Shown in pieces: positions 1 to 64,000 of a stretch of 64,000 nucleotides of DNA. The stretch is from assembly GCA_023038255.1 (NCBI GenBank), contig CP082927.1, positions 206,436-270,435 on the forward strand, in the 5' to 3' direction. The notes under the pieces are model-generated. The model was not told the origin of the DNA, ran no database searches, and saw nothing but the letters and a program-made list of their open reading frames with translations. A program made the translations under genes and the position numbers. Positions within the stretch are counted from its first letter, which is position 1; each line of letters begins with the position of its first letter. The DNA comes from Candidatus Peribacteria bacterium (GTDB lineage: Bacteria > Patescibacteriota > Gracilibacteria > Peribacterales > Peribacteraceae).

Positions 1-552
1 GGAGTCTGTATACTGTCTTTCACCCCCGGTGCAGATGGAGGAATTGCCCGATCGTCTGCTTCCTCGCGTTCGTCGCTCGTCTCATCATCCGCTGCCTCAA
101 CGCCGCTCTTCGTAGCAATGGCCGGCTGTGGTAACGGAGAGTTGGGAGCGGGTGAACAGTGCGATGAGGGCAGAGAAAATTCATTACTCCCGAACGCCTT
201 CTGTCGTCCGGATTGTACGTTTAGCCGCTGTGGCGATACGGTGATTGATGCGCCATTGGAAACATGTGACGACGGTTCACGGAACGGCCTTCTTGTCTCT
301 GAGTGCAGCGCGTTCTGCCGCCTGGATCATTCTGCCCCCGGCGTTCTTCCTGCAACACTTATTGAATTGCCGTTCATGCCTGTATCAGGCTCCAATCAAA
401 ATGGAACCACAACCGGTATCGGGGGGTCGGACAGTGTCTTTATACCCGGTTCACAGATGCCACCCAGTACAACAGCGTCCGGCCCTGCGACTGTTGCCAT
501 TATGGCTGCCGGTGCTGCAGCGGGATATGCGTGGATGAGACGCAGGAGATAA
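1..552 (+). CDS. Cys/Ser-rich surface protein, C-terminal part (5' end outside window)
   Basis: The frame is open from the first base and ends at a TAA at 550-552, so about 183 C-terminal residues are visible; the internal ATG at 118 is not the real start. A Ser-rich linker is followed by a Cys-rich block (CGNGELGAGEQCDEG, then CRPDCTFSRCGD) of the DUF4215/Myxococcus Cys-rich repeat type. It ends in ASGPATVAIMAAGAAAGY plus an Arg-rich tail. The same order of segments occurs at the C-terminus of the next three genes, so this is the first visible member of a tandem paralogue family. It is probably secreted and held in the membrane by the C-terminal segment. Function is unknown; a structural surface or adhesin role is inferred. 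Confidence 0.8.
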   Translation, partial: GVCILSFTPGADGGIARSSASSRSSLVSSSAASTPLFVAMAGCGNGELGAGEQCDEGRENSLLPNAFCRPDCTFSRCGDTVIDAPLETCDDGSRNGLLVSECSAFCRLDHSAPGVLPATLIELPFMPVSGSNQNGTTTGIGGSDSVFIPGSQMPPSTTASGPATVAIMAAGAAAGYAWMRRRR

Positions 553-555
553 TGG

Positions 556-561
556 TACACT
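556..561 (+). promoter_or_regulatory. -10 box TACACT, predicted leaderless start
   Basis: TACACT ends 6 nt before the GTG at 568, so transcription would begin at or next to the start codon. There is no Shine-Dalgarno sequence in the gap. It lies just after the stop codon of the preceding paralogue. Confidence 0.5.
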
Positions 562-567
562 CCCACA

Positions 568-3500
568 GTGAACCGCTTCCGATCGCTGCTCAAAGAATAC
601 GGCGTTCTCTCCCTCCTGTTTTTTCTGGCAGTGGGACTGACAGTGTTGCAGCGCATCGTTGTGCAGCAGAAGAATACAATCACGGCCCAGGTAGGAATCG
701 GTGGCTCTTGTGCAACGAATACGGATTGTGCAGGCGGTGCACTTTGTATTGGCAGCAAATGTGGATCAGTCGATTTCAAAGCATTCGAGACATTGTGTAC
801 CGGTCTGGGATACCAGTTCTATCTGTCGGAAGGATGTCATGACGGCATCAGTGGAAATGGAGCAACCGTGGAAGCGAAGGGCAGCAATAACAGAGATAAA
901 ATTTTTGCCGTGTGTCAGGCGGTTGTGTGTCGAGAGCAAACATCCCCGGGTGTATATGGCCCATGGAAAGATAACAGCAGTTGTACCGCCAGTGATGCCC
1001 AGATTTCCTATACACCTGTCTGGTGGACGCAGGATCCTCCTTCTACTCCAACCAGTGGGGAAGCTGCATTGTATAATTTTTGCCAGACTAATAAGGGAAG
1101 TTATAGTTACGTAGGGTCCGGAGATGGAGGAAGGCCAATGTATTATTGCGGCGGCGGCGCAGGTGCTACGACTGATTATTTTGGAAATATCCCCGGAGGG
1201 TATTGCGGCTTTGCCATTTGTCCAAAGTCTTTGTGCAGCGATGGAAGTCAGATGACTATTCCCCAGGGGCAGCCAGTGCCGATTCGTATGGGATATGCAA
1301 ACGGATGTGCAATTCTTGCTCCGTATGATGCCGGTGGAAAGTTCCAGCCCACCGGACTCAATTGTTCCAGCGTCTTTACCGGCTGTACCACCAACTCGCA
1401 ATGCAGTGATGGCAATGCCTGTACCGATGATCTCTGTATTTCCGGACAATGTACAAACCCGAACAAGGCAGATGCCACCCCCTGTGGTCCTATGCCGACC
1501 GGGACCAACTGTGAGGAGGAGGAAAATGTCTGTCTGACAACAAACGGTGCCATTGCCTGTGTGACCAGACAGCGTACCGATTGCCGCTGTTTTGGAGGGC
1601 CGGGTTCATACAATCAGAAGGTTATTGCTTCCACGTTGGATCTTTCCCTCAACCGCAACACAGCGATGCTTGCAACGGCCGGCGCTTGTACCAACAATGA
1701 CACGACCAGCTGTAATTTTCCTGATAGCTGCAATAAAGTGGAGTATACAAACACCTGGTCCGGCCCCGGCTGTTGTGATGGAGGTGGCAGTAAAACCATG
1801 ATTCTCACCGCAGATCCCGGACAGAATTATGCGACTCTGAATTTTAATGATGCGTGTAACGGCCAGGGAACCGGTTCGAAACAGGTGCCCGTCTGTCCCT
1901 GCGCTGGCAGTTCCTCATCCGCCAATTCGTCCGGATCCTCCCGGTCCAGTACATCTTCCCGGTCCAGTGGGTCCTCCCGCTCCAGCACATCATCCAGAGG
2001 GAGTAGCCAGTCGTCACGTTCTTCGACGCGCAGTTCTACCGGAAACAGCTCCAGTCGGAACAGTTCCACGTCCTCTGTGCAGTGTACGGCGGCAGGGCGC
2101 AGTTGTAATGACTGTACGACCAGAACAATCTGTGTGTCCTGCCCTAATGCCGGTCCGAACGATCCATGTACGCGGTCCTGTACCAATGTGATTACGGTCA
2201 GCCGCTATCCCGATGGTTCAACATGCACACCCTGTACGGTCCAGCAGATTTTAAATGAACCCGCTGCCTGTCCGTCGAGCGGAGGCTCACAATCATCAGG
2301 TGGCAGCCGGACATCGGGGTCTTCCCGCTCCAGTGCAACATCCGGCAGCTCCCGCTCATCGGGTTCATCGCAGTCGTCGGGTAGCAGCAGGTCGTCCGGC
2401 TCTTCACAATCATCCGGCAGTTCCCGTTCATCACAGTCATCGGGCAGTAGCCGGTCCTCCGGCAGCTCACAATCCTCCGGTTCCAGTTTTTCCATGTGTG
2501 ACCTGACAGGAGTGACCTGTCTACTGGGGTCTCCCTTCTGTTGTCAGGGGAGCCCTGCCTGCCCCAGCTGCCCGGGAAATCTCTCTTCCTGTATACAGAT
2601 TTGCCCCGTCCCGTCTTCTGCCTCACGGTCTTCCACGTCACAGTCCTCTGCAACATCGGGTAGCAGCCAGTCCTCCGGTAGTTCCCGCTCATCGGGTTCA
2701 TCGCAGTCCTCCGGCAGCTCCCGGACATCATCACGCTCTTCCGCAACTTCCCAATCCTCCCATTCTTCGGGGGCATCTGATTCATCGGATTCGTCCGGCC
2801 TTGGCTACTGCTGCATCGGTGCATATTGTGGTGGTCCGGCAGAGGTGTGTTCCAATCCTGATTGCAGCGCGTGTGCAGCAGTATCGTCTTCGTCTGCAGA
2901 TGCCTCTTCTTCGCAGCCTCCTCTCTGTGATCCCGCTGCCTGTGGCGACGCCCTTGGTGGCACACGCTTCTGTCAGTCCATTGGTCTGCCGGTCTGTACG
3001 GTCTTGAACGACCTGCCCTGTATTGCCTGTTCCGGTTTGTCTTCATCTTCTTCCTCTGATTCATCAGTCTCCTCTTCCATTGCGTCTTCTGCCTCTTCCT
3101 TTGATAGATGTCTGAATATCTGTGGCAACGGCGAACGTGAATGCAGCGAAGAGTGCGATGATGGTAATACGCGCAATGATGACGGCTGTAACGGCAGTTG
3201 TTATATTGAAGGCGGATATTGTGGTGATGGCATCATCCAGTCGCTCCGCGGTGAAACCTGTGAGCCGAACCTGACTGATCCCTCTTCTGATTGTGATAGT
3301 ACGACCTGCCGCCTTGTCTCTCAGACATCCTCCCGCCGCACCGCACAATGCGGTAACGGGCGTCGCGAAGGTATGGAGGAATGTGATGACGGCAACCTGA
3401 ACGGAGGCAAAAACAGCTTCTGTGACACATCCTGCAAACGGACTTCCGGCTCCTGCGGCAACGGCTTTATTGAGTCGCGCTTCGGCGAAGACTGCGAGCC

Positions 3501-4242
3501 GTCTCTTGTCTCCGCGGATGCCCCGCTTGCCTGTTCATCTTCCTGCAAATACATCTACGGCAAATCATCACAACGTTCGTCCTCTGCATCCATTCTCCTT
3601 GCGGATGCCTGTGCCGGAAACGAATGCAGCCTGGGTGGCTCTGATTTCTGCGGTGCGCAGGATGCAGTCTGCGTGCCCGATTCTACGATGCCCTGTGTCC
3701 GCTGCATTCCGAACGATCCGACAAAACCCGCCTTCACGCCAGACTTCAACGCCCAATCCTCCCGTTCATCATCCGTCTCATCATCTTCATCAGTGTCATC
3801 TGTCCCGCTCTTTGTCACCCGCGCCAACTGTGGCAATGGCCGGTTTGATCCCGGTGAACAGTGTGACGATGGCCTGAGGAACACCGCAAATCCGAATGCT
3901 TTCTGTCGTCCGGACTGTACATTCGGTCGCTGTGGCGATGGTGTGGTGGATACACCGCTCGAACTCTGTGATCAGGGATCACAGAACGGACTCATCGGTT
4001 CCACCTGTACTGCCCTCTGCCGCTTCAGCAATGATCCTAACGTGCTGCCTGCGACCATTATCGAATTGCCGTTCAGCCCCGTGGCTGGCGGTATTCCCAC
4101 GGATACAACAGGAACAGTCGACTACATTCCGGGGCAAAACGGACAACCTCCCGAGACAACAGCATCCGGTCCCGCAACGATCGCCATCATGGCTGCGGGC
4201 GCTGCAGCGGGTTATGCGTGGATGAGACGCCGGCGCGCGTAG
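568..4242 (+). CDS. giant Cys/Ser-rich surface protein, paralogue 2
   Basis: This 1,224-residue protein has a GTG start chosen because the TACACT box lies 6 nt upstream. Residues 1-40 are a basic start plus a hydrophobic segment (signal peptide or anchor). Cys-rich modules follow, including CTTNSQCSDGNACTDD near residue 271, and three low-complexity Ser linkers of SSRSSGSSQSS type (about 448-505, 570-640 and 685-745). DUF4215-like CGNG...EECDDGN blocks lie at about 846-1000 and 1084-1147. The C-terminus is TASGPATIAIMAAGAAAGYA plus RRRR, which looks like a sorting or anchoring signal. The many paired cysteines imply disulfides and so an extracytoplasmic location. About 730 bp (2928-3660) is nearly identical to the next paralogue, a sign of recent duplication or gene conversion. 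Its exact role is unknown; a surface or attachment function is inferred. Confidence 0.85.
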   Translation: MNRFRSLLKEYGVLSLLFFLAVGLTVLQRIVVQQKNTITAQVGIGGSCATNTDCAGGALCIGSKCGSVDFKAFETLCTGLGYQFYLSEGCHDGISGNGATVEAKGSNNRDKIFAVCQAVVCREQTSPGVYGPWKDNSSCTASDAQISYTPVWWTQDPPSTPTSGEAALYNFCQTNKGSYSYVGSGDGGRPMYYCGGGAGATTDYFGNIPGGYCGFAICPKSLCSDGSQMTIPQGQPVPIRMGYANGCAILAPYDAGGKFQPTGLNCSSVFTGCTTNSQCSDGNACTDDLCISGQCTNPNKADATPCGPMPTGTNCEEEENVCLTTNGAIACVTRQRTDCRCFGGPGSYNQKVIASTLDLSLNRNTAMLATAGACTNNDTTSCNFPDSCNKVEYTNTWSGPGCCDGGGSKTMILTADPGQNYATLNFNDACNGQGTGSKQVPVCPCAGSSSSANSSGSSRSSTSSRSSGSSRSSTSSRGSSQSSRSSTRSSTGNSSSRNSSTSSVQCTAAGRSCNDCTTRTICVSCPNAGPNDPCTRSCTNVITVSRYPDGSTCTPCTVQQILNEPAACPSSGGSQSSGGSRTSGSSRSSATSGSSRSSGSSQSSGSSRSSGSSQSSGSSRSSQSSGSSRSSGSSQSSGSSFSMCDLTGVTCLLGSPFCCQGSPACPSCPGNLSSCIQICPVPSSASRSSTSQSSATSGSSQSSGSSRSSGSSQSSGSSRTSSRSSATSQSSHSSGASDSSDSSGLGYCCIGAYCGGPAEVCSNPDCSACAAVSSSSADASSSQPPLCDPAACGDALGGTRFCQSIGLPVCTVLNDLPCIACSGLSSSSSSDSSVSSSIASSASSFDRCLNICGNGERECSEECDDGNTRNDDGCNGSCYIEGGYCGDGIIQSLRGETCEPNLTDPSSDCDSTTCRLVSQTSSRRTAQCGNGRREGMEECDDGNLNGGKNSFCDTSCKRTSGSCGNGFIESRFGEDCEPSLVSADAPLACSSSCKYIYGKSSQRSSSASILLADACAGNECSLGGSDFCGAQDAVCVPDSTMPCVRCIPNDPTKPAFTPDFNAQSSRSSSVSSSSSVSSVPLFVTRANCGNGRFDPGEQCDDGLRNTANPNAFCRPDCTFGRCGDGVVDTPLELCDQGSQNGLIGSTCTALCRFSNDPNVLPATIIELPFSPVAGGIPTDTTGTVDYIPGQNGQPPETTASGPATIAIMAAGAAAGYAWMRRRRA

Positions 4243-4262
4243 GAAAAAATTTCGGTTTTTCC
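4242..4262 (+). terminator. weak A/T-rich hairpin between paralogues
   Basis: GGAAAAA and TTTTTCC can pair around a short loop directly after the stop codon at 4242. The stem is mostly A-T, so at best it is a weak terminator or attenuator. Confidence 0.3.
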
Positions 4263-4274
4263 GGTGCTATCGGG

Positions 4275-4280
4275 TACGAT
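4275..4280 (+). promoter_or_regulatory. -10 box TACGAT
   Basis: TACGAT ends 10 nt before the ATG at 4291, giving a leader of only a few nucleotides. It favours 4291 over the upstream in-frame GTG at 4264, which would lie before the box. Confidence 0.4.
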
Positions 4281-4290
4281 TGTGTTCTGC

Positions 4291-7200
4291 ATGACAGTGC
4301 TCTCTTCCAGGCATAACGGCTTTATGATTGCAGGAATGCTGCTCCTCTTTGTGTCTGTCGCTTTCTATGGAAATACGAAGAATGCCGGAAAGAATCTTGC
4401 TGCCACGATCATTCAATCTCCATCAGATTGGTGCACGAATGGACCGTATTTTAGCTGTCTCTGCCCGGGGGGTCAGACATGCACAGTCAGTGGTGACGGC
4501 TCGTATTCCATGTCCTGTCCTAGTGGATATGGATTACAGTTTAATTATGCGTGGCAGGAGGATAAAGGTGCTCCCGGGCAATATTGTGTCGAAGGACGTT
4601 CGCAGGAATGTCATGGTATCTGCGATTATCAGATGGGGAATGGGACACAGGGCCCTGTTACGATTGATGCGGGATACAGTCTAAATACCTGTTATGACTA
4701 TTTCGTGGGATGCTGGAAGTTTGTGCATATCAGCGTGACGTGTTTACAGATATCAACCACCAGTCCCTTCCCGCAAAATTGTCAGGCGTACACACCACAA
4801 TGTAATTCGGATACTGACTGTAACGATAACAATGTCTGTACCAATGATAGTTGTTCGACTGGTACATGTGTGCATACGAACAACACTGCTTCCTGTTCCG
4901 ACGACGGAAATGTCTGCACAACCGATGTCTGTTCCGCAGGAAGTTGCACACATCCTGCAAAGGTGAATGGAACAGCCTGTACAGACGATGCCCAGGAATG
5001 CACAGCCGATGTGTGTCAGGCTGGAAACTGTGTTCATGATCCCGTTCCAAAACAGGATGTTGCCTGCGGGCCGCTCATTCAGCCCAATGCCCCTAATAAC
5101 TGTTTGCAGACAACCTGTGATAAAGGGCAATGTGCAGGCCCCGGCTTGGTATGTTCCTGCTTTGGTGGTGGAGGTGCCTACAGCCCTAAAGCGCTCGCAT
5201 CCATTGTTGATCTCTCTTTCAAGCGCAACACAGCAACGCTCGCAACAGCCGGCTCCTGTACGAATAGCGACACCACCAGCTGCAACTTCGCGGATAGCTG
5301 CGGAAAAGTGGAATACACCAATACCTGGTCCGGTCCCGGTTGCTGTGACGGAGGGGGAACAAAGACCATGATCCTGACAGCGGACCCGGGAAAAAATTAC
5401 GCAACCCTCAATTTCAATGATGCCTGTAATGGCCAGGGAACCGGTTCCAAGCAGGTGCCTGTATGCCCCTGCGCCACAAGTTCCTCGTCTGCAAATTCTT
5501 CCCGCTCCAGCACGACATCGCGCTCCAGCACTACCTCCCGTTCAAGCAGTGCCACATCCCGCCCGTCTTCCAGTGCCGCCTCATCTATCGTCAATTCATC
5601 CAGTACAAACAGTTCTACCTCCTCACTTGTCTGTACTCAGACTGGACGCAGCTGTAGCGACTGCCGCACAAGAACCATTTGCGTCACCTGTCCCAACGCC
5701 GGACCGAATGATCCCTGCACGCAATCCTGTACGAACGTGATTGTGACCAGCAGATTTCCTGACGGTTCCGCCTGCACTCCGTGCACTGTGCAGCAGGCCC
5801 TGAATGAACCCGCTGCCTGTCCGTCGAGCGGAGGCTCGCAATCATCAGGTGGCAGCCGGACATCGGGCTCCTCCCGCTCGAGCACCACATCCAGAAGTTC
5901 TGCGACATCCGGCAGTTCCCAGTCATCCGGCTCCTCCCAATCGTCAGGTTCATCACACTCATCCGCAAGCTCTCCGTCTTCCAATAGTTCCCGGACGTCG
6001 AATTCGTCATCAGTAACTTCCGGCTCCTCATCCCGCACATCAGCTTCTTCATCAGTGACGTCAGGTTCCTCTTCCACAACGTCCGCTTCATCCAGTACAT
6101 CACAGTCATCCTCAGCGCTCTCCAGCTCATCCAGAACATCAGGTTCTTCTTCCCGCACGTCCAGCTCTTCTTCCAGAACATCAAGCACTTCTTCACAGTC
6201 ATCCTCCACTACCAGCGGGGGATATTGTTGTATTGGTGACTACTGTGGTGGCCCGTCTCCATCCTGCTCGAATCCAAACTGCAATAGCTGTGCCATTTCC
6301 TCATCTGCCGGATCTGACTCTTCTGACTCATCCAGTACATCACACCCACCCGTCTGTGATCCCGCTTCCTGTGGTGACGCCCTTGGTGGTACACGCTTCT
6401 GTCAGTCCATTGGTCTGCCGGTCTGTACGGTGCTTAACGACCTTCCGTGCATTGCCTGTTCCGGCTTCCCGTCGTCTGATCCCTCCTCCGATTCCTCCGT
6501 TGCCTCTGCACCTTTTTCTTCCTCCGCTTCTTCCTTTAACGGCTGTCTGAATATCTGTGGCAACGGCGAACGTGAATGCAGCGAAGAGTGTGATGACGGC
6601 AACACCAGTAACAATGACGGGTGTGACGGTAGCTGCCGCATAGAAGGCGGATTCTGTGGCGATGGCATTATTGAATCCAGACTGGGTGAAACCTGTGAGC
6701 CGAACCTGACTGATCCCTCTTCTGATTGTGACAGCGCAACCTGCCGCCTTGTCTCTCAGACATCCTCCCGCCGCACTGCACAATGCGGTAATGGGCGTCG
6801 CGAAGGTATGGAGGAATGTGATGACGGCAACCTGAACGGAGGCAAAAACAGCTTCTGTGACACATCCTGTAAACGGACTTCCGGCTCCTGCGGCAACGGC
6901 ATAATCGAATCACGTTTGGGTGAAGACTGTGAACCGTCTCTGGTGTCGGCCAGGGCCCCGCTCGCCTGTTCATCTTCCTGCAAATACATCTACGGCAAAT
7001 CATCACAACGTTCGTCCTCTGCATCCATTCTCCTTGCGGATGCCTGTGCCGGAAACGAATGCAGCCTGGGTGGCTCCGATTTCTGCGGTGCGCAGTCTAT
7101 GACCTGTGAGGCCATCAGCGATCTGCCCTGTCTGCAGTGTGTGGGCGGTGCCTGTACGACAGATGCCGATTGCACAAATGGTGCTGTCTGTCGGGATGGG

Positions 7201-7746
7201 ACATGTGTTCTCTCGCTTACGCCGGGTGTTGCGGGATCGCCGCGTACATCTGGCTCCTCTGCCACCTCGCACTCTTCCCTCGTCTCTGCTGCATCATCCG
7301 CTCCGCTCTTCGTGGCGATGGCCGGTTGTGGGAACGGGCAATTGAACAGCGGTGAACAATGTGATCAGGGAGCTGAAAACTCAGCGGAGCCAAACGCGTT
7401 CTGCCGTCCGGATTGTACATTCGGCCGCTGCGGCGATGGTGTGGTGGATACGCCGCTCGAACTCTGTGATCTCGGCTCACAAAATGGGACGGTCGGCTCA
7501 CCCTGTACCGCTCTCTGCCGCTACACACATAATCCGACTACTGTCCTGCCTGCAGTGGTGATCGAACTGCCGTTCATGCCGTCAGGAAGTAATCTGCCCG
7601 GCACTGTGACAGGCACTGTCCAGTATGTTCCCGGACAGTCTGTTCAGCCTCCAGAAAACGCAGCGACCGGTCCTGCCACTCTGGCCATCATGGCCGCGGG
7701 GGCGGCTGGGGGATATGCGTGGATGAGACGGCGGAAGAATTTATAA
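4291..7746 (+). CDS. giant Cys/Ser-rich surface protein, paralogue 3
   Basis: About 1,151 residues from the ATG at 4291; a GTG at 4264 would add nine residues but lies upstream of the -10 box. A hydrophobic segment near residues 12-26 (IAGMLLLFVSVAFY) is a signal peptide or anchor. A CxxxTDCxDxNVC series follows from about 4795. The block from 5160 to 5470 matches the preceding paralogue. Two Ser-rich linkers lie at 5480-5640 and 5824-6230, then DUF4215-like CGNG/EECDDGN blocks at 6541-7000. The conserved tail is TGPATLAIMAAGAAGGYAWM plus RRRK. It probably has the same unknown surface role as its neighbours. The segment 6357-7096 is nearly the same DNA as 2928-3660. Confidence 0.85.
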   Translation: MTVLSSRHNGFMIAGMLLLFVSVAFYGNTKNAGKNLAATIIQSPSDWCTNGPYFSCLCPGGQTCTVSGDGSYSMSCPSGYGLQFNYAWQEDKGAPGQYCVEGRSQECHGICDYQMGNGTQGPVTIDAGYSLNTCYDYFVGCWKFVHISVTCLQISTTSPFPQNCQAYTPQCNSDTDCNDNNVCTNDSCSTGTCVHTNNTASCSDDGNVCTTDVCSAGSCTHPAKVNGTACTDDAQECTADVCQAGNCVHDPVPKQDVACGPLIQPNAPNNCLQTTCDKGQCAGPGLVCSCFGGGGAYSPKALASIVDLSFKRNTATLATAGSCTNSDTTSCNFADSCGKVEYTNTWSGPGCCDGGGTKTMILTADPGKNYATLNFNDACNGQGTGSKQVPVCPCATSSSSANSSRSSTTSRSSTTSRSSSATSRPSSSAASSIVNSSSTNSSTSSLVCTQTGRSCSDCRTRTICVTCPNAGPNDPCTQSCTNVIVTSRFPDGSACTPCTVQQALNEPAACPSSGGSQSSGGSRTSGSSRSSTTSRSSATSGSSQSSGSSQSSGSSHSSASSPSSNSSRTSNSSSVTSGSSSRTSASSSVTSGSSSTTSASSSTSQSSSALSSSSRTSGSSSRTSSSSSRTSSTSSQSSSTTSGGYCCIGDYCGGPSPSCSNPNCNSCAISSSAGSDSSDSSSTSHPPVCDPASCGDALGGTRFCQSIGLPVCTVLNDLPCIACSGFPSSDPSSDSSVASAPFSSSASSFNGCLNICGNGERECSEECDDGNTSNNDGCDGSCRIEGGFCGDGIIESRLGETCEPNLTDPSSDCDSATCRLVSQTSSRRTAQCGNGRREGMEECDDGNLNGGKNSFCDTSCKRTSGSCGNGIIESRLGEDCEPSLVSARAPLACSSSCKYIYGKSSQRSSSASILLADACAGNECSLGGSDFCGAQSMTCEAISDLPCLQCVGGACTTDADCTNGAVCRDGTCVLSLTPGVAGSPRTSGSSATSHSSLVSAASSAPLFVAMAGCGNGQLNSGEQCDQGAENSAEPNAFCRPDCTFGRCGDGVVDTPLELCDLGSQNGTVGSPCTALCRYTHNPTTVLPAVVIELPFMPSGSNLPGTVTGTVQYVPGQSVQPPENAATGPATLAIMAAGAAGGYAWMRRRKNL

Positions 7747-7797
7747 AATTAGTCAAGAGAAGCTACTCTTTCGCTCTCTCTCGACACATTTTTTGGC

Positions 7798-7803
7798 TAT
7801 GAT
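7798..7803 (+). promoter_or_regulatory. -10 box TATGAT
   Basis: TATGAT ends 9 nt before the ATG at 7813, so the leader would be only 2-4 nt. A small AAGAG/CTCTT hairpin lies upstream at about 7754-7770. Confidence 0.45.
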
Positions 7804-7812
7804 GCCGCTGAG

Positions 7813-10800
7813 ATGCTCTCTGCTTTTCAAAACCGTGCCGTTGTTCTTGTGTCACTCTTTGTGGGTGTCGCCGCAGGGGTGATTGTGTTTCAGCAAATGA
7901 GAGGCAGGGCGCTGACAGGTATTGTCACGCAGGCAGCTGCTGACTTCAAAGCATTTGAGCAATTCTGCAGCGACGCAGGCGGTTCATTTTATCTGATGCC
8001 CGGCTGCAATGGTGGGCCGGGAACAGGTTTCAATACAGAGGTAAAAGGCTGGTCGGACCGCGATACCATCAAAGCATTCTGTATGTCGCGCGTCTGTATA
8101 GATGATTCTCAGTGCAGCAATGGTTCCTGCGTATCGGGTTGGTGCAGCGGTCTGACGTCCTGCCCAGCATATGCTGATAATGGCACACGATTACTCTATT
8201 CCGGTGACGGTGGAGGATATAAAGGAATGTATTGTAACAATGTGTATAAAACAGTCTGGACCGCCCCGACGCCGGATATGCCGATGCCCATGGGGCACCC
8301 CGAACTTGTGCCGGTTGATTGTGCCAATGAATCTGTCCGTATCGGTTATATGAACGGGTGTGTGCTCTCCGCTCAGTCCGACAGCGGTGGCAAGTTCCAG
8401 CCGACGGTTCCGAACTGTTCTATTGTCTGTGAAGAAGATGCCGACTGTGACGATAGTGAAATGTGCACCAGTGATAGATGTGAAAACGGTGCCTGTAAAC
8501 ACACTCCTGAAGCTGCAGACTCTCAGTGCACAATGGGGGCGGAACCTGGACGATGTAACTCATTCGGTGTGTGCAATAAGCTGACACAATGTCAGAAAGA
8601 CCATCCGGGATATCGCAGCTGTTTATCTCTGACCGGACAACAGACAACCGGAGAAGTGTGTAACCAAAAAGAGGATTGCTGTCTGGAAAATGGCGAAGTG
8701 CACAAAGTGGATCTGACATGCGCCGCATCTCTTGAGTGTGAAAATAATAAATGTGCCTGCAAGCTCCCTGCTGACACACCTTGTTGCGAAGACGTCTGTC
8801 CCGATTGTTCAGACAGTGCCGAAGCGCGTCATGATTTTTCGTATCGATCACCGGGACAAACGTGTGGCGATCTCCGGTGTATTTTTTGTCATGGAACAGA
8901 CGGAACGGATGCCGGTGCCTGTTCGGCTGGTCTTTTTGAAAACTGCGCTGCCTGCGAACCCGGCAATACCGATCCTAAATGTGAATGTGATCCAAAAAGT
9001 GCGGGCTGTACGAGCCGCGGATATTATGAGGGGAATTATGGTTGTGGCGAAAGTATGGGTGATGCAGATTCCATCTGCAGAGGGGACGGAGGTGGAGGAG
9101 GAATAGGAACGCCGGGGCCTGGCGGTGCTATCGCAGGAACGTCAGGTGATACTGCAGGAACAAATGCCGGTACGAATGCAGGAACAAATGCGGGCACGAA
9201 CGCCGGCACGAATGCAGGCACCAACGCCGGTACGGACGCCGGTACAGATGCAGGCACCAACGCCGGTACCACCGCTGGTACAAATGGAGGAACGGGTGGA
9301 GGGAGTACGGGATCGCAGACGAGTAGAACGAGTACAGCATCCCAACGCAGCAGCACAGCATCATCTACCAGATCATCTACCGCCAGTAGCAGAGTGAGCA
9401 GTGCGCCGTCTTCCGCAGGGGGAAACTCGAGCAGGGCAGCAAGTAGCGGCTCACAGGCATCCTGTGTTCCTCTTGGGCGTTCCTGTCTGGATTGTGTACG
9501 CAGAACATATTGTGTCACCTGTCCGGATGCCGGACCCAATGATGCCTGTACGCAGTCCTGCAAAGAATTCAGAACCGTGAGTCAGTATGCAGATGGGACA
9601 GCCTGTACGCCGTGTACGTTTGCTGAATTACTGGCGCAGAATATCTGTCCTGCAGGAACGTCTTCTGCAAGAAGCGGCTCTTCCCGATCATCCGGTTCGT
9701 CACAGTCTTCGGGTTCCTCCCGCTCATCAGGCTCATCCCAATCCTCCGGCAGTTCCCGATCATCCGGTTCGTCACAGTCTTCGGGTTCCTCCCGCTCATC
9801 AGGCTCATCCCAATCCTCCGGCAGCTCCCGCTCATCACTTTTCTCTTCCAGATCGTCTGCCTCCTCAAGCAGAGTGTCCTCTGTCAGTAGCTCTGTGCGT
9901 TCATCCTCCCGCTCGTCTTCCGTCAGCAGCTCTGTGCGGTCCTCTTCTGTGTCTTCATCCCGCGTCAGTTCTTCTGTGTCGTCAGGATCGTCACGAAGCA
10001 GTAGTACGTCGTCCCGTTCCTCTGTGCGCTCTTCATCCAACAGCAGGGTATCGTCTTTCCGCTCGTCATCACGATCATCATTGTCATCACAGTCCTCTCG
10101 TACGAGTTCCCTGTATGCATCCTCACGAAGCAGTGACGATTCTTCTGATGCATCCTTCTCATCGGGAAGCTCCCGGTCCAGCCGTTCCTCATCGCGCAGC
10201 AGCAACGATTCTGATAACTCATCCGATTCATCAGTCTCATCGGGTAGTTCCCGCAGCAGTCGCACCTCATCTCTCAGCTCCCGCAGCAGTACCAGCTCAT
10301 CCGGTGAAGATGCATCAACCTCATCCAGAGGAACGGGTCCGATCTGCGGCAATGGTCGCCGTGAAGGAACTGAGGAATGTGACGATGGAAACAGAAACGG
10401 AGAGCCAAATAGCATCTGCGATACCTCTTGCCGCCGCGGTGGCGGATACTGTGGTGACGGTACCGTGCAGGCGGAACGCGGAGAAGAATGTGAGCCATCG
10501 TTTGGCAGTGGAGGGGCAGATCGCTACGCGTGTTCCCCGTCGTGTAAATACATTCTCGGTCGCAGTAGTTCGTCCCAGGGGTCACTCCCCATTATTGCGG
10601 GTCAATGCAGAGGGGATGAATGCGAAGGCGGCGGAGACGCATTTTGTGCAGCGCAGAATGCAGTGTGTGTCCTCGACCCGACCATGCCGTGCATCCAGTG
10701 TGTTCCTGATACGTCCTCGGAAAGTTCCATGCCTGTTATCGGCGCATCCGCCTCTTCCAGAATCGGTGCTGCATCAAGCGAGACGGTTGTTGGTGTGGCC

Positions 10801-11274
10801 ACATCGTCTGCATCGTCTCGTGTCATTATTGTTCTGAATACCTGCGGGAACGGACGTATGGATCCGGGAGAGCAATGCGATAACGGACCGAAGAACCTCT
10901 GGCAGCCAAATGCGTACTGTCGCCCGGATTGTTCCCTTGGTCGTTGCGGGGACGGTGTCGTCGATACGCCTTTGGAACTCTGTGATCTCGGTTCCCAGAA
11001 CGGTGAGGAGGGATCGACCTGTACAGCGAGCTGTCAGAGTATCCGTCCGTCTGCCACGGTGTTGCCGGGTGCGATTATTGAATTGCCGTTCACACCATCG
11101 ACAACAACACCGTCACAGAATGAAACAGTGACATCAGGCACAACAACAGCAGAGGGTTCTAGTGGAACGCTTCCGCCGGAAACAACAGCATCCGGTCCTG
11201 CAACACTTGCGGTAATGGCTGCAGGTGCAGCAGCAGGCTACGCGTGGATGAGACGCAGGCGTATGGTACGATGA
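7813..11274 (+). CDS. giant Cys/Ser-rich surface protein, paralogue 4 with NAGT repeats
   Basis: This 1,153-residue protein has an N-terminal hydrophobic segment (about residues 9-28), then an N-terminal Cys-rich region more diverged than in the other copies. A unique Ala-Gly-Thr-Asn tetrapeptide run lies at about residues 443-496. A very long Ser-rich stretch (about 617-840) mixes SSRSSGSSQ units with Asp-containing units. One DUF4215-like pair (CGNGRREGTEECDDGN, then GYCGDG) follows near 843-916, then the family's last Cys block. The tail is TASGPATLAVMAAGAAAGYA plus Arg residues. It is likely secreted, disulfide-rich and anchored by its C-terminus. The stop at 11272-11274 coincides with the -10 box of the downstream exporter gene. 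Its function is unknown. Confidence 0.85.
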   Translation: MLSAFQNRAVVLVSLFVGVAAGVIVFQQMRGRALTGIVTQAAADFKAFEQFCSDAGGSFYLMPGCNGGPGTGFNTEVKGWSDRDTIKAFCMSRVCIDDSQCSNGSCVSGWCSGLTSCPAYADNGTRLLYSGDGGGYKGMYCNNVYKTVWTAPTPDMPMPMGHPELVPVDCANESVRIGYMNGCVLSAQSDSGGKFQPTVPNCSIVCEEDADCDDSEMCTSDRCENGACKHTPEAADSQCTMGAEPGRCNSFGVCNKLTQCQKDHPGYRSCLSLTGQQTTGEVCNQKEDCCLENGEVHKVDLTCAASLECENNKCACKLPADTPCCEDVCPDCSDSAEARHDFSYRSPGQTCGDLRCIFCHGTDGTDAGACSAGLFENCAACEPGNTDPKCECDPKSAGCTSRGYYEGNYGCGESMGDADSICRGDGGGGGIGTPGPGGAIAGTSGDTAGTNAGTNAGTNAGTNAGTNAGTNAGTDAGTDAGTNAGTTAGTNGGTGGGSTGSQTSRTSTASQRSSTASSTRSSTASSRVSSAPSSAGGNSSRAASSGSQASCVPLGRSCLDCVRRTYCVTCPDAGPNDACTQSCKEFRTVSQYADGTACTPCTFAELLAQNICPAGTSSARSGSSRSSGSSQSSGSSRSSGSSQSSGSSRSSGSSQSSGSSRSSGSSQSSGSSRSSLFSSRSSASSSRVSSVSSSVRSSSRSSSVSSSVRSSSVSSSRVSSSVSSGSSRSSSTSSRSSVRSSSNSRVSSFRSSSRSSLSSQSSRTSSLYASSRSSDDSSDASFSSGSSRSSRSSSRSSNDSDNSSDSSVSSGSSRSSRTSSLSSRSSTSSSGEDASTSSRGTGPICGNGRREGTEECDDGNRNGEPNSICDTSCRRGGGYCGDGTVQAERGEECEPSFGSGGADRYACSPSCKYILGRSSSSQGSLPIIAGQCRGDECEGGGDAFCAAQNAVCVLDPTMPCIQCVPDTSSESSMPVIGASASSRIGAASSETVVGVATSSASSRVIIVLNTCGNGRMDPGEQCDNGPKNLWQPNAYCRPDCSLGRCGDGVVDTPLELCDLGSQNGEEGSTCTASCQSIRPSATVLPGAIIELPFTPSTTTPSQNETVTSGTTTAEGSSGTLPPETTASGPATLAVMAAGAAAGYAWMRRRRMVR
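9139..9300 (+). repeat. 12-bp in-frame tandem repeat encoding (N/D)AGT
   Basis: Degenerate 12-bp units (variants of gcaggaacaaat / gccggtacgaat) repeat in register inside paralogue 4 and encode an Asn/Asp-Ala-Gly-Thr spacer. It is a likely site for copy-number variation between strains. Confidence 0.8.
11267..11272 (+). promoter_or_regulatory. -10 box TACGAT inside the end of paralogue 4
   Basis: TACGAT ends 6 nt before the GTG at 11279 and overlaps the last codons of the upstream gene. This predicts a leaderless transcript for the exporter permease. Confidence 0.5.
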
Positions 11275-11278
11275 TTCC

Positions 11279-12121
11279 GTGCAGCACAACCGCTTTACCC
11301 TGGCCCAGTCCCTCCGCGTCATAGTCGCCGTCGGGTGGTCTGATTTTGTGCTGAAATACCGCGGGTCCGTTCTCGGATACTTCTGGTCACTCATCGGTCC
11401 TGTCGCAAAATTTCTGGTCATCCTGTACGCGCTCGGGCCTTATGTGCAGCGCTCCATTCCTTTTTATTCGTTTTACCTGTTCCTCGGCATCATTGTCTGG
11501 GAGCATTTTGTCGTAACGACCACGTCCTGCATGTCCATGCTGGAAGAAAAGGCATCCATCATCCAGAAATTAGTCTTTCCGCGTCTCCTCCTTATTCTCA
11601 TGGTGGGATGGACGAATCTGCTCGTGTTTCTGACACATCTCTTCATTTTCCTCTGCTTCACGTGGGTGTTTGGTTTCGCATGGAGCTGGCCGCAATGGTA
11701 CATTCTTCTCCTCCTTCTGCAGATGTCCCTCATCGCTCTTGGCGTTGGCATGATACTCTGTGCGTATTGTCTCCGTTACCGCGATATCCATCACCTCTGG
11801 GCAATTGCAACGCAGATTTTCTTCTGGCTGACACCTATTACCTATGCCTACAGTGCCGAACGTCCCATCGGGGAGTCCATTGTGGCACTTCTCCGGGATC
11901 CTGGTATCAGGTCATTGCATGATTTTTTCGATGTGATTGTTCAGTTTCAGCCCATCTCTCTCCTGATGAACGATATGCACCGTGTCCTTCTGTATTCTAC
12001 AGAGCGGGGCATTCCGTCGTTTGTACATGCGTTGGCATTCACCGGCGTCTGCATTCTGATTTTTGCTTTTGGTGCCTGGCTTTATAAGAGACGTGCGCCG
12101 TATTTTATTGAAGAATATTGA
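11279..12121 (+). CDS. ABC-2 type polysaccharide/O-antigen exporter permease (Wzm-like)
   Basis: A 280-residue integral membrane protein with about six hydrophobic segments, the usual length and layout for Wzm/TagG permeases. The N-terminal LKYRGSVLGYFWSLIGPV is the typical cytoplasmic amphipathic entry to TM1, and FWLTPITYAY resembles the family's conserved FWLTPI motif. It would form the channel that moves a lipid-linked glycan across the membrane. The GTG start fits the -10 box 6 nt upstream. The next gene encodes its ATPase, and a large glycosyltransferase lies just beyond, convergent. Function is assigned at family level only; the glycan is unknown. Confidence 0.85.
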   Translation: MQHNRFTLAQSLRVIVAVGWSDFVLKYRGSVLGYFWSLIGPVAKFLVILYALGPYVQRSIPFYSFYLFLGIIVWEHFVVTTTSCMSMLEEKASIIQKLVFPRLLLILMVGWTNLLVFLTHLFIFLCFTWVFGFAWSWPQWYILLLLLQMSLIALGVGMILCAYCLRYRDIHHLWAIATQIFFWLTPITYAYSAERPIGESIVALLRDPGIRSLHDFFDVIVQFQPISLLMNDMHRVLLYSTERGIPSFVHALAFTGVCILIFAFGAWLYKRRAPYFIEEY

Positions 12122-12126
12122 GGGGA

Positions 12127-12154
12127 GTTGCTGGTTGCTGGTTATTGGAATAGT
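12127..12154 (+). repeat. heptanucleotide tandem repeat (GTTGCTG type)
   Basis: Four successive 7-nt units (GTTGCTG, GTTGCTG, GTTATTG, GAATAGT) stand right after the permease gene. An 8-nt variant (AGTATTCT, AGTATTCC, AGTATTCT) follows at 12195-12218 and supplies the -10 box of the next gene. Confidence 0.5.
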
Positions 12155-12158
12155 GGGG

Positions 12159-12188
12159 TGGAATTTTTCTGTTTTTAAAAACATTCCA
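12159..12188 (+). other. hairpin between the exporter permease and ATPase genes
   Basis: TGGAATTTTT pairs with AAAAA-c-ATTCCA around a short loop. It could stabilise or partly terminate the permease mRNA; there is no T-run directly after it. Confidence 0.4.
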
Positions 12189-12212
12189 TATCCCAGTATT
12201 CTAGTATTCCAG

Positions 12213-12218
12213 TATTCT
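12213..12218 (+). promoter_or_regulatory. -10 box TATTCT
   Basis: TATTCT ends 6 nt before the ATG at 12225, inside the 8-nt repeat run. Confidence 0.4.
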
Positions 12219-12224
12219 CCATTC

Positions 12225-12953
12225 ATGTCCGACAGTATCCTCGCAGCTACCGGCGTCAGTAAATCCTACACGCGGGCTATTATTTCGTCTGTGCATCTGC
12301 AGGACCGCATTCTTAAATGGCGTCTCCAGAGAAAGAGAGTCACAGTGCACGCACTGCAGAACACGTCGCTTGCAGTGAAAAAAGGGGAGTGGATCGGTAT
12401 CTATGGTCATAACGGTTCCGGGAAAACAACCCTGCTCAGACTCCTTGCCGGCTTATTGCATCCCGATACAGGTTCCATCGAGCGGCACGGAAGCCTGTCC
12501 TGTTTTTTTGAACTCGGCATCGGATTTCATCCGGACCGGAAAGCGGAGGAAAATATTTACATTCATGGCTTGTTGCAGGGGTACTCCCCCAAAGAAATCC
12601 GCAAAATGACACAGGAGATTCTCGCATTTGCCGGAGTAGATGACTTTCTTGATCTGCCGATCAAGTGTTACAGCACTGGCATGCGCATGCGCCTAGCCTA
12701 TGCCGCGGCTGCACAGGTCGACCGTGATATCTATCTGCTGGATGAAGTATTAACGGTAGGGGATGAGGCTTTTCAGGAGCAGTGCCGTATGCATCTTCAG
12801 TCACTCAAAGAAAACGGGAAAACCGCCATTCTGGTCAGTCATACAAAAGGCGAACTGGAGGCAGTCTGTGACCGCATCCTTTTTATGGATCACGGACGCG
12901 TCGTATCCGAAGAGCGGATGTGGGATGGAGTCCCTGTTCCTGTGACAGTCTGA
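12225..12953 (+). CDS. ABC exporter ATP-binding protein (Wzt-like)
   Basis: A 242-residue ATPase with Walker A GHNGSGKTT, signature YSTGMRMRLAYA, Walker B IYLLDEVLTVGDE and the switch His in ILVSHTKGE. The DEVLTVGD form is typical of O-antigen/teichoic-acid exporters. It ends soon after the switch region, so it lacks the C-terminal carbohydrate-binding domain found in some Wzt proteins. The start at 12225 is chosen over an upstream in-frame ATG (12063, inside the permease gene) because it gives a normal N-terminus and has a -10 box 6 nt upstream. Its 3' end overlaps the convergent glycosyltransferase gene by 64 bp. Confidence 0.9.
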   Translation: MSDSILAATGVSKSYTRAIISSVHLQDRILKWRLQRKRVTVHALQNTSLAVKKGEWIGIYGHNGSGKTTLLRLLAGLLHPDTGSIERHGSLSCFFELGIGFHPDRKAEENIYIHGLLQGYSPKEIRKMTQEILAFAGVDDFLDLPIKCYSTGMRMRLAYAAAAQVDRDIYLLDEVLTVGDEAFQEQCRMHLQSLKENGKTAILVSHTKGELEAVCDRILFMDHGRVVSEERMWDGVPVPVTV

Positions 12954-15900
12954 TAGAGAGCCAGATGCCGGCGTCCCATTTCTGTCATATCCGGCAGACG
13001 GATGCCCCGGGTCAGCGCTATCGTTTGCTGATAGTCCGGTGATGTCAGGAAGGATGCAATATCATCGGCAATCACCACCGGATCCAGCGATGGTGCAACT
13101 TTCCCCCCTCCATGACGCAGCACGCGCTCTTCCGGTGCACCGAAGGGGGTGACATAGACAGGAATGCCTGCAGACCAGGCTTCACTGAGCGTATAGCTGA
13201 ACGTTTCCGGCCAAAGCGGCAGCAGGCAGATGAGGTGTGGTGCAATGGTGTGCAACTGTTGTTGCACATCTTCCCGTTTGAAAAATCCGTAAAAAGTCAC
13301 AGACTTCCGCTTCCGCAGTTCCGGCCACTCATAGGCGTCTGAACCCAGAAAAGCCGAGCGGATGCCGCGCTCTTCAAGCAGGGGAATCAGAGCGGCGATG
13401 AGCGGCTTTCCTTTATACGGTATATGTGTGGCTCCCAAAAAACAGACAAGCGGTTCCTGCCCGGGGACAAACGGTGCGCTGGATTTTGAAGAAATACCAT
13501 GCTCAATAATTTCAATAGAGCCCTCGGGAAAGCCAAAAAACTTTGAAACAAATTTTTGTACAAAGTGTGAGGGAGCCACGATGCGGTCAGCTGCTGCAAG
13601 TGCAGCACGTCTGCGCTCAATGACCGTTTGATCAGCCATGTCTTCATTGCGCTGACAGAGTGTTGCCGGCACATCATTCATGCAGAGCCAATCATGAACG
13701 GTGTAGATCACTCGTATGTTATGGGCCTTTGCAAGCGGCAGAAGCTCAAAGGAGAGCCCCAATGTATGATGGACATGCAGAATATCGAACGCATAATCCG
13801 CAAAAATCCTGCTGAATGTTTCCTGGAGATCTGTCTCACTTTTTCCGTTCTTCCGGTAGCGGAAGTACTGCGGCTTTGTTCCGTCCACACTCTCGTGCAT
13901 CACGACGATGTCGTGTCTATCGGGATACAGCACAAAACAGTCGGCATCCGCACGGATCTCTCCCACCAGATCACTCACATGGAATTCTGTTCCGCCAATA
14001 GAGTGCTGACGGATCGGCTGGTGTAACAGGAATCCAATCCGCAGCCGTCTGTGTACAGGTTTCAAGGCACTGTGCTGTTCCACATGCATTCTGATGGAAG
14101 ACATGACCGGAGTACTTAAAAACCCGGCAACAAGTATCTCGTACTGTGGATGCAGTGTCCGCAGCAGTGCTTCATTTTTTTCAATAACATCGCTGCCCTG
14201 CATGACGCCGGCTGCTTCCATGGAGACATGTCCTTTATGGTAGATAAAGCAGGTATCATCCAGATAATGCCGGAATCCAAGCGCCCGTGCGCGCATGCAC
14301 CAGTCGTTTTCCTCGGCGTATCCTCTGCCGAACCGCTCATCAAAGAGTCCGGTTTTTTCCAGTGCCTCGTGCCGCAGAAACAGACAGAATCCGACGCCAG
14401 TCGGAATGGCAGGACGCAGCCTGTGTGAGACGCGAAAAACCGTATCCGCCAGCGTATTGAGCATGTCGGCTTTCACCACGTCGTCGATATTGTTCTGACA
14501 CACAGAGTAGATAGATGCCTCATTGGACAGTGGTGTCACACTGCCGGTGTCAGCATGCAGATAGACCGTCTCACGCAGTCGTTCGAGCCAGAATGGTGTC
14601 ACGATAGTATCGCTGTTCAGAAGCACAATATCGTCACCGCTCGCATGGCGCATGCCGGCATTCACAGACCGGATGAATCCCTGGTTTTCCGCATGTGTCA
14701 GGCGTTCCACTCTCTCTGGGGCACGAGCAGCAAGAGCCTCCAGAAATGGCTCCATGCGCGGGTCTGTGCTCGCATCATTCACCAGCAGAATCCGGTGGAG
14801 AGGGGCAGTTGTTTCTTTGAGGACACTTTCCAGACAGCGAACGGTATCCTCATATGCATTATAAATAGGAATAATAATCGTCACCTGGTGAAGAGCCTCT
14901 GTCCGTATGATCGCAGTCGCTTCCTGGCCTGCGGGTAATACCCGCCACAGACGTCCAAGAATATGCACCCGGATACTGCGGACCGTGCGTGGAAACGGTG
15001 AGCCGAGAGCGACCCACACTTTTTTCCCTGATCTGAGCAGTGCGTACCCCGCATTCTCCAGCCATACGCCAGCGTGTGTCATGTCTGGCATTCTGAAAAT
15101 CATTTTCCTGTTCAGCTGCTGCACCGATGTCCTGAGTGATGAAAAACTGAGAGAAGAATTCTTTGTGCTGAATACACGAAGAGCCCTGCGCAGAGCCATT
15201 TCCAAACGACGCACCGGTTGTGTCCAGCGCCAGCTGCGGCTCTGTTTTATATGCTGGATTTCCGCAGTCAGCGCACGGATTCTTGTCTGTGATACCGCAT
15301 GTCGCTCCGCCTCTTTCTCATATTGCTGACGCTGAAAACGCGCCTGCTCTTTCATCAGTTGTTTGCTTTCTTCTGTATGGAGAGCGTCAATGATCACGCG
15401 GAGACGATCTGCTTCCATTGCATCCATGTGCGTACGGAGCGCCCCTCCTGTCTGGAGGCTATTCATGAACGCCGACCATCCCGGATGTTCTTCCAGAAGC
15501 GAAAGGGGGGTGATAATCCCGAGTCCATGCAGACCCGGCACGTGCACAAAACGCAGATCCAGGCTGCTCTGTTCCAGAAAACTCTCGACCGCAGTCAGCA
15601 CTCCATTCTGCAGTTGATTCTCTTCGACGGCATGTTTGTGCGACGGATTCAATCCGCCGTGTTCCGACAATGCCGCCTGATCCGGCAGCATTCCTTTCTG
15701 TGCATAGGATTTACGGTATGCATCGGGAATGCGTTCGGGTGCGTAATAGAGATCACGCCTTGCATATGGCCATCCCGTGTCATGCAGAAACACAGCGGGG
15801 AATCGTCCAGTTCGGGTTGCCTGTTTTTCCAGAAGCTGCAATTCATGAAAGACGGTATACCAGTTATGGTCTCCATCAATGAGGACAGCATCGGCATCAA

Positions 15901-16144
15901 TCGCCCCCAGTACGTTCAGACTGATGTCGCGGTGAAAGAGGAGATGGGCAGGATGTTCTGCTACCCAGTCTTCCATATCTAGCGATGGTTTCGGATCAAC
16001 AGCATGAAGTAGTGCGGATTTTTCTCTACAGTATGCCAAAATTAAACTTGTCTGCCTTCCTTCATCCACACCGATTTCCACAATCGTTTTTGGCTGCAGA
16101 ATCTGAAACGCCGGTTCGATGATCGTGTTCCAGAAGCGGTACAT
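12890..16144 (-). CDS. methyltransferase - GT2 - GT4 fusion glycosyltransferase
   Basis: This 1,084-residue protein has three enzymatic parts. Residues 1-190 form a class I SAM methyltransferase of the Methyltransf_24 type (TIVEIGVDEGRQTS, then DAVLIDGDHNWYT). A helical coiled-coil stretch lies near 250-310. A GT2 domain runs from about 418 (TIIIPIYNAYED, LLVNDAST, VLLNSDT, GYAEENDWCMRA). A GT4 domain runs from about 698 (IGFLLHQPIRQHSIGGTEFH, FLGATHIPYKGKP, SYTLSEAWSAGIPV). It would build and methylate a surface glycan, presumably the substrate of the convergent ABC exporter. It starts 15 bp after the end of the lysyl-tRNA synthetase gene, so the two are probably co-transcribed. The fusion removes the need for three separate enzymes; the sugar specificities are unknown. 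Confidence 0.85.
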   Translation of the reverse strand: MYRFWNTIIEPAFQILQPKTIVEIGVDEGRQTSLILAYCREKSALLHAVDPKPSLDMEDWVAEHPAHLLFHRDISLNVLGAIDADAVLIDGDHNWYTVFHELQLLEKQATRTGRFPAVFLHDTGWPYARRDLYYAPERIPDAYRKSYAQKGMLPDQAALSEHGGLNPSHKHAVEENQLQNGVLTAVESFLEQSSLDLRFVHVPGLHGLGIITPLSLLEEHPGWSAFMNSLQTGGALRTHMDAMEADRLRVIIDALHTEESKQLMKEQARFQRQQYEKEAERHAVSQTRIRALTAEIQHIKQSRSWRWTQPVRRLEMALRRALRVFSTKNSSLSFSSLRTSVQQLNRKMIFRMPDMTHAGVWLENAGYALLRSGKKVWVALGSPFPRTVRSIRVHILGRLWRVLPAGQEATAIIRTEALHQVTIIIPIYNAYEDTVRCLESVLKETTAPLHRILLVNDASTDPRMEPFLEALAARAPERVERLTHAENQGFIRSVNAGMRHASGDDIVLLNSDTIVTPFWLERLRETVYLHADTGSVTPLSNEASIYSVCQNNIDDVVKADMLNTLADTVFRVSHRLRPAIPTGVGFCLFLRHEALEKTGLFDERFGRGYAEENDWCMRARALGFRHYLDDTCFIYHKGHVSMEAAGVMQGSDVIEKNEALLRTLHPQYEILVAGFLSTPVMSSIRMHVEQHSALKPVHRRLRIGFLLHQPIRQHSIGGTEFHVSDLVGEIRADADCFVLYPDRHDIVVMHESVDGTKPQYFRYRKNGKSETDLQETFSRIFADYAFDILHVHHTLGLSFELLPLAKAHNIRVIYTVHDWLCMNDVPATLCQRNEDMADQTVIERRRAALAAADRIVAPSHFVQKFVSKFFGFPEGSIEIIEHGISSKSSAPFVPGQEPLVCFLGATHIPYKGKPLIAALIPLLEERGIRSAFLGSDAYEWPELRKRKSVTFYGFFKREDVQQQLHTIAPHLICLLPLWPETFSYTLSEAWSAGIPVYVTPFGAPEERVLRHGGGKVAPSLDPVVIADDIASFLTSPDYQQTIALTRGIRLPDMTEMGRRHLALYQTVTGTGTPSHIRSSDTTRP

Positions 16145-16159
16145 AGGAGAGCCAGCATC

Positions 16160-18316
16160 TCAGAGCCCAAGCTCGCCTGCAACACCTTTCATAGCCTCCA
16201 GTGTGATTCCGATAAATTCATCCAGCGGCATCGGGATGAGTGTTTCGCACGCACTGATCTGTTCACGGCTGACCTGCGCGGCAAAGGCCTTGTCCTTCAA
16301 CTTCTTCTTCACACTGCTGACTTCCACATCGGCAATCTGCTTGCTTGGGCGGACTTTGGTGACGGCAATGATGAATCCGGTGAGTTCATCCACACAGTAG
16401 AGACACTTTCGCAGCATAGTGCTGAGCGGATAGTCTTCGCCGTATTTGTCGGCATAGTGCGCGCGGATGTCTGCGAGCAGTTCAGCTGGCGCCTCAATAG
16501 TCGAGAGCAGGTGTTCCAACGTGTCACCACAGTGACGCGTATAGTCTTTATCAAGCTGGTCCCAGTCGAGGTCGTGGAGCATGCCTGCGACTTTCCATGT
16601 CTGTGCATCGCCGCCGAATTTTTTCGCGAGCGCTTCCATGGCAGCTCCGGTTGCAATCAGATGAGCCTTGGTCATGTCGGCATGTGTCTCAATCAGATTG
16701 CGTGCGGGTTCGAGGAGATGGCCGTAATCTGCATGTTGTAGAAGGTGGGATGACGAGGAAGACAAAGATGACGAGGAAGACGAGGAAGTAGCGGAATTTT
16801 CAGATTCGTTTTCATTCTTCGTACCCATTGTCATCTTCGTACTCTTCGTCTTCTTTTCTTCATCACTTTTCATCAGCGGGAACAACACCACATCCCTCAA
16901 ATTGGTCTGCTGTGTGAGAAGGGCAACAATACGGTCAATGCCCATGCCAAGTCCGGAACACGGCGGACAGCCGTATTCGAGCGCCGTCACATAATCATCA
17001 TCTTTACGGTGTGCATCAGCGTCTCCACCTGCGTTTGCTTTCGCCTGTTCCTCAAAGCGCTGCGCCTGATCTACCGGATCCACAAGTTCGCTGTAGGCAT
17101 TCACAATTTCCCATCCACCGACGACGAGCTGGAATCTGTCGGTGATATTCGGGTTCTCATCATTTCTGCGTGCAAGCGGGGAGAGATCAATCGGGTGCTG
17201 CATGATGAACGTCGGCTGCGTGAGCGACGGGCGGCTGACTTTCTTGTAGAGCTGGTCAATCAGGTTGCCACGACCAAGGGCCTCCATGTTCACCTCCAGC
17301 TTGATGCCTTTTGACTTTATGGCTTCCCTCAGGGCTGAAGCAGAATCACAGGTTTCAAAATCAATGCCGCATGACTGGAGGATGGCTTCACGGAGGGTGA
17401 GGCGCGGCCAGCCAGCCTTGAAGTCGACTTCCACCAGATTGCCGTCGCGATCGGGGATTTTTACTTTTGTTGTGCCAAGCAGATCCTTCAGAAGCGTGGA
17501 GAGCATCTTCTCCGTAAAATCCATGTTCGCAGTGTAGTCCCAATAGGACGCGTAGTGCTCCACCATCGTAAAGTCCTGGAGGTGACTGGGGTCCAGGCCT
17601 TCATTGCGGAAAATGCGTCCGAGTTCAAATACACGGTCAAACCCTCCAATGAGACATTCTTTCAGGAACGTTTCCGGGGCAATGCGCAGGAACATATCGC
17701 TGTCATACGCTGCATGATGTGTCTTGAATGGAGTGGCCAGTGCGCCGGATGCGGCATTCACCAGCACCGGTGTTTCGACTTCCGTAAATCCTTCGCTCCA
17801 GTAGAACTGACGCAGGGCACGCACAAAGTCCGAGCGGAACTTGAAACGGTTAAAGGTCTCAGGATTAGAAGTCAGATCAAGGTAGCGCTGTCTCCATGCC
17901 GTCTCCTGATCTGCAATACCGTGCCATTTTTCCGGTGGCTGACGCAGTGCTTTGCTGAGCATCGTCCAGGTTGCGACCATCACGCTCGGTTCGCCTTTCT
18001 GCGTCGCAAAGCGTTTGCCGGTCACGCCAATAATATCGCCGAGGTCCAGAAGCTCGAGGACTTCCTTATATGCATCAGCACCAAGTTCGTCCTCGCGGAG
18101 CATCAGCTGCAGACGTCCGGTGTGGTCCTGCAGCGTCACAAACGCCATCTTTCCCATATCGCGGAGCAGCATGACGCGGCCGCAGACAGTCACCAGTGTC
18201 TCTTCTTTTTCCTCCCGTGCATCAGCCAATGTGTGCGTACGCGCGAATGTTGCTGCATAGGGTTGCAGGCCTTTTGCGCGGATCGCGTCTGCCTTTTTCT
18301 GTCGGAAGGAATCCAT
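16160..18316 (-). CDS. lysS: class II lysyl-tRNA synthetase fused to an HD domain
   Basis: The first ~480 residues are a class II LysRS: motif 2 FRNEGLDPSHLQDF, then GGWEIVNAYSELVDP and motif 3 GLGMGIDRIVALL. They charge tRNA-Lys. A low-complexity linker (KMTMGTKNENESEN, then a Ser run, about 482-525) leads to a C-terminal HD domain (HLIATG...GMLHDLDWDQL...HCGD) of ~190 residues that is not part of normal LysRS. HD domains are often metal-dependent phosphohydrolases; the substrate is not known. The start at 18316 (MDSFRQKKADAIRAKG) is preferred over 18403 because it gives a normal LysRS N-terminus and has TACTCT 7 nt upstream. The whole is in one frame with no visible frameshift. Confidence 0.9.
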   Translation of the reverse strand: MDSFRQKKADAIRAKGLQPYAATFARTHTLADAREEKEETLVTVCGRVMLLRDMGKMAFVTLQDHTGRLQLMLREDELGADAYKEVLELLDLGDIIGVTGKRFATQKGEPSVMVATWTMLSKALRQPPEKWHGIADQETAWRQRYLDLTSNPETFNRFKFRSDFVRALRQFYWSEGFTEVETPVLVNAASGALATPFKTHHAAYDSDMFLRIAPETFLKECLIGGFDRVFELGRIFRNEGLDPSHLQDFTMVEHYASYWDYTANMDFTEKMLSTLLKDLLGTTKVKIPDRDGNLVEVDFKAGWPRLTLREAILQSCGIDFETCDSASALREAIKSKGIKLEVNMEALGRGNLIDQLYKKVSRPSLTQPTFIMQHPIDLSPLARRNDENPNITDRFQLVVGGWEIVNAYSELVDPVDQAQRFEEQAKANAGGDADAHRKDDDYVTALEYGCPPCSGLGMGIDRIVALLTQQTNLRDVVLFPLMKSDEEKKTKSTKMTMGTKNENESENSATSSSSSSSLSSSSSHLLQHADYGHLLEPARNLIETHADMTKAHLIATGAAMEALAKKFGGDAQTWKVAGMLHDLDWDQLDKDYTRHCGDTLEHLLSTIEAPAELLADIRAHYADKYGEDYPLSTMLRKCLYCVDELTGFIIAVTKVRPSKQIADVEVSSVKKKLKDKAFAAQVSREQISACETLIPMPLDEFIGITLEAMKGVAGELGL

Positions 18317-18323
18317 TGGGGAT

Positions 18324-18329
18324 AGAGTA
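18324..18329 (-). promoter_or_regulatory. -10 box TACTCT for lysS
   Basis: On the minus strand TACTCT ends 7 nt before the ATG at 18316, another near-leaderless arrangement. Confidence 0.4.
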
Positions 18330-18428
18330 ATGATTTTGCGCGAATAGGGGAAGGTCGAGATTGAGGTGTCCGACGGGGCCGATGTTGCCGAGGTATGACA
18401 CATTTTTGCCTCCGACCCGTAAAATCTC

Positions 18429-18434
18429 TACTAT
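18429..18434 (+). promoter_or_regulatory. -10 box TACTAT for the DsbA-like gene
   Basis: TACTAT stands 28 nt before the ATG at 18463. The leader between them is almost purely C, T and A and has no Shine-Dalgarno sequence. Confidence 0.35.
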
Positions 18435-18462
18435 CACATCCACATCAACTTCTTCCTCTCCT

Positions 18463-19227
18463 ATGCGCACCGCTCTTCTCTCCCTCCTGACTCTCACATT
18501 TGCATTTCAGCCTGTCCTTGCGTCTGCCTACACCATCAAAAATGCAGAACGCCCATCCCGCAGAACACTTGTGAAAACCCAGCGTGAGCAGCATGCAAAA
18601 AATACGACACGCACTGTGCCGGCTCCGGAAAAAACTGTCACAACACCCTCGTCCTACAACAAAGTAGGCGACTATATGCCTGCCCTGCCTGCAACGGGCT
18701 ATTCTCTCGGCGACGAAAAGGCGCCCATCACGGTTGTGGAATTTGTGGATTACGCCTGTCCGTTCTGTGCAACCTTTGCCACAAAAACACTTTCGACCAT
18801 CCAGTCCCGCTACATCAAATCCGGCAAAGTGCGTTTTGTTTTCCGCAATTTCCCGCTTACGTATCATCCTGCTGCAACCGCAGCAGCCCAGGCCGTTGAG
18901 TGCAGCCGCGACCAGTCCGAATCGTACGCTCTCGAACTCCAGAAAAAATTCTTCGCAGAATCGTCAGACGATGACGGTCTCACGCAGGATGACGTCTACG
19001 CTGCGTTTGAATCTCTGAAGGGAATCGATACGGAAAAGATGTATTACTGTATTGATACCGAAGCCAAAGTCCCGCTCATCGAACAGGATATGCAGGATGC
19101 ATCTGATGGCGGCATCGGCGGTGTTCCATCCTTCTGGGTCCTTGGCCCCAAGGGAAAAACCGTCCTCATGCAGGGCGCGCTTGATTTTGCTTCTTTCAAG
19201 AAAGTCTTCGATACGATTGGAAAGTAA
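18463..19227 (+). CDS. secreted DsbA-like thioredoxin (thiol-disulfide oxidoreductase)
   Basis: This 254-residue protein has a signal peptide (MRTALLSLLTLTFAFQPVLA) and a linker of about 65 residues. A DsbA/Thioredoxin_4 domain starts near residue 78, with active site CPFC in FVDYACPFCATFA and the cis-Pro region GIGGVPSFWVL. It would act outside the membrane to make or rearrange disulfides. It is the only such enzyme in the window and lies near four Cys-rich paralogues and an SLH protein with Cys repeats, so these are plausible substrates (inference). The start is the ATG before the signal peptide; an in-frame ATG at 18361 would add a non-signal extension and is rejected. Confidence 0.9.
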   Translation: MRTALLSLLTLTFAFQPVLASAYTIKNAERPSRRTLVKTQREQHAKNTTRTVPAPEKTVTTPSSYNKVGDYMPALPATGYSLGDEKAPITVVEFVDYACPFCATFATKTLSTIQSRYIKSGKVRFVFRNFPLTYHPAATAAAQAVECSRDQSESYALELQKKFFAESSDDDGLTQDDVYAAFESLKGIDTEKMYYCIDTEAKVPLIEQDMQDASDGGIGGVPSFWVLGPKGKTVLMQGALDFASFKKVFDTIGK

Positions 19228-19302
19228 GCGAAAATCAGGGCTACAGTGGACAAATAGCCGGCAAAAGGAGACAATGGCGCACTATTTCGTTTCTTTCCTT
19301 CT

Positions 19303-20745
19303 ATGGTCGCCTTCCGCTCCATAACCGGCTCGATTCTGGCTGCAGCACTTTTACTCAGTGCGTCACCTGCTTCTGCCATTACCTATATTTCCACCCGTAG
19401 CAATACGGAGAATGCTGTGTCCTACGTCCAGCGCGAAGGATTCATGAACGGCTACGACAATGGATCGTTCGGTGAGAGAAACGTCGTCAACCGCGCCGAA
19501 ATGGCGAAGGTGGTCACACTGATCGATAACGGCAATATCAACCGCTATAGCATGCGCTTGCCGTTCTACGATACCTCCAATACCGCCTGGTATACGCCTT
19601 ATGTCATCTACGTGTATGGCAACGGATTCATGAGCGGATACCCGGATAACAGCTTCCGTCCGGATCATTCCATTACTTTTGCAGAAGCCGCAAAAGTGCT
19701 CGCACTTGCCTATAACCTCGATGCACGCACCACCTCTGGTGAATGGTACCAGGAATCCGTCCGCGCTCTTGCGGACCGCAACGCAATCCCGACCAGCATT
19801 GATTACGTGGAACAGACCCTCACACGCGGCGAACTTGCGGAGATTGTCTACCGTTTGGACAGCAACAACCGCAGCCGTTCCTCCCGCTCATACGAAGATC
19901 TTGTCGGTTCCAGCCGGTACGATTCCTATAATCGCTACAACCGCTATAGAACAACAACCTGCAACGGAGATGATGTGCAGATTTCCATCGAGAGCGATTC
20001 CCGCGGCGTCGGCCCGGGCGATACGCTCCGCTACACCATTGAAGTTGAAAACTGTAACGACGATGACCAGCTGATCGACGTCACCGCAAATATCGACAGC
20101 CAGACGTCCTACCTGTCTTCCTCCCCGGAATCCAATTCCCGCTACACAGACCGTCTCGAATGGCGCAATCTCCGCATCCGCAGAGGAGACACTTACACGA
20201 TCACCCTGAGTGTTAGTGTCCGTTCGTTTGCAGGCGTGGATGACCGTATTGATCTGAGTGTCCGTGCAGAAGATGAAGACGGCGACGCGACAGGCTTCTC
20301 CAAGGCCATCTACCTGTCCGAGGACCAGAACTGCTGGCGCGATGCCCGTGGCGTCTACCGCTGCGACGATGATGATGACTGTTACTACTCCAATGGTCGC
20401 TACCACTGTGATGATTATGACAATGATGACGATTGCTACTACGACGCAAACAATCGTTACCGCTGCGATGACGATTATTACGATGATTACAACGATGATG
20501 ATGATTGTTACTACTCCAATGGTCGCTACCACTGTGATGATTATGACAATGATGACAACGACGATTGCTACTACGATGCAAACAATCATTACCGCTGTGA
20601 TGACGATTACTATGACGACTACAACGATGACGATAACGACTGTTACTACGATTCCAATGGTCGCTACCGCTGTGATGACGATTACTACGATGACTACAAT
20701 GATGATTGTTACTACGACTCCCGCAACAACTACATCTGTTACTAA
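19303..20745 (+). CDS. SLH-domain protein with DUF11-like domain and Asp/Cys/Tyr repeats
   Basis: A 480-residue protein with a signal peptide (residues 1-25), then three S-layer-homology segments (FMNGYDNGSFGERNVVNRAE, FMSGYPDNSFRPDHSITFAE, LTRGELAEIVYRL). A Ser/Arg/Tyr linker and a DUF11/CARDB-like beta domain follow (about 220-330: GPGDTLRYTIEVEN, RRGDTYTITLSVSV). The C-terminal ~130 residues are a highly acidic tandem repeat of DDCYY(S/D)NGRY(H/R)CDD units. The SLH part would bind the cell wall or its polymers. The acidic repeats could bind calcium and form disulfides or Tyr crosslinks (inference). A bidirectional terminator follows. Confidence 0.85.
   Translation: MVAFRSITGSILAAALLLSASPASAITYISTRSNTENAVSYVQREGFMNGYDNGSFGERNVVNRAEMAKVVTLIDNGNINRYSMRLPFYDTSNTAWYTPYVIYVYGNGFMSGYPDNSFRPDHSITFAEAAKVLALAYNLDARTTSGEWYQESVRALADRNAIPTSIDYVEQTLTRGELAEIVYRLDSNNRSRSSRSYEDLVGSSRYDSYNRYNRYRTTTCNGDDVQISIESDSRGVGPGDTLRYTIEVENCNDDDQLIDVTANIDSQTSYLSSSPESNSRYTDRLEWRNLRIRRGDTYTITLSVSVRSFAGVDDRIDLSVRAEDEDGDATGFSKAIYLSEDQNCWRDARGVYRCDDDDDCYYSNGRYHCDDYDNDDDCYYDANNRYRCDDDYYDDYNDDDDCYYSNGRYHCDDYDNDDNDDCYYDANNHYRCDDDYYDDYNDDDNDCYYDSNGRYRCDDDYYDDYNDDCYYDSRNNYICY
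20358..20742 (+). repeat. tandem repeat encoding DDCYY...GRYxCDD units
   Basis: Imperfect in-frame units rich in gatgatgac, tgttactac and ggtcgctac repeat to the end of the SLH gene. Two to three longer stretches are nearly identical (from 20385 and from 20511). Confidence 0.8.
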
Positions 20746-20762
20746 GATCCCGTTCTACAAAA

Positions 20763-20800
20763 AAGAGGGCACCTGCGGATAGCAAGGGGCCCTCTTTTTC
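20763..20800. terminator. bidirectional intrinsic terminator
   Basis: AAGAGGGC (20763-20770) pairs with GCCCTCTT (20789-20796), followed by a T-run and preceded by an A-run. It serves the convergent SLH gene and the small membrane protein gene on the other strand. Confidence 0.8.
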
Positions 20801-20810
20801 TATCTGCTGA

Positions 20811-21212
20811 TTACGCAGCTGTCGCAGTTTTTGCTGCTTCTTTTACTTTCTCTACAGAGTCTGTGGTTTTCTTCTGCAGCTTCTTGGCACTGTGCTCCAC
20901 TTCTTTCTTGGCGCCGACCGCCTCATTGACCGCTGCTTTTGCATGCTTGCCTGCGCGGTAGAAACGCTTGCCAAGCTTCTTGCCGGTCTTGCTCATTTCT
21001 TCCGTGAGCCAGTTATGCACCGCTGCTTTCTTGATGGAACTTGCAACGTCCGCCGCATCTTTCTGTGCTTCTTCCTTCAGAAGTTCCAAAGCATCCTGTG
21101 CATTCTCTGCACTGAGCATTCTCTTTCGCAAAGTCGGACGGTTATACAGGTATGTCCCGACGGCACTGGCCGTCCCGAGTACGCCGATGGTGAGAGCTGT
21201 GCGCGCGCGCAT
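20811..21212 (-). CDS. small YtxH-like membrane-anchored helical protein
   Basis: A 133-residue protein starting at the ATG before MRARTALTIGVLGTASAVGT, a hydrophobic segment. The rest is a Lys/Ala/Glu-rich, strongly helical, charged tail. Size and layout resemble YtxH-family proteins, a loosely defined group of general-stress proteins. An upstream in-frame ATG (21275) would add 21 residues before the hydrophobic segment and is less likely. There is no recognisable enzymatic motif, so function is not assigned. Confidence 0.6.
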   Translation of the reverse strand: MRARTALTIGVLGTASAVGTYLYNRPTLRKRMLSAENAQDALELLKEEAQKDAADVASSIKKAAVHNWLTEEMSKTGKKLGKRFYRAGKHAKAAVNEAVGAKKEVEHSAKKLQKKTTDSVEKVKEAAKTATAA

Positions 21213-21402
21213 AGGAAGGTGGGGGAGGGGATGTATCATCTGTGACGCGCAGTCCGCATGATTCTTACAACTCATGAATCATCATGTATACAAAAAGTAT
21301 TCAAAGAGAAGAATATTGCTGTACCGCTACAGCTGTATTGTGGCTGCACAGAGAGGTAAAAATGAACAGGATAGTTTTCATACTCTGCAGATTCTCCTGC
21401 CG

Positions 21403-21430
21403 TTGACTCATTGCAGACTCGTTCTACAAT
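21403..21430 (+). promoter_or_regulatory. sigma70-type promoter TTGACT-16-TACAAT
   Basis: The -35 TTGACT (21403-21408) and -10 TACAAT (21425-21430) are 16 nt apart, which predicts a transcript start near 21437. It is one of the best two-box promoters in the window and is not followed by a convincing gene. A perfect GCTGTA-ccgc-TACAGC hairpin lies upstream at 21318-21333. Confidence 0.6.
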
Positions 21431-21436
21431 CTGCCT

Positions 21437-21909
21437 AACGCATTCCCCACCGGAATGCATCAGGTGATTTTTGGAAACATCGGACGTGAATACATAAATT
21501 GATCAATAGGTCGTAGCATCCTGTGGGCCACGGTTCCCAGAATGCTACGACTTCTGATCTAGACAGAAGAGACGGGCGCGTGAATGCCCATGTGGGCTGT
21601 TTCCCTCTTTTTTTGCGCCGCTGTACTGCGGGCAACACCAAAAGGAACTACGCGATGCAGAACTTGTACGACTCCTCACCCCCGAATTTCGCTGAAGAAT
21701 CCCACGAAGCAGGCCATCGAACCGCGAAGACGACCCCCGAGAGCGGCGGCAATCAAGCCAACTTGTTCTCCGTGATCTCGTAACCCGGGTGCCGAAACAT
21801 GATCAGAGCCCCTCCGTTCAAAAAGTTTATTGTACGATAACCACGTTCGATCCAACCAAATTACCGCTTTTCACCGCCAGCTCCTCTCCAGGGGTTGGCG
21901 GTATTTTTA
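21437..21909 (+). ncRNA. candidate structured non-coding RNA (family not recognised)
   Basis: A promoter at 21403-21430 and a strong intrinsic terminator ending at 21909 bracket about 470 nt without a convincing gene. The stretch holds several clear hairpins: GCATTCC/GGAATGC (21440-21458); a long stem GTCGTAGCAT/ATGCTACGAC (21510-21551) extended by CTG/CAG; CTTCT/AGAAG (21551-21569); GCCC/GGGC (21586-21597), which competes with another GGGC at 21574; and CCGC/GCGG (21618-21631). A T7 run at 21608 could make an internal terminator. It lacks the signatures of tmRNA, RNase P RNA and SRP RNA. An ORF of 42 codons (21655-21783) with AGGA upstream lies inside, so a leader plus small protein is an alternative. 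Confidence 0.45.
21873..21909 (+). terminator. intrinsic terminator at the end of the candidate ncRNA
   Basis: ACCGCCA (21873-21879) pairs with TGGCGGT (21896-21902), with additional inner CCT/AGG pairs, and is followed by ATTTTTAT. Confidence 0.8.
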
Positions 21910-21919
21910 TGTATGTCTG

Positions 21920-21925
21920 TATACT
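21920..21925 (+). promoter_or_regulatory. -10 box TATACT
   Basis: TATACT ends 6 nt before the ATG at 21932, giving a predicted leaderless mRNA immediately after the ncRNA terminator. Confidence 0.5.
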
Positions 21926-21931
21926 TCCCCC

Positions 21932-22243
21932 ATGTCCCTCCGCACCTTTTTCCGTCCCACCCCGTGGACGGTCTCTATCAGCATCGTTCTTACTCTTCTT
22001 GCAGCTGTTGTGCTCTACGTTACGCTCATCTGCGCCCTTAATGGGAGCAGCGGCTGTCAGACGCCGCTCGCGTTGCAGGTTTTCATGATCGTCGCTGTCT
22101 GGCCAACAGTCATCGTCTTTCGTTTGCTCAACGGGATTGTCGATAGTGGCCTCATCGGCATCATCGGTGTTGTGCTCTCAGGACTCTGGATCTATACAGT
22201 GGTCTGTGCGGTGCGGGCTCTTGCCCATCTGCGCCGTTCATGA
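21932..22243 (+). CDS. small hypothetical membrane protein
   Basis: A 103-residue protein with three hydrophobic segments (about 14-34, 48-66 and 70-95) and a short basic C-terminus. The start is the ATG 6 nt after TATACT; the longer in-frame ORF from 21830 would run through the terminator and is rejected. Its stop overlaps the start of the methyltransferase gene (ATGA), so the two are translationally coupled. The family is not recognised. Confidence 0.65.
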   Translation: MSLRTFFRPTPWTVSISIVLTLLAAVVLYVTLICALNGSSGCQTPLALQVFMIVAVWPTVIVFRLLNGIVDSGLIGIIGVVLSGLWIYTVVCAVRALAHLRRS

Positions 22244-23130
22244 GTGCCGTGCTTCATCATGATGCGTGTCCGCTCTGCGATGGATCAATGCTGATTCCCG
22301 CATTCGAATGCCGCGATGATCTGGTCTCACACGAAACATTCACGATTGTCCGCTGCAGTGAGTGCGGCTTTCTTGTGACGCAGGATGCACCGGCGGAAGA
22401 GGAGATCGGTCGCTATTACACAAGCAGTGACTACATGCCACACGATATAAAACATGCAGGATTCATGAGAGCCATCAACACTATCCGCCGTCTCCTGCGT
22501 CTTCCCAAAAAACGCCGCCTGATTCAGCGTGTCACAGGCAGAAAAACCGGCCGCCTGCTCGATATCGGATGCGGCAACGGCGAGTTTGCACTGATGATGA
22601 AAAATGCCGGATGGGAAGTAAGCGCCACTGAAAGCAATGATGCAATGCGACAACATTGCACCGCTCTCGGCATCGACTGCAGATCCATCACCGCCATACA
22701 CGACATTCCATCTGCAACATTCGATGTCATCACGCTCTGGCATGTGCTGGAACATGTGCACGATCTGCACGGCACTATGGCTCATATCCGCAGATTGATC
22801 GCAGAAGACGGCCGCATCATTATTGCAGTGCCCAACATCGGCGGGCCGCTCATGCGGTTTTATGGCATCCACGATGTCCCGCGTCACCTGTGGCATTTCC
22901 GTCCGGAAACACTCACACACCTGGCAGAAAAACACGGATTTGAAGTGGGGTCTATCCGGCCACTCTTTCTGGATGCGCTCTATATGGGTCTCTACTACGA
23001 ACGTCTGTTACAAGGTATCGCTTTGCGCGGCATCCTGATCGGCATTATTGATGTGCTCTACGGCCTCATCCGCCCGCGCCATGCAGCATCACTCGTCTAC
23101 GTGCTGCGCCCGGTCGCTTCTACCGAGTGA
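22240..23130 (+). CDS. class I SAM-dependent methyltransferase with N-terminal zinc-ribbon
   Basis: A 296-residue protein. Residues 1-50 have CPLC and CSEC pairs (a zinc-ribbon-like start), followed by a Methyltransf_23-type domain with GRLLDIGCGNGEFALMMKNA (motif I) and ITLWHVLEHVHD. This architecture is common among methyltransferases acting on sugars or nucleotide-sugars in glycan clusters. The start overlaps the previous stop as ATGA. Its end overlaps the convergent SDR gene by 42 bp. The substrate is unknown. Confidence 0.85.
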   Translation: MSAVLHHDACPLCDGSMLIPAFECRDDLVSHETFTIVRCSECGFLVTQDAPAEEEIGRYYTSSDYMPHDIKHAGFMRAINTIRRLLRLPKKRRLIQRVTGRKTGRLLDIGCGNGEFALMMKNAGWEVSATESNDAMRQHCTALGIDCRSITAIHDIPSATFDVITLWHVLEHVHDLHGTMAHIRRLIAEDGRIIIAVPNIGGPLMRFYGIHDVPRHLWHFRPETLTHLAEKHGFEVGSIRPLFLDALYMGLYYERLLQGIALRGILIGIIDVLYGLIRPRHAASLVYVLRPVASTE

Positions 23131-23931
23131 ACGGTAGCGCCTGCGTAAGAGCCTGATAGCAAGAGACGGCCAGACTGCATGGAGCAGTGCAAAGGCGCGC
23201 AGAGAGAATCCGCGTGAGACCGGATAACGGATTTTTGAACGGCCATCTGTTGCGGCACGGAAAATGACCTCTGCCACATCGCGCGCCTGCAGCCACCACC
23301 CTGACGCATCCGTCATCTTTTTATATGCATCGTAATCCGCTGAATGCTCGTATGTTTTTTCGATCTTTGCTGCTTTCGCAAAAAATGCGGTGTCGATTTT
23401 ATTGTACGGCTCAATCAGTTTTACACGGATTCCTTTGGGAGAAAGTTCATAGCAGAGCGACTCCATCCATCCTTCCACAGCCCATTTACTTGCAGCATAG
23501 ACACTGTGATACGCAAGTCCCGCCCTCCCCGCAAACGAACTGATCGTCATCAAAACACCCGGATCGGTATTGGTGCGCAGAGCTATCCACGCTTTCGTCA
23601 CGCGCATGGTCCCAAGCACATTGGTCCGCAGAATCCCCTCTATATCCGCATCTTTCATCTTTTCAAACGGCAACCGCACGCCCCATCCCGCATTATTCAC
23701 AAGCACCGACGGAATCTGGTCGTCTTGCTGGAGTGTGGCAAAACACACATCAATCGATACAGGGTCATCAATATCCATCGTCATTCCTTTTATACGCGGA
23801 TGATCCGGGTGACCACTTCCATCTCTGGTGCAGGCAATCACCTCCCAGCCGCGCTCCGCAAAAAGCAGAGCCGTCTCATGTCCAATCCCCGATGAGGTGC
23901 CGGTAATCAGGACGGAGTGTAACGAAGACAT
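23089..23931 (-). CDS. short-chain dehydrogenase/reductase (SDR)
   Basis: A 280-residue classical SDR with cofactor motif TGTSSGIG near the N-terminus, NNAGWG, and the catalytic Ser (TISSFAG) plus YHSVYAASK (Tyr-x-x-x-Lys). It reduces or oxidises a carbonyl or alcohol using NAD(P). The C-terminal ~60 residues are basic and partly hydrophobic (RFSLRAFALLHAVWPSLAIR pattern), suggesting membrane contact. The ATG at 23931 has TAGACT 6 nt upstream on the minus strand. The substrate is unknown; the setting suggests lipid or sugar modification. Confidence 0.85.
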   Translation of the reverse strand: MSSLHSVLITGTSSGIGHETALLFAERGWEVIACTRDGSGHPDHPRIKGMTMDIDDPVSIDVCFATLQQDDQIPSVLVNNAGWGVRLPFEKMKDADIEGILRTNVLGTMRVTKAWIALRTNTDPGVLMTISSFAGRAGLAYHSVYAASKWAVEGWMESLCYELSPKGIRVKLIEPYNKIDTAFFAKAAKIEKTYEHSADYDAYKKMTDASGWWLQARDVAEVIFRAATDGRSKIRYPVSRGFSLRAFALLHAVWPSLAIRLLRRRYRSLGRSDRAQHVDE

Positions 23932-23937
23932 ATCTCA

Positions 23938-23943
23938 AGTCTA
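23938..23943 (-). promoter_or_regulatory. -10 box TAGACT for the SDR gene
   Basis: On the minus strand TAGACT ends 6 nt before the ATG at 23931. A divergent box for the next gene lies 30 bp away. Confidence 0.45.
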
Positions 23944-23972
23944 TCGTCCCTCTGCCTTCCGCGTACAGCTGC

Positions 23973-23978
23973 TATAGT
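23973..23978 (+). promoter_or_regulatory. -10 box TATAGT for the GT4 gene
   Basis: TATAGT ends 11 nt before the ATG at 23990, giving a leader of about 5 nt. Confidence 0.4.
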
Positions 23979-23989
23979 GGCCGTCCATT

Positions 23990-25123
23990 ATGCGCATTCT
24001 GGTCGTGAACCATCGGGACAGTACGCATCCGCAGGCGGGGGGACTGGAGCAAATTGTGCACCAGACCGGAAAATACTGGGTGCAGTGGGGACATGAGGTG
24101 GATGTGCTCTGTGCAGGATTTGCAGGAAGTGTCCGTGAGGAAAAAATTGATGGCATGCGCTTCATCCGCGGGCCGTCCGAATATTTCTTTCACTGGTGGG
24201 CGCCGTTCAAAGTCCGCCGGATGGATCCAAAGCGGTACGATGTGATCCTTGAATACATCAGCAAAGTGCCGTGTCTGACCCCTTTTGCTGCGGGGACAAC
24301 GCCTGTTGCGGTCATGATTCCGCATCTCTTCGGCCGGACAATCTTCGAAGAATTATCAGTGCCCGCCAGCCTCGCGTGGATTGCGTACGAAAAAATGATC
24401 CCGTCCGTCTACCGCCGGTCACACTTCTGGGTGAACTCGCAGAGCACTGCGCGCGATCTCGCTGTACGCAGCATCCCACCGGAAAAAATCAGCGTGATCT
24501 ATGCCGGTCTGCCGCCGGAATTATTCGTCCCAGATCCTCAGACAACAAAAACGCCGTATCCGAGCCTCATCTATATCGGCCGTCTCAAGCGCTACAAGCA
24601 CATTGATCATATTCTCGATGCACTGACCCATCTTCTGATCCGTTTCCCGGATCTGCGACTCCGGATTGTGGGAAGGGGGGATGCGGAGACACAGTTGCGT
24701 ACGCTTGCGGTGACACTCGGTATCAGTCATGCCGTGGATGTGTGTGGCTATGTGGATGAAGCCGGAAAGAAAAAGCTGCTCCAGGAATCGTGGGTGGCGG
24801 TGCAGACATCGTCCAATGAAGGATGGGGACTTGCCGTCACCGAAGCCGGTGCCTGCAGTGTGCCGACGGTCGCGAGTGATTCCCCGGGACTCCGGGAATC
24901 CGTCCGCGACGGGGAGACCGGCTATGTTGTTCCGCATGGCGATACACACGCACTTGCTGCAAAAATTGAAGATCTCCTTCTTCATTCCGACCGCCGCGCT
25001 GCTATGGGCAGTGCCGCCCGGATATTTGCGTCGCAGTTTTCATGGGAGATGACCGCACGCAATGCCCTGGCATTCTTGCAGACAGTGAGCGTAGAGCAGT
25101 CTCACGCATCCCCGAAGGTCTGA
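23990..25123 (+). CDS. GT4-family glycosyltransferase
   Basis: A 377-residue GT-B fold enzyme. The N-terminal domain starts MRILVVNHRDSTHPQAGGLE, with the Gly-Gly loop usual in GT4. The C-terminal nucleotide-sugar domain has LIYIGRLKRYKHIDHIL and the E-x7-E type motif in GWGLAVTEAGACSVPTVAS. It transfers a sugar from an activated donor to a glycan or lipid on the cytoplasmic face. It is flanked by envelope-type genes; donor and acceptor are unknown. Its 3' end overlaps the convergent SGNH-like gene by 22 bp. Confidence 0.9.
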   Translation: MRILVVNHRDSTHPQAGGLEQIVHQTGKYWVQWGHEVDVLCAGFAGSVREEKIDGMRFIRGPSEYFFHWWAPFKVRRMDPKRYDVILEYISKVPCLTPFAAGTTPVAVMIPHLFGRTIFEELSVPASLAWIAYEKMIPSVYRRSHFWVNSQSTARDLAVRSIPPEKISVIYAGLPPELFVPDPQTTKTPYPSLIYIGRLKRYKHIDHILDALTHLLIRFPDLRLRIVGRGDAETQLRTLAVTLGISHAVDVCGYVDEAGKKKLLQESWVAVQTSSNEGWGLAVTEAGACSVPTVASDSPGLRESVRDGETGYVVPHGDTHALAAKIEDLLLHSDRRAAMGSAARIFASQFSWEMTARNALAFLQTVSVEQSHASPKV

Positions 25124-25845
25124 CGCAGACATTGCCGCATACCCCGTGGGTCCTTGATGTGCGTTTTGCCATCAGAGAGGGGATAGATCAGCATGCCGTC
25201 CGTGTCTTTATACCGGCTGTAAGTATCGATATAGGGAAGGCCGTGCAGAGCTGCCAGTGATTGCAGCTGTTGATTGAGTCTGTACGTGTAGCGCGACCGC
25301 TCTTCATCTGTGCCCTGTGGCCGGAACACTCTGAAATCCTCCAGATAGTGTGCCCGTGCAGGTGGTGTCACACTCATAATCACTATTGTCACTCCATCCA
25401 TTTGCGCTCTGAGGATCGACTCTATATAGGAGCTCGCAAGCGTAGTGATCACCTCTTCTTCTGTTCGTCCTGTTTCTATCTGCTTTTTGATGTGACAACG
25501 GCAATCGATTTCCCCGAATGACAGGCAGATCGTATCACCTGTTCGCAGCAGTCTTTGCGGCCACAGGAAAGACTGTGTCGAAAAAAGCGCAAACGGCGTG
25601 AGTCCATCCCGTCCGATCCGATGCATGGTGACCGGTCCCAAAGGCAGACGGATGATGGACGGCAGTGTGCGGAACGTAAAATCCGCATGACTGTCTCCAA
25701 TGGAAAAAGTAATCGCCTTTCCACGCAGCCGACGCAGGATGCAGTATAACCGCATCAGTGGATGACCGAATGTGACGCCGGGCAGATAGGCAGCCGTGAC
25801 AGACCACCAGTGCAGACGCCGCAGGAGAGGGGAGAGATACGTCAT
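25102..25845 (-). CDS. SGNH/GDSL-like hydrolase
   Basis: A 247-residue protein with FSIGDSHAD (the block with the nucleophile Ser), SFGEIDCRC (block III-like) and, near the end, SDGKTHIKD with a D-x-x-H arrangement. These fit the SGNH fold, which includes sugar O-acetyl esterases and acyl-transferase partners. No clear signal peptide is seen, so it may be cytoplasmic. Its ATG overlaps the stop of the upstream FkbM-like gene (ATGA), so the two act together in expression. The assignment is at fold level. Confidence 0.65.
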   Translation of the reverse strand: MTYLSPLLRRLHWWSVTAAYLPGVTFGHPLMRLYCILRRLRGKAITFSIGDSHADFTFRTLPSIIRLPLGPVTMHRIGRDGLTPFALFSTQSFLWPQRLLRTGDTICLSFGEIDCRCHIKKQIETGRTEEEVITTLASSYIESILRAQMDGVTIVIMSVTPPARAHYLEDFRVFRPQGTDEERSRYTYRLNQQLQSLAALHGLPYIDTYSRYKDTDGMLIYPLSDGKTHIKDPRGMRQCLRQTFGDA

Positions 25846-26696
25846 ATTTCTTCTGCAGATAAACGTATGGGGAATGCACCAGCTGAGCGCAGCAGAAAGA
25901 GGCGCAGTGGTTCATAGTGGTACGCAGCTCCGGATGTGGCAAAGTGGCTGCCCACCAGATCATCACGCACAAAAAATGCATTCCCGCCGCTAAAGTTGCA
26001 GCCGACGAGCGTGTAGCCTTTTTCTTTCCCGAGTTTTTCCAGAGAGGACAGGCTCGCGCCGTAGTACGTGTCGCGTGTCCAGACATGCGCCGGATTTTCT
26101 TTCATGATCCACTCGACCGGAGGTCTGTGCAGTGCATTGTATTCAATGACGACGACCCGCGGCCGCTTGTGCACGATGCTCTTCCACAGCCAGTAATCAT
26201 TGCCGTCAGTATCAATGGAGAGCAGATCCGGTTCATCATCCACGCCGGACTGCACGAGGAGGCCATCAAATGTCTGCGCAGTCGCGGCTGTGTGTATCAC
26301 TATCAATTTTTTTCCGCTGATGGCGTCCGCATGTGCGCGGCGGATGCTGCGGCAGGAGCGGGGATTGCTCTCGATCCAAAGGCCGGTCCATCCCTGCAGG
26401 AGGAGATACAAGGAGTTGCATTGGTACCCATTCCCAACGCCGCATTCCACAAAGACGCGGTTTGTCACACCAATGCGCCGGAAAATTTCTGCAATGATGC
26501 CGTCTTCGCCGCTTTGCGAGTAGGCCTGGAATTCAAAGCGATTTAAGCGTTTTGGATCGCTGTATACAGGATTATCGAAGAGGTGTTCTTTTCTATATGC
26601 ATCAATCCGGGCGTCTTTTCTGGCCCGCAGACGTGCTATGAGCGGAAAGCGGGCGAAAGTTCTTGCAAACGGGAGCATGGTTCTGAGTGTAGGCAT
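25842..26696 (-). CDS. FkbM-like SAM methyltransferase
   Basis: A 284-residue protein with YSQSGEDGIIAEIFRR, FVECGVGNGYQCNSLYL, WTGLWIESNP and LLSIDTDGNDYWLWKSI, the block order of FkbM-type methyltransferases and related glycan-cluster proteins. The start MPTLRTMLPFA at 26696 is preferred because TATAAA lies 12 nt upstream; an in-frame ATG at 26735 lies before that box. It forms an operon with the SGNH-like gene and probably modifies a sugar, though the substrate is unknown. Confidence 0.75.
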   Translation of the reverse strand: MPTLRTMLPFARTFARFPLIARLRARKDARIDAYRKEHLFDNPVYSDPKRLNRFEFQAYSQSGEDGIIAEIFRRIGVTNRVFVECGVGNGYQCNSLYLLLQGWTGLWIESNPRSCRSIRRAHADAISGKKLIVIHTAATAQTFDGLLVQSGVDDEPDLLSIDTDGNDYWLWKSIVHKRPRVVVIEYNALHRPPVEWIMKENPAHVWTRDTYYGASLSSLEKLGKEKGYTLVGCNFSGGNAFFVRDDLVGSHFATSGAAYHYEPLRLFLLRSAGAFPIRLSAEEI

Positions 26697-26708
26697 TTTG
26701 TCTCTTCT

Positions 26709-26714
26709 TTTATA
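26709..26714 (-). promoter_or_regulatory. -10 box TATAAA for the FkbM-like gene
   Basis: On the minus strand TATAAA ends 12 nt before the ATG at 26696; the short leader is purine-rich. Confidence 0.4.
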
Positions 26715-26764
26715 GTGTCCTGTTCTGGCGTCCATTGATTCCTGCAGAAAGCTGCAAAATACAT

Positions 26765-26793
26765 TTGACTCTTCGGGGAAAGGTTTCTAAACT
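26765..26793 (+). promoter_or_regulatory. promoter of the ribosomal protein operon (TTGACT-17-TAAACT)
   Basis: The -35 TTGACT (26765-26770) and -10 TAAACT (26788-26793) have the ideal 17-nt spacer. The leader of about 85 nt up to rplC contains a CCTCG/CGAGG hairpin, a possible site of ribosomal-protein feedback. Confidence 0.65.
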
Positions 26794-26886
26794 CCCCCCA
26801 CTTTCTCCTCGCTTACGTTCGAGGCCGCCTTTACGTCGCCCCCAAAGCGCTAAACAAGCAGCCCAGAGGAACCTCCAAGCACTCCT

Positions 26887-27489
26887 ATGATTGGTCTCAT
26901 CGCCAAAAAGATCGGTATGTCACGCGCTTTCCTCGCCACAGGTGAGGCAGTGGCTGTCACATATCTTGAAATTCAGCCGAACACCGTTGTTCGCACAAAA
27001 ACCAAGGATAAAGACGGTTACGATGCCGTTGTCCTCGGAATCGGTGCAAAGCAGTGGAAGAGCCGCAAGGGTGCTGAACACACCCGCTATTCCGTACAGA
27101 AAGAGTTCCAGGTGGAATCTCTGGATGGTATGGAAGCCGGCAAATTGCTGAATGTTGACATTTTGCCGACAGAAAGCATGGTCAGCGTCGAAGGAATCAG
27201 CAAAGGAAAAGGATTCGCCGGTGTTATGAAGCGCCACGGGTTCCACGGAGGACCGAAGTCCCATGGTTCCCACTTCAAGCGCGAACCGGGTTCCATCGGT
27301 ATGCGTACCTGGCCTGGACGTATCTTTAAAGGAAAGCGAATGGCCGGACACATGGGTCTCGAAAAGATGACCATCAAGCACCGTCCGGTGATTATCAATG
27401 ATGCATCCAAGAATCTGATTGCCATCAAGGGTCCTGTTCCGGGTCCGAATGGCACGCACGTGTTCCTTACTCTCGAACAATCCAAGTAA
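26887..27489 (+). CDS. rplC: 50S ribosomal protein L3 (uL3)
   Basis: A 200-residue L3, first gene of the operon. It starts MIGLIAKKIGMSRAF and carries the conserved loop GFHGGPKSHGSH followed by REPGSIG, which reaches the peptidyl-transferase centre. It is one of the earliest proteins in 50S assembly. rpsJ (S10), which normally precedes rplC, is absent: upstream is an opposite-strand gene. Confidence 0.97.
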   Translation: MIGLIAKKIGMSRAFLATGEAVAVTYLEIQPNTVVRTKTKDKDGYDAVVLGIGAKQWKSRKGAEHTRYSVQKEFQVESLDGMEAGKLLNVDILPTESMVSVEGISKGKGFAGVMKRHGFHGGPKSHGSHFKREPGSIGMRTWPGRIFKGKRMAGHMGLEKMTIKHRPVIINDASKNLIAIKGPVPGPNGTHVFLTLEQSK

Positions 27490-27494
27490 TTTTT

Positions 27495-28256
27495 ATGACT
27501 ATTGATGTTTTCTCCGCTACCGGCTCCAAAGTGAAGACTCTGGAATTGCCCGCATCCCTCTTCGGAGGCGACGTCAACTGGGGTCTCATGCACCAGGCTG
27601 TCACTATGCAGCAGGCAAACCGCCGCCAGTCTCCCGCTCACGTCAAAACACAGAGCGAAGTGCAGGGTTCCACACGCAAGATCCGCGCCCAGAAGCACAC
27701 AGGAGGCGCCCGCCACGGTGCTATCCGTAACCCGCTTATGCGCGGAGGAGGAAAGCTCTTCGGTCCGAGAAACATCATGAACCGTGACCAGGATATGCCG
27801 AAGAAAATGCGTCACGCTGCACTGCGCAGCTGTCTCGCCGCTCAGGCAGAAAAGGGTGCAATCGTTGCAATCGAAAGCTTCCCGGACACTATCAAGACGA
27901 AGACATTGACCGATCTGCTCAAGAAGATGCCCGTTGAATACGGACGCAAGATCCTCATTGTAAGCCCGGCTGAGCACAAGGCTCTCCAGCTCTCCGCCCG
28001 CAACATTGCTGCCGTTGAAACCGTCCGCGCGTCCTATCTGAACGCTGAGGAGGTGCTCCAGGCACGTCACATTGTCTTCCTGGTGGATGCAATCGACGAA
28101 GCAGACAAGGTCTTTGGAAAGAAAGAGACTGTTGCAAACACAACCAAGAAGGAGATTGTTGAAAAGAAGCCGCGTGCTGTGACAGGTAAAGTCATCGGTA
28201 AGAAAGCAGCAGCCCGCAAGGCCGCCGCTGAAAAATCCTCTACCAAGAAATCCTAA
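27495..28256 (+). CDS. rplD: 50S ribosomal protein L4 (uL4)
   Basis: A 253-residue L4 with the conserved QKHTGGARHGAIRNPLMRGG segment that lines the exit tunnel. It is longer than the usual ~205 residues because of a Lys/Ala-rich C-terminal tail of ~40 residues. It lies 5 nt after rplC. In Enterobacteria L4 represses its own operon; whether it does so here cannot be read from the sequence. Confidence 0.96.
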   Translation: MTIDVFSATGSKVKTLELPASLFGGDVNWGLMHQAVTMQQANRRQSPAHVKTQSEVQGSTRKIRAQKHTGGARHGAIRNPLMRGGGKLFGPRNIMNRDQDMPKKMRHAALRSCLAAQAEKGAIVAIESFPDTIKTKTLTDLLKKMPVEYGRKILIVSPAEHKALQLSARNIAAVETVRASYLNAEEVLQARHIVFLVDAIDEADKVFGKKETVANTTKKEIVEKKPRAVTGKVIGKKAAARKAAAEKSSTKKS

Positions 28257-28264
28257 CCCCTCTC

Positions 28265-28564
28265 ATGGATATCTCCCGCATCATCCTCGGCCCGATTGTT
28301 ACAGAGAAAGCGGAACGCATGAAAACGTCCCGTAACTACACGCTGAAAGTCTGGAACAACGCAACGAAGATCGACGTGAAGGCCGCTCTCAAGAAGTTCT
28401 ACAACGTTGATGTCGCGTCTATCCGTGTTATGCGCACCACCACCAAGTCCCGTGCTCTCGGAGCCGGACGCGTGATGGTCAAGCGCAGCCCGTCCAAGCG
28501 TATGATGGTGACTCTCACCGAAAAAAGCCCTGCTCTCGATTTCTCCAAATTTAAAGCCTCCTAA
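28265..28564 (+). CDS. rplW: 50S ribosomal protein L23 (uL23)
   Basis: A 99-residue L23 of normal length (ILGPIVTEKAERM start, NYTLKVWNNATKIDVKAALK). It sits at the tunnel exit and is the docking site for trigger factor and SRP. It lies 8 nt after rplD, with a pyrimidine-rich gap. Confidence 0.96.
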   Translation: MDISRIILGPIVTEKAERMKTSRNYTLKVWNNATKIDVKAALKKFYNVDVASIRVMRTTTKSRALGAGRVMVKRSPSKRMMVTLTEKSPALDFSKFKAS

Positions 28565-28572
28565 TTCAACCC

Positions 28573-29421
28573 ATGCCGCTCAAGAAGCTTAAACCAACGA
28601 CCTCTGCACGACGCGCGTACACCGTCGCGGACTTCTCTGAGCTGACAAAAGTTCGTCCGGAGAAGGGTCTCACCAAAGGCAAGAAGCGCATCTCCGGCCG
28701 CGACAACCGCGGACGCATCGCTATCCGCCGCCGCGGTGGAGGCCACAAGAAACTGCTCCGCGATATCGACTTCCGCCAGATTGATAAGGCAGGAGTCCCG
28801 GGAACAGTCGCGTCCCTCGAATATGATCCAAACCGCACTGCGTATATCGCTCTCGTGAGCTATGCAGATGGTGAGAAGCGCTACGTTATTGCACCGCAGA
28901 CCATGAAAGTCGGTGACAGTATCGTCTCCGGTGAGCGCACCAAGGTGAAAGTCGGTAACCGCATGCAACTCCAGTACATTCCGGTCGGATATAAGGTCCA
29001 CAACGTGGAAATGCGTCCGGGACAGGGAGGTCAGATTGTCCGCTCTGCAGGAACATCCGCAACACTCGTCGGCTTCGACGGCAACTTTGCCCTCATCGAA
29101 CTGCCATCCAGCGAAATGCGCAAAGTGCAGAAGGAGTGCAGTGCAACCATCGGTATCGTCTCCAACCCTGAACACAGCCTTATCAGCTGGGGAAAGGCAG
29201 GACGTATGCGCTGGCGCGGTATTCGCCCGCATGTGCTTGGTAAGGCGATGAACGCCGTTGATCACCCGCACGGAGGAGGAGAAGGTCACAACTCCATCGG
29301 TCTCAAGGCCCCGAAGACAAAGTGGGGAAAGAAGGCCCTTGGTGTCAAAACCCGCAAGCGCAAGCTCAAGAGCAGCGACCTTATCGTTCGCCGCCGCGTG
29401 AAGAAGAACAAGAAGAAATAA
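28573..29421 (+). CDS. rplB: 50S ribosomal protein L2 (uL2)
   Basis: A 282-residue L2 of normal length. NRGRIAIRRRGGGHKKL, then the conserved C-terminal DHPHGGGEGHNSIG, which contains the His needed for peptidyl-transferase centre assembly. The C-terminus is Lys/Arg-rich. Confidence 0.97.
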   Translation: MPLKKLKPTTSARRAYTVADFSELTKVRPEKGLTKGKKRISGRDNRGRIAIRRRGGGHKKLLRDIDFRQIDKAGVPGTVASLEYDPNRTAYIALVSYADGEKRYVIAPQTMKVGDSIVSGERTKVKVGNRMQLQYIPVGYKVHNVEMRPGQGGQIVRSAGTSATLVGFDGNFALIELPSSEMRKVQKECSATIGIVSNPEHSLISWGKAGRMRWRGIRPHVLGKAMNAVDHPHGGGEGHNSIGLKAPKTKWGKKALGVKTRKRKLKSSDLIVRRRVKKNKKK

Positions 29422-29461
29422 TCCCCCTTAGAACCCACTCTCACTCTTATTCTCACCTCTT

Positions 29462-29764
29462 ATGTCCAGATCTCTCAGCAAAGGCCCCTACATCGATGAG
29501 CGCCTGCTCGGTAAAGTGATGGCTCAGATCGCCAAAGGCGAGAAGAAGATCATCAAGACCTGGGCTCGCGGTTGCGACATCCCGCCTGAGTTCGTCGGAT
29601 TCACCTTCGCTGTCCATAACGGCAAGGAATTCCTCCCCGTCTACGTCACAGAACAGATGGTTGGTCACAAGCTCGGAGAGTTCTCCTGGACCACAAAGTT
29701 CAAGGGTCACGGAGGAAAGATGGCCGCCGCTCCTGCTCCAGGCAAGTCACCCGCTAAGAAATAA
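29462..29764 (+). CDS. rpsS: 30S ribosomal protein S19 (uS19)
   Basis: A 100-residue S19 ([33 protein letters not shown]) of the 30S head, with a short Ala/Pro/Lys tail. The 40-nt spacer before it is almost all C, T and A, with no Shine-Dalgarno. Confidence 0.96.
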
Positions 29765-29806
29765 TCCCTCTACATCTCACCTCTCAATCTCAATCTCAAC
29801 CCACCC

Positions 29807-30328
29807 ATGAAAGCCTATCTCCGTTCCGCCCGCATCGCTCCGAAGAAAGCAAACATCATTGCCATGATGGTGCGCGGCATGCGCGTGGATGCAGCTCTCT
29901 CGGCTCTGTCCAAGACGAATAAGAAAGGCGCCCGCATGGTGGAGGAGCTGGTGAAGTCTGCTGTTGCAAACGCTCAGCACAACGACAAGCAGAAGGCAGG
30001 AAACCTCATGATCAAGACCATCATTGTGAACCAGGGAACAGCCTACCGCCGCGGTGTGCCGATGGCTCGCGGACGTATGCGCATGATGAACAAGTTTATG
30101 AGCCACATCACTCTCGCACTCGGTATTGCAGATGGTGTCCATGCAGAGGCTCAGGCAAAGAAAGAAGTGAAGGCTGCCGCTAAAAAGCCCGCAACTACGA
30201 AGAAACCCGCTTCACAAGCAACGAAAACTCCTGTAAAAGAGACCAACACATCTTCCACTCAGCCCGTAACCGCGACAAGCGAAGTGCAGGCCGAGCCGGT
30301 TGTTTCTGATGGTTCATCCCCGTCGTAA
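29807..30328 (+). CDS. rplV: 50S ribosomal protein L22 (uL22) with long tail
   Basis: A 173-residue L22; the first ~112 residues are the normal protein (SARIAPKKANIIAMMVRG, then GTAYRRGVPMARGRMRMM, the tunnel hairpin). A 60-residue Ala/Lys/Thr/Ser tail follows, which should lie outside the folded ribosome core. The 42-nt spacer upstream repeats CTCAAT-type units. Confidence 0.95.
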   Translation: MKAYLRSARIAPKKANIIAMMVRGMRVDAALSALSKTNKKGARMVEELVKSAVANAQHNDKQKAGNLMIKTIIVNQGTAYRRGVPMARGRMRMMNKFMSHITLALGIADGVHAEAQAKKEVKAAAKKPATTKKPASQATKTPVKETNTSSTQPVTATSEVQAEPVVSDGSSPS

Positions 30329-30364
30329 TTCCTCTCCTTTCCTACTCCTCAACCTCACCATCCC

Positions 30365-31033
30365 ATGGGTCAAAAAGTTAACCCCAACGGCTTCCGAATC
30401 GGTATCACCCACACGTGGTCCTCGATCTGGTTCGCGAGAGGCAAGAAGTACCGCGATCTGTTCCTTCAGGATCAGCTCATCAAGCGGCACATCATGACCA
30501 AGATGAAGGATGCAGGAATCAGCGAGATCGGCATCGAACGCGGAAAGCGCGTGTCTGTGTCTATCCAGTCCAGCAAGCCCGGTATCCTCATCGGCAAACA
30601 GGGTGCTGCAATCGAAGACCTCAAGAAGGATCTCGAGAAGCGTTTCGGAGGAAACTTCGAAGTCGTGATCCAGGAAATCCGTTCCCCGGACACAGACAGC
30701 GTCACGATTGCAGAAAACATCCAGGCACAGATTCAGCGCCGTATGCCCTATCGCCGCGCAGCCAAGATGGCCATTGAAAAGGCAATGCAGTCCGGTGCCC
30801 TGGGAGTCAAAGTTCTCGTCTCCGGCCGCCTCAATGGTGCAGAAATCGCCCGCAATGAAATGTTCAAAGAAGGCAACATCCCCTTGCAGACCCTCCGTGC
30901 AGATATTCACTTCTCACGCCGCCACGCCATTACAAAGTTCGGCACAATCGGTATCAAAGTCTGGGTCTATAAAGGAATGGTGTTCAAGAATATCCAGCAA
31001 GCTCAGTCATCCGCACTTCCTGCCAACCAGTAA
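30365..31033 (+). CDS. rpsC: 30S ribosomal protein S3 (uS3)
   Basis: A 222-residue S3 with a KH domain (PGILIGKQGAAIEDLKKDLE) and the C-terminal domain with GRLNGAEIARNE. It lies at the mRNA entry site of the 30S. The start ATGGGTCAAAAAG is preceded by a C/T-rich leader. Confidence 0.97.
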   Translation: MGQKVNPNGFRIGITHTWSSIWFARGKKYRDLFLQDQLIKRHIMTKMKDAGISEIGIERGKRVSVSIQSSKPGILIGKQGAAIEDLKKDLEKRFGGNFEVVIQEIRSPDTDSVTIAENIQAQIQRRMPYRRAAKMAIEKAMQSGALGVKVLVSGRLNGAEIARNEMFKEGNIPLQTLRADIHFSRRHAITKFGTIGIKVWVYKGMVFKNIQQAQSSALPANQ

Positions 31034-31045
31034 TCCCTCTCACCC

Positions 31046-31504
31046 ATGTTAGAACCTAAAAAGCTCAAGTATCGGAAGCCCCACAGAAACCGCGGCGCGG
31101 TTGGAGGCAAGGCTACGCGTGGAGCAACTCTCGCGTTCGGTTCTATTGGACTGAAGGTGGTGGAGAGCGGAGAAATTACAGCCCGCCAGATCGAAGCCGC
31201 ACGTAAGGCAATGACTCACTCTGTCCAGCGCGGCGGAAAAATCTGGATCCGTATCTTCCCGCACACTGCCGTCACAAAGAAAGCAGCAGAAGTGCCGATG
31301 GGAGCAGGAAAAGGATCACTCGAATACTTTGCAATCACTCTCAAGCGCGGCGTCATGGTGTTTGAAATGGACGGTCTGCCGGAAGCAAAAGCCCGCGAAG
31401 CTCTCCGCTTGGCCAGCCACAAGCTCCCGCTGAAGACAAAGATCGTCAGCAAGATTGCTCCTGTTGTCACAGATGATGAGTCCACTTCTTCCCTCGCCGC
31501 TTAA
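31046..31504 (+). CDS. rplP: 50S ribosomal protein L16 (uL16)
   Basis: A 152-residue L16 (KYRKPHRNRG start, EVPMGAGKGSLEYF, the loop near the A-site tRNA elbow). It is slightly longer than usual at the C-terminus. Confidence 0.96.
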   Translation: MLEPKKLKYRKPHRNRGAVGGKATRGATLAFGSIGLKVVESGEITARQIEAARKAMTHSVQRGGKIWIRIFPHTAVTKKAAEVPMGAGKGSLEYFAITLKRGVMVFEMDGLPEAKAREALRLASHKLPLKTKIVSKIAPVVTDDESTSSLAA

Positions 31505-31509
31505 TTCTC

Positions 31510-31779
31510 ATGGCAACCACCCTCACCACCAAAGAGCTCAGAAACATGCAGACGGATGATCTCCGCAAGGAGATTGCCGAAAAGCGTCTGATCGTCGGCA
31601 AAATGCACATTGATGTGCAGATGCGCTCCGAGAAAGATACCGCACGTTTCCTCCGCGAGAAGAAAGAACTGGCTCGTATGCTGACAATCCTCAACGAAAA
31701 ATCAGTTTCCGCTCCTGCCAAGACTCCATTGAAAACTGCAAAGAAAACCGCTAAAGTCTCCGCCCCCACAGCCAAATGA
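31510..31779 (+). CDS. rpmC: 50S ribosomal protein L29 (uL29)
   Basis: An 89-residue L29; the core MQTDDLRKEIAEKRLI...REKKELARMLTIL is normal and is followed by an extra Lys/Ala/Pro tail of about 24 residues. Its TGA stop overlaps the start of rpsQ (ATGA), so translation is coupled. Confidence 0.93.
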   Translation: MATTLTTKELRNMQTDDLRKEIAEKRLIVGKMHIDVQMRSEKDTARFLREKKELARMLTILNEKSVSAPAKTPLKTAKKTAKVSAPTAK

Positions 31780-32111
31780 TTACGAAGAAAGGCATCGTCA
31801 CATCGGCAAAAATGACAGGCACCGTTACGGTGACCACCCACCGTCAGGTGAGCCATCCTCTGTATAAGAAGAGCTTCCGCCGCAGCAAGAAATTCCTGGT
31901 GGATCTGAACAAAATGACAGATGTCGCTGTTGGTGACGAAGTCCTGATCGAAGAGTGCAAGCCACTCTCCAAGAACAAGCATTTCCTCCTGAAAGAAGTC
32001 CTCAAGCGCGTTCCGCGCGTTGGCGAGATGTCCGTGGAGAAAGACGTGGCGAACGCCATGACCCGCAAAGCAACCGACTCTACAGAATCCACTGAACCCA
32101 CCTCCAAATGA
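31776..32111 (+). CDS. rpsQ: 30S ribosomal protein S17 (uS17)
   Basis: A 111-residue S17 ([50 protein letters not shown]), with a C-terminal extension of about 25 residues over the usual length. It is coupled by ATGA overlaps to both rpmC and rplN. Confidence 0.95.
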
Positions 32112-32476
32112 TCCAGCAGCAGACCTACCTCACCGTGGCAGATAACAGCGGCGCCAAGCAGGCTATGTGCATCCGTGTTCTCGGAGGAACAGGCCGTCGC
32201 TATGCACGCGTAGGAGATGTGATCGTTGTATCTATCAAAGATGCTGCTCCGCGTGGAACAGTGAAGAAGAAAGCAGTGGAGCGTGCCGTCGTCGTTCGCG
32301 TCCGCACCCTGACCCGCCGCAAGGATGGATCCGGTGTCCGCTTTGACGACAATGCCTGTGTCATCATCCAGAAAGACGGTGTTCCCAAGGGAACACGCGT
32401 GTTTGGTCCCGTCGCTCGCGAACTGCGTGCAAAGGGCTACCAGAAAATTATTTCCCAGGCTCCCGACGTACTATGA
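32108..32476 (+). CDS. rplN: 50S ribosomal protein L14 (uL14)
   Basis: A 122-residue L14 of exactly the usual length ([40 protein letters not shown]). It forms an intersubunit bridge. It overlaps both neighbours by ATGA. Confidence 0.97.
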
Positions 32477-32976
32477 AGATCCATACAGGTGACGTTGTTG
32501 TCATTATGACCGGCAAAGACAAGGGAAAGCAGGGAACTGTCACCCGCGTCCTCGAAACAAAGAGCCGTGTCGTGGTCGAAGGCATCAACATGCGCACACG
32601 CCACATCAAGAAGACCGCTCAGGGTCCGGGTCAGCGTGTCACATACGAAGCAAGCATTCACGTCAGTAACGTTGCTATCCTTGATCCGAAGACAAAGAAG
32701 CCGACACGTATCGGATACAAGATCGACGAAAAGACCGGACGCAAGTCCCGCATTGCCAAGGCAAGCGGAGAGGTCATCGTGAAGGCAGTCACCAAGGCTG
32801 CAACGGAGAAGTCCACTAAGAAATCTGATACGAAAGATACTGCAGTCAGCGCTCCCAAGAAGCAGGCCTTCTGGAAGAAGACAGATGCAGAAGGAGGAAA
32901 GACCACTGATTCCAGCAAGACCAATGACGCAGGCGGCACGTCCTTTACAGCCGCACATCGCTCCCAAGGTGGATAA
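32473..32976 (+). CDS. rplX: 50S ribosomal protein L24 (uL24) with long tail
   Basis: A 167-residue L24. Residues 1-100 hold the KOW-type core ([32 protein letters not shown]). The last ~65 residues are a Lys/Ser/Thr/Asp-rich extension not found in typical L24, ending in a Gly-rich tip. Start by ATGA overlap with rplN. Confidence 0.95.
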
Positions 32977-32978
32977 AC

Positions 32979-33548
32979 ATGGCTTACGCAACTCTCCATG
33001 ACCGGCTCCGCGGCCCGATCGCCGACGCTCTCAAAAAAGAGCTTGGCATCACCAACGTACACGCGCTCCCGAAGATCAAGCAGGTCGTCGTGAACGTCGG
33101 TATCAACCGCACAAAGATGGAAGGAAAAGAAATGCAGGAACTGATTGAAGAAGCACTCATGAAAATGACCGGACAGAAGCCGGTGTTCCGTGAGAGCAAG
33201 AAGTCCATCTCCAACTTTAAAATCACAAAAGGCCGTATCGTCGGCGCTATGGTCACACTGCGTGGCCGCAAGATGGAAGAGTTCCTCGACAGACTCATCA
33301 GCTACGTCCTGCCCCGCATCCGCGACTTCCGCGGTCTCCCGACAAAGCTCGACGGTCACGGTAACTACGCGATCGGTCTGAAGGATCACACAGTCTTCCC
33401 GGAAATCCCGGCACTCGACATCCAGAAGACATTCGGCTTCCAGATTCAGATCACGACAACCGCTGGCAACGATGAAGCCGGCAAAGCCCTCCTCAAGCAG
33501 ATTGGTATGCCGTTCCGTCCGGATCGCAAATCAGAATCTGGTAACTAA
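32979..33548 (+). CDS. rplE: 50S ribosomal protein L5 (uL5)
   Basis: A 189-residue L5 (LPKIKQVVVNVGINRTKMEG, GQKPVFRESKKSISNFKI, DRLISYVLPRIRDFRGL). It binds 5S rRNA and contacts the P-site tRNA. AGGTGG six bases before the ATG is one of the few Shine-Dalgarno-like sequences in the operon, though it lies within the rplX coding end. Confidence 0.96.
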   Translation: MAYATLHDRLRGPIADALKKELGITNVHALPKIKQVVVNVGINRTKMEGKEMQELIEEALMKMTGQKPVFRESKKSISNFKITKGRIVGAMVTLRGRKMEEFLDRLISYVLPRIRDFRGLPTKLDGHGNYAIGLKDHTVFPEIPALDIQKTFGFQIQITTTAGNDEAGKALLKQIGMPFRPDRKSESGN

Positions 33549-33599
33549 GTCCTTGACCCCTTCCTTTCTCTTCTAGAGAATCCCCACTCTTCACTTCCC

Positions 33600-33824
33600 A
33601 TGGCCCGCCTCGCTCTCGTCAACCGGCAGAAAAAGAACCTCGACGCCTTCATGAAGGCGAAGATGGAGGGTAAGAAAACCGCTTTCCCAACACGCGTCTA
33701 CAACCGCTGCAAGCTGTGCGGACGCCGCCATGGATTCATTCGCTTCTTCGGTGCTTGCCGCATCTGCGTCCGTGAACTCGCCGCCAACGGCGAAATCCCG
33801 GGTCTCACCAAATCTTCCTGGTAA
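33600..33824 (+). CDS. rpsN: 30S ribosomal protein S14 (uS14), zinc-binding type
   Basis: A 74-residue S14 with two CxxC pairs ([18 protein letters not shown]), so the zinc-binding form, about a dozen residues longer than the common 61-residue version. The 50-nt spacer before it is pyrimidine-rich. Confidence 0.95.
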
Positions 33825-33829
33825 TCCCC

Positions 33830-34216
33830 ATGACCTACGTCAACGACCCCATCGGCGACCTTCTGACCCGCATTCGCAATGCCCAGGCTGCAAAGCGCAA
33901 GTATACGACTGCTCCGTGGTCACGTATGAAGCAGGAACTCTGTGAGCTGCTCCAGCGCGAAGGAATGCTCCAGACTGTCGAAGTAAAAGGAGAGAGTCCC
34001 AAATTGAATCTTCTTGTGACGTTTGTCCCAGGCAAGACCCTCATTCTCAGCCGCGTCAGTAAGCCGGGACGCCGCCACTACAGCGGAGCATCCGAACTGA
34101 AGCCCGTTCTCCGCGGATACGGCATTGCCATCCTCACTACGAGTGAAGGCCTGCTGACCGACAAAGAAGCGCGCAAGCGCAACGTCGGTGGAGAAGTTCT
34201 CTGTACCATCGCCTAA
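33830..34216 (+). CDS. rpsH: 30S ribosomal protein S8 (uS8)
   Basis: A 128-residue S8 (YVNDPIGDLLTRIRNAQ start; SKPGRRHYSGASELKPVL; GIAILTTSEGLLTDKEARK). It binds the central domain of 16S rRNA. In E. coli it represses the spc operon. Confidence 0.96.
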   Translation: MTYVNDPIGDLLTRIRNAQAAKRKYTTAPWSRMKQELCELLQREGMLQTVEVKGESPKLNLLVTFVPGKTLILSRVSKPGRRHYSGASELKPVLRGYGIAILTTSEGLLTDKEARKRNVGGEVLCTIA

Positions 34217-34217
34217 C

Positions 34218-34772
34218 ATGTCTCGCATTGGAAATAAAACAGTGGCTATCCCGTCCGGTGTGACCGTTGAGCTCAAGGGCTCAGTTGTCCACGTGAAGGG
34301 TCCTAAAGGAGAGCTGAAATACGAGCTTCTCCCGGAAGTCACGCTTGTCGTGGAAGGATCTGCTCTGACTGTCGGTCGCAAGGTTGACACAAAGGATGGA
34401 CGCGCACGCCACGGTCTCACCCGCGCCCTTGTTGCAAACATGGTGAAAGGTGTGTCTGAAGGCTACCAGAAGCAGCTCGAAATTATCGGAGTCGGTTACA
34501 AGGCCGCTCTGAAGGGAAAGACTCTGGTGCTGAACCTCGGTCACAGCCACCCGATTGACTTCGCTATCCCCGCTGAGGTTGAAATCGTCCAGGACGAGCG
34601 CAACAAGAACATCCTGCGCATCCAGGGCGCTGACAAGCAGCTTGTTGGACAGGTTGCAGCTCGCATCCGCGAACTCCGCCCGCCTGAACCGTATAAGGGC
34701 AAAGGAATCCGCTACTCCGATGAACACGTTCGCCGCAAGGTCGGTAAGGCAGCAACCGCGAAGGGCGGATAA
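34218..34772 (+). CDS. rplF: 50S ribosomal protein L6 (uL6)
   Basis: A 184-residue L6. The start at 34218 (MSRIGNKTVAIPSGV) is the normal one; an in-frame ATG at 34188 lies inside rpsH. The C-terminal PEPYKGKGIRYSDEHVRRK is conserved. Its stop codon is the first base triplet of a 7-nt repeat run. Confidence 0.97.
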   Translation: MSRIGNKTVAIPSGVTVELKGSVVHVKGPKGELKYELLPEVTLVVEGSALTVGRKVDTKDGRARHGLTRALVANMVKGVSEGYQKQLEIIGVGYKAALKGKTLVLNLGHSHPIDFAIPAEVEIVQDERNKNILRIQGADKQLVGQVAARIRELRPPEPYKGKGIRYSDEHVRRKVGKAATAKGG

Positions 34773-34797
34773 CCAGTAACCAATAACCAGTAACCAA
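34770..34797 (+). repeat. heptanucleotide tandem repeat (TAACCAG/TAACCAA)
   Basis: Four exact 7-nt units (TAACCAG, TAACCAA, TAACCAG, TAACCAA) begin at the rplF stop codon and fill the rplF-rplR gap. Confidence 0.75.
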
Positions 34798-34812
34798 CCA
34801 ACCCCGTCTCCC

Positions 34813-35157
34813 ATGTTACTCAAGAAGATTCAAGACCGGCTCGCTCGCAAGCGTCGCATCCGCGCCAAGATCAGTGGCACAGCTGCACGCCCGCGCCTCA
34901 CTGTCTACCGCTCGCTGACATCTCTGTCCGCTCAGCTCATTGATGACGAGGCAGGCCGCACGCTCTGCAGCGCTTCCACCAAGGAAGCAAAGGCAACCCT
35001 GAATATCGACGGTGCAAAGAAAGTCGGTGAACTTATCGCCAAGAAAGCAAAAGACGCCGGCATTACAACCGTGCTCTTCGACCGCAACGCCTACAAGTAC
35101 CACGGACGCATCAAGGCTCTCGCCGACAGTGCACGCGAAGGCGGACTCAACTTCTAA
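34813..35157 (+). CDS. rplR: 50S ribosomal protein L18 (uL18)
   Basis: A 114-residue L18 ([36 protein letters not shown], ending REGGLNF). It carries 5S rRNA into the 50S with L5. Confidence 0.96.
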
Positions 35158-35187
35158 TTTCCACCCCTCCTCACCCAGCCCATTCCC

Positions 35188-35820
35188 ATGGCCAAGACTT
35201 CCTCCCCAGACCGGCAGAACAAACGCGACCGCGGTCAGCGTGCTCCCTCCGAATTTACGGAGACCACTCTCTCTGTCGATCGTGTGACACGCGTGGTGAA
35301 AGGAGGACGCCGCATGCGTTTCCGCGCCATTGTTGTTGTCGGAAACAAGAAAGGTAAAGTCGGACTCGGTACGGGAAAGGCAAACGAAGTGCAGTCTGCA
35401 GTGCAGAAGGCAACCAAGGATGCCAAGCGCAAGATGATCCGCGTGCCACTTACCAAGGGCACCATCCCGCACAACGTTGACGTGAAATTCAAAGCAGCCA
35501 AGCTTCGCCTGATGCCTGCATCCGAAGGAACAGGAATCATTGCCGGAGGCGCACTCCGTGTGATCTTTGATCACGCCGGTGTCCGTAACGTGCTCGCAAA
35601 GCGTTTCGGTACAGGCAACACGCTCGTGAACGCACAGGCAACATTCAAAGCTCTCGAAAAACTGAAGGGTCTCCGCGCCGGTATGGTCGATGACACCGCT
35701 CCGGTTGTTCCGGTAGCCGATGTTGCAGCCGCTCAGGTGAAGGCAGTTTCCAAGGACCAGGTCGTTGGCGGAAACCTCGTCGAGAAGCCTAAAGCAAAGA
35801 AGGAGGACAAGGCTGCGTAA
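35188..35820 (+). CDS. rpsE: 30S ribosomal protein S5 (uS5)
   Basis: A 210-residue S5 (VTRVVKGGRRMRFRAIVVVG, GTGIIAGGALRVIF, GTGNTLVNAQATF). It lies at the mRNA entry site with S3 and S4. It is longer than usual, with an Ala/Val/Lys C-terminal tail of ~35 residues. rpmD (L30), which usually follows, is missing. Confidence 0.96.
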   Translation: MAKTSSPDRQNKRDRGQRAPSEFTETTLSVDRVTRVVKGGRRMRFRAIVVVGNKKGKVGLGTGKANEVQSAVQKATKDAKRKMIRVPLTKGTIPHNVDVKFKAAKLRLMPASEGTGIIAGGALRVIFDHAGVRNVLAKRFGTGNTLVNAQATFKALEKLKGLRAGMVDDTAPVVPVADVAAAQVKAVSKDQVVGGNLVEKPKAKKEDKAA

Positions 35821-35821
35821 G

Positions 35822-36205
35822 TTGTCCGATGCTCTTGATTTAGAAAAACTGAAGGGTAGTTTGACGTTTATGGAAAAAGCCCCAACCGTAGACGATGTCC
35901 GTACCGCGCTCACAGGAGCAGAGGTTTTTGCAGTCCGTTCTCTTGAAGGAGTGACGCAAGTGGTCTGTGCAGATCGTGCAAGCATTGCCCGACACATTAC
36001 GGAATTACTGGCCGCACATCATCTGTGCGTCAGAGAATTTCTGTTGATGCACCCGGACGGGAAGACAACGCTCTCTCTGCAGGATGATGGTTCTGTCACA
36101 CAGGGAAATTTTGATAAAGCTGGCAAGCCGGTCAGGACTCATATTCATCCTGCGCCTTCACATGAGAGCCTGACGAAAATAGATGCGCCTGCGAAAGCCG
36201 GATAA
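35822..36205 (+). CDS. hypothetical protein between rpsE and the SLH-CAP gene
   Basis: The frame can start at TTG 35822, one base after the rpsE stop, or at ATG 35870 (MEKAPTVDDVRTALTGA), giving 127 or 111 residues. It is polar and probably mixed alpha/beta, with a His/Pro-rich end (THIHPAPSHESL). It is not L30: there is no match to the L30 fold motifs. The family is not recognised. It ends 6 bp from the convergent SLH-CAP gene. Confidence 0.55.
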   Translation: MSDALDLEKLKGSLTFMEKAPTVDDVRTALTGAEVFAVRSLEGVTQVVCADRASIARHITELLAAHHLCVREFLLMHPDGKTTLSLQDDGSVTQGNFDKAGKPVRTHIHPAPSHESLTKIDAPAKAG

Positions 36206-36211
36206 TCCGCA

Positions 36212-37321
36212 TCATTTGCTTCCCACTATCTTCTGTCCCGGAAGCAGTACACCTCCAAAGTGCTCCACCCAGATGCCGGAAAACACGCCGACACCAATAT
36301 CACTATAGTCTGGACTGAGGATGGCTGCGCGATGTGTGCTTGATTTCATCCAGTCGGCCATCACCTCATCAGCCGTTTTCTGTCCGCGTCCGAGATTCTC
36401 CCCTAAAGAAAATCCTTTGATACAATTGCAGTCTTCCGAATAGGAATGTGCGTAGTACCCGGTCGCTGCAATACGGTCTTTGACTGTCTCCCCTTTAGGG
36501 CTCACGTGCCCGAAAAATCCCTCTTCCGCCATCTGCTGCGCGTAGCGCTGTGCGGATTCCTCCAGTTGCGTGCTGTAAATAAGCGGCTTCAGTCCGGCTT
36601 TCAGGCGCTCACCATTCACGAGCATGACAATCTGCGTGCGCAGTTCCGGCAGTGTCGGCTGCGGTTTGACTGCTGCAGAATGCAGAGCAGCAGGGGAGGC
36701 GGCGCTGAAGACAACTTTTGTTTTGCGTGTGGAAATAAGATCGTAGAGCACCAGCTTATTTTCCGACTGATCGATGGCGATCTGCTGTTCATCAAGAATT
36801 GTTTTTGCAGAAGGATTATAGAGACGGACGAATGTCTGGATACTCTGCAGCGCCTGCATGTGCGTTATTTTTTTATCGGCACCAAAATACTGTGTGTTAT
36901 CCTGCAGTGGAAGTTTAAAGACGCGGACAATGCCCGCATATTCTGCGTACCATGCATCTTTCGGCACATCCAAGAATGAGTGTGCGTACCCGGTCGGAAC
37001 GGTGAAGGTGAGTGTGAGCATTTTCAAAAACTCTGCGCGGTTCACCGCGTCATTCGGACGCAGCTTTTTGTCCGCGTTCGCTTTCAGAATGCCGACACGT
37101 TCTGCCGCGAGCATGTAGGGCTCGAACCAGTCGCCGCGGCGGATATCGGAAAACTGCCCGGTGTTTTTGATGACCGCGACGTTCGGGTTTCGTGCAAGGA
37201 GAAGAGCCGTTGCCGCTTCTGCGCGCGTGACGGTTTCCGTCTGACCGCTGTTTGCGGGCTGCACTGTCTGCGGAAGCAGGCTGAAGGCGAGGGCCAGTGA
37301 AGCAAGAATATGGCTGAACAT
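36212..37321 (-). CDS. secreted SLH - CAP (SCP/PR1) domain protein, antisense inside the spc operon
   Basis: A 369-residue protein with a signal peptide (SHILASLALAFSLLP) and about two SLH-like segments (TRAEAATALLLA, NDAVNRAEFLKMLTLTF). The C-terminal CAP domain starts near residue 228 (IVMLVNGERLKAGLKPLIYS, GFFGHVSPKGETVKDRI, SLGENLGRG, DWMKSSTHRAAILSPDYSDI); the His/Glu cavity residues appear kept. CAP proteins have varied roles, and the SLH part suggests wall attachment. It splits rpsE from rplO on the opposite strand. TTGCTA-17-TATAAT lies upstream. Confidence 0.85.
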   Translation of the reverse strand: MFSHILASLALAFSLLPQTVQPANSGQTETVTRAEAATALLLARNPNVAVIKNTGQFSDIRRGDWFEPYMLAAERVGILKANADKKLRPNDAVNRAEFLKMLTLTFTVPTGYAHSFLDVPKDAWYAEYAGIVRVFKLPLQDNTQYFGADKKITHMQALQSIQTFVRLYNPSAKTILDEQQIAIDQSENKLVLYDLISTRKTKVVFSAASPAALHSAAVKPQPTLPELRTQIVMLVNGERLKAGLKPLIYSTQLEESAQRYAQQMAEEGFFGHVSPKGETVKDRIAATGYYAHSYSEDCNCIKGFSLGENLGRGQKTADEVMADWMKSSTHRAAILSPDYSDIGVGVFSGIWVEHFGGVLLPGQKIVGSK

Positions 37322-37341
37322 TGCGGTTTGTTTGTATTTAT

Positions 37342-37370
37342 ATTATACAATAATACTCTAATTATAGCAA
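37342..37370 (-). promoter_or_regulatory. promoter TTGCTA-17-TATAAT of the SLH-CAP gene
   Basis: On the minus strand, the -35 TTGCTA is at 37370-37365 and the -10 TATAAT at 37347-37342, with a 17-nt spacer and a 20-nt leader. Confidence 0.6.
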
Positions 37371-37437
37371 TTATAGGCGTCCCTCTCCTTTATCTTATAA
37401 AGCCAAAATAAGCCATTTTAAGCCATAATTGTTCGAC

Positions 37438-37451
37438 AAAACACGTGTTTT
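37438..37451. promoter_or_regulatory. 14-bp palindrome AAAACACGTGTTTT
   Basis: A perfect palindrome sits in the AT-rich spacer upstream of rplO. It could be an operator or a small hairpin; no protein is known here. Confidence 0.35.
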
Positions 37452-37465
37452 TCATGGCCACCCCC

Positions 37466-37493
37466 GAAAGCTGAAAGCAAAAAGCTACAAGCT
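37466..37493 (+). repeat. heptanucleotide tandem repeat (GAAAGCT type)
   Basis: Four 7-nt units (GAAAGCT, GAAAGCA, AAAAGCT, ACAAGCT) lie 55 nt before rplO. The same family occurs at 40978-41069. Confidence 0.65.
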
Positions 37494-37547
37494 GCCAATA
37501 ATTCCCCTTGAACTTCTCTGTACAAGCAAGTACCATCGCGGCCTCTT

Positions 37548-37991
37548 ATGTTGCACTCTCTTCGTCCAGCTACCGGCTCCCGCAGACTCCCAAAGCGCGT
37601 TGCGCGTGGTAATAGCGGAAAAGGCGGCACAACAGCCGGACGTGGTACAAAGGGTCAGCAGTCCCGCACGGGTAAGGGCAGAAACCACGGTTTTGAAGGA
37701 GGACAGGTTCCTCTGATCCGCCGCCAGCCGAAACTGGGCGGTTTCACCAGCCTCAATCACAAAACATACGAAGTCATCAACCTCGCGACGCTCGAAAAGA
37801 CTCTTGATGCAGGCACCTACACACTTGCAGACCTTCTGAAGAAGCGTCTTGTTCGCAAGGGAACGCTCGTCAAGCTCCTCGGACAGGGCACTGTCTCCAA
37901 GAAATTCGACATTCAGGTGCACGCAGCGTCCAAGGCAGCCAAGGCAGCGCTCGCAAAAGCAGGCGGCACGCTCACGATCGTTCGCGATTAA
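37548..37991 (+). CDS. rplO: 50S ribosomal protein L15 (uL15)
   Basis: A 147-residue L15 (KRVARGNSGKGGTTAGRGTK, QSRTGKGRNHGFEGGQVPLI). Separated from rpsE by the inserted genes, it must have its own promoter in the 226-bp AT-rich spacer, which also holds the palindrome and 7-nt repeats. Confidence 0.96.
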   Translation: MLHSLRPATGSRRLPKRVARGNSGKGGTTAGRGTKGQQSRTGKGRNHGFEGGQVPLIRRQPKLGGFTSLNHKTYEVINLATLEKTLDAGTYTLADLLKKRLVRKGTLVKLLGQGTVSKKFDIQVHAASKAAKAALAKAGGTLTIVRD

Positions 37992-38070
37992 TCATTGACA
38001 ATGGTATCCAAACGGTCGACTATCGTTACAATCTGATCGACTTCTTTCATCAGCAGTTCCTCGCTTTTCT

Positions 38071-39351
38071 ATGTTCACCTATCTGCGTCAAATCTGGCAC
38101 ACCAAGGATCTGCGCAAGCGCATCCTTGTCACACTCGGACTCTTGCTCGCGTATCGCGTGCTTGCACACACTCCGATCCCGGGAACCGATCCCATTGCTC
38201 TCAACCAGTTTTTGAGCAGCAGCAATAACGGCGGACTGCTCGGTGTGTTTGCCGCACTCACAGGAGGTGGCATCAATAACTTTTCGATCGCTCTCCTTGG
38301 TCTCTCTCCGTACATCAACGCATCCATTATCATGCAGCTGTGCTCCGTGATCTTCCCGAAGCTTGAGGCTCTCAGCAAAGAGGGGCAAGCCGGACAGCAG
38401 ACGATGAACCGCTACACACGCTGGCTCAGCTTCCCGCTCTGTTTCCTGCAGAGCTACGGATTCCTCGTGCTCATCGGTCGTGGTGGTATCAACCTCGTCG
38501 ATCTCACTTTCCCGAATGTCATCCTCCCGATGCTGTTTGTGACCGCGGGTTCTGTCTTCCTGATGTGGCTTGGTGAAATGATTACAGAGAAGGGAATCGG
38601 AAACGGAATTTCTCTCATCATCTTCACGGGTATCGTTGCAGAAATCCCGACACAGATCAGCGCGATGTATCTTGCCGGTACAAGCGGCAACCAGGGTGCA
38701 TTCATTCTCTTCGCCATTCTCTCCCTCGCGATGCTCATCGCCGTTGTGCTCTTTACCGATGCACACCGTCTCATCCCGATCACCTACGCCAACCAGGGTG
38801 CAGGTCGCGGTGTACAGGGCGGACTGCCGATTCGTCTGAACCAGGCCGGAATGGTGCCCATCATTTTCGCGATCTCTCTCGTGACACTGCCTGCGATCCT
38901 TGCGCAGTTCCTGCAGACCGCACCACGCTTCCAGGGGGTCATCAGCTTCATCAACACGTACTTCAACGCACAGAACCCGAGCTACCCGTACATCATCGCA
39001 TACTTCCTGCTCGTGCTTCTCTTCACCTTCTTCTACGTGTCTGTCACGTTCAAGCCGGTGGAACTTGCAGAGAGCATTCAGAAGCGCGGCGGTTTCGTGC
39101 CGGGTATGCGTCCGGGAAAGCAGACAGCAGATCTTCTCCAGAAGACCAGTAATAACCTGAACCTCTGGGGCGGTATCTTCCTCGGTGTTGTTGCCATCCT
39201 CCCGATTCTCTTCACGAAGTTCTCCAACCTCGATGCGCAGAACCTGATCGTCTCCGGTTCCGGACTCATCATCATGGTTGGTGTTGTGATGGAGCTCATT
39301 CGCCAGGTGAATGCGCAAATGCTCGCGCACGATTACGACAAGCTCGTCTAA
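38071..39351 (+). CDS. secY: protein translocase subunit SecY
   Basis: A 426-residue SecY with ten hydrophobic segments of the usual spacing. Visible landmarks are the plug/TM2 region (GGGINNFSIALLGLSPYI), TM5 (TEKGIGNGISLIIF) and the C-terminal cytosolic loops (RGGFVPGMRPGK). It is the channel for the many secreted proteins coded here. A strong terminator follows, so adk is not in the same transcript. Confidence 0.97.
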   Translation: MFTYLRQIWHTKDLRKRILVTLGLLLAYRVLAHTPIPGTDPIALNQFLSSSNNGGLLGVFAALTGGGINNFSIALLGLSPYINASIIMQLCSVIFPKLEALSKEGQAGQQTMNRYTRWLSFPLCFLQSYGFLVLIGRGGINLVDLTFPNVILPMLFVTAGSVFLMWLGEMITEKGIGNGISLIIFTGIVAEIPTQISAMYLAGTSGNQGAFILFAILSLAMLIAVVLFTDAHRLIPITYANQGAGRGVQGGLPIRLNQAGMVPIIFAISLVTLPAILAQFLQTAPRFQGVISFINTYFNAQNPSYPYIIAYFLLVLLFTFFYVSVTFKPVELAESIQKRGGFVPGMRPGKQTADLLQKTSNNLNLWGGIFLGVVAILPILFTKFSNLDAQNLIVSGSGLIIMVGVVMELIRQVNAQMLAHDYDKLV

Positions 39352-39376
39352 ATATTTTTTGCATCTTGCTTACAGC

Positions 39377-39412
39377 AAAATCCCGTCATCCAAGTGGAGA
39401 CGGGATTTTTTT
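39377..39412. terminator. bidirectional intrinsic terminator after secY
   Basis: AAAATCCCGTC pairs with GACGGGATTTT around an 11-nt loop and is followed by a T-run. It also serves the convergent TPR-like gene. Confidence 0.9.
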
Positions 39413-39448
39413 TAGAGGTCTTTTCTGTCGTTCGATGATTGGAAGCAA

Positions 39449-40177
39449 TTACTGTATGACAGCAAGAGCCTGTTCTTCTTGAAGAACGATGAGAAGTTTT
39501 TCTAGTCTCGTCGTCTCCAGTGTGTCCCAGTTCTCCTTTTTGAATCTGAGCGCTTCTTTCGCTTCAGAAATCGCATCCTGTGTTCGTCCGGCTGCGTCCA
39601 GGCAGATGACATATTGGAGGCGGTCCGCCATTTTCAGGGGCGTATTTCTGACCACTTTCTCCATCAGCTTGGCTGCATAGTCGTGATCTATATCCCATTT
39701 CAACAACCATTGTGCGTATACGCCATGTACGCAGTAGGTATCGCGCGGAGCAGTCTTCAACAGATTCTCAAAAACGCTGCGGGCTTTTTCAATTTCCCAT
39801 TTTTCGGCGAACGCAATGCCGACATGGAGAATGGCTGACGGGCAGATCGGATCTTTTTCCGAGAGAAGCAGCGATTCGTTCCAGAGAGCATAGGCGGCAT
39901 CAATCTGTCCCAATTTTGCAAAAGCCTGCGCGCGTCGCAACTTGCCCTGCCTGCTGTCAGCAGGAACGGGGTCGAATTGGGTTTGCATAATCCAGCTCGA
40001 TGCCCTTTTTGCGTCGGGTCCCGATTCTAAAATTTTTTGATCAAGAGCCACTTGTTCCATGCTTATTCGGAGAGAGCTTTGCACAAAAGACGTGACAATG
40101 AGTGTGTTGATCCCATATACACACAGAAGAAGGATTGGAATGGACGCATAGGGGTTGGAAAACATCAGACGTTTCAT
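39449..40177 (-). CDS. membrane-anchored TPR-like protein, antisense between secY and adk
   Basis: A 242-residue protein with an N-terminal hydrophobic anchor (ASIPILLLCVYGINTLIV), then helical pairs spaced like tetratricopeptide repeats (LRRAQAFAKLGQIDAAYALW, HVGIAFAEKWEIEKARSVFE, VICLDAAGRTQDAISEAKEA). The start at 40177 is chosen because AGGAAG lies 8 nt upstream, one of the few clear Shine-Dalgarno sequences here; a GTG at 40195 is the alternative. Probably a scaffold outside the membrane; function unknown. Confidence 0.7.
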   Translation of the reverse strand: MKRLMFSNPYASIPILLLCVYGINTLIVTSFVQSSLRISMEQVALDQKILESGPDAKRASSWIMQTQFDPVPADSRQGKLRRAQAFAKLGQIDAAYALWNESLLLSEKDPICPSAILHVGIAFAEKWEIEKARSVFENLLKTAPRDTYCVHGVYAQWLLKWDIDHDYAAKLMEKVVRNTPLKMADRLQYVICLDAAGRTQDAISEAKEALRFKKENWDTLETTRLEKLLIVLQEEQALAVIQ

Positions 40178-40356
40178 GGCATTACTTCCTTTCACCGGTG
40201 AGGAAAAGATCGGGTTTTCTAGCTCTACTAAGCTATAGGTCTAATGTATAGTATATAGTACAAAACTCAATACGCTGCTTTTAGGAGCCCTTTTCTAAAA
40301 AGACTGGCCAGCAGAGGATCTGTCCGCTAGTCTGCCCCGGCCTTCGCTGGAGTTTT

Positions 40357-40390
40357 GGCACGTCTGATGACCTCTTTGGTCTGTTGTGCC
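40357..40390 (+). promoter_or_regulatory. structured leader of the adk-rpsI transcript
   Basis: GGCAC (40357-40361) pairs with GTGCC (40386-40390), enclosing an inner GACC/GGTC stem (40369-40381). Upstream at 40230-40260 are overlapping TATAGT-like -10 boxes, so the adk mRNA has a leader of roughly 160 nt, a possible site for feedback control. Confidence 0.4.
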
Positions 40391-40420
40391 GGCTTCAGGA
40401 CTTCTTCTTCACTGACAGCT

Positions 40421-40978
40421 ATGGATCTCCTGCTCTTCGGTATTCAGGGCTCTGGAAAAGGAACGCAAGCAAAGCGGCTCGCCGCGGAGCACGGCTACCA
40501 TATTTTCGAAGCAGGAGGAGAACTCCGGAAGATCGCTGCATCCGATACCGATCTCGGACACAAAGTGTCGTCCTACATTGACCACGGACACCTGGTGCCG
40601 TTTGAAATTATCATGGAAGTCGTACGCACATCCGTTGCCGCACAGCCACTCGACGAAAAACTTCTCTTCGATGGTATTCCCCGTGACATGGATCAGAAGC
40701 GGGCGTTTGATGCCCTGATGAATGATCTTGGTCGTGATTTCCGTTGTGTGCACTTAGTGGTCGACGAAGAAGAGGCACTCAAGCGTGTGCAGCAGCGTGC
40801 ACAGGAGCAGGGGAGGGCAGACGATGCGAACGAGGAATTCATCCGCCGCCGCATGAATCTGTTTCATGAAAAAACCGAGCCCGTCATCAACGACTACCGC
40901 ATGCAGGGGAAAGTGATTGATGTGGGCGGGGAGGGGACGATGGATGAGGTGTATGAGAATATCATTGCAGCCCTTTGA
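40421..40978 (+). CDS. adk: adenylate kinase
   Basis: A 185-residue enzyme with P-loop GIQGSGKGTQAKRLA and the conserved FDGIPRDMDQKRAFD. The LID is the short form without zinc Cys residues. It interconverts ATP + AMP and 2 ADP. The start is the ATG before MDLLLFGIQG; an in-frame ATG at 40355 would lie in the leader hairpin. It heads the alpha-operon part of the region. Confidence 0.94.
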   Translation: MDLLLFGIQGSGKGTQAKRLAAEHGYHIFEAGGELRKIAASDTDLGHKVSSYIDHGHLVPFEIIMEVVRTSVAAQPLDEKLLFDGIPRDMDQKRAFDALMNDLGRDFRCVHLVVDEEEALKRVQQRAQEQGRADDANEEFIRRRMNLFHEKTEPVINDYRMQGKVIDVGGEGTMDEVYENIIAAL

Positions 40979-41069
40979 GCTTTCGGCTTCTAGCTGTCAG
41001 CTTTCAGGATCTTGTCGTGTGTGTATCTTTTTGAAAAAGCTAGAAGCTGAAAGCTAAAACCTATAAGCT
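40978..41069 (+). repeat. inverted heptanucleotide repeats forming a large hairpin
   Basis: AGCTTTC-type 7-mers (40978-41005) face AAAAGCT/GAAAGCT-type 7-mers (41035-41069). The arms 40978-40995 and 41038-41055 are complementary at 17 of 18 positions. The element fills the adk-map gap and starts at the adk stop codon. Confidence 0.75.
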
Positions 41070-41075
41070 GGTCTC

Positions 41076-41822
41076 ATGTCTGGTATCCAGGTTTTCACCG
41101 AGTCAGAAATCACATCCTTCCGCAAAGGCGGGAAGATTCTGCGTGGCTGTCTGGAGATGCTCCGCGGTAAAGTTGCGGCCGGTGTCACCACCAACCAGCT
41201 TGATGCCCTTGCCGAATCGTATATCCGCGAACACGGAGGTATTCCTGCCTTCAAAGGATTTCACGGCTACCCGGCAACACTCTGCACCTCAGTGAATGAT
41301 GAGTGTGTGCATGGCATCCCCAACGATGAAGTACTGCAGAACGGCGACATTGTCTCCCTCGACTGCGGCGTTATTTACGATGAACTCTATACCGATGCCT
41401 GTATTACGGTGGGCGTCGGCAACATTTCCAAGGAAGCCCAGAATTTATTGCATGTCACCGAGAATGCCCTCGCGGACGCCGTCTCTTTTCTGAAAGCAGG
41501 CGTGCGGGTGGGGGATGTATCCGCCCTCATTCAGGCATCCGTTGAAAAAGGCGGCTGCCGTGCAGTGAAGTCACTCACGGGTCATGGTCTCGGAAAAACG
41601 CTCCATCAGTATCCGGATATCCCAAACCTTGGCAAAAAGGGGACTGGCCCGGTTTTCCCGGCAGGAACAGTTGTTGCCATCGAACCAATTGTCTCCATCA
41701 GTGCGGATGAAGTGCATGGGACGGGGGATGGCTGGACCCTTGTCACGGAAGACGGATCATTGGCTGCTCACTTCGAACATACGATCCTTATTCTGGAAAA
41801 CGGCTGTGAAGTCCTTGCCTGA
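41076..41822 (+). CDS. map: type I methionine aminopeptidase
   Basis: A 248-residue enzyme with the metal-binding set Asp (VSLDCGVIY), Asp (TDACITVG), His (LTGHGLGKTLHQYP), Glu (IEPIVSI) and Glu (FEHTIL). It removes the N-terminal Met from new proteins. The start follows directly after the hairpin element. Confidence 0.95.
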   Translation: MSGIQVFTESEITSFRKGGKILRGCLEMLRGKVAAGVTTNQLDALAESYIREHGGIPAFKGFHGYPATLCTSVNDECVHGIPNDEVLQNGDIVSLDCGVIYDELYTDACITVGVGNISKEAQNLLHVTENALADAVSFLKAGVRVGDVSALIQASVEKGGCRAVKSLTGHGLGKTLHQYPDIPNLGKKGTGPVFPAGTVVAIEPIVSISADEVHGTGDGWTLVTEDGSLAAHFEHTILILENGCEVLA

Positions 41823-41858
41823 GTGATACTTATATATTTATAAAATATAATTGAAAAT

Positions 41859-41930
41859 TTGCAAGACAAAGTAGATGATCTTGCCAAAAAGACAGATAAT
41901 GAGCTTGCTGGCGCTCTTCGGCGTATGTAG
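41859..41930 (+). CDS. possible leaderless micropeptide upstream of infA
   Basis: A perfect TATAAT (41846-41851) ends 7 nt before a TTG that opens 23 codons ([20 protein letters not shown] plus RRM) ending in TAG at 41928. The peptide would be an amphipathic helix. It may be chance, or an upstream ORF in the infA leader. No family recognised. Confidence 0.25.
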
Positions 41931-41971
41931 GATGCCTCGGCCTTTTCGGTTCATTTTCTTTTGTTTGCCCT

Positions 41972-42283
41972 GTGTCTAAGGACGTCATAGAACTCATCGG
42001 TCTCGTGGAAGAAACGTTTCCAAATGCCACATTCCGTGTCAAAATCCTGAGTCCGCAAGCAAAAGATCACGAACTACTCTGTCATTTGGCGGGACGGATG
42101 CGCGTTAATCGCGTCCATATCCTTCCGGGAGACCGAGTACGAGTGGAAATGACACCGTATGATTTGCAGAAAGGGCGGATTACGTACCGTTTCCGTTCCG
42201 ATCAGCCCCTGGAAGCACTCTTAAACCCGAATGGTTCTGCTCCCACCCCTCCTTCCGCTCCCGTTACCCCTCCTACTCCCTGA
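41972..42283 (+). CDS. infA: translation initiation factor IF-1 with Pro-rich tail
   Basis: A 103-residue IF-1 (usual length ~72) with the OB-fold core ([47 protein letters not shown]). The extra length comes from a small insertion and a Pro/Ala/Ser/Thr tail of about 20 residues. The start is GTG in tttgccctGTGtctaag, after a T-rich leader. Confidence 0.92.
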
Positions 42284-42287
42284 AGAC

Positions 42288-42416
42288 ATGAAAGTTCGCG
42301 CCTCCGTCAAACGTATGTGCAAAGACTGCTTCACCTTCCTGCGCCGCAATGGCAAGGGCAAGCGTGTTGTTCGTGTCGGTTGCAAGAACCCGAAGCACAA
42401 GCAGCGCCAGGGTTAA
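42288..42416 (+). CDS. rpmJ: 50S ribosomal protein L36 (bL36)
   Basis: A 42-residue L36 ([19 protein letters not shown]) with the CxxC...C...H zinc set (C11, C14, then [10 protein letters not shown]). It lies 4 nt after infA and is likely coupled to it. Confidence 0.95.
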
Positions 42417-42449
42417 TTCATTTTGCATTCTCATCTTCTCAACCTTTCT

Positions 42450-42830
42450 ATGGTCCGTATCTCTGGTGTCGTTCTCCCCGCAAGCAAGCGCATTGAAATC
42501 GCGCTGACTGCTATCAAAGGCATTGGTCGCCCAATGTCCAAGCGCATCCTCGAAGAACTGAAGATCGATCTCGATCTGAAGGCTGAGGCTATTAACGAAG
42601 AACAGGAAGCACGCCTCCGCTCCCGTATCGAAAAAGAACTCACCGAAGGTGAACTCGTCCGCAAAGTCTCCATGGATGTGAAGCGCCTGCAGGATATCGG
42701 TACCTGGCGCGGCATGCGTCACCGCAAGAAACTGCCGGTCCGCGGTCAAACATCCCGCAGAAATGCCCGCACCAAGCGCGGAAAGAAGAAGACAGGAACA
42801 TCTGGTCGCACAACCCTGACCAAGACGTAA
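42450..42830 (+). CDS. rpsM: 30S ribosomal protein S13 (uS13)
   Basis: A 126-residue S13 (MVRISGVVLPASKRIEIALT, DVKRLQDIGTWRGMRHRKKL, VRGQTSRRNARTKRG). The start at 42450 is the canonical MVRI; an in-frame ATG at 42423 lies in the spacer. Confidence 0.97.
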   Translation: MVRISGVVLPASKRIEIALTAIKGIGRPMSKRILEELKIDLDLKAEAINEEQEARLRSRIEKELTEGELVRKVSMDVKRLQDIGTWRGMRHRKKLPVRGQTSRRNARTKRGKKKTGTSGRTTLTKT

Positions 42831-42882
42831 ACCCTCTTCATCTCTCTTTCTATCCCCACTCCGTCACTTACTCCTCGATTCT

Positions 42883-43281
42883 ATGGCTCCAGCCTCCGCC
42901 ACCACCAAGACCCGCAAGAAGAAGGTCAAGCGCACCGTCAAAAACGCACGCGTCTGTATTCATGCCGGTGAGAACAACACCATTGTGACCATCACCGATC
43001 TCGATGGAAACGTTCTGGCTTGGGCAAGCTCCGGTTCATCCGGATTCGAAGGATCCCGCAAGTCGACCCCGTATTCCGCAAAGGTTGCCGCAGAGAAGGC
43101 TGTCGAAAAGGCAGCATCCTTCGGCATTGAATCAGTTGCTGTGGAAGTGAAGGGTATTGGCCCGGGACGCGAACAGTCTATCCGCGGTCTCCAGGGTGCC
43201 GGTCTCAACCTCGATTCTATCGTCGATCTCACACCGATCGCACACGGTGGCTGCCGCCTCACCCGCAAGCGCCGCGTCTAA
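42883..43281 (+). CDS. rpsK: 30S ribosomal protein S11 (uS11)
   Basis: A 132-residue S11 (NARVCIHAGENNTIVTITDL, GPGREQSIRGLQGAGLNLDS). Near the C-terminus it reads PIAHGGCRLTRKRRV. In E. coli the same place has HNGC, whose Asn becomes isoaspartate; here it is Gly. Confidence 0.96.
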   Translation: MAPASATTKTRKKKVKRTVKNARVCIHAGENNTIVTITDLDGNVLAWASSGSSGFEGSRKSTPYSAKVAAEKAVEKAASFGIESVAVEVKGIGPGREQSIRGLQGAGLNLDSIVDLTPIAHGGCRLTRKRRV

Positions 43282-43323
43282 GCCTCTCTCACCCGCAATC
43301 TCCATCCTCATCATCCCATCTCT

Positions 43324-43941
43324 ATGAAGTACACAGGACCCAAAGCGAAGCTCACACGCAGACTCGGCATGAACCTCTTCGGTTCTGACAAGTACGACAA
43401 GGCTATGTCGAAAAAGCCGTATGGTCCGGGCAAGAACCCGAAGACCCGCGCCGGTCGTGATTCTGAATACGCAAAGCAGCTGAAGGAAAAGCAGAAGGCT
43501 CGCATCATGTACGGTCTCTCCGAGAAGCAGTTTGCCCGCCTCTACGCAGAGGCACTCAAGTCCAAAGGACGCACAGGTGATCAGATGAAACAGCTCCTTG
43601 AGCAGCGCCTGGATAACGTGATTTACCGCGCAGGCTTTGCCATGACCCGCATGCAGTCCCGCCAGTTCGCCGGTCACGGTCTCTTTATGGTTGATGGTCA
43701 CCGTGTGACCACTCCGTCCTACCGTGTGCAGCCCGGACAGGTCATTACCGTCCGCAAGCAGGTGAAAGATTCTCCCGTCTTCATTGCCATTCGCGACAGC
43801 CATGACAAATATCTCGCTCCGAAGTGGCTGAAGGCAGACTCCAGCGCCCTCTCGGTGGAGGTGATTGCTACTCCTGATGCTGCTGATGCAGAACAGGGTA
43901 TTGATATGCGTCTGGTCGTCGAATTCTACTCACGCAATTAA
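43324..43941 (+). CDS. rpsD: 30S ribosomal protein S4 (uS4)
   Basis: A 205-residue S4 without the N-terminal zinc Cys set, with the S4 RNA-binding fold (LEQRLDNVIYRAGFAMTRMQ, ARQFAGHG-type loop, LFMVDGHRVTTPSYRV). It starts assembly of the 30S body. Confidence 0.97.
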   Translation: MKYTGPKAKLTRRLGMNLFGSDKYDKAMSKKPYGPGKNPKTRAGRDSEYAKQLKEKQKARIMYGLSEKQFARLYAEALKSKGRTGDQMKQLLEQRLDNVIYRAGFAMTRMQSRQFAGHGLFMVDGHRVTTPSYRVQPGQVITVRKQVKDSPVFIAIRDSHDKYLAPKWLKADSSALSVEVIATPDAADAEQGIDMRLVVEFYSRN

Positions 43942-43996
43942 CCTTCCGCGGCGGACGTCTGTTCCTCCGCACTTTTTCCTCTTCCTTCTCCATTCT

Positions 43997-44995
43997 ATGC
44001 ATATCATTCAGGAAGAAATCGGGTTGCCGGTTTTTGGCTCTGCAAAGGGATCCAAAGGCGACGACTCACACAAGGTTTTCTCCATTTCCCCGCTTCCGCC
44101 GGGATTTGCGATGACCCTTGGAAACGCGCTGCGCCGCGTTCTTCTGAGCAGCCTGCCGGGTGCAGCCATTACGTCTATCCGTGTGGAAGGTGCACAGCAC
44201 GAATACACCACCATCAAGGGTGTCACAGAGTCTGTGGTTGATATCATGCTTAACCTCAAGCAGGTCAAGCTTCGCAAGCACAGCAAAGATTCCGAGACCA
44301 TCACGCTGGACGTGAAAGGCCCGAAGGATATTACCGCTGCCGATCTCAAGACCTCTTCCGATATCGAAGTCCTCAATCCGGATCTGCACCTGTTCACCAT
44401 TGAAAAGGGTGGATCGGTCAAAATCGAGATCACCGTCGAAAAAGGTGTGGGCTACGAGCCGGCTTCCGAAAGAAACAAGAAGCACCACGAACCGGGTCTC
44501 ATCTACATTGATGCTGTCTACAGCCCGGTCGAGAAAGTCCGTTTCGATATTGAAGCATCCCGCGTCGGTCAGCGCACAAACCTTGAAAAGCTCGTGATGG
44601 AAGTCATGACGAACGGTTCCCTCACCGCAGACGAAGCGATGCAGTTCGCTTCCCAGCTGCTCCAGAGCTACTTCAAGTACTTTGGTTCCGACCAGAAGAC
44701 TATTGAGCCTGAATTCATGGCTGATTTCTCCCGCGTGTCTGCTACCCAGATTGAAGAGGTTGGCACCGGTGCACAGCCTGTGAAAGAGAGCTATACCCCG
44801 ATTGAAATCCTGAACCTCTCCCCGCGCACCTTGAACGCGCTCATCAACGCCGGTGTCGGCTCCATTGAGCAGCTCACGAAGTGCACGGAATCCATTCTCA
44901 GCAACTTCCGCGGATTTGGTGCCAAAGCCCTCGATGAGGTCAAAGGAACCCTTGCAACACGTGGTTTGACCCTTTCCAACGAATCTGAAGAATAA
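43997..44995 (+). CDS. rpoA: RNA polymerase alpha subunit
   Basis: A 332-residue full-length alpha subunit. The N-terminal domain (GFAMTLGNALRRVLLSSLPG, VEGAQHEYTTIKGVTESVVD) dimerises and binds beta and beta'. The C-terminal domain (IEILNLSPRTLNALINAGV, FRGFGAKALDEVKGTLA) can bind UP elements and activators. The start is the ATG at 43997 before MHIIQEEIGLPVFG. Confidence 0.97.
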   Translation: MHIIQEEIGLPVFGSAKGSKGDDSHKVFSISPLPPGFAMTLGNALRRVLLSSLPGAAITSIRVEGAQHEYTTIKGVTESVVDIMLNLKQVKLRKHSKDSETITLDVKGPKDITAADLKTSSDIEVLNPDLHLFTIEKGGSVKIEITVEKGVGYEPASERNKKHHEPGLIYIDAVYSPVEKVRFDIEASRVGQRTNLEKLVMEVMTNGSLTADEAMQFASQLLQSYFKYFGSDQKTIEPEFMADFSRVSATQIEEVGTGAQPVKESYTPIEILNLSPRTLNALINAGVGSIEQLTKCTESILSNFRGFGAKALDEVKGTLATRGLTLSNESEE

Positions 44996-45059
44996 TCGTG
45001 CAAACTGCACGTTTCTACACCTTGTTTTGCACTCCTGATTCACGTATTCTCCCCGCCCC

Positions 45060-45545
45060 ATGCGAAAGCAGACTTCCCGCCTCCGGCTCACCCAGAAACC
45101 CGCTCACTCCCGTTTGCTCCAGCGGAACCTGGTCACGTCCCTCTTCCTCTACGAAGCAATTCGTACGACGAAGGCACGCGCCCGTATTGTCCAGACCATC
45201 GTTGATCGTCTGATCAGCACGGCAAAGCGCCAGGAGACACACGTTGCTGTCCGTTCGCTCAACGCCTACGTGACGGATACCAACGCAAGCCGCAAGGTGA
45301 TGGAAGTTCTCCGTGAACGCTACAAGACACGCACATCCGGTTTCACGACGCTCAAGGCTGCCGGTGCCCGCAAGGGTGACGGTGCACAGCTCGTCGACCT
45401 GATGCTCATTGATGCAGAGATCGGAACGCAGGTTGTGGAGAAAGCTCCGAAAGCTAAGAAAACACCCGCCAAGAAGACAGCAACCTCCACAAAGGCTGCA
45501 TCTGAGCCGGTTGCTTCTTCATCCAACGATTCCTCCGCTGCATAA
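45060..45545 (+). CDS. rplQ: 50S ribosomal protein L17 (bL17)
   Basis: A 161-residue L17; the core (RLTQKPAHSRLLQRNLVTSL, ARIVQTIVDRLISTAKR) is followed by an Ala/Lys/Thr/Ser tail of about 40 residues. Its stop overlaps the rplM start (TAATG). Confidence 0.96.
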   Translation: MRKQTSRLRLTQKPAHSRLLQRNLVTSLFLYEAIRTTKARARIVQTIVDRLISTAKRQETHVAVRSLNAYVTDTNASRKVMEVLRERYKTRTSGFTTLKAAGARKGDGAQLVDLMLIDAEIGTQVVEKAPKAKKTPAKKTATSTKAASEPVASSSNDSSAA

Positions 45546-45976
45546 TGAAAACTTCCACGATTAAACCAGAGGCACCGAAGTGGTATCTGATTGATGCCGA
45601 TGGCCAGACGATCGGTAAAGTTGCTGTGAAAGCTGCACACATGTTGCGCGGCAAGCACAAGGTTACCTTCTCCCCACACCAGCTGTGCGGTGAGCACATT
45701 GTCGTGATCAATGCAGCCAAAATGAAGCTCCCTCCGAAGAAAGGACTCCGCAAGACCTACCACCGTCACACGGGTTTCCCGGGAAACATGAAGCACGTGA
45801 CGCTTGATGTGATGATGGAAAAGAAGCCGGAGTACGTTGTGGAGAATGCTGTGAAAGGAATGTTGGAAGACAACCGTCTCCGCCGCGAAATTCTGAAGCG
45901 CCTGCACGTCTACGCTGATGCTGAGCATCCGTACGCTGCACAGCAGCCTGCTCCCCTCACCATTACTCGCTCCTAA
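45545..45976 (+). CDS. rplM: 50S ribosomal protein L13 (uL13)
   Basis: A 143-residue L13 (WYLIDADGQTIGKVAVKAAH, LCGEHIVVINAAKM, VKGMLEDNRLRREILKRLHV). It is coupled to rplQ by a one-base overlap. It is followed by rpsI, as in most bacteria. Confidence 0.97.
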   Translation: MKTSTIKPEAPKWYLIDADGQTIGKVAVKAAHMLRGKHKVTFSPHQLCGEHIVVINAAKMKLPPKKGLRKTYHRHTGFPGNMKHVTLDVMMEKKPEYVVENAVKGMLEDNRLRREILKRLHVYADAEHPYAAQQPAPLTITRS

Positions 45977-45978
45977 TT

Positions 45979-46377
45979 ATGGAATCCAAGCGCCCGTATT
46001 TCTACAGTGTCGGCAAGAGAAAGACTGCCATTGCCCGCGTGAAACTGTTTCAGGATGGCACAGGAAAAGCACAGGTGAATAACCTTGCTCTGAAGGAATA
46101 CTTCGCAGGAACACAGATAGAAAATGCAACAGCAGCGTTGCTCCTCACAAGCAATCTGAAGAATTTTGATATTGAGGCTCATGTCCTTGGTGGAGGAAAG
46201 TCCGCACAGAGCGACGCGATCCGCCACGGTATCAGCCGCGCGCTTCTTCTTTTGAACCCGGAACTCCGCGGTGAACTGAAGGCAGCAGGATTCCTGCGCC
46301 GCGATAGCCGCACAAAGGAACGCAAGAAGCCAGGTTTGCACCGCGCTCGCCGTGCGCCTCAGTTCTCCAAGCGTTAA
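45979..46377 (+). CDS. rpsI: 30S ribosomal protein S9 (uS9)
   Basis: A 132-residue S9 (FYSVGKRKTAIARVKLFQDG, GGGKSAQSDAIRHGISRALL, DSRTKERKKPGLHRARRAPQ, ending SKR, whose tip touches P-site tRNA). It is the last gene before a strong terminator. Confidence 0.97.
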   Translation: MESKRPYFYSVGKRKTAIARVKLFQDGTGKAQVNNLALKEYFAGTQIENATAALLLTSNLKNFDIEAHVLGGGKSAQSDAIRHGISRALLLLNPELRGELKAAGFLRRDSRTKERKKPGLHRARRAPQFSKR

Positions 46378-46401
46378 CCCTTCGACTCCGCTCAGGGTGA
46401 C
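46378..46401 (+). repeat. CCCTTCGACTCCGCTCAGGG-type element
   Basis: The CTTCGACTCCGCTCAGG core is flanked by CCC/GGG and can fold on itself. Similar elements recur between genes in many bacterial genomes; only one copy is present here. Confidence 0.4.
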
Positions 46402-46420
46402 ATCGCTCACTATGCAATTC

Positions 46421-46446
46421 AAAGCCCCGCGAAAGCGGGGTTTTTT
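46421..46446 (+). terminator. intrinsic terminator of the ribosomal operon
   Basis: AAAGCCCCGC-gaaa-GCGGGG with a stable tetraloop is followed by six T residues. Confidence 0.95.
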
Positions 46447-46538
46447 GTTATTTGATCAAAGGTGAGCTGCCAGAGCGCGAACCGCAGATCAAAGAACCCG
46501 GCGTAGCTGAAAGCGAAGTCGGGTTACTTTTCTTTTGT

Positions 46539-46544
46539 TATACT
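46539..46544 (+). promoter_or_regulatory. -10 box TATACT (extended TG-T-TATACT)
   Basis: TATACT ends 6 nt before the ATG at 46551, with an upstream TG one base away, giving a predicted leaderless mRNA. Confidence 0.5.
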
Positions 46545-46550
46545 CTCTCT

Positions 46551-46976
46551 ATGCACTCCCGCATCAACCTCATCACTCTCGGCGTTTCCGATCTGGCGGT
46601 ATCGCAGGCTTTTTATCAGAAGCTTGGGTTTGAGTTGTCGTCATCCAGCCAGGAAGGTTCTGTGGCGTTCTTCAAGACCGGTGGAGCGGTGTTATCGCTC
46701 TTTCCAAAAGCAGAGCTTGCGAAGGATGCGATGGTCTCTGCAGAGGGGTCTGGCTTTCAGGGCATCACGTTGGCGCAGAATGTAGAAAATAAAGAAGATG
46801 TGGGTACCTTTCTGAAAGAGGCAGAGGCTGCCGGTGCCGTTATTACCAAGCCGGCGCAGGATGTGTTCTGGGGCGGATACAATGGATACTTTAAAGATCC
46901 TGACGGATACTTGTGGGAAGTGGCATGGAATCCATTTTTTCCGTTTGATGAACGGGGGCAGGTGGTTTTGTCTTAA
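46551..46976 (+). CDS. VOC-family (glyoxalase/bleomycin-resistance fold) protein
   Basis: A 141-residue protein with two beta-alpha-beta modules (INLITLGVSDLAVSQAFYQK, LGFELSSSSQ; then FWGGYNGYFKDPDGYLWEVA). The DPDGYLWE motif is typical of the fold and usually carries a metal-binding Glu. The family includes metal-dependent lyases, dioxygenases and resistance proteins, so the reaction cannot be named. Confidence 0.85.
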   Translation: MHSRINLITLGVSDLAVSQAFYQKLGFELSSSSQEGSVAFFKTGGAVLSLFPKAELAKDAMVSAEGSGFQGITLAQNVENKEDVGTFLKEAEAAGAVITKPAQDVFWGGYNGYFKDPDGYLWEVAWNPFFPFDERGQVVLS

Positions 46977-47316
46977 TAGAGAGATTCCCTTCGGGGAGCC
47001 TTGCCAGGCGGGCATTCTTTTTGCCCGTGCAGCAAAAAGAATCAAAAAGTGCGGTCCGGGCCAGCCGCATCTCCACTGACCCCTTCACCCCCCGGGTGGC
47101 CGGACTCCACCCCGACGAACGACGGGGCTTCATTTTCCCTTTGGGAAAATGTTTCTGGTGGAACTCTATGTTTTATTGGAACAATCAAAACACCCCTCTC
47201 CGGTGGCAAGTGGTTGGGGTTCGGAGAGGGTGGCTCCGCAGAGCCGGGTGAGGCAGACAAGAAAAAACCCGCGTATGCGGGCTTTTATGTGGGTGTTTGT
47301 GTGGCGGGGTGAGGTC
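46977..47316 (+). other. 340-bp stretch without a convincing gene
   Basis: Several short ORFs on both strands share no plausible protein features. It holds a CGGGCA/TGCCCG hairpin near 47018-47035 and a terminator at 47263-47287. It may be a degraded gene or simple spacer. Confidence 0.5.
47263..47287. terminator. bidirectional intrinsic terminator
   Basis: AAAACCCGC-gtat-GCGGGcTTTT lies between the VOC gene and the convergent hypothetical gene. Confidence 0.85.
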
Positions 47317-47673
47317 TTACACCAGTTGCATCTTCACAAAGTAGAGGCTCTTGCCTTCGTTGGTATCCAGAATGAACTTTGCGTCGAGTGTCGTGAGCTG
47401 AATAATCGTCTGGCACATGCGAAGGAGCATCCGGGGAGGAAGTCCTACGCCGGACTCCAAACATGCGGCACAGAGGCCTGCAGCGTCTTTTGAGCGAAGG
47501 TAGGAGTCACCCTTGGCTTCTATGACGTCACAGAGGGATTCCTGCATTTTCAGGATGTAACTCTCCACGTATGTCTCGAGCTGCTCAACCGGCAGATCCT
47601 GGACTTCGGGAAGGGCCTCAATAATATCCAGATCCTTGTGGATAGCGTGGGCAATACAGGTCTCGATAGACAT
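47317..47673 (-). CDS. hypothetical small helical protein
   Basis: A 118-residue protein, mostly helical, with two Cys in CAACLESG. There is no signal peptide or membrane segment, so it is probably cytoplasmic. The family is not recognised. A minus-strand TATACT (47718-47713) lies upstream of a 39-nt leader. Confidence 0.65.
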   Translation of the reverse strand: MSIETCIAHAIHKDLDIIEALPEVQDLPVEQLETYVESYILKMQESLCDVIEAKGDSYLRSKDAAGLCAACLESGVGLPPRMLLRMCQTIIQLTTLDAKFILDTNEGKSLYFVKMQLV

Positions 47674-47712
47674 AGAATGGTTGGGTATGTGTTTGTGTGA
47701 AGAAATCTAGTC

Positions 47713-47718
47713 AGTATA
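47713..47718 (-). promoter_or_regulatory. -10 box TATACT of the hypothetical gene
   Basis: On the minus strand TATACT precedes an A/C-rich leader of about 39 nt without a Shine-Dalgarno sequence. Confidence 0.4.
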
Positions 47719-47808
47719 GCAGAAACACGGTTTTTCCTCAAGACTCCACCTCGTATCCTGGTCAGGAAGATCTTGCGAAAGCGTCTAAGGTGTTTGATAG
47801 TGTCTTTT

Positions 47809-48501
47809 ATGCCTCTTACCATCCGGACCCTCCACGACTGGCAAAAAAGCCCCAGAGAAGCCATTGAACTGCAGAAACGTCTCGGGCGGGAGATTGTGGA
47901 GCAGCCGCTTCCTGTGGATTACCCGACCCGGTTGATTGCAGGGCTTGATGTATCGTCGACGCGCTTTGATTCCATTCTGACTGCAGGGGCGATTGTGTGG
48001 GACAGTGTGACCAATGAGATTGTCGACAGGGCATCTGTGCAGGCGGTGGGCACATACCCGTACATCCCGGGCCTGCTTTCTTTCCGTGAGATTCCTGTGC
48101 TTCTGCAGGCACTCGCACAGCTGACAGTCACGCCCGATCTCTTCTTTGTTGATGGTCAGGGCCGCGCACATCCACGGCGCATGGGCATTGCGGCGCATCT
48201 GGGATTACTTCTCGACCGTCCGACGATCGGCGTTGGAAAAAGCAGACTGGCCGGTATTTTTTCAGAACCCGGCCCCAATCCCGGTGACCGCTCAGCGCTG
48301 ATGGATGATGAAGATCAGATCGGTACAGTACTTCGCACGAAAAAACGATCGAACCCGCTGTTCATTTCCATCGGTTATAAAATCGATCTCAAAACAGCAG
48401 TCGATCTGGTGATTGATTCTCTCCGCGGTCACAAACTTCCTGAGCCAACACGCCTTGCTCATCTGTATGTGAATGCGGTGCGGACCGGAAAAGAAACGTG
48501 A
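47809..48501 (+). CDS. nfi: endonuclease V (deoxyinosine 3' endonuclease)
   Basis: A 230-residue endonuclease V with the first catalytic Asp in IAGLDVS, then TYPYIPGLLSFREIP, the Asp and substrate loop in FFVDGQGRAHPRRMGIAAHL, and IGVGKSRLAG. It nicks DNA one base 3' of deoxyinosine. The start is the ATG of MPLTIRTLHDW; a GATAGT box lies 7 nt upstream. Confidence 0.9.
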   Translation: MPLTIRTLHDWQKSPREAIELQKRLGREIVEQPLPVDYPTRLIAGLDVSSTRFDSILTAGAIVWDSVTNEIVDRASVQAVGTYPYIPGLLSFREIPVLLQALAQLTVTPDLFFVDGQGRAHPRRMGIAAHLGLLLDRPTIGVGKSRLAGIFSEPGPNPGDRSALMDDEDQIGTVLRTKKRSNPLFISIGYKIDLKTAVDLVIDSLRGHKLPEPTRLAHLYVNAVRTGKET

Positions 48502-48504
48502 TGA

Positions 48505-48870
48505 TTACATGCACGCGTTCACACGCTCAACGATGCGATCAATTTTCATTTCGTGCTTCACGAGATAATCCTTCACTCCGTATTCGCGGCACTTTGTGAC
48601 GTAGTCGTCATTGCGGTAGTTCGTGAGCACCACAACCGGAATATTGATTTTTGCTTTCTTGAGGTACTCCAGCACGCTGAATCCGTCGCCCTGCGGCATG
48701 CGTATATCGAGAACGATGATATCGGGCTTCGTTTTTTCAATCGCAATAATAGTCGATTCTCCTGTGGAAGTGCTGTGGATGTGGACATCGGAGGAATTCT
48801 GTTCCATGCCAAGACTAAAGATCTGCATGATCATGGCGTCGTCGTCTGCAATGAGGATAGTTTTGGACAT
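48505..48870 (-). CDS. stand-alone response regulator receiver domain
   Basis: A 121-residue REC domain with the acidic pair ADDD, the phospho-acceptor Asp in IIVLDIRMP, Thr in VVLTNY and the Lys in KDYLVKH. There is no output domain, so it signals by protein contact. No partner histidine kinase is in the window. Confidence 0.9.
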   Translation of the reverse strand: MSKTILIADDDAMIMQIFSLGMEQNSSDVHIHSTSTGESTIIAIEKTKPDIIVLDIRMPQGDGFSVLEYLKKAKINIPVVVLTNYRNDDYVTKCREYGVKDYLVKHEMKIDRIVERVNACM

Positions 48871-48897
48871 AGATGTTTGTGTGAGATGTACTTACAT

Positions 48898-48926
48898 ATA
48901 ATAACATATTTGTGCAATATTTGCAA
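48898..48926 (-). promoter_or_regulatory. promoter TTGCAA-17-TATTAT of the response regulator
   Basis: On the minus strand, the -35 is at 48926-48921 and the -10 at 48903-48898, separated by 17 nt. The leader is about 20 nt. Confidence 0.5.
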
Positions 48927-48957
48927 ATAACATCATTCTCGTCCTATTTCTCTCCTT

Positions 48958-49464
48958 TTATTCAAAATGCGCCGTCGCAAAGATTGTCTGAATAAGAGGT
49001 TCCATACGTTCTTTCCATTGTGCGCCAGATGTTACTGTTACAACCACATCCACACCGTCCACATTGTTTGAGTGATTGACGTGTAAAATGTGCGTTGGGG
49101 GATCAGTTCTTCCATCGTATTCAAATGTAGAATCGCTTCGCTGTCTGTATGCCGGATAATTTGATTTTTCTACATCATCCCACGATGCAGGATCTACAAA
49201 TCCCCTGTCATAGAGTGTGATCGTCTGACTCCATTCAGCAGCGTCTGGCTCGGAGAATGTGGCAATCATATCGACAGTGTCTTGCTCTGCAGCAGTGGCA
49301 TGTTGCACTCGCCAGTCCGCAGGATATTTCATAGAAAAACCAGTATCCTCATACACATACGTTTTCCACTGTGATGTCATCGCATCAACATCATTGTGCA
49401 ATGTGCTCTGGCAGCTGGCTAAAAAGATCGTTGCGATCATTCCAAGAGTGAGAAAGGTTTTCAT
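48958..49464 (-). CDS. secreted lipoprotein, PsbP-like fold possible
   Basis: A 168-residue protein. The signal MKTFLTLGMIATIFLASC ends in the lipobox LASC, so the Cys would be lipidated and the protein held on the outer face of the membrane. The mature part has TGFSMKYPADWRV, a pattern seen in PsbP-like proteins. The start at 49464 is 20 nt after the tRNA; a longer frame would read through the tRNA and is rejected. Role unknown. Confidence 0.75.
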   Translation of the reverse strand: MKTFLTLGMIATIFLASCQSTLHNDVDAMTSQWKTYVYEDTGFSMKYPADWRVQHATAAEQDTVDMIATFSEPDAAEWSQTITLYDRGFVDPASWDDVEKSNYPAYRQRSDSTFEYDGRTDPPTHILHVNHSNNVDGVDVVVTVTSGAQWKERMEPLIQTIFATAHFE

Positions 49465-49484
49465 GAGGTGGTGAGTGATGTGAA

Positions 49485-49560
49485 TGGAGCCATCGGCCGG
49501 ATTTGAACCGGCGACCCTAGGTTTACGATACCTATGCTCTACCAACTGAGCTACGATGGC
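49485..49560 (-). tRNA. tRNA-Thr (anticodon CGT)
   Basis: On the minus strand a 76-nt cloverleaf: acceptor GCCATCG/CGATGGC (7 perfect pairs), anticodon stem TAGGT/ACCTA with loop ATCGTAA, T-arm with GTTCAAATCC. The anticodon CGT reads ACG. The CCA end is encoded (TCCA after the acceptor). Confidence 0.93.
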
Positions 49561-49680
49561 CTATTGATCCCAGCTGTTCTATTCGTCTCTAGAACACTCG
49601 GGAGGGCTCCATTGTGCGCATTTCCCGCTCTCCGGGCAAGAGTTTTCTTTCGGGTGTCTTCCAGGCTGGTTTTGCGTCTC

Positions 49681-49686
49681 TAGAGT
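49681..49686 (+). promoter_or_regulatory. -10 box TAGAGT
   Basis: TAGAGT ends 6 nt before the ATG at 49693, which favours it over the ATG at 49687. GTTCTA/TAGAAC inverted repeats lie about 100 bp upstream (49574-49593). Confidence 0.4.
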
Positions 49687-49692
49687 ATGTTC

Positions 49693-50775
49693 ATGACACT
49701 CAAAACCGCTGTAACCTGGTGGTTGCTCAATATGCTGACAAACAAGCGTTATAAGGCTTTAAAACAGGTGTATGGTGATCTGGATGCTGCACTCGAGGAG
49801 ATCAGTCCTCTCATGCTTTCCGAACTCGGGCTCAAACAGGAAGCGGCGGAGCGGACACTGACGCGGCTGCATGACTTCAACGCGGATGGGTATCTGCTTG
49901 CTATGCAGAAGTGTGGTGTCGGACTGCTGACTCTGGACGACGACGCGTATCCGTTTCGCTTACGTGAGATAGGTGACCCGCCACTCTTCCTCTCGTACCG
50001 GGGTGATCTGTCTCTGGCAGACAAGGTGATGATCGGGGTGGTCGGCACACGGAATATGAGTGTATACGGGCAGCGGGTGGTGCAGCACTTTGTGCCGGTC
50101 TTTGTGCGTTCACATCTGGTCACAGTCAGCGGTCTTGCCATTGGAATAGACGGAGAAGTGGCTATTGAAACCATGAAGGCCGGAGGGAAGACAGTGGCGG
50201 TTCTCGGAAACGGCCTGGCAAGTATTCATCCTTCCAGACATGCACGCCTTGCGGAAAAAATTATTGCGGATGGCGGTCTGCTGCTCAGTGAATTTCCGCT
50301 CGATATGCCGCCGGACAAATACACGTTTCCGTCCCGCAATCGCATCATCGCGGGACTCAGTGAAGGAACACTCGTGTGTGAAGCACCGGAAGGAAGCGGA
50401 TCGGTCATCACCGCGGAACTCGCACTCGAATATAACCGCGAGGTGTTTGCAGTCCCCGGCCCTATCTTCGATCCCAATGTTGCCGGCTGTCTGATGCTCA
50501 TTAAAAGTCAGCAGGCGCATCTGGTCACAGAGCCGGAAGATGTACTGCGCCATCTGAATATTCTCGCGCCCGGTGCGACGGTACCACCACCCTTCATCGC
50601 GCAAAATCCTCATGAGCAAGCCATTTACAACGTCCTTACGCCGTTACCGCAAAGCACGGACGACATTATCGAAAAATCCGGTCGTACCGCATCAGATGTG
50701 GGAGTTGCACTTGTGATGTTCGAAATGGCAGGTGTGGCGCAGTCACTTCCCGGAGGACAGTGGGTGCGACGGTAA
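49693..50775 (+). CDS. dprA: DNA processing protein DprA (Smf)
   Basis: A 360-residue DprA with the Rossmann-like core (IGVVGTRNMSVYGQRVVQHF, VSGLAIGIDGEVAIETMKAG, TVAVLGNGLASIHPSRHARL, SEFPLDMPPDKYTFPSRNRI, GSGSVITAELALEYNREVFA, VPGPIFDPNVAGCLML). A C-terminal winged-helix part follows. It loads RecA on incoming single-stranded DNA during natural transformation. An ATG at 49687 is the alternative start. Confidence 0.93.
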   Translation: MTLKTAVTWWLLNMLTNKRYKALKQVYGDLDAALEEISPLMLSELGLKQEAAERTLTRLHDFNADGYLLAMQKCGVGLLTLDDDAYPFRLREIGDPPLFLSYRGDLSLADKVMIGVVGTRNMSVYGQRVVQHFVPVFVRSHLVTVSGLAIGIDGEVAIETMKAGGKTVAVLGNGLASIHPSRHARLAEKIIADGGLLLSEFPLDMPPDKYTFPSRNRIIAGLSEGTLVCEAPEGSGSVITAELALEYNREVFAVPGPIFDPNVAGCLMLIKSQQAHLVTEPEDVLRHLNILAPGATVPPPFIAQNPHEQAIYNVLTPLPQSTDDIIEKSGRTASDVGVALVMFEMAGVAQSLPGGQWVRR

Positions 50776-50808
50776 GACGGCACAATAGATATGACGATGA
50801 AAATCTTC

Positions 50809-50814
50809 TATGAT
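50809..50814 (+). promoter_or_regulatory. -10 box TATGAT
   Basis: TATGAT precedes a 28-nt leader that is almost all C and T before the ATG at 50843. No Shine-Dalgarno is seen. Confidence 0.4.
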
Positions 50815-50842
50815 TCGCGTGTTTCCTTCCCCTTCCTTCCCA

Positions 50843-51586
50843 ATGGCTACACAACAGACAGGATTTTTTGATCTCTTCTCCGCCGCCTGGGAGCACATGA
50901 AAGAACGCCGCACTGTGCTGCTGACAGGTATCGCGATTTTCTCCGTACTCACGGCGCTGACGCAGGTGTCCATGACACCGGGCATTGATCCGGGTGCCGG
51001 ATTTGGATTTGCTGTGGGCAGTGCCATTGTTGGCATTGTTTCCACGCTGTATTACCTGCTCGCTGTCACACGTCAGACTGCCACAGTGGGCGACACGTTC
51101 TCTGCTATTCCGTCACGCATTCTTCCGTTTGTTGGTCTCACACTTCTTGTCATTCTCAAAACGTATGTCTGGCTGGTTTTTGTTGGCGGACTTCTTCTGC
51201 TTCTGGGAATGTTCAATCCTCTCTTTGTTCCGGTTGGTTTGTGTGTGATGGCGGCTGGCGTGGTATGCATGGTCATCTTCATGCCGCGTTACATTCTGTC
51301 GAATGTCATCTGGGTGATGGAAGGAAAAGGATTGTCCGCTTCTCTGCGCCGCAGCTTTGAACTGACACAGGGATATTTCGGGACGGTTCTTCTGTATCTC
51401 ATTATTCTCTTTGTGCTCTCGACAGGTCTCGCGGTCGTCTTTGCTTCCGTTGGCGGTATAATTGGTGGTCAGACACTTGCAAATGCCTTCAACAGCATCG
51501 CAAGTCAGTGCTACACCGCATTCAGCGCAGCATTCATGGTGCATCTTGCGCAGGAGTTCATGAAGCATCCGCGCTCCGCACGGTAA
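50843..51586 (+). CDS. multi-pass membrane protein of unknown function
   Basis: A 247-residue protein with about six hydrophobic segments and a helical N-terminus (FFDLFSAAWEHMKERRTVLL). The layout resembles the DUF975/glycerophosphodiesterase membrane-domain families, whose members often have RSFELTQGYFGTVLL-type cytoplasmic loops. The start at 50843 (MATQQTGFF) follows a C/T leader; an in-frame ATG at 50810 overlaps the -10 box. No function assigned. Confidence 0.7.
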   Translation: MATQQTGFFDLFSAAWEHMKERRTVLLTGIAIFSVLTALTQVSMTPGIDPGAGFGFAVGSAIVGIVSTLYYLLAVTRQTATVGDTFSAIPSRILPFVGLTLLVILKTYVWLVFVGGLLLLLGMFNPLFVPVGLCVMAAGVVCMVIFMPRYILSNVIWVMEGKGLSASLRRSFELTQGYFGTVLLYLIILFVLSTGLAVVFASVGGIIGGQTLANAFNSIASQCYTAFSAAFMVHLAQEFMKHPRSAR

Positions 51587-51597
51587 TTTTTTCGAAT

Positions 51598-51638
51598 AAA
51601 AAAAGAGCGTCGCTTTTAAAGCAGGCGCTCTTTTTTTT
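51598..51638. terminator. bidirectional intrinsic terminator
   Basis: AAAAGAGCG (51601-51609) pairs with CGCTCTTTT (51626-51634) and is flanked by A- and T-runs, serving both convergent genes. Confidence 0.9.
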
Positions 51639-51640
51639 AA

Positions 51641-52390
51641 TCACAGTTTCTTTGCAAGTCCCTCAATTGCTTTCAGTGTTTCAATCGGTACCATCCATAC
51701 TGTCGTGTTGGATTGATCAGAACTGAGATCATTGATGCTCTGCAATGTACGCAGATGCAACGCGCCCGGTACGGTTGCAAGCATTTCTGCAGCTTTCGCC
51801 ATATTTGCCGCTGCACCGACTTCTCCTTCTGAATTGATGATGACCGCCTGCTTCTCGCGCTCTGCTTCCGCAACCTTTGCCAGTGTGCGCTTCAGACTTT
51901 CCGGCAGGATGATATCTTTTAACTCCACGGACTGCACATCGACACCCCAGTTATCGGATGCCGTATCGACGGCAATTTTTATTTTTTCACTGATCTCTTT
52001 CTTGTTCGAGAGTAATTCATCAAGCTTCACCTCACCGACTGCATTGCGCATGGTGGTCTGTGCAAGCTGCCCGACCGCATTAAAGAAATCCTCGACTTCA
52101 AGGACCGCTTTCGATGGATCTTTGATTTTGAAATAAATAACAGCATTGATGCCGATGGGAATATTGTCTTTGGTGATCGCTTCCTGATTCGGCACATCCA
52201 CCGCTTTCACGCGGATATCCACTTTTATCAATCGCTGGAAAATCGGCACAATCACATGCCATCCTGGCTCCCACGTCTTACTGTATTTTCCCATAGTGAG
52301 CAGAATGCCGCGTTCATACTGATCCACCTGACGGATGCAGATGAGAATGAGCAGAATGACGATGGTGATGAGCGTGATGAGCGGGTACAT
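51641..52390 (-). CDS. SPFH/band-7 (stomatin/slipin-like) membrane protein
   Basis: A 249-residue protein with one N-terminal membrane segment (LITLITIVILLILICI) and the SPFH domain (VDQYERGILLTMGKYSKTWE, GWHVIVPIFQRLIKVDIRVK, NIPIGINAVIYFKIKDPSKA, DNWGVDVQSVELKDIILPES). It forms oligomers that organise membrane microdomains. It begins 14 nt after tpiA and is likely in the same transcript. Confidence 0.9.
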   Translation of the reverse strand: MYPLITLITIVILLILICIRQVDQYERGILLTMGKYSKTWEPGWHVIVPIFQRLIKVDIRVKAVDVPNQEAITKDNIPIGINAVIYFKIKDPSKAVLEVEDFFNAVGQLAQTTMRNAVGEVKLDELLSNKKEISEKIKIAVDTASDNWGVDVQSVELKDIILPESLKRTLAKVAEAEREKQAVIINSEGEVGAAANMAKAAEMLATVPGALHLRTLQSINDLSSDQSNTTVWMVPIETLKAIEGLAKKL

Positions 52391-52404
52391 ACGGAGGAGG
52401 GGAA

Positions 52405-53124
52405 TCAGATAGGGAGACTGTCGAGAATTTTCCGGAAGGCGGATGGATCGAGAGATGATGCTCCAACAAGTGCACCGTCGACATCCGGCAGTGAGAGGAT
52501 TGCACTGGCGTTCTCCGGCTTTACAGATCCTCCATATATAATACGGACGTTTTCATGACCTTGTTCTGACAAAAGTGCGCGGATGGCTGTATGCATTTCC
52601 TGAATGTCCTGTGGCTGCGCCGTCTGTCCGTTGCCGATTGCCCAGACGGGTTCGTAGGCGATCGTCAGAGATGAGAGATTGATCGATGACTGAAGAATGG
52701 CAGAGAGTTGTTTTTGAATCACGTCTGTGGCCTGTCCCATTTCACGCTCATCAGCTGTTTCTCCAATACAGAGAATAGGATGCAGCCCGGTCTGGATTGC
52801 CGCCTGCACCTGTGCGGCAATCATGCCGTCATGCTCTGCATGATGTATGCGTCGTTCCGAGTGACCGCAGAGCACGTACGTGCATCCGTGATTCGCGAGG
52901 AGTTGCATGCTGACATCGCCGGTCATAGCGCCTTTTTCTTCCGCTCTTCCATATTGTCCGCCCGTCACCAGGAAATGTTCGACGCACGTGTGGACATCCA
53001 GAAATGTCGGAAAGACAACAATGTCCACGCCGTCACGATTCCGGTATGGAGAATCCTCGGCATCCCAACCAGGCGGCGGGGCGTTCATTTTCCAGTTTGC
53101 GGCGATGAGGGGCGTTCTTTTCAT
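52405..53124 (-). CDS. tpiA: triosephosphate isomerase
   Basis: A 239-residue TIM with Asn/Lys (LIAANWKMN), catalytic His (VLCGHSERR), catalytic Glu (AYEPVWAIGNG) and phosphate loop (IIYGGSVKPENA, DGALVGASSL). It interconverts dihydroxyacetone phosphate and glyceraldehyde 3-phosphate. The ATG has TACACT 6 nt upstream on the minus strand. Confidence 0.96.
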   Translation of the reverse strand: MKRTPLIAANWKMNAPPPGWDAEDSPYRNRDGVDIVVFPTFLDVHTCVEHFLVTGGQYGRAEEKGAMTGDVSMQLLANHGCTYVLCGHSERRIHHAEHDGMIAAQVQAAIQTGLHPILCIGETADEREMGQATDVIQKQLSAILQSSINLSSLTIAYEPVWAIGNGQTAQPQDIQEMHTAIRALLSEQGHENVRIIYGGSVKPENASAILSLPDVDGALVGASSLDPSAFRKILDSLPI

Positions 53125-53130
53125 GTGGGG

Positions 53131-53146
53131 AGTGTAACCCTATACT
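53131..53146. promoter_or_regulatory. divergent pair of -10 boxes in the 28-bp tpiA-rpiB gap
   Basis: On the plus strand TATACT (53141-53146) ends 6 nt before the rpiB ATG. On the minus strand TACACT (53136-53131) ends 6 nt before the tpiA ATG. Both mRNAs would therefore be leaderless and the -35 regions lie in the opposite gene. Confidence 0.6.
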
Positions 53147-53152
53147 CCACTC

Positions 53153-53599
53153 ATGCAACTCCCCACCCGCGTCGTCCTGGCTGCAGATCATGCAGGCTTT
53201 CCTCTCAAAGAATCGGTAAAGACACATCTGCAATCCAAAGGGATTGACGTGATTGATGTAGGAACATTTTCTACGGAATCTGTCGACTATCCCGCTATCA
53301 TGCGAAAAGGAGCGGCTGCCGTCCTTGAATACAGCTGTCCGGGTATTATTTTCGGCGGCAGCGGCAACGGTGAAGCGATGGCAGCGAACAAGGTGCGGGG
53401 CATCCGTGCGGCGGTCTGTTACAGCGTAGAAATCGCCCGTTTGGCCCGGGCTCATAATGATGCAAACGTGATGAGCCTGGGAGCCAGATTCACCGATAGC
53501 GCCCTTGCACATGCGATGGTTGACGTTTTCCTGGAAACAGACTTCGAAGGGGGCCGTCACATCGCACGCATTGCCGATCTCGATACCCCCCTCGCATGA
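53153..53599 (+). CDS. rpiB: ribose-5-phosphate isomerase B
   Basis: A 148-residue RpiB/LacAB-family protein (VLAADHAGFPLKESVKTHLQ, IIFGGSGNGEAMAANKVRGI, AHNDANVMSLGAR). It interconverts ribose 5-phosphate and ribulose 5-phosphate. In the usual active site CGTGxG a Cys is present; here the loop is FGGSGNG, so the Cys is replaced by Gly. Coupled to rpe by ATGA overlap. Confidence 0.9.
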   Translation: MQLPTRVVLAADHAGFPLKESVKTHLQSKGIDVIDVGTFSTESVDYPAIMRKGAAAVLEYSCPGIIFGGSGNGEAMAANKVRGIRAAVCYSVEIARLARAHNDANVMSLGARFTDSALAHAMVDVFLETDFEGGRHIARIADLDTPLA

Positions 53600-54231
53600 A
53601 AACCCTCATCACCCCCTCGATTCTCTCAGCTGATCTTGCACATTTGCAGGATGAGGTTGATACAATCAAAAGTGCAGACTGGATTCAGGTCGATGTCATG
53701 GACGGACACTTTGTGCCGAATCTGAGCTTTGGCGCACCGGTTATCAAAAATCTCGTCACATCACTCCCGCTCGATATTCACCTGATGGTGAAGAATCCCG
53801 CGGACCGTCTTGCTGAATTTCTTGCACTGCAGGTATCACACATCAGTTTTCACGCAGAAGCAGTTCCCACCCGGGATGCCCGCCAGGCTCTCATCAACAC
53901 TATTCACGAAGGGAGAGCGACAGCCGGTATTGCACTCAATCCGGAAACACCGATTGAAGAGATTGCCGACTGTGTGGAGGATGTGGATCTCGTGCTTTTC
54001 ATGTCTGTACATCCGGGATTCGGCGGCCAGGCTTTTATTCCTTCTGTGCTTGATAAAATCCGCGCTCTGCGCATCGCGCATCCGTCACTGATGATCCAGG
54101 TGGATGGCGGTATCAATGTCGAAACTGCAGCGCTTGTCCGTGAAGCAGGGGCAAACAATCTTGTGGCAGGCAGTGCAATTTTCGGACAGGCAGACAGAGA
54201 AGCGGCAATCCATTCCCTGCGCGGTGTATGA
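53596..54231 (+). CDS. rpe: ribulose-phosphate 3-epimerase
   Basis: A 211-residue TIM-barrel enzyme (ITPSILSADLAHL, WIQVDVMDGHFVPNLSFG, DIHLMVKNP, FMSVHPGFGGQAFIPSVLDK, IQVDGGIN). It interconverts ribulose 5-phosphate and xylulose 5-phosphate. Next to rpiB it gives the non-oxidative pentose-phosphate branch. Overlaps rpiB by ATGA and the DUF192 gene by ATGATG. Confidence 0.96.
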   Translation: MKTLITPSILSADLAHLQDEVDTIKSADWIQVDVMDGHFVPNLSFGAPVIKNLVTSLPLDIHLMVKNPADRLAEFLALQVSHISFHAEAVPTRDARQALINTIHEGRATAGIALNPETPIEEIADCVEDVDLVLFMSVHPGFGGQAFIPSVLDKIRALRIAHPSLMIQVDGGINVETAALVREAGANNLVAGSAIFGQADREAAIHSLRGV

Positions 54232-54686
54232 TGCGGCGTTTCGTATGGTTATTCGGAGGCATGATGGTGCTTCTTGTCGGCATGACTGTTGCATCGTTTT
54301 TCGTAGAGATCGTGCCTATGCCTGTGCGCACCGTCACACTGTATTCAGATACGGGAGCAACACTGTCTCTGGATGTGGAGTGGGCGTCCACTCCTGAAGA
54401 GCAGGCGAGGGGGCTGATGTTCCGTCCGAAAGTGGTACGCGGCATGGTGTTTGCATTTACCGATTCCGCGCCCCGTGCGTTCTGGATGAAGAACACGCTC
54501 GTCCCGCTCGATATTGTTTTTTTTGACGCAGACAAAACCTACGTGTCCGCGACAACCATGCAGCCCTGCGAAGCCGATCCCTGTATAGAATATCCGTCCG
54601 AGGGGCCGGCGCAGTATGCGCTGGAAATGCCTGCCGGCTTCATCGGAGAAACCGGTATCGGGAAAAATTGGAAAATAGGGTGGTAA
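54228..54686 (+). CDS. DUF192 family protein, membrane-anchored
   Basis: A 152-residue protein with an N-terminal hydrophobic anchor (LFGGMMVLLVGMTVASFFV) and the DUF192 core (TPEEQARGLMFRP, GMVFAF, FWMKNTLVPLDIVFFDAD, YALEMPAGFI). The domain is exported in most bacteria; function is unknown. Coupled to rpe. Confidence 0.88.
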   Translation: MMRRFVWLFGGMMVLLVGMTVASFFVEIVPMPVRTVTLYSDTGATLSLDVEWASTPEEQARGLMFRPKVVRGMVFAFTDSAPRAFWMKNTLVPLDIVFFDADKTYVSATTMQPCEADPCIEYPSEGPAQYALEMPAGFIGETGIGKNWKIGW

Positions 54687-54805
54687 AGGTGCCTTATCGC
54701 ATCATGTTTTTAAGCCGGCATTTGGCTTATTAGAGGCTATGTATATAGCATTTGCAAAATAATATCTTCATGGTCTGGTGGATACCCAGAAAATGAGTTT
54801 TGCGC

Positions 54806-54811
54806 TATAAT
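54806..54811 (+). promoter_or_regulatory. -10 box TATAAT of the giant fibre gene
   Basis: A consensus TATAAT lies about 49 nt before the ATG at 54860. The leader contains the perfect hairpin GAGCC-tga-GGCTC (54832-54844), and an AAGCC/GGCTT hairpin lies upstream near 54711-54729. Confidence 0.55.
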
Positions 54812-54859
54812 AATACGATACATCGAAAAAAGAGCCTGAGGCTCATCACACAAAAACCA

Positions 54860-57800
54860 ATGCAATCTCCGTTTCAGACCATCGGCTCTCTCGACGCATT
54901 GCGCAGTGCTGATGTGCTGACACTGACACCGTTGCCGGTGGCAATTTCCAAGCAGGAAAAAATTACATGGGTGCATGAAACGCTCGCATGTTTCCGATAC
55001 GGAGTGCTCACCCGTGAAGACAAGGGGCTGGTCCGCCGGTACCTGCAGCACATGACCGGATATTCCCGCGCACAGATTGCGCGTCACATTGCAGACGCAC
55101 TGACGCAGTCACTGGTGACCGAGGTCTCACCGAAAACATTCAGCTGGAAAAATTACGGCATACTCGCTGCGCTGTTGCTGCTTGTCACACTGCTCAGTAC
55201 ATCAACGCTCCGCTCACAGGCATCTGTGCTCCAGATGCTTACTCCTGAAAAAGCTGCCGTAGAGACAGGGACCGGTGACATGATTGCGTCACGCACGTTT
55301 GTTGTCAGTACCATGAGTACCGATACTGCAGGAGCGATTGCATATCCGCTTGTCGCGATGACCGAGGAGATTGCTGTTGTGAACGGACAGAGAATGCGTG
55401 TAACCAAAGTCAGTGATGCTGCAACGCTGCTCCGCCATGTCGCCGAACGTCGCGCCTCCCGCCTTGCACGTTTGCTTGCAAGTCACTCTGCAGCAGGAAA
55501 TCCCCCGGCTCGTCCTGTTCCGGATATTTTGCCGGTCTATCCTGCATACCCGTCATCTCAGCTGCACGGTGCCGCTCCGGATAACACATTTACGGCGTTG
55601 CCGGGTCTCTGGTCCAGTATCGGACTTGGGACACAGGGTCAGATTCTCATGATTGAAAACGGTCGTCCGGTCTGGCATGACTTCCCGTACCTGGAACAGA
55701 TCCGCACGCTTGCTCCTCAGGGCAATGAACCGACGCGCCGCGCCGGAGGTCAGCGGAGCGGAGGATCACCGCAGAGTTCGACGACGACCATCATCAACAA
55801 CACAACAACGACAACCGCAGCCGCTCCAAGCGGCTGGACCGAGGGAACGGGTGTTGTCTACCTGACAGATTCCACAGACTCCGTTGGTATCGGCACCGAT
55901 ACCCCGGCTGCAACACTCGAAGTGGTCGGATCCATTTCCGGTGCGTCGCTCTACGTTGCATCAAGCATCGAAGGTGCGGGTCTCACATCCTGTGATGCCG
56001 TGAACCAGAAACTGCTCTGGGATTCTGTGACAAAGCAATTTACCTGTGGCACAGACAATGCAGTCGGCACAGGGCTCTCCACTGCTATCGCAGATGTACG
56101 CTACGTGAAGAAGCAGGGTGACACCATGACCGGTGCTCTCGTGATTGATATCCGCAATGGCACGCTCGCATCTGTTGGTCTGAACGTTATCAATACACTC
56201 TCCGGTGCGCAGATTCATGCAGAAAAAAATCTGACGACATCCGGCACACTGGTGTTTGAAGGTGCTGCATCCGGATCATCACTGTATCTCGGTTCTTCTC
56301 TCCGCGGTGCGGGCCTCATCGATTGCGATACATCCGGCACCAGCAAACTTCTCTGGGATGCAACAAACGGGCGCTTTGCGTGTGGGACAGATACCGACAC
56401 CGATACAAATACAACATACACGGCTGGGCAGGGTCTTTCTCTGAATGGAACGGTTTTCACACTGAATGCCACTCTCACCGGATCACTCATCCGCTTCCAG
56501 ACGCTCTCTGGTTCCACGGTCTACGGCAAGAATCTCATCGCCTCATCCGGCTCCATTGTGCTGGAAGGAAACTTGAGTGGTGCCACGATCAACGGATTTG
56601 GATTACAGTCATGTAATGGCGCATCGCAGAAACTTCTGTGGAACACCGTAACAGGCAAATTCGAATGTGGTGCTGATGTCGATACGGATACCAATACAAC
56701 CTACACAGCAGGAAAGGGTCTTGGCCTGAACGGCACAAGCTTCTCTCTGAATAATACGATCACTGGTTCACTCGTCCGCTTCGATACAATCTCCGGTTCT
56801 ACTGTTTACGGAAAGAATTCCGTGAACTCCTCCGGTTCCATCACCGCAGAAGGAGCCATCAGCGGATCAACACTCTTTGCGGGGACATCCCTCCGCGGTG
56901 CCGGCCTCATCGATTGTTCCACTGCAGGGACATCGAAGTTGCTCTGGAACTCTGTGAGTGGCCGCTTCTCCTGTGGCACTGATCAGAACACTGGTACTGC
57001 CTATACTGCAGGCCAGGGTCTGAGTGTGAATGGAACTGTGATCACGCTCAATGCAACGATCACCGGTTCACTTGTCCGCTTCGACACGATCTCCGGTTCA
57101 ACCGTGTATGGAAAGAATTCCGTGAACTCTTCCGGTTCCATCACTGCAGAAGGAGCTATCAGCGGATCAACACTCTTTGCAGGAACATCACTGCGTGGCG
57201 CAGGACTCATCGATTGTGACACATCCGGTACCAGCAAACTTCTCTGGGATGCAACAACTGGCCGCTTCAGTTGTGGGACAGATCAGTCCGGTGGCGGAGC
57301 GGGCAGCATGTCGAGCGGCAATGTGATGACGATCGGTGACGCGCGCTACGTGCGCACTGCGGGTGGAACAATGACCGGCGCACTCGTTGTCCAGAACGGC
57401 AACACGCATACACCGACCGATGCTGCACTCATCAATGTACGAGGCACCATCTCCGGTACGACACTCTATGCAAATTCCGCACTCCGTTCTTCCGGTTCCA
57501 TCACCGCAGAAGGTGCGATCAGCGGATCGACACTCTTTGCAGGAACAAGTATCCGTGGTGGAGGACTGATTGATTGTGACACATCATCCACCAGCAAACT
57601 TCTCTGGGACAGCACATCCGGTCGCTTCTCTTGTGGCACAGATACCGATACGAATACAACATACACGGCTGGTCAGGGTCTTTCTCTGAACGGAACAGTT
57701 CTCACCTTGAATGCCACTCTCACAGGATCACTCATCCGCTTCCAGACACTCTCCGGTTCTACTGTCTACGGAAAGAATCTCATCGCCTCATCCGGTTCCA

Positions 57801-60800
57801 TCGTTCTCGAAGGAAACCTCACGGGTGCTACGATCAATGGGTTTGGTCTCACATCCTGTTCTGCAGTCGGACAGAAGCTTCTCTGGAACACGGCAACCGG
57901 AAAATTCGAATGTGGTGCTGACACCGATACAAACACAACATACACAGCAGGCAAGGGTCTCGGTTTGAATGGCACATCATTCAGCCTGAACGCCGCCATC
58001 ACCGGATCTCTCGTTCGCTTCGATACAATCTCTGGATCAACCGTGTACGGAAAGAATTCCGTGAACTCATCCGGCTCCATCACTGCAGAAGGAGCCATCA
58101 GCGGATCGACTCTGTTCGCGGGCACATCGCTCCGTGGTGCAGGTCTTGCTGATTGTGACGTCGCAGGCACAAACAAACTGCTCTGGGACAGCACAAGCGG
58201 TCGCTTCAGTTGTGGGACGGATACAGATACGACGTCATACTTCTCCACCGGCAATGTACTGACGATCGGCAATGCGAAGTACGTCAGCAAGCAGGGAGAT
58301 ACGATGACCGGTGCACTGGTGATTGATATGCAGGGCGGAACACTGGGATCGATCGGACTGAAAGTCCTGAATACTCTTTCCGGTGCTATCATCCATGCGG
58401 AAAAAACACTGAGTTCCAGCGGTACGATCATGGCGAGAGGCAATATTTGGACAAAAGCGGGTTTCTCCGGTGCAACGCTTGAAATCGGTCATGGAGCATT
58501 TGGCTCTCCTTCCATTAAATTCGGAGGAACGAATGACGGAATATTCCATGGGGGGGACAATCATTTAGAGCTGGTGGTTGGTGGGAATACCGCCTTTCAG
58601 GCATTTCCGAATCAGGTGAGAATTCCGCGTGGCACCGTCAGTGCGCCCGGCATGGTGTGGACCGATGCGACAACGACCGGATTCTTCTCGAGTGTCGGCA
58701 GCGCCATTTCCGCTTCTATTACCGGAGCAGAGAAATTCCGTATTGATACGACGGGTATCAAGATCTTTAGTGCCGCATCCGGTTCTATTCTGCACGCGGA
58801 GAAAACACTCAGTACATCCGGATCATTGGTCTTTGAAGGCGCTGCATCCGGATCGTCGCTGTACCTTGGAACCTCTCTCAATGGTGCGGGTCTTGTGGAT
58901 TGTGACACATCCGGTACCAGCAAACTTCTCTGGGATGCAACGAGCGGCCGCTTCTCCTGTGGGACAGATACCGACACCGATACAAATACAACATACACGG
59001 CAGGTCAGGGTCTTTCTCTGAACGGAACAGTTCTCACCTTGAATGCCACTCTCACAGGATCACTCATCCGCTTCCAGACACTCTCCGGTTCTACTGTCTA
59101 CGGAAAAAATCTCATCGCATCATCCGGTTCCATCGTTCTCGAAGGAAACCTCACCGGTGCGACGATCAACGGCTTCGGACTCCAGGCTTGTAACAACGCA
59201 AACCAGAAACTTCTCTGGAACACGGTTACCGGAAAATTCGAATGTGGTGCTGACACCGATACAAACACAACGTACACAGCAGGCAAGGGTCTCGGTTTGA
59301 ATGGCACATCATTCAGCCTGAACGCCACCATCACCGGATCTCTCGTTCGCTTCGATACAATCTCTGGATCAACCGTGTACGGAAAGAATTCCGTGAACTC
59401 TTCAGGAAGTATCACTGCAGAAGGTGCTATCTCCGGTTCCACTCTCTACGCAGGGACATCCATCCGTGGTGCAGGTCTCGTCGATTGTACGTCTGTGGGA
59501 ACAGACAAGCTTCTCTGGAACGCAACAACAGGTCGTTTCTCCTGTGGCATAGATCAGACAGGTGGCGCAGGATTCGGGTCCGGGCAGGTGGTGGTGATTG
59601 GTGACGCGCGCTACGTGAAGAGATCCGGCGATACAATGACGGGATCGCTGATCATCCGTTCGACATCCGGTTCGAGTGCAGTCGGACTTTCTGTGATCGG
59701 CACCATGTCCGGTGTCGGGCTGAATGTGTCTGGAACAGGTGCATTCCCGCTCATCCGCACGCTGCCGCGATCGGGAACTGTGCTGATTGGTACCGGCGGT
59801 ATCCGTGGAGGATCCGGTATGATTATGCCGCAGCTCTTTGTACCGGGAAAAACACCCGTGTTGATTGGAAATACGTCGACCACTGCAGCTATTGATCATA
59901 TGGCTCTGCAGGGAAATACGATTATTTCCACAGCCGGCACCGTGCTCCGTTCGTTTGATGTGAGCATTCCGACCGGTCCGAAGTCTCTTTCGACAGCGAA
60001 CGTCACATCCAGTAACCCCGCATCTATTGTGGTGCAGGGTAAGTACGCGTTTATCGGAGTGCAGACAAAAATCCAGTCCTTCGATATCAGCAATCCGTCC
60101 GCCATGGTTCCGTTGCATGTGTTCACGCCGACATCGGCAGTCAATGCACTGGCGATTCAGGGTAGATATCTCTTCAGCTTGAATACGACATCGGCCCGCT
60201 TCCAGACAGTCGACATCAGTAATCCTGCAAACATGGTGAGCGGCGGAACGGTGGCAACCGGTACGACGCCGAATGCGATTGCCGTTGCAGGGCGCTACGC
60301 TTATGTGACCAACGGTGGCGGCGGCACGCTCCAGATTATCGACCTCAAAAATCCGTGGTCTCCGGTGAGCATTGGCACAACATCCGCCGGTACCACCCCA
60401 AATGGTGTTGCGATTCAGGAACGCTACGCATATGTCATCAATACCGCAGGTCTGCAGATCTTCGATGTCAGTAACCCCGCGAGCGTACTGACGCTTGGTT
60501 CTGCTGCAGTGGGAACGCAGTCTGCCATTGCAGTCTCGGGCCGCTACGCATATGTGGTCGGTGCAAACGGATTGATCACCATTGATATCAGTGATCCGCG
60601 CGCTCCTACTGTTGTGTCGACAGTGTCGGCCGGACTGACCACGCTCAACCAGATTATTGTTGATGGCCGCTATGCCTACGTGTCGTACACAGGCGGTACC
60701 CGTCTCTATGTGTATGACCTCGGCGGTACGTACACGCAGACTGCGGAAATCGGCAGCCTGGAAGTGGGAAGTCTGACCATCCACGGAATTACACAGGGGA

Positions 60801-63800
60801 TGGACGCAAACTTCCAGGGATCGATCAGCACCGCAACCAGTCTCTTCGTTGCAGGACATGCATCCTTCGGTACGGGTGGTCAGGTGACCATCGGTACAGG
60901 CGGACTCATTGTCCGTGGTCCGGGATTCTCCGGTTCCACTGTCTACGCTGCAACATCTCTGCAGGGCGCAGGACTCACCGATTGTGATGTCGCTTCTTCC
61001 AGCAAACTCCTCTGGGACTCTACAACCGGACGCTTCAGCTGTGGAACGGATACAGCCGGAGGAGGTTTCTCCACCGGAAACGTCATGACCATCGGCAGTG
61101 CAAACTTTGTGAAGAAGATCGGCGATACCATGACGGGTACACTCATCATTGATATCAAGAACGGCACACTCGGATCACTTGGACTGAGAGTGATCAATAC
61201 ATTGAGCGGTGCCATCATCCATGCAGAGAAAGAACTCACCTCTTCCGGCACATTGATGGTGAAGCAGACGGGAACAACACGTGGATCAGGAGCGCTGACG
61301 GTGGTAAATACAACACGCTACGGAACAGGGTCATACATGGCAGCATCCGGTGCCATTCTTGTCCTGGATAGTACGGCAGGTGGCGCGGGCAACAGCAAGT
61401 CTCCGCATATTCTGTTTGGGTATAAGGGAAACTTTGATACGGCTCTCTGGAGAAGCGGTGCTGCAACTCTCTCTACCAATGGAACATTCTCCGGTGTCAC
61501 ACTCTACGCAAACTCTGCGATCCGTTCCTCTGGTTCGATTGTTGCAGAAGGAGCCATCAGTGGATCAAGCCTCTACGCAGGAACATCGATCAGCGGAGCA
61601 GGTTTAAGTGATTGTGATACCGCAGCAACATCCAAGCTTCTCTGGGACTCTACAACCGGACGCTTCTCCTGTGGGACAGATCAGTCCGGAGGAAGCTTCT
61701 CCACCGGAAACGTCATGACCATCGGCAGTGCAAACTTTGTGAAGAAGATCGGCGATACCATGACGGGTACACTCATCATCGATATCAAGAACGGCACACT
61801 CGGCTCGCTCGGACTCAAAGTTGTAAACACATTCTCCGGTGCCATCATCCATGCAGAGAAAGAACTCACCTCTTCCGGCACATTGATGGTGAAGCAGACG
61901 GGAACAACGCGCGGATCGGGAGCGCTGACAGTCGTAAACACGACACGCTACGGAACAGGAGCATACATGGCAGCATCCGGTGCCATTCTTGCACTCGATG
62001 CCACCTCCACTGCATCCCGCCATATCCTCTTTGGATACAGAGGGAACTTTGATACCCGTCTCTGGAGAAGCTCTGCCACGGTACTGTCGACAAACGGTAC
62101 CTTCTCCGGTGCATCTCTGTATGCAGACAACACCATTCGTGGTGCAGGTCTCTCTGATTGTGACAATGCATCCACCAGTAAGCTTCTCTGGGACAGCACA
62201 ACCGGCCGCTTCTCCTGTGGTACGGATGGAGGAGGTACAGGTGGAAACTTTGTGGAGATTGGGGGAGATACCATGACCGGTTCTCTGGTGACTCCGGGCT
62301 TAAACCTCTCCGGTGTCACGCTCAGCAGCATCAATGGCTTTCAGAAGTATCTCAATATTACCAATGCAGGTCTTGCAACGCAGGGCATTACGCGTCTGAC
62401 ACAGGAAGGGAACATTACCAATATCGGTTCCATACAGGCCGGTAGTGCACTGTTTACTTCGGCAGGAGCATTCCCAAGTGCGGTAACGTATGCGGGTACC
62501 AGCAATTTCTACAGCGTCGCTTTGGGCGACATTGATGGAGACGGATCGGTTGATATGGTAACCGGAACACTGAATGGTCAGTACTCAAAATTCCTCAATA
62601 ACGGAGACGGAACCTTTGGTTCCCGCAGTGATTTTACAACAGGCGGAACCATTTACGGTTTGCAATTGAGCGACTTGAACGGAGACGGAATGTTGGACAT
62701 TGCCGCCGCGGATGGATCGGATATGGTTGTGCAATTGAATAACGGAGACGGAACGTTTGCGACAAAGGTGTCGTATGCCGCTTCCTATCCGGTGAACATT
62801 GCTACCGCCGACGTAAACGGAGATGCAAGACCGGACGTGCTTGTTGCGGAAAATATCGACAATACGGTCTCTGTCTACATTAACAATGGAAACGGAACAT
62901 TCGCCGCAAAAGTGGATTACGCAGCTAACGTCGGGCATACGTTCGATGTCGAAGCGGGGGATATCAACGGAGACGGTTATATGGACATTCTTGCATGTGG
63001 TGGCAATGACAACGTGGTTTCTACATTCCTGAACAGAGGAAACGGAACCTTCGCCGCAAAAGTGGATATCAGCACGCAAAGCAGCATCAATTATATGGCG
63101 GTCAGTGACGTAAACATGGATGGCGCAGTGGACTTCGTCACCATTTCTTCCACGCAAACGAATGCATCCGTACACATCAATAACGGAGACGGAACTTTTG
63201 CGACAAAAGTGGATTATCCAACCGGAACAAGCGGGCACGATATTCGTCTGACCGATGTGAACGGAGACGGTGTGCCCGACATCGTCCTTGCAAGTCCTGT
63301 TGTTCTTTTGAACAAAGGAAACGGTACCTTTAATACGGCAACAAATTACTCAACGGCAGGAAATGCGTTCACTCTCGATACTGCGGATCTGAACAGAGAT
63401 GGAAAGCAGGACATTGTGACAATTGCCAATGCGGATAACACGGCACATGTACTGTTGAATAGATCCACTCCGACACTCTCGGTACAGGCCGGAACAGGAG
63501 GCATGGTTGGTATCGGCACAACAACACTGAAAGCAAAGTTCACCATTAGAAGTACGACCAGTTTCGGAACAGGTGCATCCATCTACGCCTCTGGTGCGGT
63601 TCTTACATTGCAAGCAAGCACGCAGTCCGGTGCCCGCACGCCAAACCTCCTCTTCGGTTACCGCGGCGCCTTCGACACACGCATCACCCGTACATCCACA
63701 GGATCCCTCACCTTTGCATCCAACACGGGAGTTCTTCTCACTCTGAACACCGAAAGAGCAGATGCCACCGGTAACGTCTTCCAGATCATCTCCGATGCAA

Positions 63801-64000
63801 CCACCTCCTTCGGTGGACCAGACGAAAACAAAGTCTTCCGCATCCAGGCCAACGGTGCCACCTTCGCAGACGGTGCCTACACCTCAAACGGCGCCGACTA
63901 CGCCGAGTGGTTCTACTCCGGCAACGAGAAACTCAAATCCGGTGAAGTCGTCTGTATCGATATCACCAAGAACAACACTGTGAAGCGTTGTCTCAACGAA
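54860..64000 (+). CDS. giant membrane-anchored fibre/adhesin (3' end outside window)
   Basis: One frame stays open for over 3,040 codons to the right edge. Residues 1-95 are a cytoplasmic helical domain (EKITWVHETLACFRYGVL, YLQHMTGYSRAQIARHI), then one membrane segment (about 99-117, ILAALLLLVTLLSTSTL). Outside are repeats of ~95-100 residues with GSTLYAGTSIRGAGL, a Cys pair about 18 residues apart around KLLWDATTGRF, and TYTAGQGLSLNG; seven phage-tail-like GDTMTG motifs interrupt them. An LVIVD-type beta-propeller lies at about 1660-1970 (RYAYV...FDVSNP units). Seven FG-GAP/integrin-type units with DxNGDG calcium loops lie at about 2530-2870. Near the end is GADYAEWFYSGNEKLKSGEV, a motif seen near the C-terminus of large surface proteins. 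Probably an attachment fibre (inference). Confidence 0.85.
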   Translation, partial: MQSPFQTIGSLDALRSADVLTLTPLPVAISKQEKITWVHETLACFRYGVLTREDKGLVRRYLQHMTGYSRAQIARHIADALTQSLVTEVSPKTFSWKNYGILAALLLLVTLLSTSTLRSQASVLQMLTPEKAAVETGTGDMIASRTFVVSTMSTDTAGAIAYPLVAMTEEIAVVNGQRMRVTKVSDAATLLRHVAERRASRLARLLASHSAAGNPPARPVPDILPVYPAYPSSQLHGAAPDNTFTALPGLWSSIGLGTQGQILMIENGRPVWHDFPYLEQIRTLAPQGNEPTRRAGGQRSGGSPQSSTTTIINNTTTTTAAAPSGWTEGTGVVYLTDSTDSVGIGTDTPAATLEVVGSISGASLYVASSIEGAGLTSCDAVNQKLLWDSVTKQFTCGTDNAVGTGLSTAIADVRYVKKQGDTMTGALVIDIRNGTLASVGLNVINTLSGAQIHAEKNLTTSGTLVFEGAASGSSLYLGSSLRGAGLIDCDTSGTSKLLWDATNGRFACGTDTDTDTNTTYTAGQGLSLNGTVFTLNATLTGSLIRFQTLSGSTVYGKNLIASSGSIVLEGNLSGATINGFGLQSCNGASQKLLWNTVTGKFECGADVDTDTNTTYTAGKGLGLNGTSFSLNNTITGSLVRFDTISGSTVYGKNSVNSSGSITAEGAISGSTLFAGTSLRGAGLIDCSTAGTSKLLWNSVSGRFSCGTDQNTGTAYTAGQGLSVNGTVITLNATITGSLVRFDTISGSTVYGKNSVNSSGSITAEGAISGSTLFAGTSLRGAGLIDCDTSGTSKLLWDATTGRFSCGTDQSGGGAGSMSSGNVMTIGDARYVRTAGGTMTGALVVQNGNTHTPTDAALINVRGTISGTTLYANSALRSSGSITAEGAISGSTLFAGTSIRGGGLIDCDTSSTSKLLWDSTSGRFSCGTDTDTNTTYTAGQGLSLNGTVLTLNATLTGSLIRFQTLSGSTVYGKNLIASSGSIVLEGNLTGATINGFGLTSCSAVGQKLLWNTATGKFECGADTDTNTTYTAGKGLGLNGTSFSLNAAITGSLVRFDTISGSTVYGKNSVNSSGSITAEGAISGSTLFAGTSLRGAGLADCDVAGTNKLLWDSTSGRFSCGTDTDTTSYFSTGNVLTIGNAKYVSKQGDTMTGALVIDMQGGTLGSIGLKVLNTLSGAIIHAEKTLSSSGTIMARGNIWTKAGFSGATLEIGHGAFGSPSIKFGGTNDGIFHGGDNHLELVVGGNTAFQAFPNQVRIPRGTVSAPGMVWTDATTTGFFSSVGSAISASITGAEKFRIDTTGIKIFSAASGSILHAEKTLSTSGSLVFEGAASGSSLYLGTSLNGAGLVDCDTSGTSKLLWDATSGRFSCGTDTDTDTNTTYTAGQGLSLNGTVLTLNATLTGSLIRFQTLSGSTVYGKNLIASSGSIVLEGNLTGATINGFGLQACNNANQKLLWNTVTGKFECGADTDTNTTYTAGKGLGLNGTSFSLNATITGSLVRFDTISGSTVYGKNSVNSSGSITAEGAISGSTLYAGTSIRGAGLVDCTSVGTDKLLWNATTGRFSCGIDQTGGAGFGSGQVVVIGDARYVKRSGDTMTGSLIIRSTSGSSAVGLSVIGTMSGVGLNVSGTGAFPLIRTLPRSGTVLIGTGGIRGGSGMIMPQLFVPGKTPVLIGNTSTTAAIDHMALQGNTIISTAGTVLRSFDVSIPTGPKSLSTANVTSSNPASIVVQGKYAFIGVQTKIQSFDISNPSAMVPLHVFTPTSAVNALAIQGRYLFSLNTTSARFQTVDISNPANMVSGGTVATGTTPNAIAVAGRYAYVTNGGGGTLQIIDLKNPWSPVSIGTTSAGTTPNGVAIQERYAYVINTAGLQIFDVSNPASVLTLGSAAVGTQSAIAVSGRYAYVVGANGLITIDISDPRAPTVVSTVSAGLTTLNQIIVDGRYAYVSYTGGTRLYVYDLGGTYTQTAEIGSLEVGSLTIHGITQGMDANFQGSISTATSLFVAGHASFGTGGQVTIGTGGLIVRGPGFSGSTVYAATSLQGAGLTDCDVASSSKLLWDSTTGRFSCGTDTAGGGFSTGNVMTIGSANFVKKIGDTMTGTLIIDIKNGTLGSLGLRVINTLSGAIIHAEKELTSSGTLMVKQTGTTRGSGALTVVNTTRYGTGSYMAASGAILVLDSTAGGAGNSKSPHILFGYKGNFDTALWRSGAATLSTNGTFSGVTLYANSAIRSSGSIVAEGAISGSSLYAGTSISGAGLSDCDTAATSKLLWDSTTGRFSCGTDQSGGSFSTGNVMTIGSANFVKKIGDTMTGTLIIDIKNGTLGSLGLKVVNTFSGAIIHAEKELTSSGTLMVKQTGTTRGSGALTVVNTTRYGTGAYMAASGAILALDATSTASRHILFGYRGNFDTRLWRSSATVLSTNGTFSGASLYADNTIRGAGLSDCDNASTSKLLWDSTTGRFSCGTDGGGTGGNFVEIGGDTMTGSLVTPGLNLSGVTLSSINGFQKYLNITNAGLATQGITRLTQEGNITNIGSIQAGSALFTSAGAFPSAVTYAGTSNFYSVALGDIDGDGSVDMVTGTLNGQYSKFLNNGDGTFGSRSDFTTGGTIYGLQLSDLNGDGMLDIAAADGSDMVVQLNNGDGTFATKVSYAASYPVNIATADVNGDARPDVLVAENIDNTVSVYINNGNGTFAAKVDYAANVGHTFDVEAGDINGDGYMDILACGGNDNVVSTFLNRGNGTFAAKVDISTQSSINYMAVSDVNMDGAVDFVTISSTQTNASVHINNGDGTFATKVDYPTGTSGHDIRLTDVNGDGVPDIVLASPVVLLNKGNGTFNTATNYSTAGNAFTLDTADLNRDGKQDIVTIANADNTAHVLLNRSTPTLSVQAGTGGMVGIGTTTLKAKFTIRSTTSFGTGASIYASGAVLTLQASTQSGARTPNLLFGYRGAFDTRITRTSTGSLTFASNTGVLLTLNTERADATGNVFQIISDATTSFGGPDENKVFRIQANGATFADGAYTSNGADYAEWFYSGNEKLKSGEVVCIDITKNNTVKRCLNE
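56250..59560 (+). repeat. tandem ~285-300 bp coding repeats of the fibre gene
   Basis: TYTAG(Q/K)GL landmarks fall at 56414, 56699, 56999, 57659, 57938 and again near 58990 and 59270. The stretches 57660-57827 and 58990-59157 are nearly identical DNA, so recent duplication or gene conversion is likely. A second near-identical pair is 61065-61330 and 61687-61960. Confidence 0.85.
62520..63440 (+). repeat. seven ~145-bp FG-GAP/VCBS-type coding repeats
   Basis: Calcium-loop motifs (DIDGDGSVD, DLNGDGMLD, DVNGDARPD, DINGDGYMD, DVNMDGAVD, DVNGDGVPD, DLNRDGKQD) begin at about 62528, 62672, 62810, 62960, 63107, 63254 and 63386. Seven copies match a seven-bladed integrin-type propeller. Confidence 0.85.

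Follow-up and report, generated by a model that had tools for sequence, protein, structure and literature searches.

A candidate species-restricted small RNA gene in an intergenic region of a Candidatus Peribacteria genome

The intergenic region at 21403-21909 of the 64-kb window (the whole stretch of DNA analysed, C1:206436-270435 of a single-contig genome of 1,239,242 bases) is best read as a species-restricted small non-coding RNA gene, with a probability of roughly 45%. We place this reading ahead of an intergenic spacer, a small mRNA with a structured leader and a leader of the downstream gene. It is supported by the strength of the closing terminator (T2), a fold with z = -3.2, the weakness of the open reading frames (ORFs) and the lack of a match in Rfam; it is opposed by the lack of homologues, by promoter and 10-bp-stem matches at chance rates and by the imperfect spacing of an internal terminator-like element (T1). 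Tentatively, the locus may represent an undescribed small RNA gene or an attenuator-controlled small gene of one Peribacteraceae lineage, in a group for which hardly any regulatory RNAs have been described; a full-text literature search pairing CPR with small RNA and riboswitch returned no paper in the collection searched. Should the locus be transcribed, Patescibacteria (CPR) would gain a candidate regulatory RNA, though one of modest weight, given its restriction to a single known genome and its putative function.

Predicted transcript, folding and terminators

The proposed mechanism begins with RNA polymerase, which would use the promoter at 21403-21430 to start near 21437 and make a chain composed of hairpin 1, an A/U-rich linker, hairpin 2 and T1. 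Most transcripts would end at the U7 tract of T1, yielding an RNA of about 178 nt, and those passing T1 would end at T2. The RNA would be shielded by the hairpins at both of its ends and by the stable hairpin 2, and would pair with target RNAs through the open linker (21459-21500). We infer transcription, termination at T1 and RNA stability from these elements; target pairing by the linker is purely conjectural.

The promoter-like site, a sigma-70-type TTGACT-16-TACAAT on the + strand, is present where the first-pass annotation had placed it and agrees with the consensus at 10 of 12 positions, which would set the transcript start near 21437. It is the only match in 2.5 kb, where shuffled sequences give 2.7, and sigma-70-like matches, in this region as elsewhere, are no commoner than in shuffles. 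The match is good but appears to occur at chance frequency, and taken alone it is weak evidence.

Hairpin 1 (21440-21458, +) is a 7-bp stem, GCATTCC/GGAATGC, with pair probabilities of about 0.99. The A/U-rich linker that follows (21459-21500, +) is mostly unpaired in the 178-nt form, its mean unpaired probability being 0.64 in 21437-21614 versus 0.39 in the 473-nt form. Hairpin 2 (21501-21559, +) is a long interrupted stem of -30.6 kcal/mol, lower in folding energy than any other 61-nt stretch of the window's + strand, and it encloses the perfect 10-bp stem (21510-21519/21542-21551, +) that had been described within 21510-21551 and that we recover as part of this larger hairpin. Whole-window shuffles yield equally stable 61-mers at two to five loci per 64 kb, and the chance expectation for perfect stems of at least 10 bp is likewise 2-5 per 64 kb. 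Considered as a whole, 21437-21617 folds at -61.4 kcal/mol with z = -3.2, a value equalled by only about 1% of the 426 sampled windows that form the window-wide background, and 21437-21909 reaches z = -4.35. The predicted folding of 21437-21617 is therefore best described as moderately unusual, and structure here is suggestive rather than decisive.

These chance rates bear on a first alternative, namely an ordinary fast-changing intergenic spacer in which promoter and folds arise by chance, T2 merely shields the downstream gene against stray transcription and the locus yields no functional RNA. Promoter matches and 10-bp stems at chance frequency, the two to five equally stable 61-mers per 64 kb of shuffled DNA and the absence of conservation in 353 genomes of the class all fit it. 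It does not account as readily for the co-occurrence, in the proper order and within ~500 gene-free bases, of a promoter site, a fold with z of -3.2 and the strand's strongest terminator, and we regard it as unlikely, if the most serious competitor of the small RNA gene.

T1, a terminator-like hairpin with a U7 tract (21569-21614, +), had been overlooked in the first-pass annotation. Its hairpin (21569-21603; 13 bp, -14.8 kcal/mol) is followed by a CC spacer and then by TCTTTTTTT, and the U tract lies 2-4 nt past the stem, which is less than ideal. The mutually exclusive GGGC/GCCC pairings reported earlier lie in this element: GGGC at 21574-21577 and GGGC at 21594-21597 are rival 4-bp partners of GCCC at 21586-21589. 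A further alternative, the long-range stem 21473-21479/21598-21604, leads to a fold 3.3 kcal/mol less stable and has a pair probability of 0.002 or less; a two-state switch at T1 is therefore not well supported by the folding models.

T2 (21873-21909, +) is an intrinsic terminator with a 13-pair stem, a tetraloop and an ATTTTTA tail. At -22.8 kcal/mol it is the strongest terminator-like hairpin on the + strand of the 64-kb window, confirming that a strong terminator closes the region, and its hairpin dominates the ensemble with pair probabilities of about 1.0. Terminator-like sites at -10 kcal/mol or better number 11 and 13 on the two strands, against 1-6 per strand in shuffles, an excess indicating from sequence that terminators are in real use in the window.

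The region had been proposed as a single unit of ~470 nt. Its promoter-like and terminator ends hold, whereas one extent for the whole is doubtful given the internal T1. The presence of T1 points instead to a natural short product: the predicted unit would be an RNA of ~178 nt (21437-21614), for which T2 would provide a second stop, and the stretch 21615-21872 would be set apart from it.

Coding potential of the region and organization of its neighbours

That the region holds no convincing gene, as first reported, is supported by the weakness of its best candidate, a doubtful 42-codon ORF (21655-21783, +) absent from the earlier description. Its codon score of 0.09 lies at the 7th percentile of real genes and is equalled by 27% of wrong frames, the peptide returned no homologue in the homologue search and no Pfam match was obtained. 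The ORF nevertheless underlies a second alternative, in which the locus is a small mRNA for the 42-aa protein with a structured leader and T1 as attenuator, and in which pairing between the U tract and AAAAGG on read-through covers the start. Consistent with this, AAGGA lies 8 nt upstream of the ATG, among the three frames the codon score is highest in frame 0, the fold of 21437-21660 does pair the T1 U tract with AAAAGG, and the ORF is flanked by T1 before it and T2 after it. The codon statistics and the empty homologue and Pfam searches weigh against it, as does the rarity of Shine-Dalgarno (SD) sequences among genes of the window, where a match of at least five bases precedes one of 32 + strand gene starts. 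Also against it, the 16S rRNA, found with RF00177 and with its 3' end near C1 position 1202141, ends in ...GGAACATCTCCTTACC, and its altered anti-SD region reads CATCTCCTT versus the usual CACCTCCTT. Candidatus P. riflensis has been listed as SD-scarce and without a conserved CCUCC (PMC10783764). On balance we judge the small mRNA improbable.

The small RNA gene draws its main argument from the position of T2 among the surrounding genes. Upstream, an SLH-domain gene (+) ends at 20745 and has its own terminator-like site, legible on both strands (20765-20803), and the next gene (20811-21275), between it and the candidate RNA, lies on the - strand; T2 would serve neither of them, and no convincing + strand gene is found from 20745 to T2. 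Downstream, a 103-aa ORF for a membrane protein (ATG at 21932, +) directly follows T2, with a methyltransferase gene (22240) beyond it. The membrane-protein gene is preceded by a TATACT -10-like box (21920-21925, +) six nucleotides before its ATG. The same TANNNT-6-start layout is found at six of ~43 gene starts in the window, compared with 0.6% of all ATG/GTG, examples being the starts at 568, 11279, 21932 and 53153 and, on the - strand, at 53124 and 23931. Leaderless starts therefore seem common in the window, and both the layout and its frequency suggest that the gene at 21932 is probably transcribed from a leaderless promoter of its own. This would leave T2 without a gene to serve, and a strong terminator in such a position leads us to expect a transcript from the region itself.

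In a third alternative, the region would form a long, attenuator-bearing 5' leader of the two downstream genes, those for the membrane protein (21932) and the methyltransferase (22240), and T2 would act as the switch. T2 does lie directly upstream of the 103-aa ORF, about 23 nt before its ATG, and the segment 21858-21867 is able to pair with the 3' arm and tail of T2 (21898-21907). However, the TATACT box points to a separate leaderless start in a layout common here, the T2 hairpin is dominant in the ensemble and riboswitch families are without a match, so we consider this arrangement very improbable.

Several features of the surrounding sequence were recorded in passing. At 20210-20745, the SLH-domain gene closes with Asp/Tyr/Cys-rich repeats built of CDDDYYDDYNDD units. 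At 53124-53153, two divergent genes apparently have a short region in common, in which their leaderless -10 boxes stand back to back (TACACT on the - strand, TATACT on the + strand). At 16160-18403 (-), a lysyl-tRNA synthetase-like ORF is joined in one frame, as judged by eye only, to a Ser-rich linker and a C-terminal HD-type-like stretch.

Distribution across genomes and comparison with known RNA families

Searches with the DNA of the candidate small RNA gene found no homologue in relatives, in the family or in 353 genomes of the class, and none in phage and plasmid records; the exact stem was absent from the genome and viral contigs scanned. A covariance model built from this single sequence found no homologue in 74 family genomes, a search of limited reach in which, with the stricter filters used family-wide, diverged homologues could be missed. 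One match to the model (E 0.36) lay inside a leucyl-tRNA synthetase-like gene, named by eye, and was taken as chance. Weak blastn matches at about 21690-21760 fell in ordinary coding sequence in the two relatives' genomes that were read and are chance-like. The locus comparison among relatives suggested in the first-pass annotation thus yielded no homologue, and its notion of a new structured RNA, understood as a conserved family, is not supported across the 353 class and 74 family genomes; of the two observations that the annotation named jointly as refuting it, a lack of conservation is seen in these genomes. With no homologue anywhere searched, nothing points to selection on the fold.

The genomes compared include no other species of the genus to which the window belongs, and the neighbouring genes offer little anchorage. 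For the 103-aa ORF, searches of the 74 family genomes and of the genome contigs found no homologue, and the methyltransferase has only distant ones, in three family genomes, which is why no matching locus could be aligned. Since this neighbour also lacks a family homologue, the stretch as a whole looks lineage-specific.

Comparison with known families gave a consistent picture. At the gathering threshold, the sole match of Rfam 15 across the window was a tRNA, and the locus itself had none, so the covariance search that had been suggested assigns it to no known family; a permissive scan of 21250-22000 returned only unrelated matches far under the cut-offs, and no riboswitch family matched the locus in either scan. 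The earlier statement that the locus lacks the landmarks of tmRNA, RNase P RNA and SRP RNA is borne out. The tmRNA model (RF00023) has no match here and identifies the tmRNA of the genome elsewhere (G000:C1:366106-366519, 83.9 bits), and neither the RNase P RNA nor the SRP RNA model matches at the locus.

Among known systems, the candidate resembles intergenic small RNAs of bacteria in its own promoter-like site, several hairpins, intrinsic terminator, lack of a convincing ORF and the size of its short form (about 178 nt), but differs in having no homologue, in its Patescibacteria (CPR) host and in being known from sequence alone. With attenuators and riboswitch leaders it has in common a terminator-like hairpin (T1) that precedes an ORF and has alternative pairings, whereas no riboswitch family matches it, its alternative long-range pairing has a probability of at most 0.002 and the ORF is doubtful. 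Its ~178-nt form is also similar to 6S RNA in length (about 180 nt) and in its stable hairpin, yet differs in lacking an Rfam match: the 6S model (RF00013) has no match at the locus, and the genome's only 6S-like match lies elsewhere (G000:C1:141287-141440, 35.7 bits). This 6S-like sequence falls under the Rfam gathering score and is a candidate for a diverged 6S RNA of this lineage.
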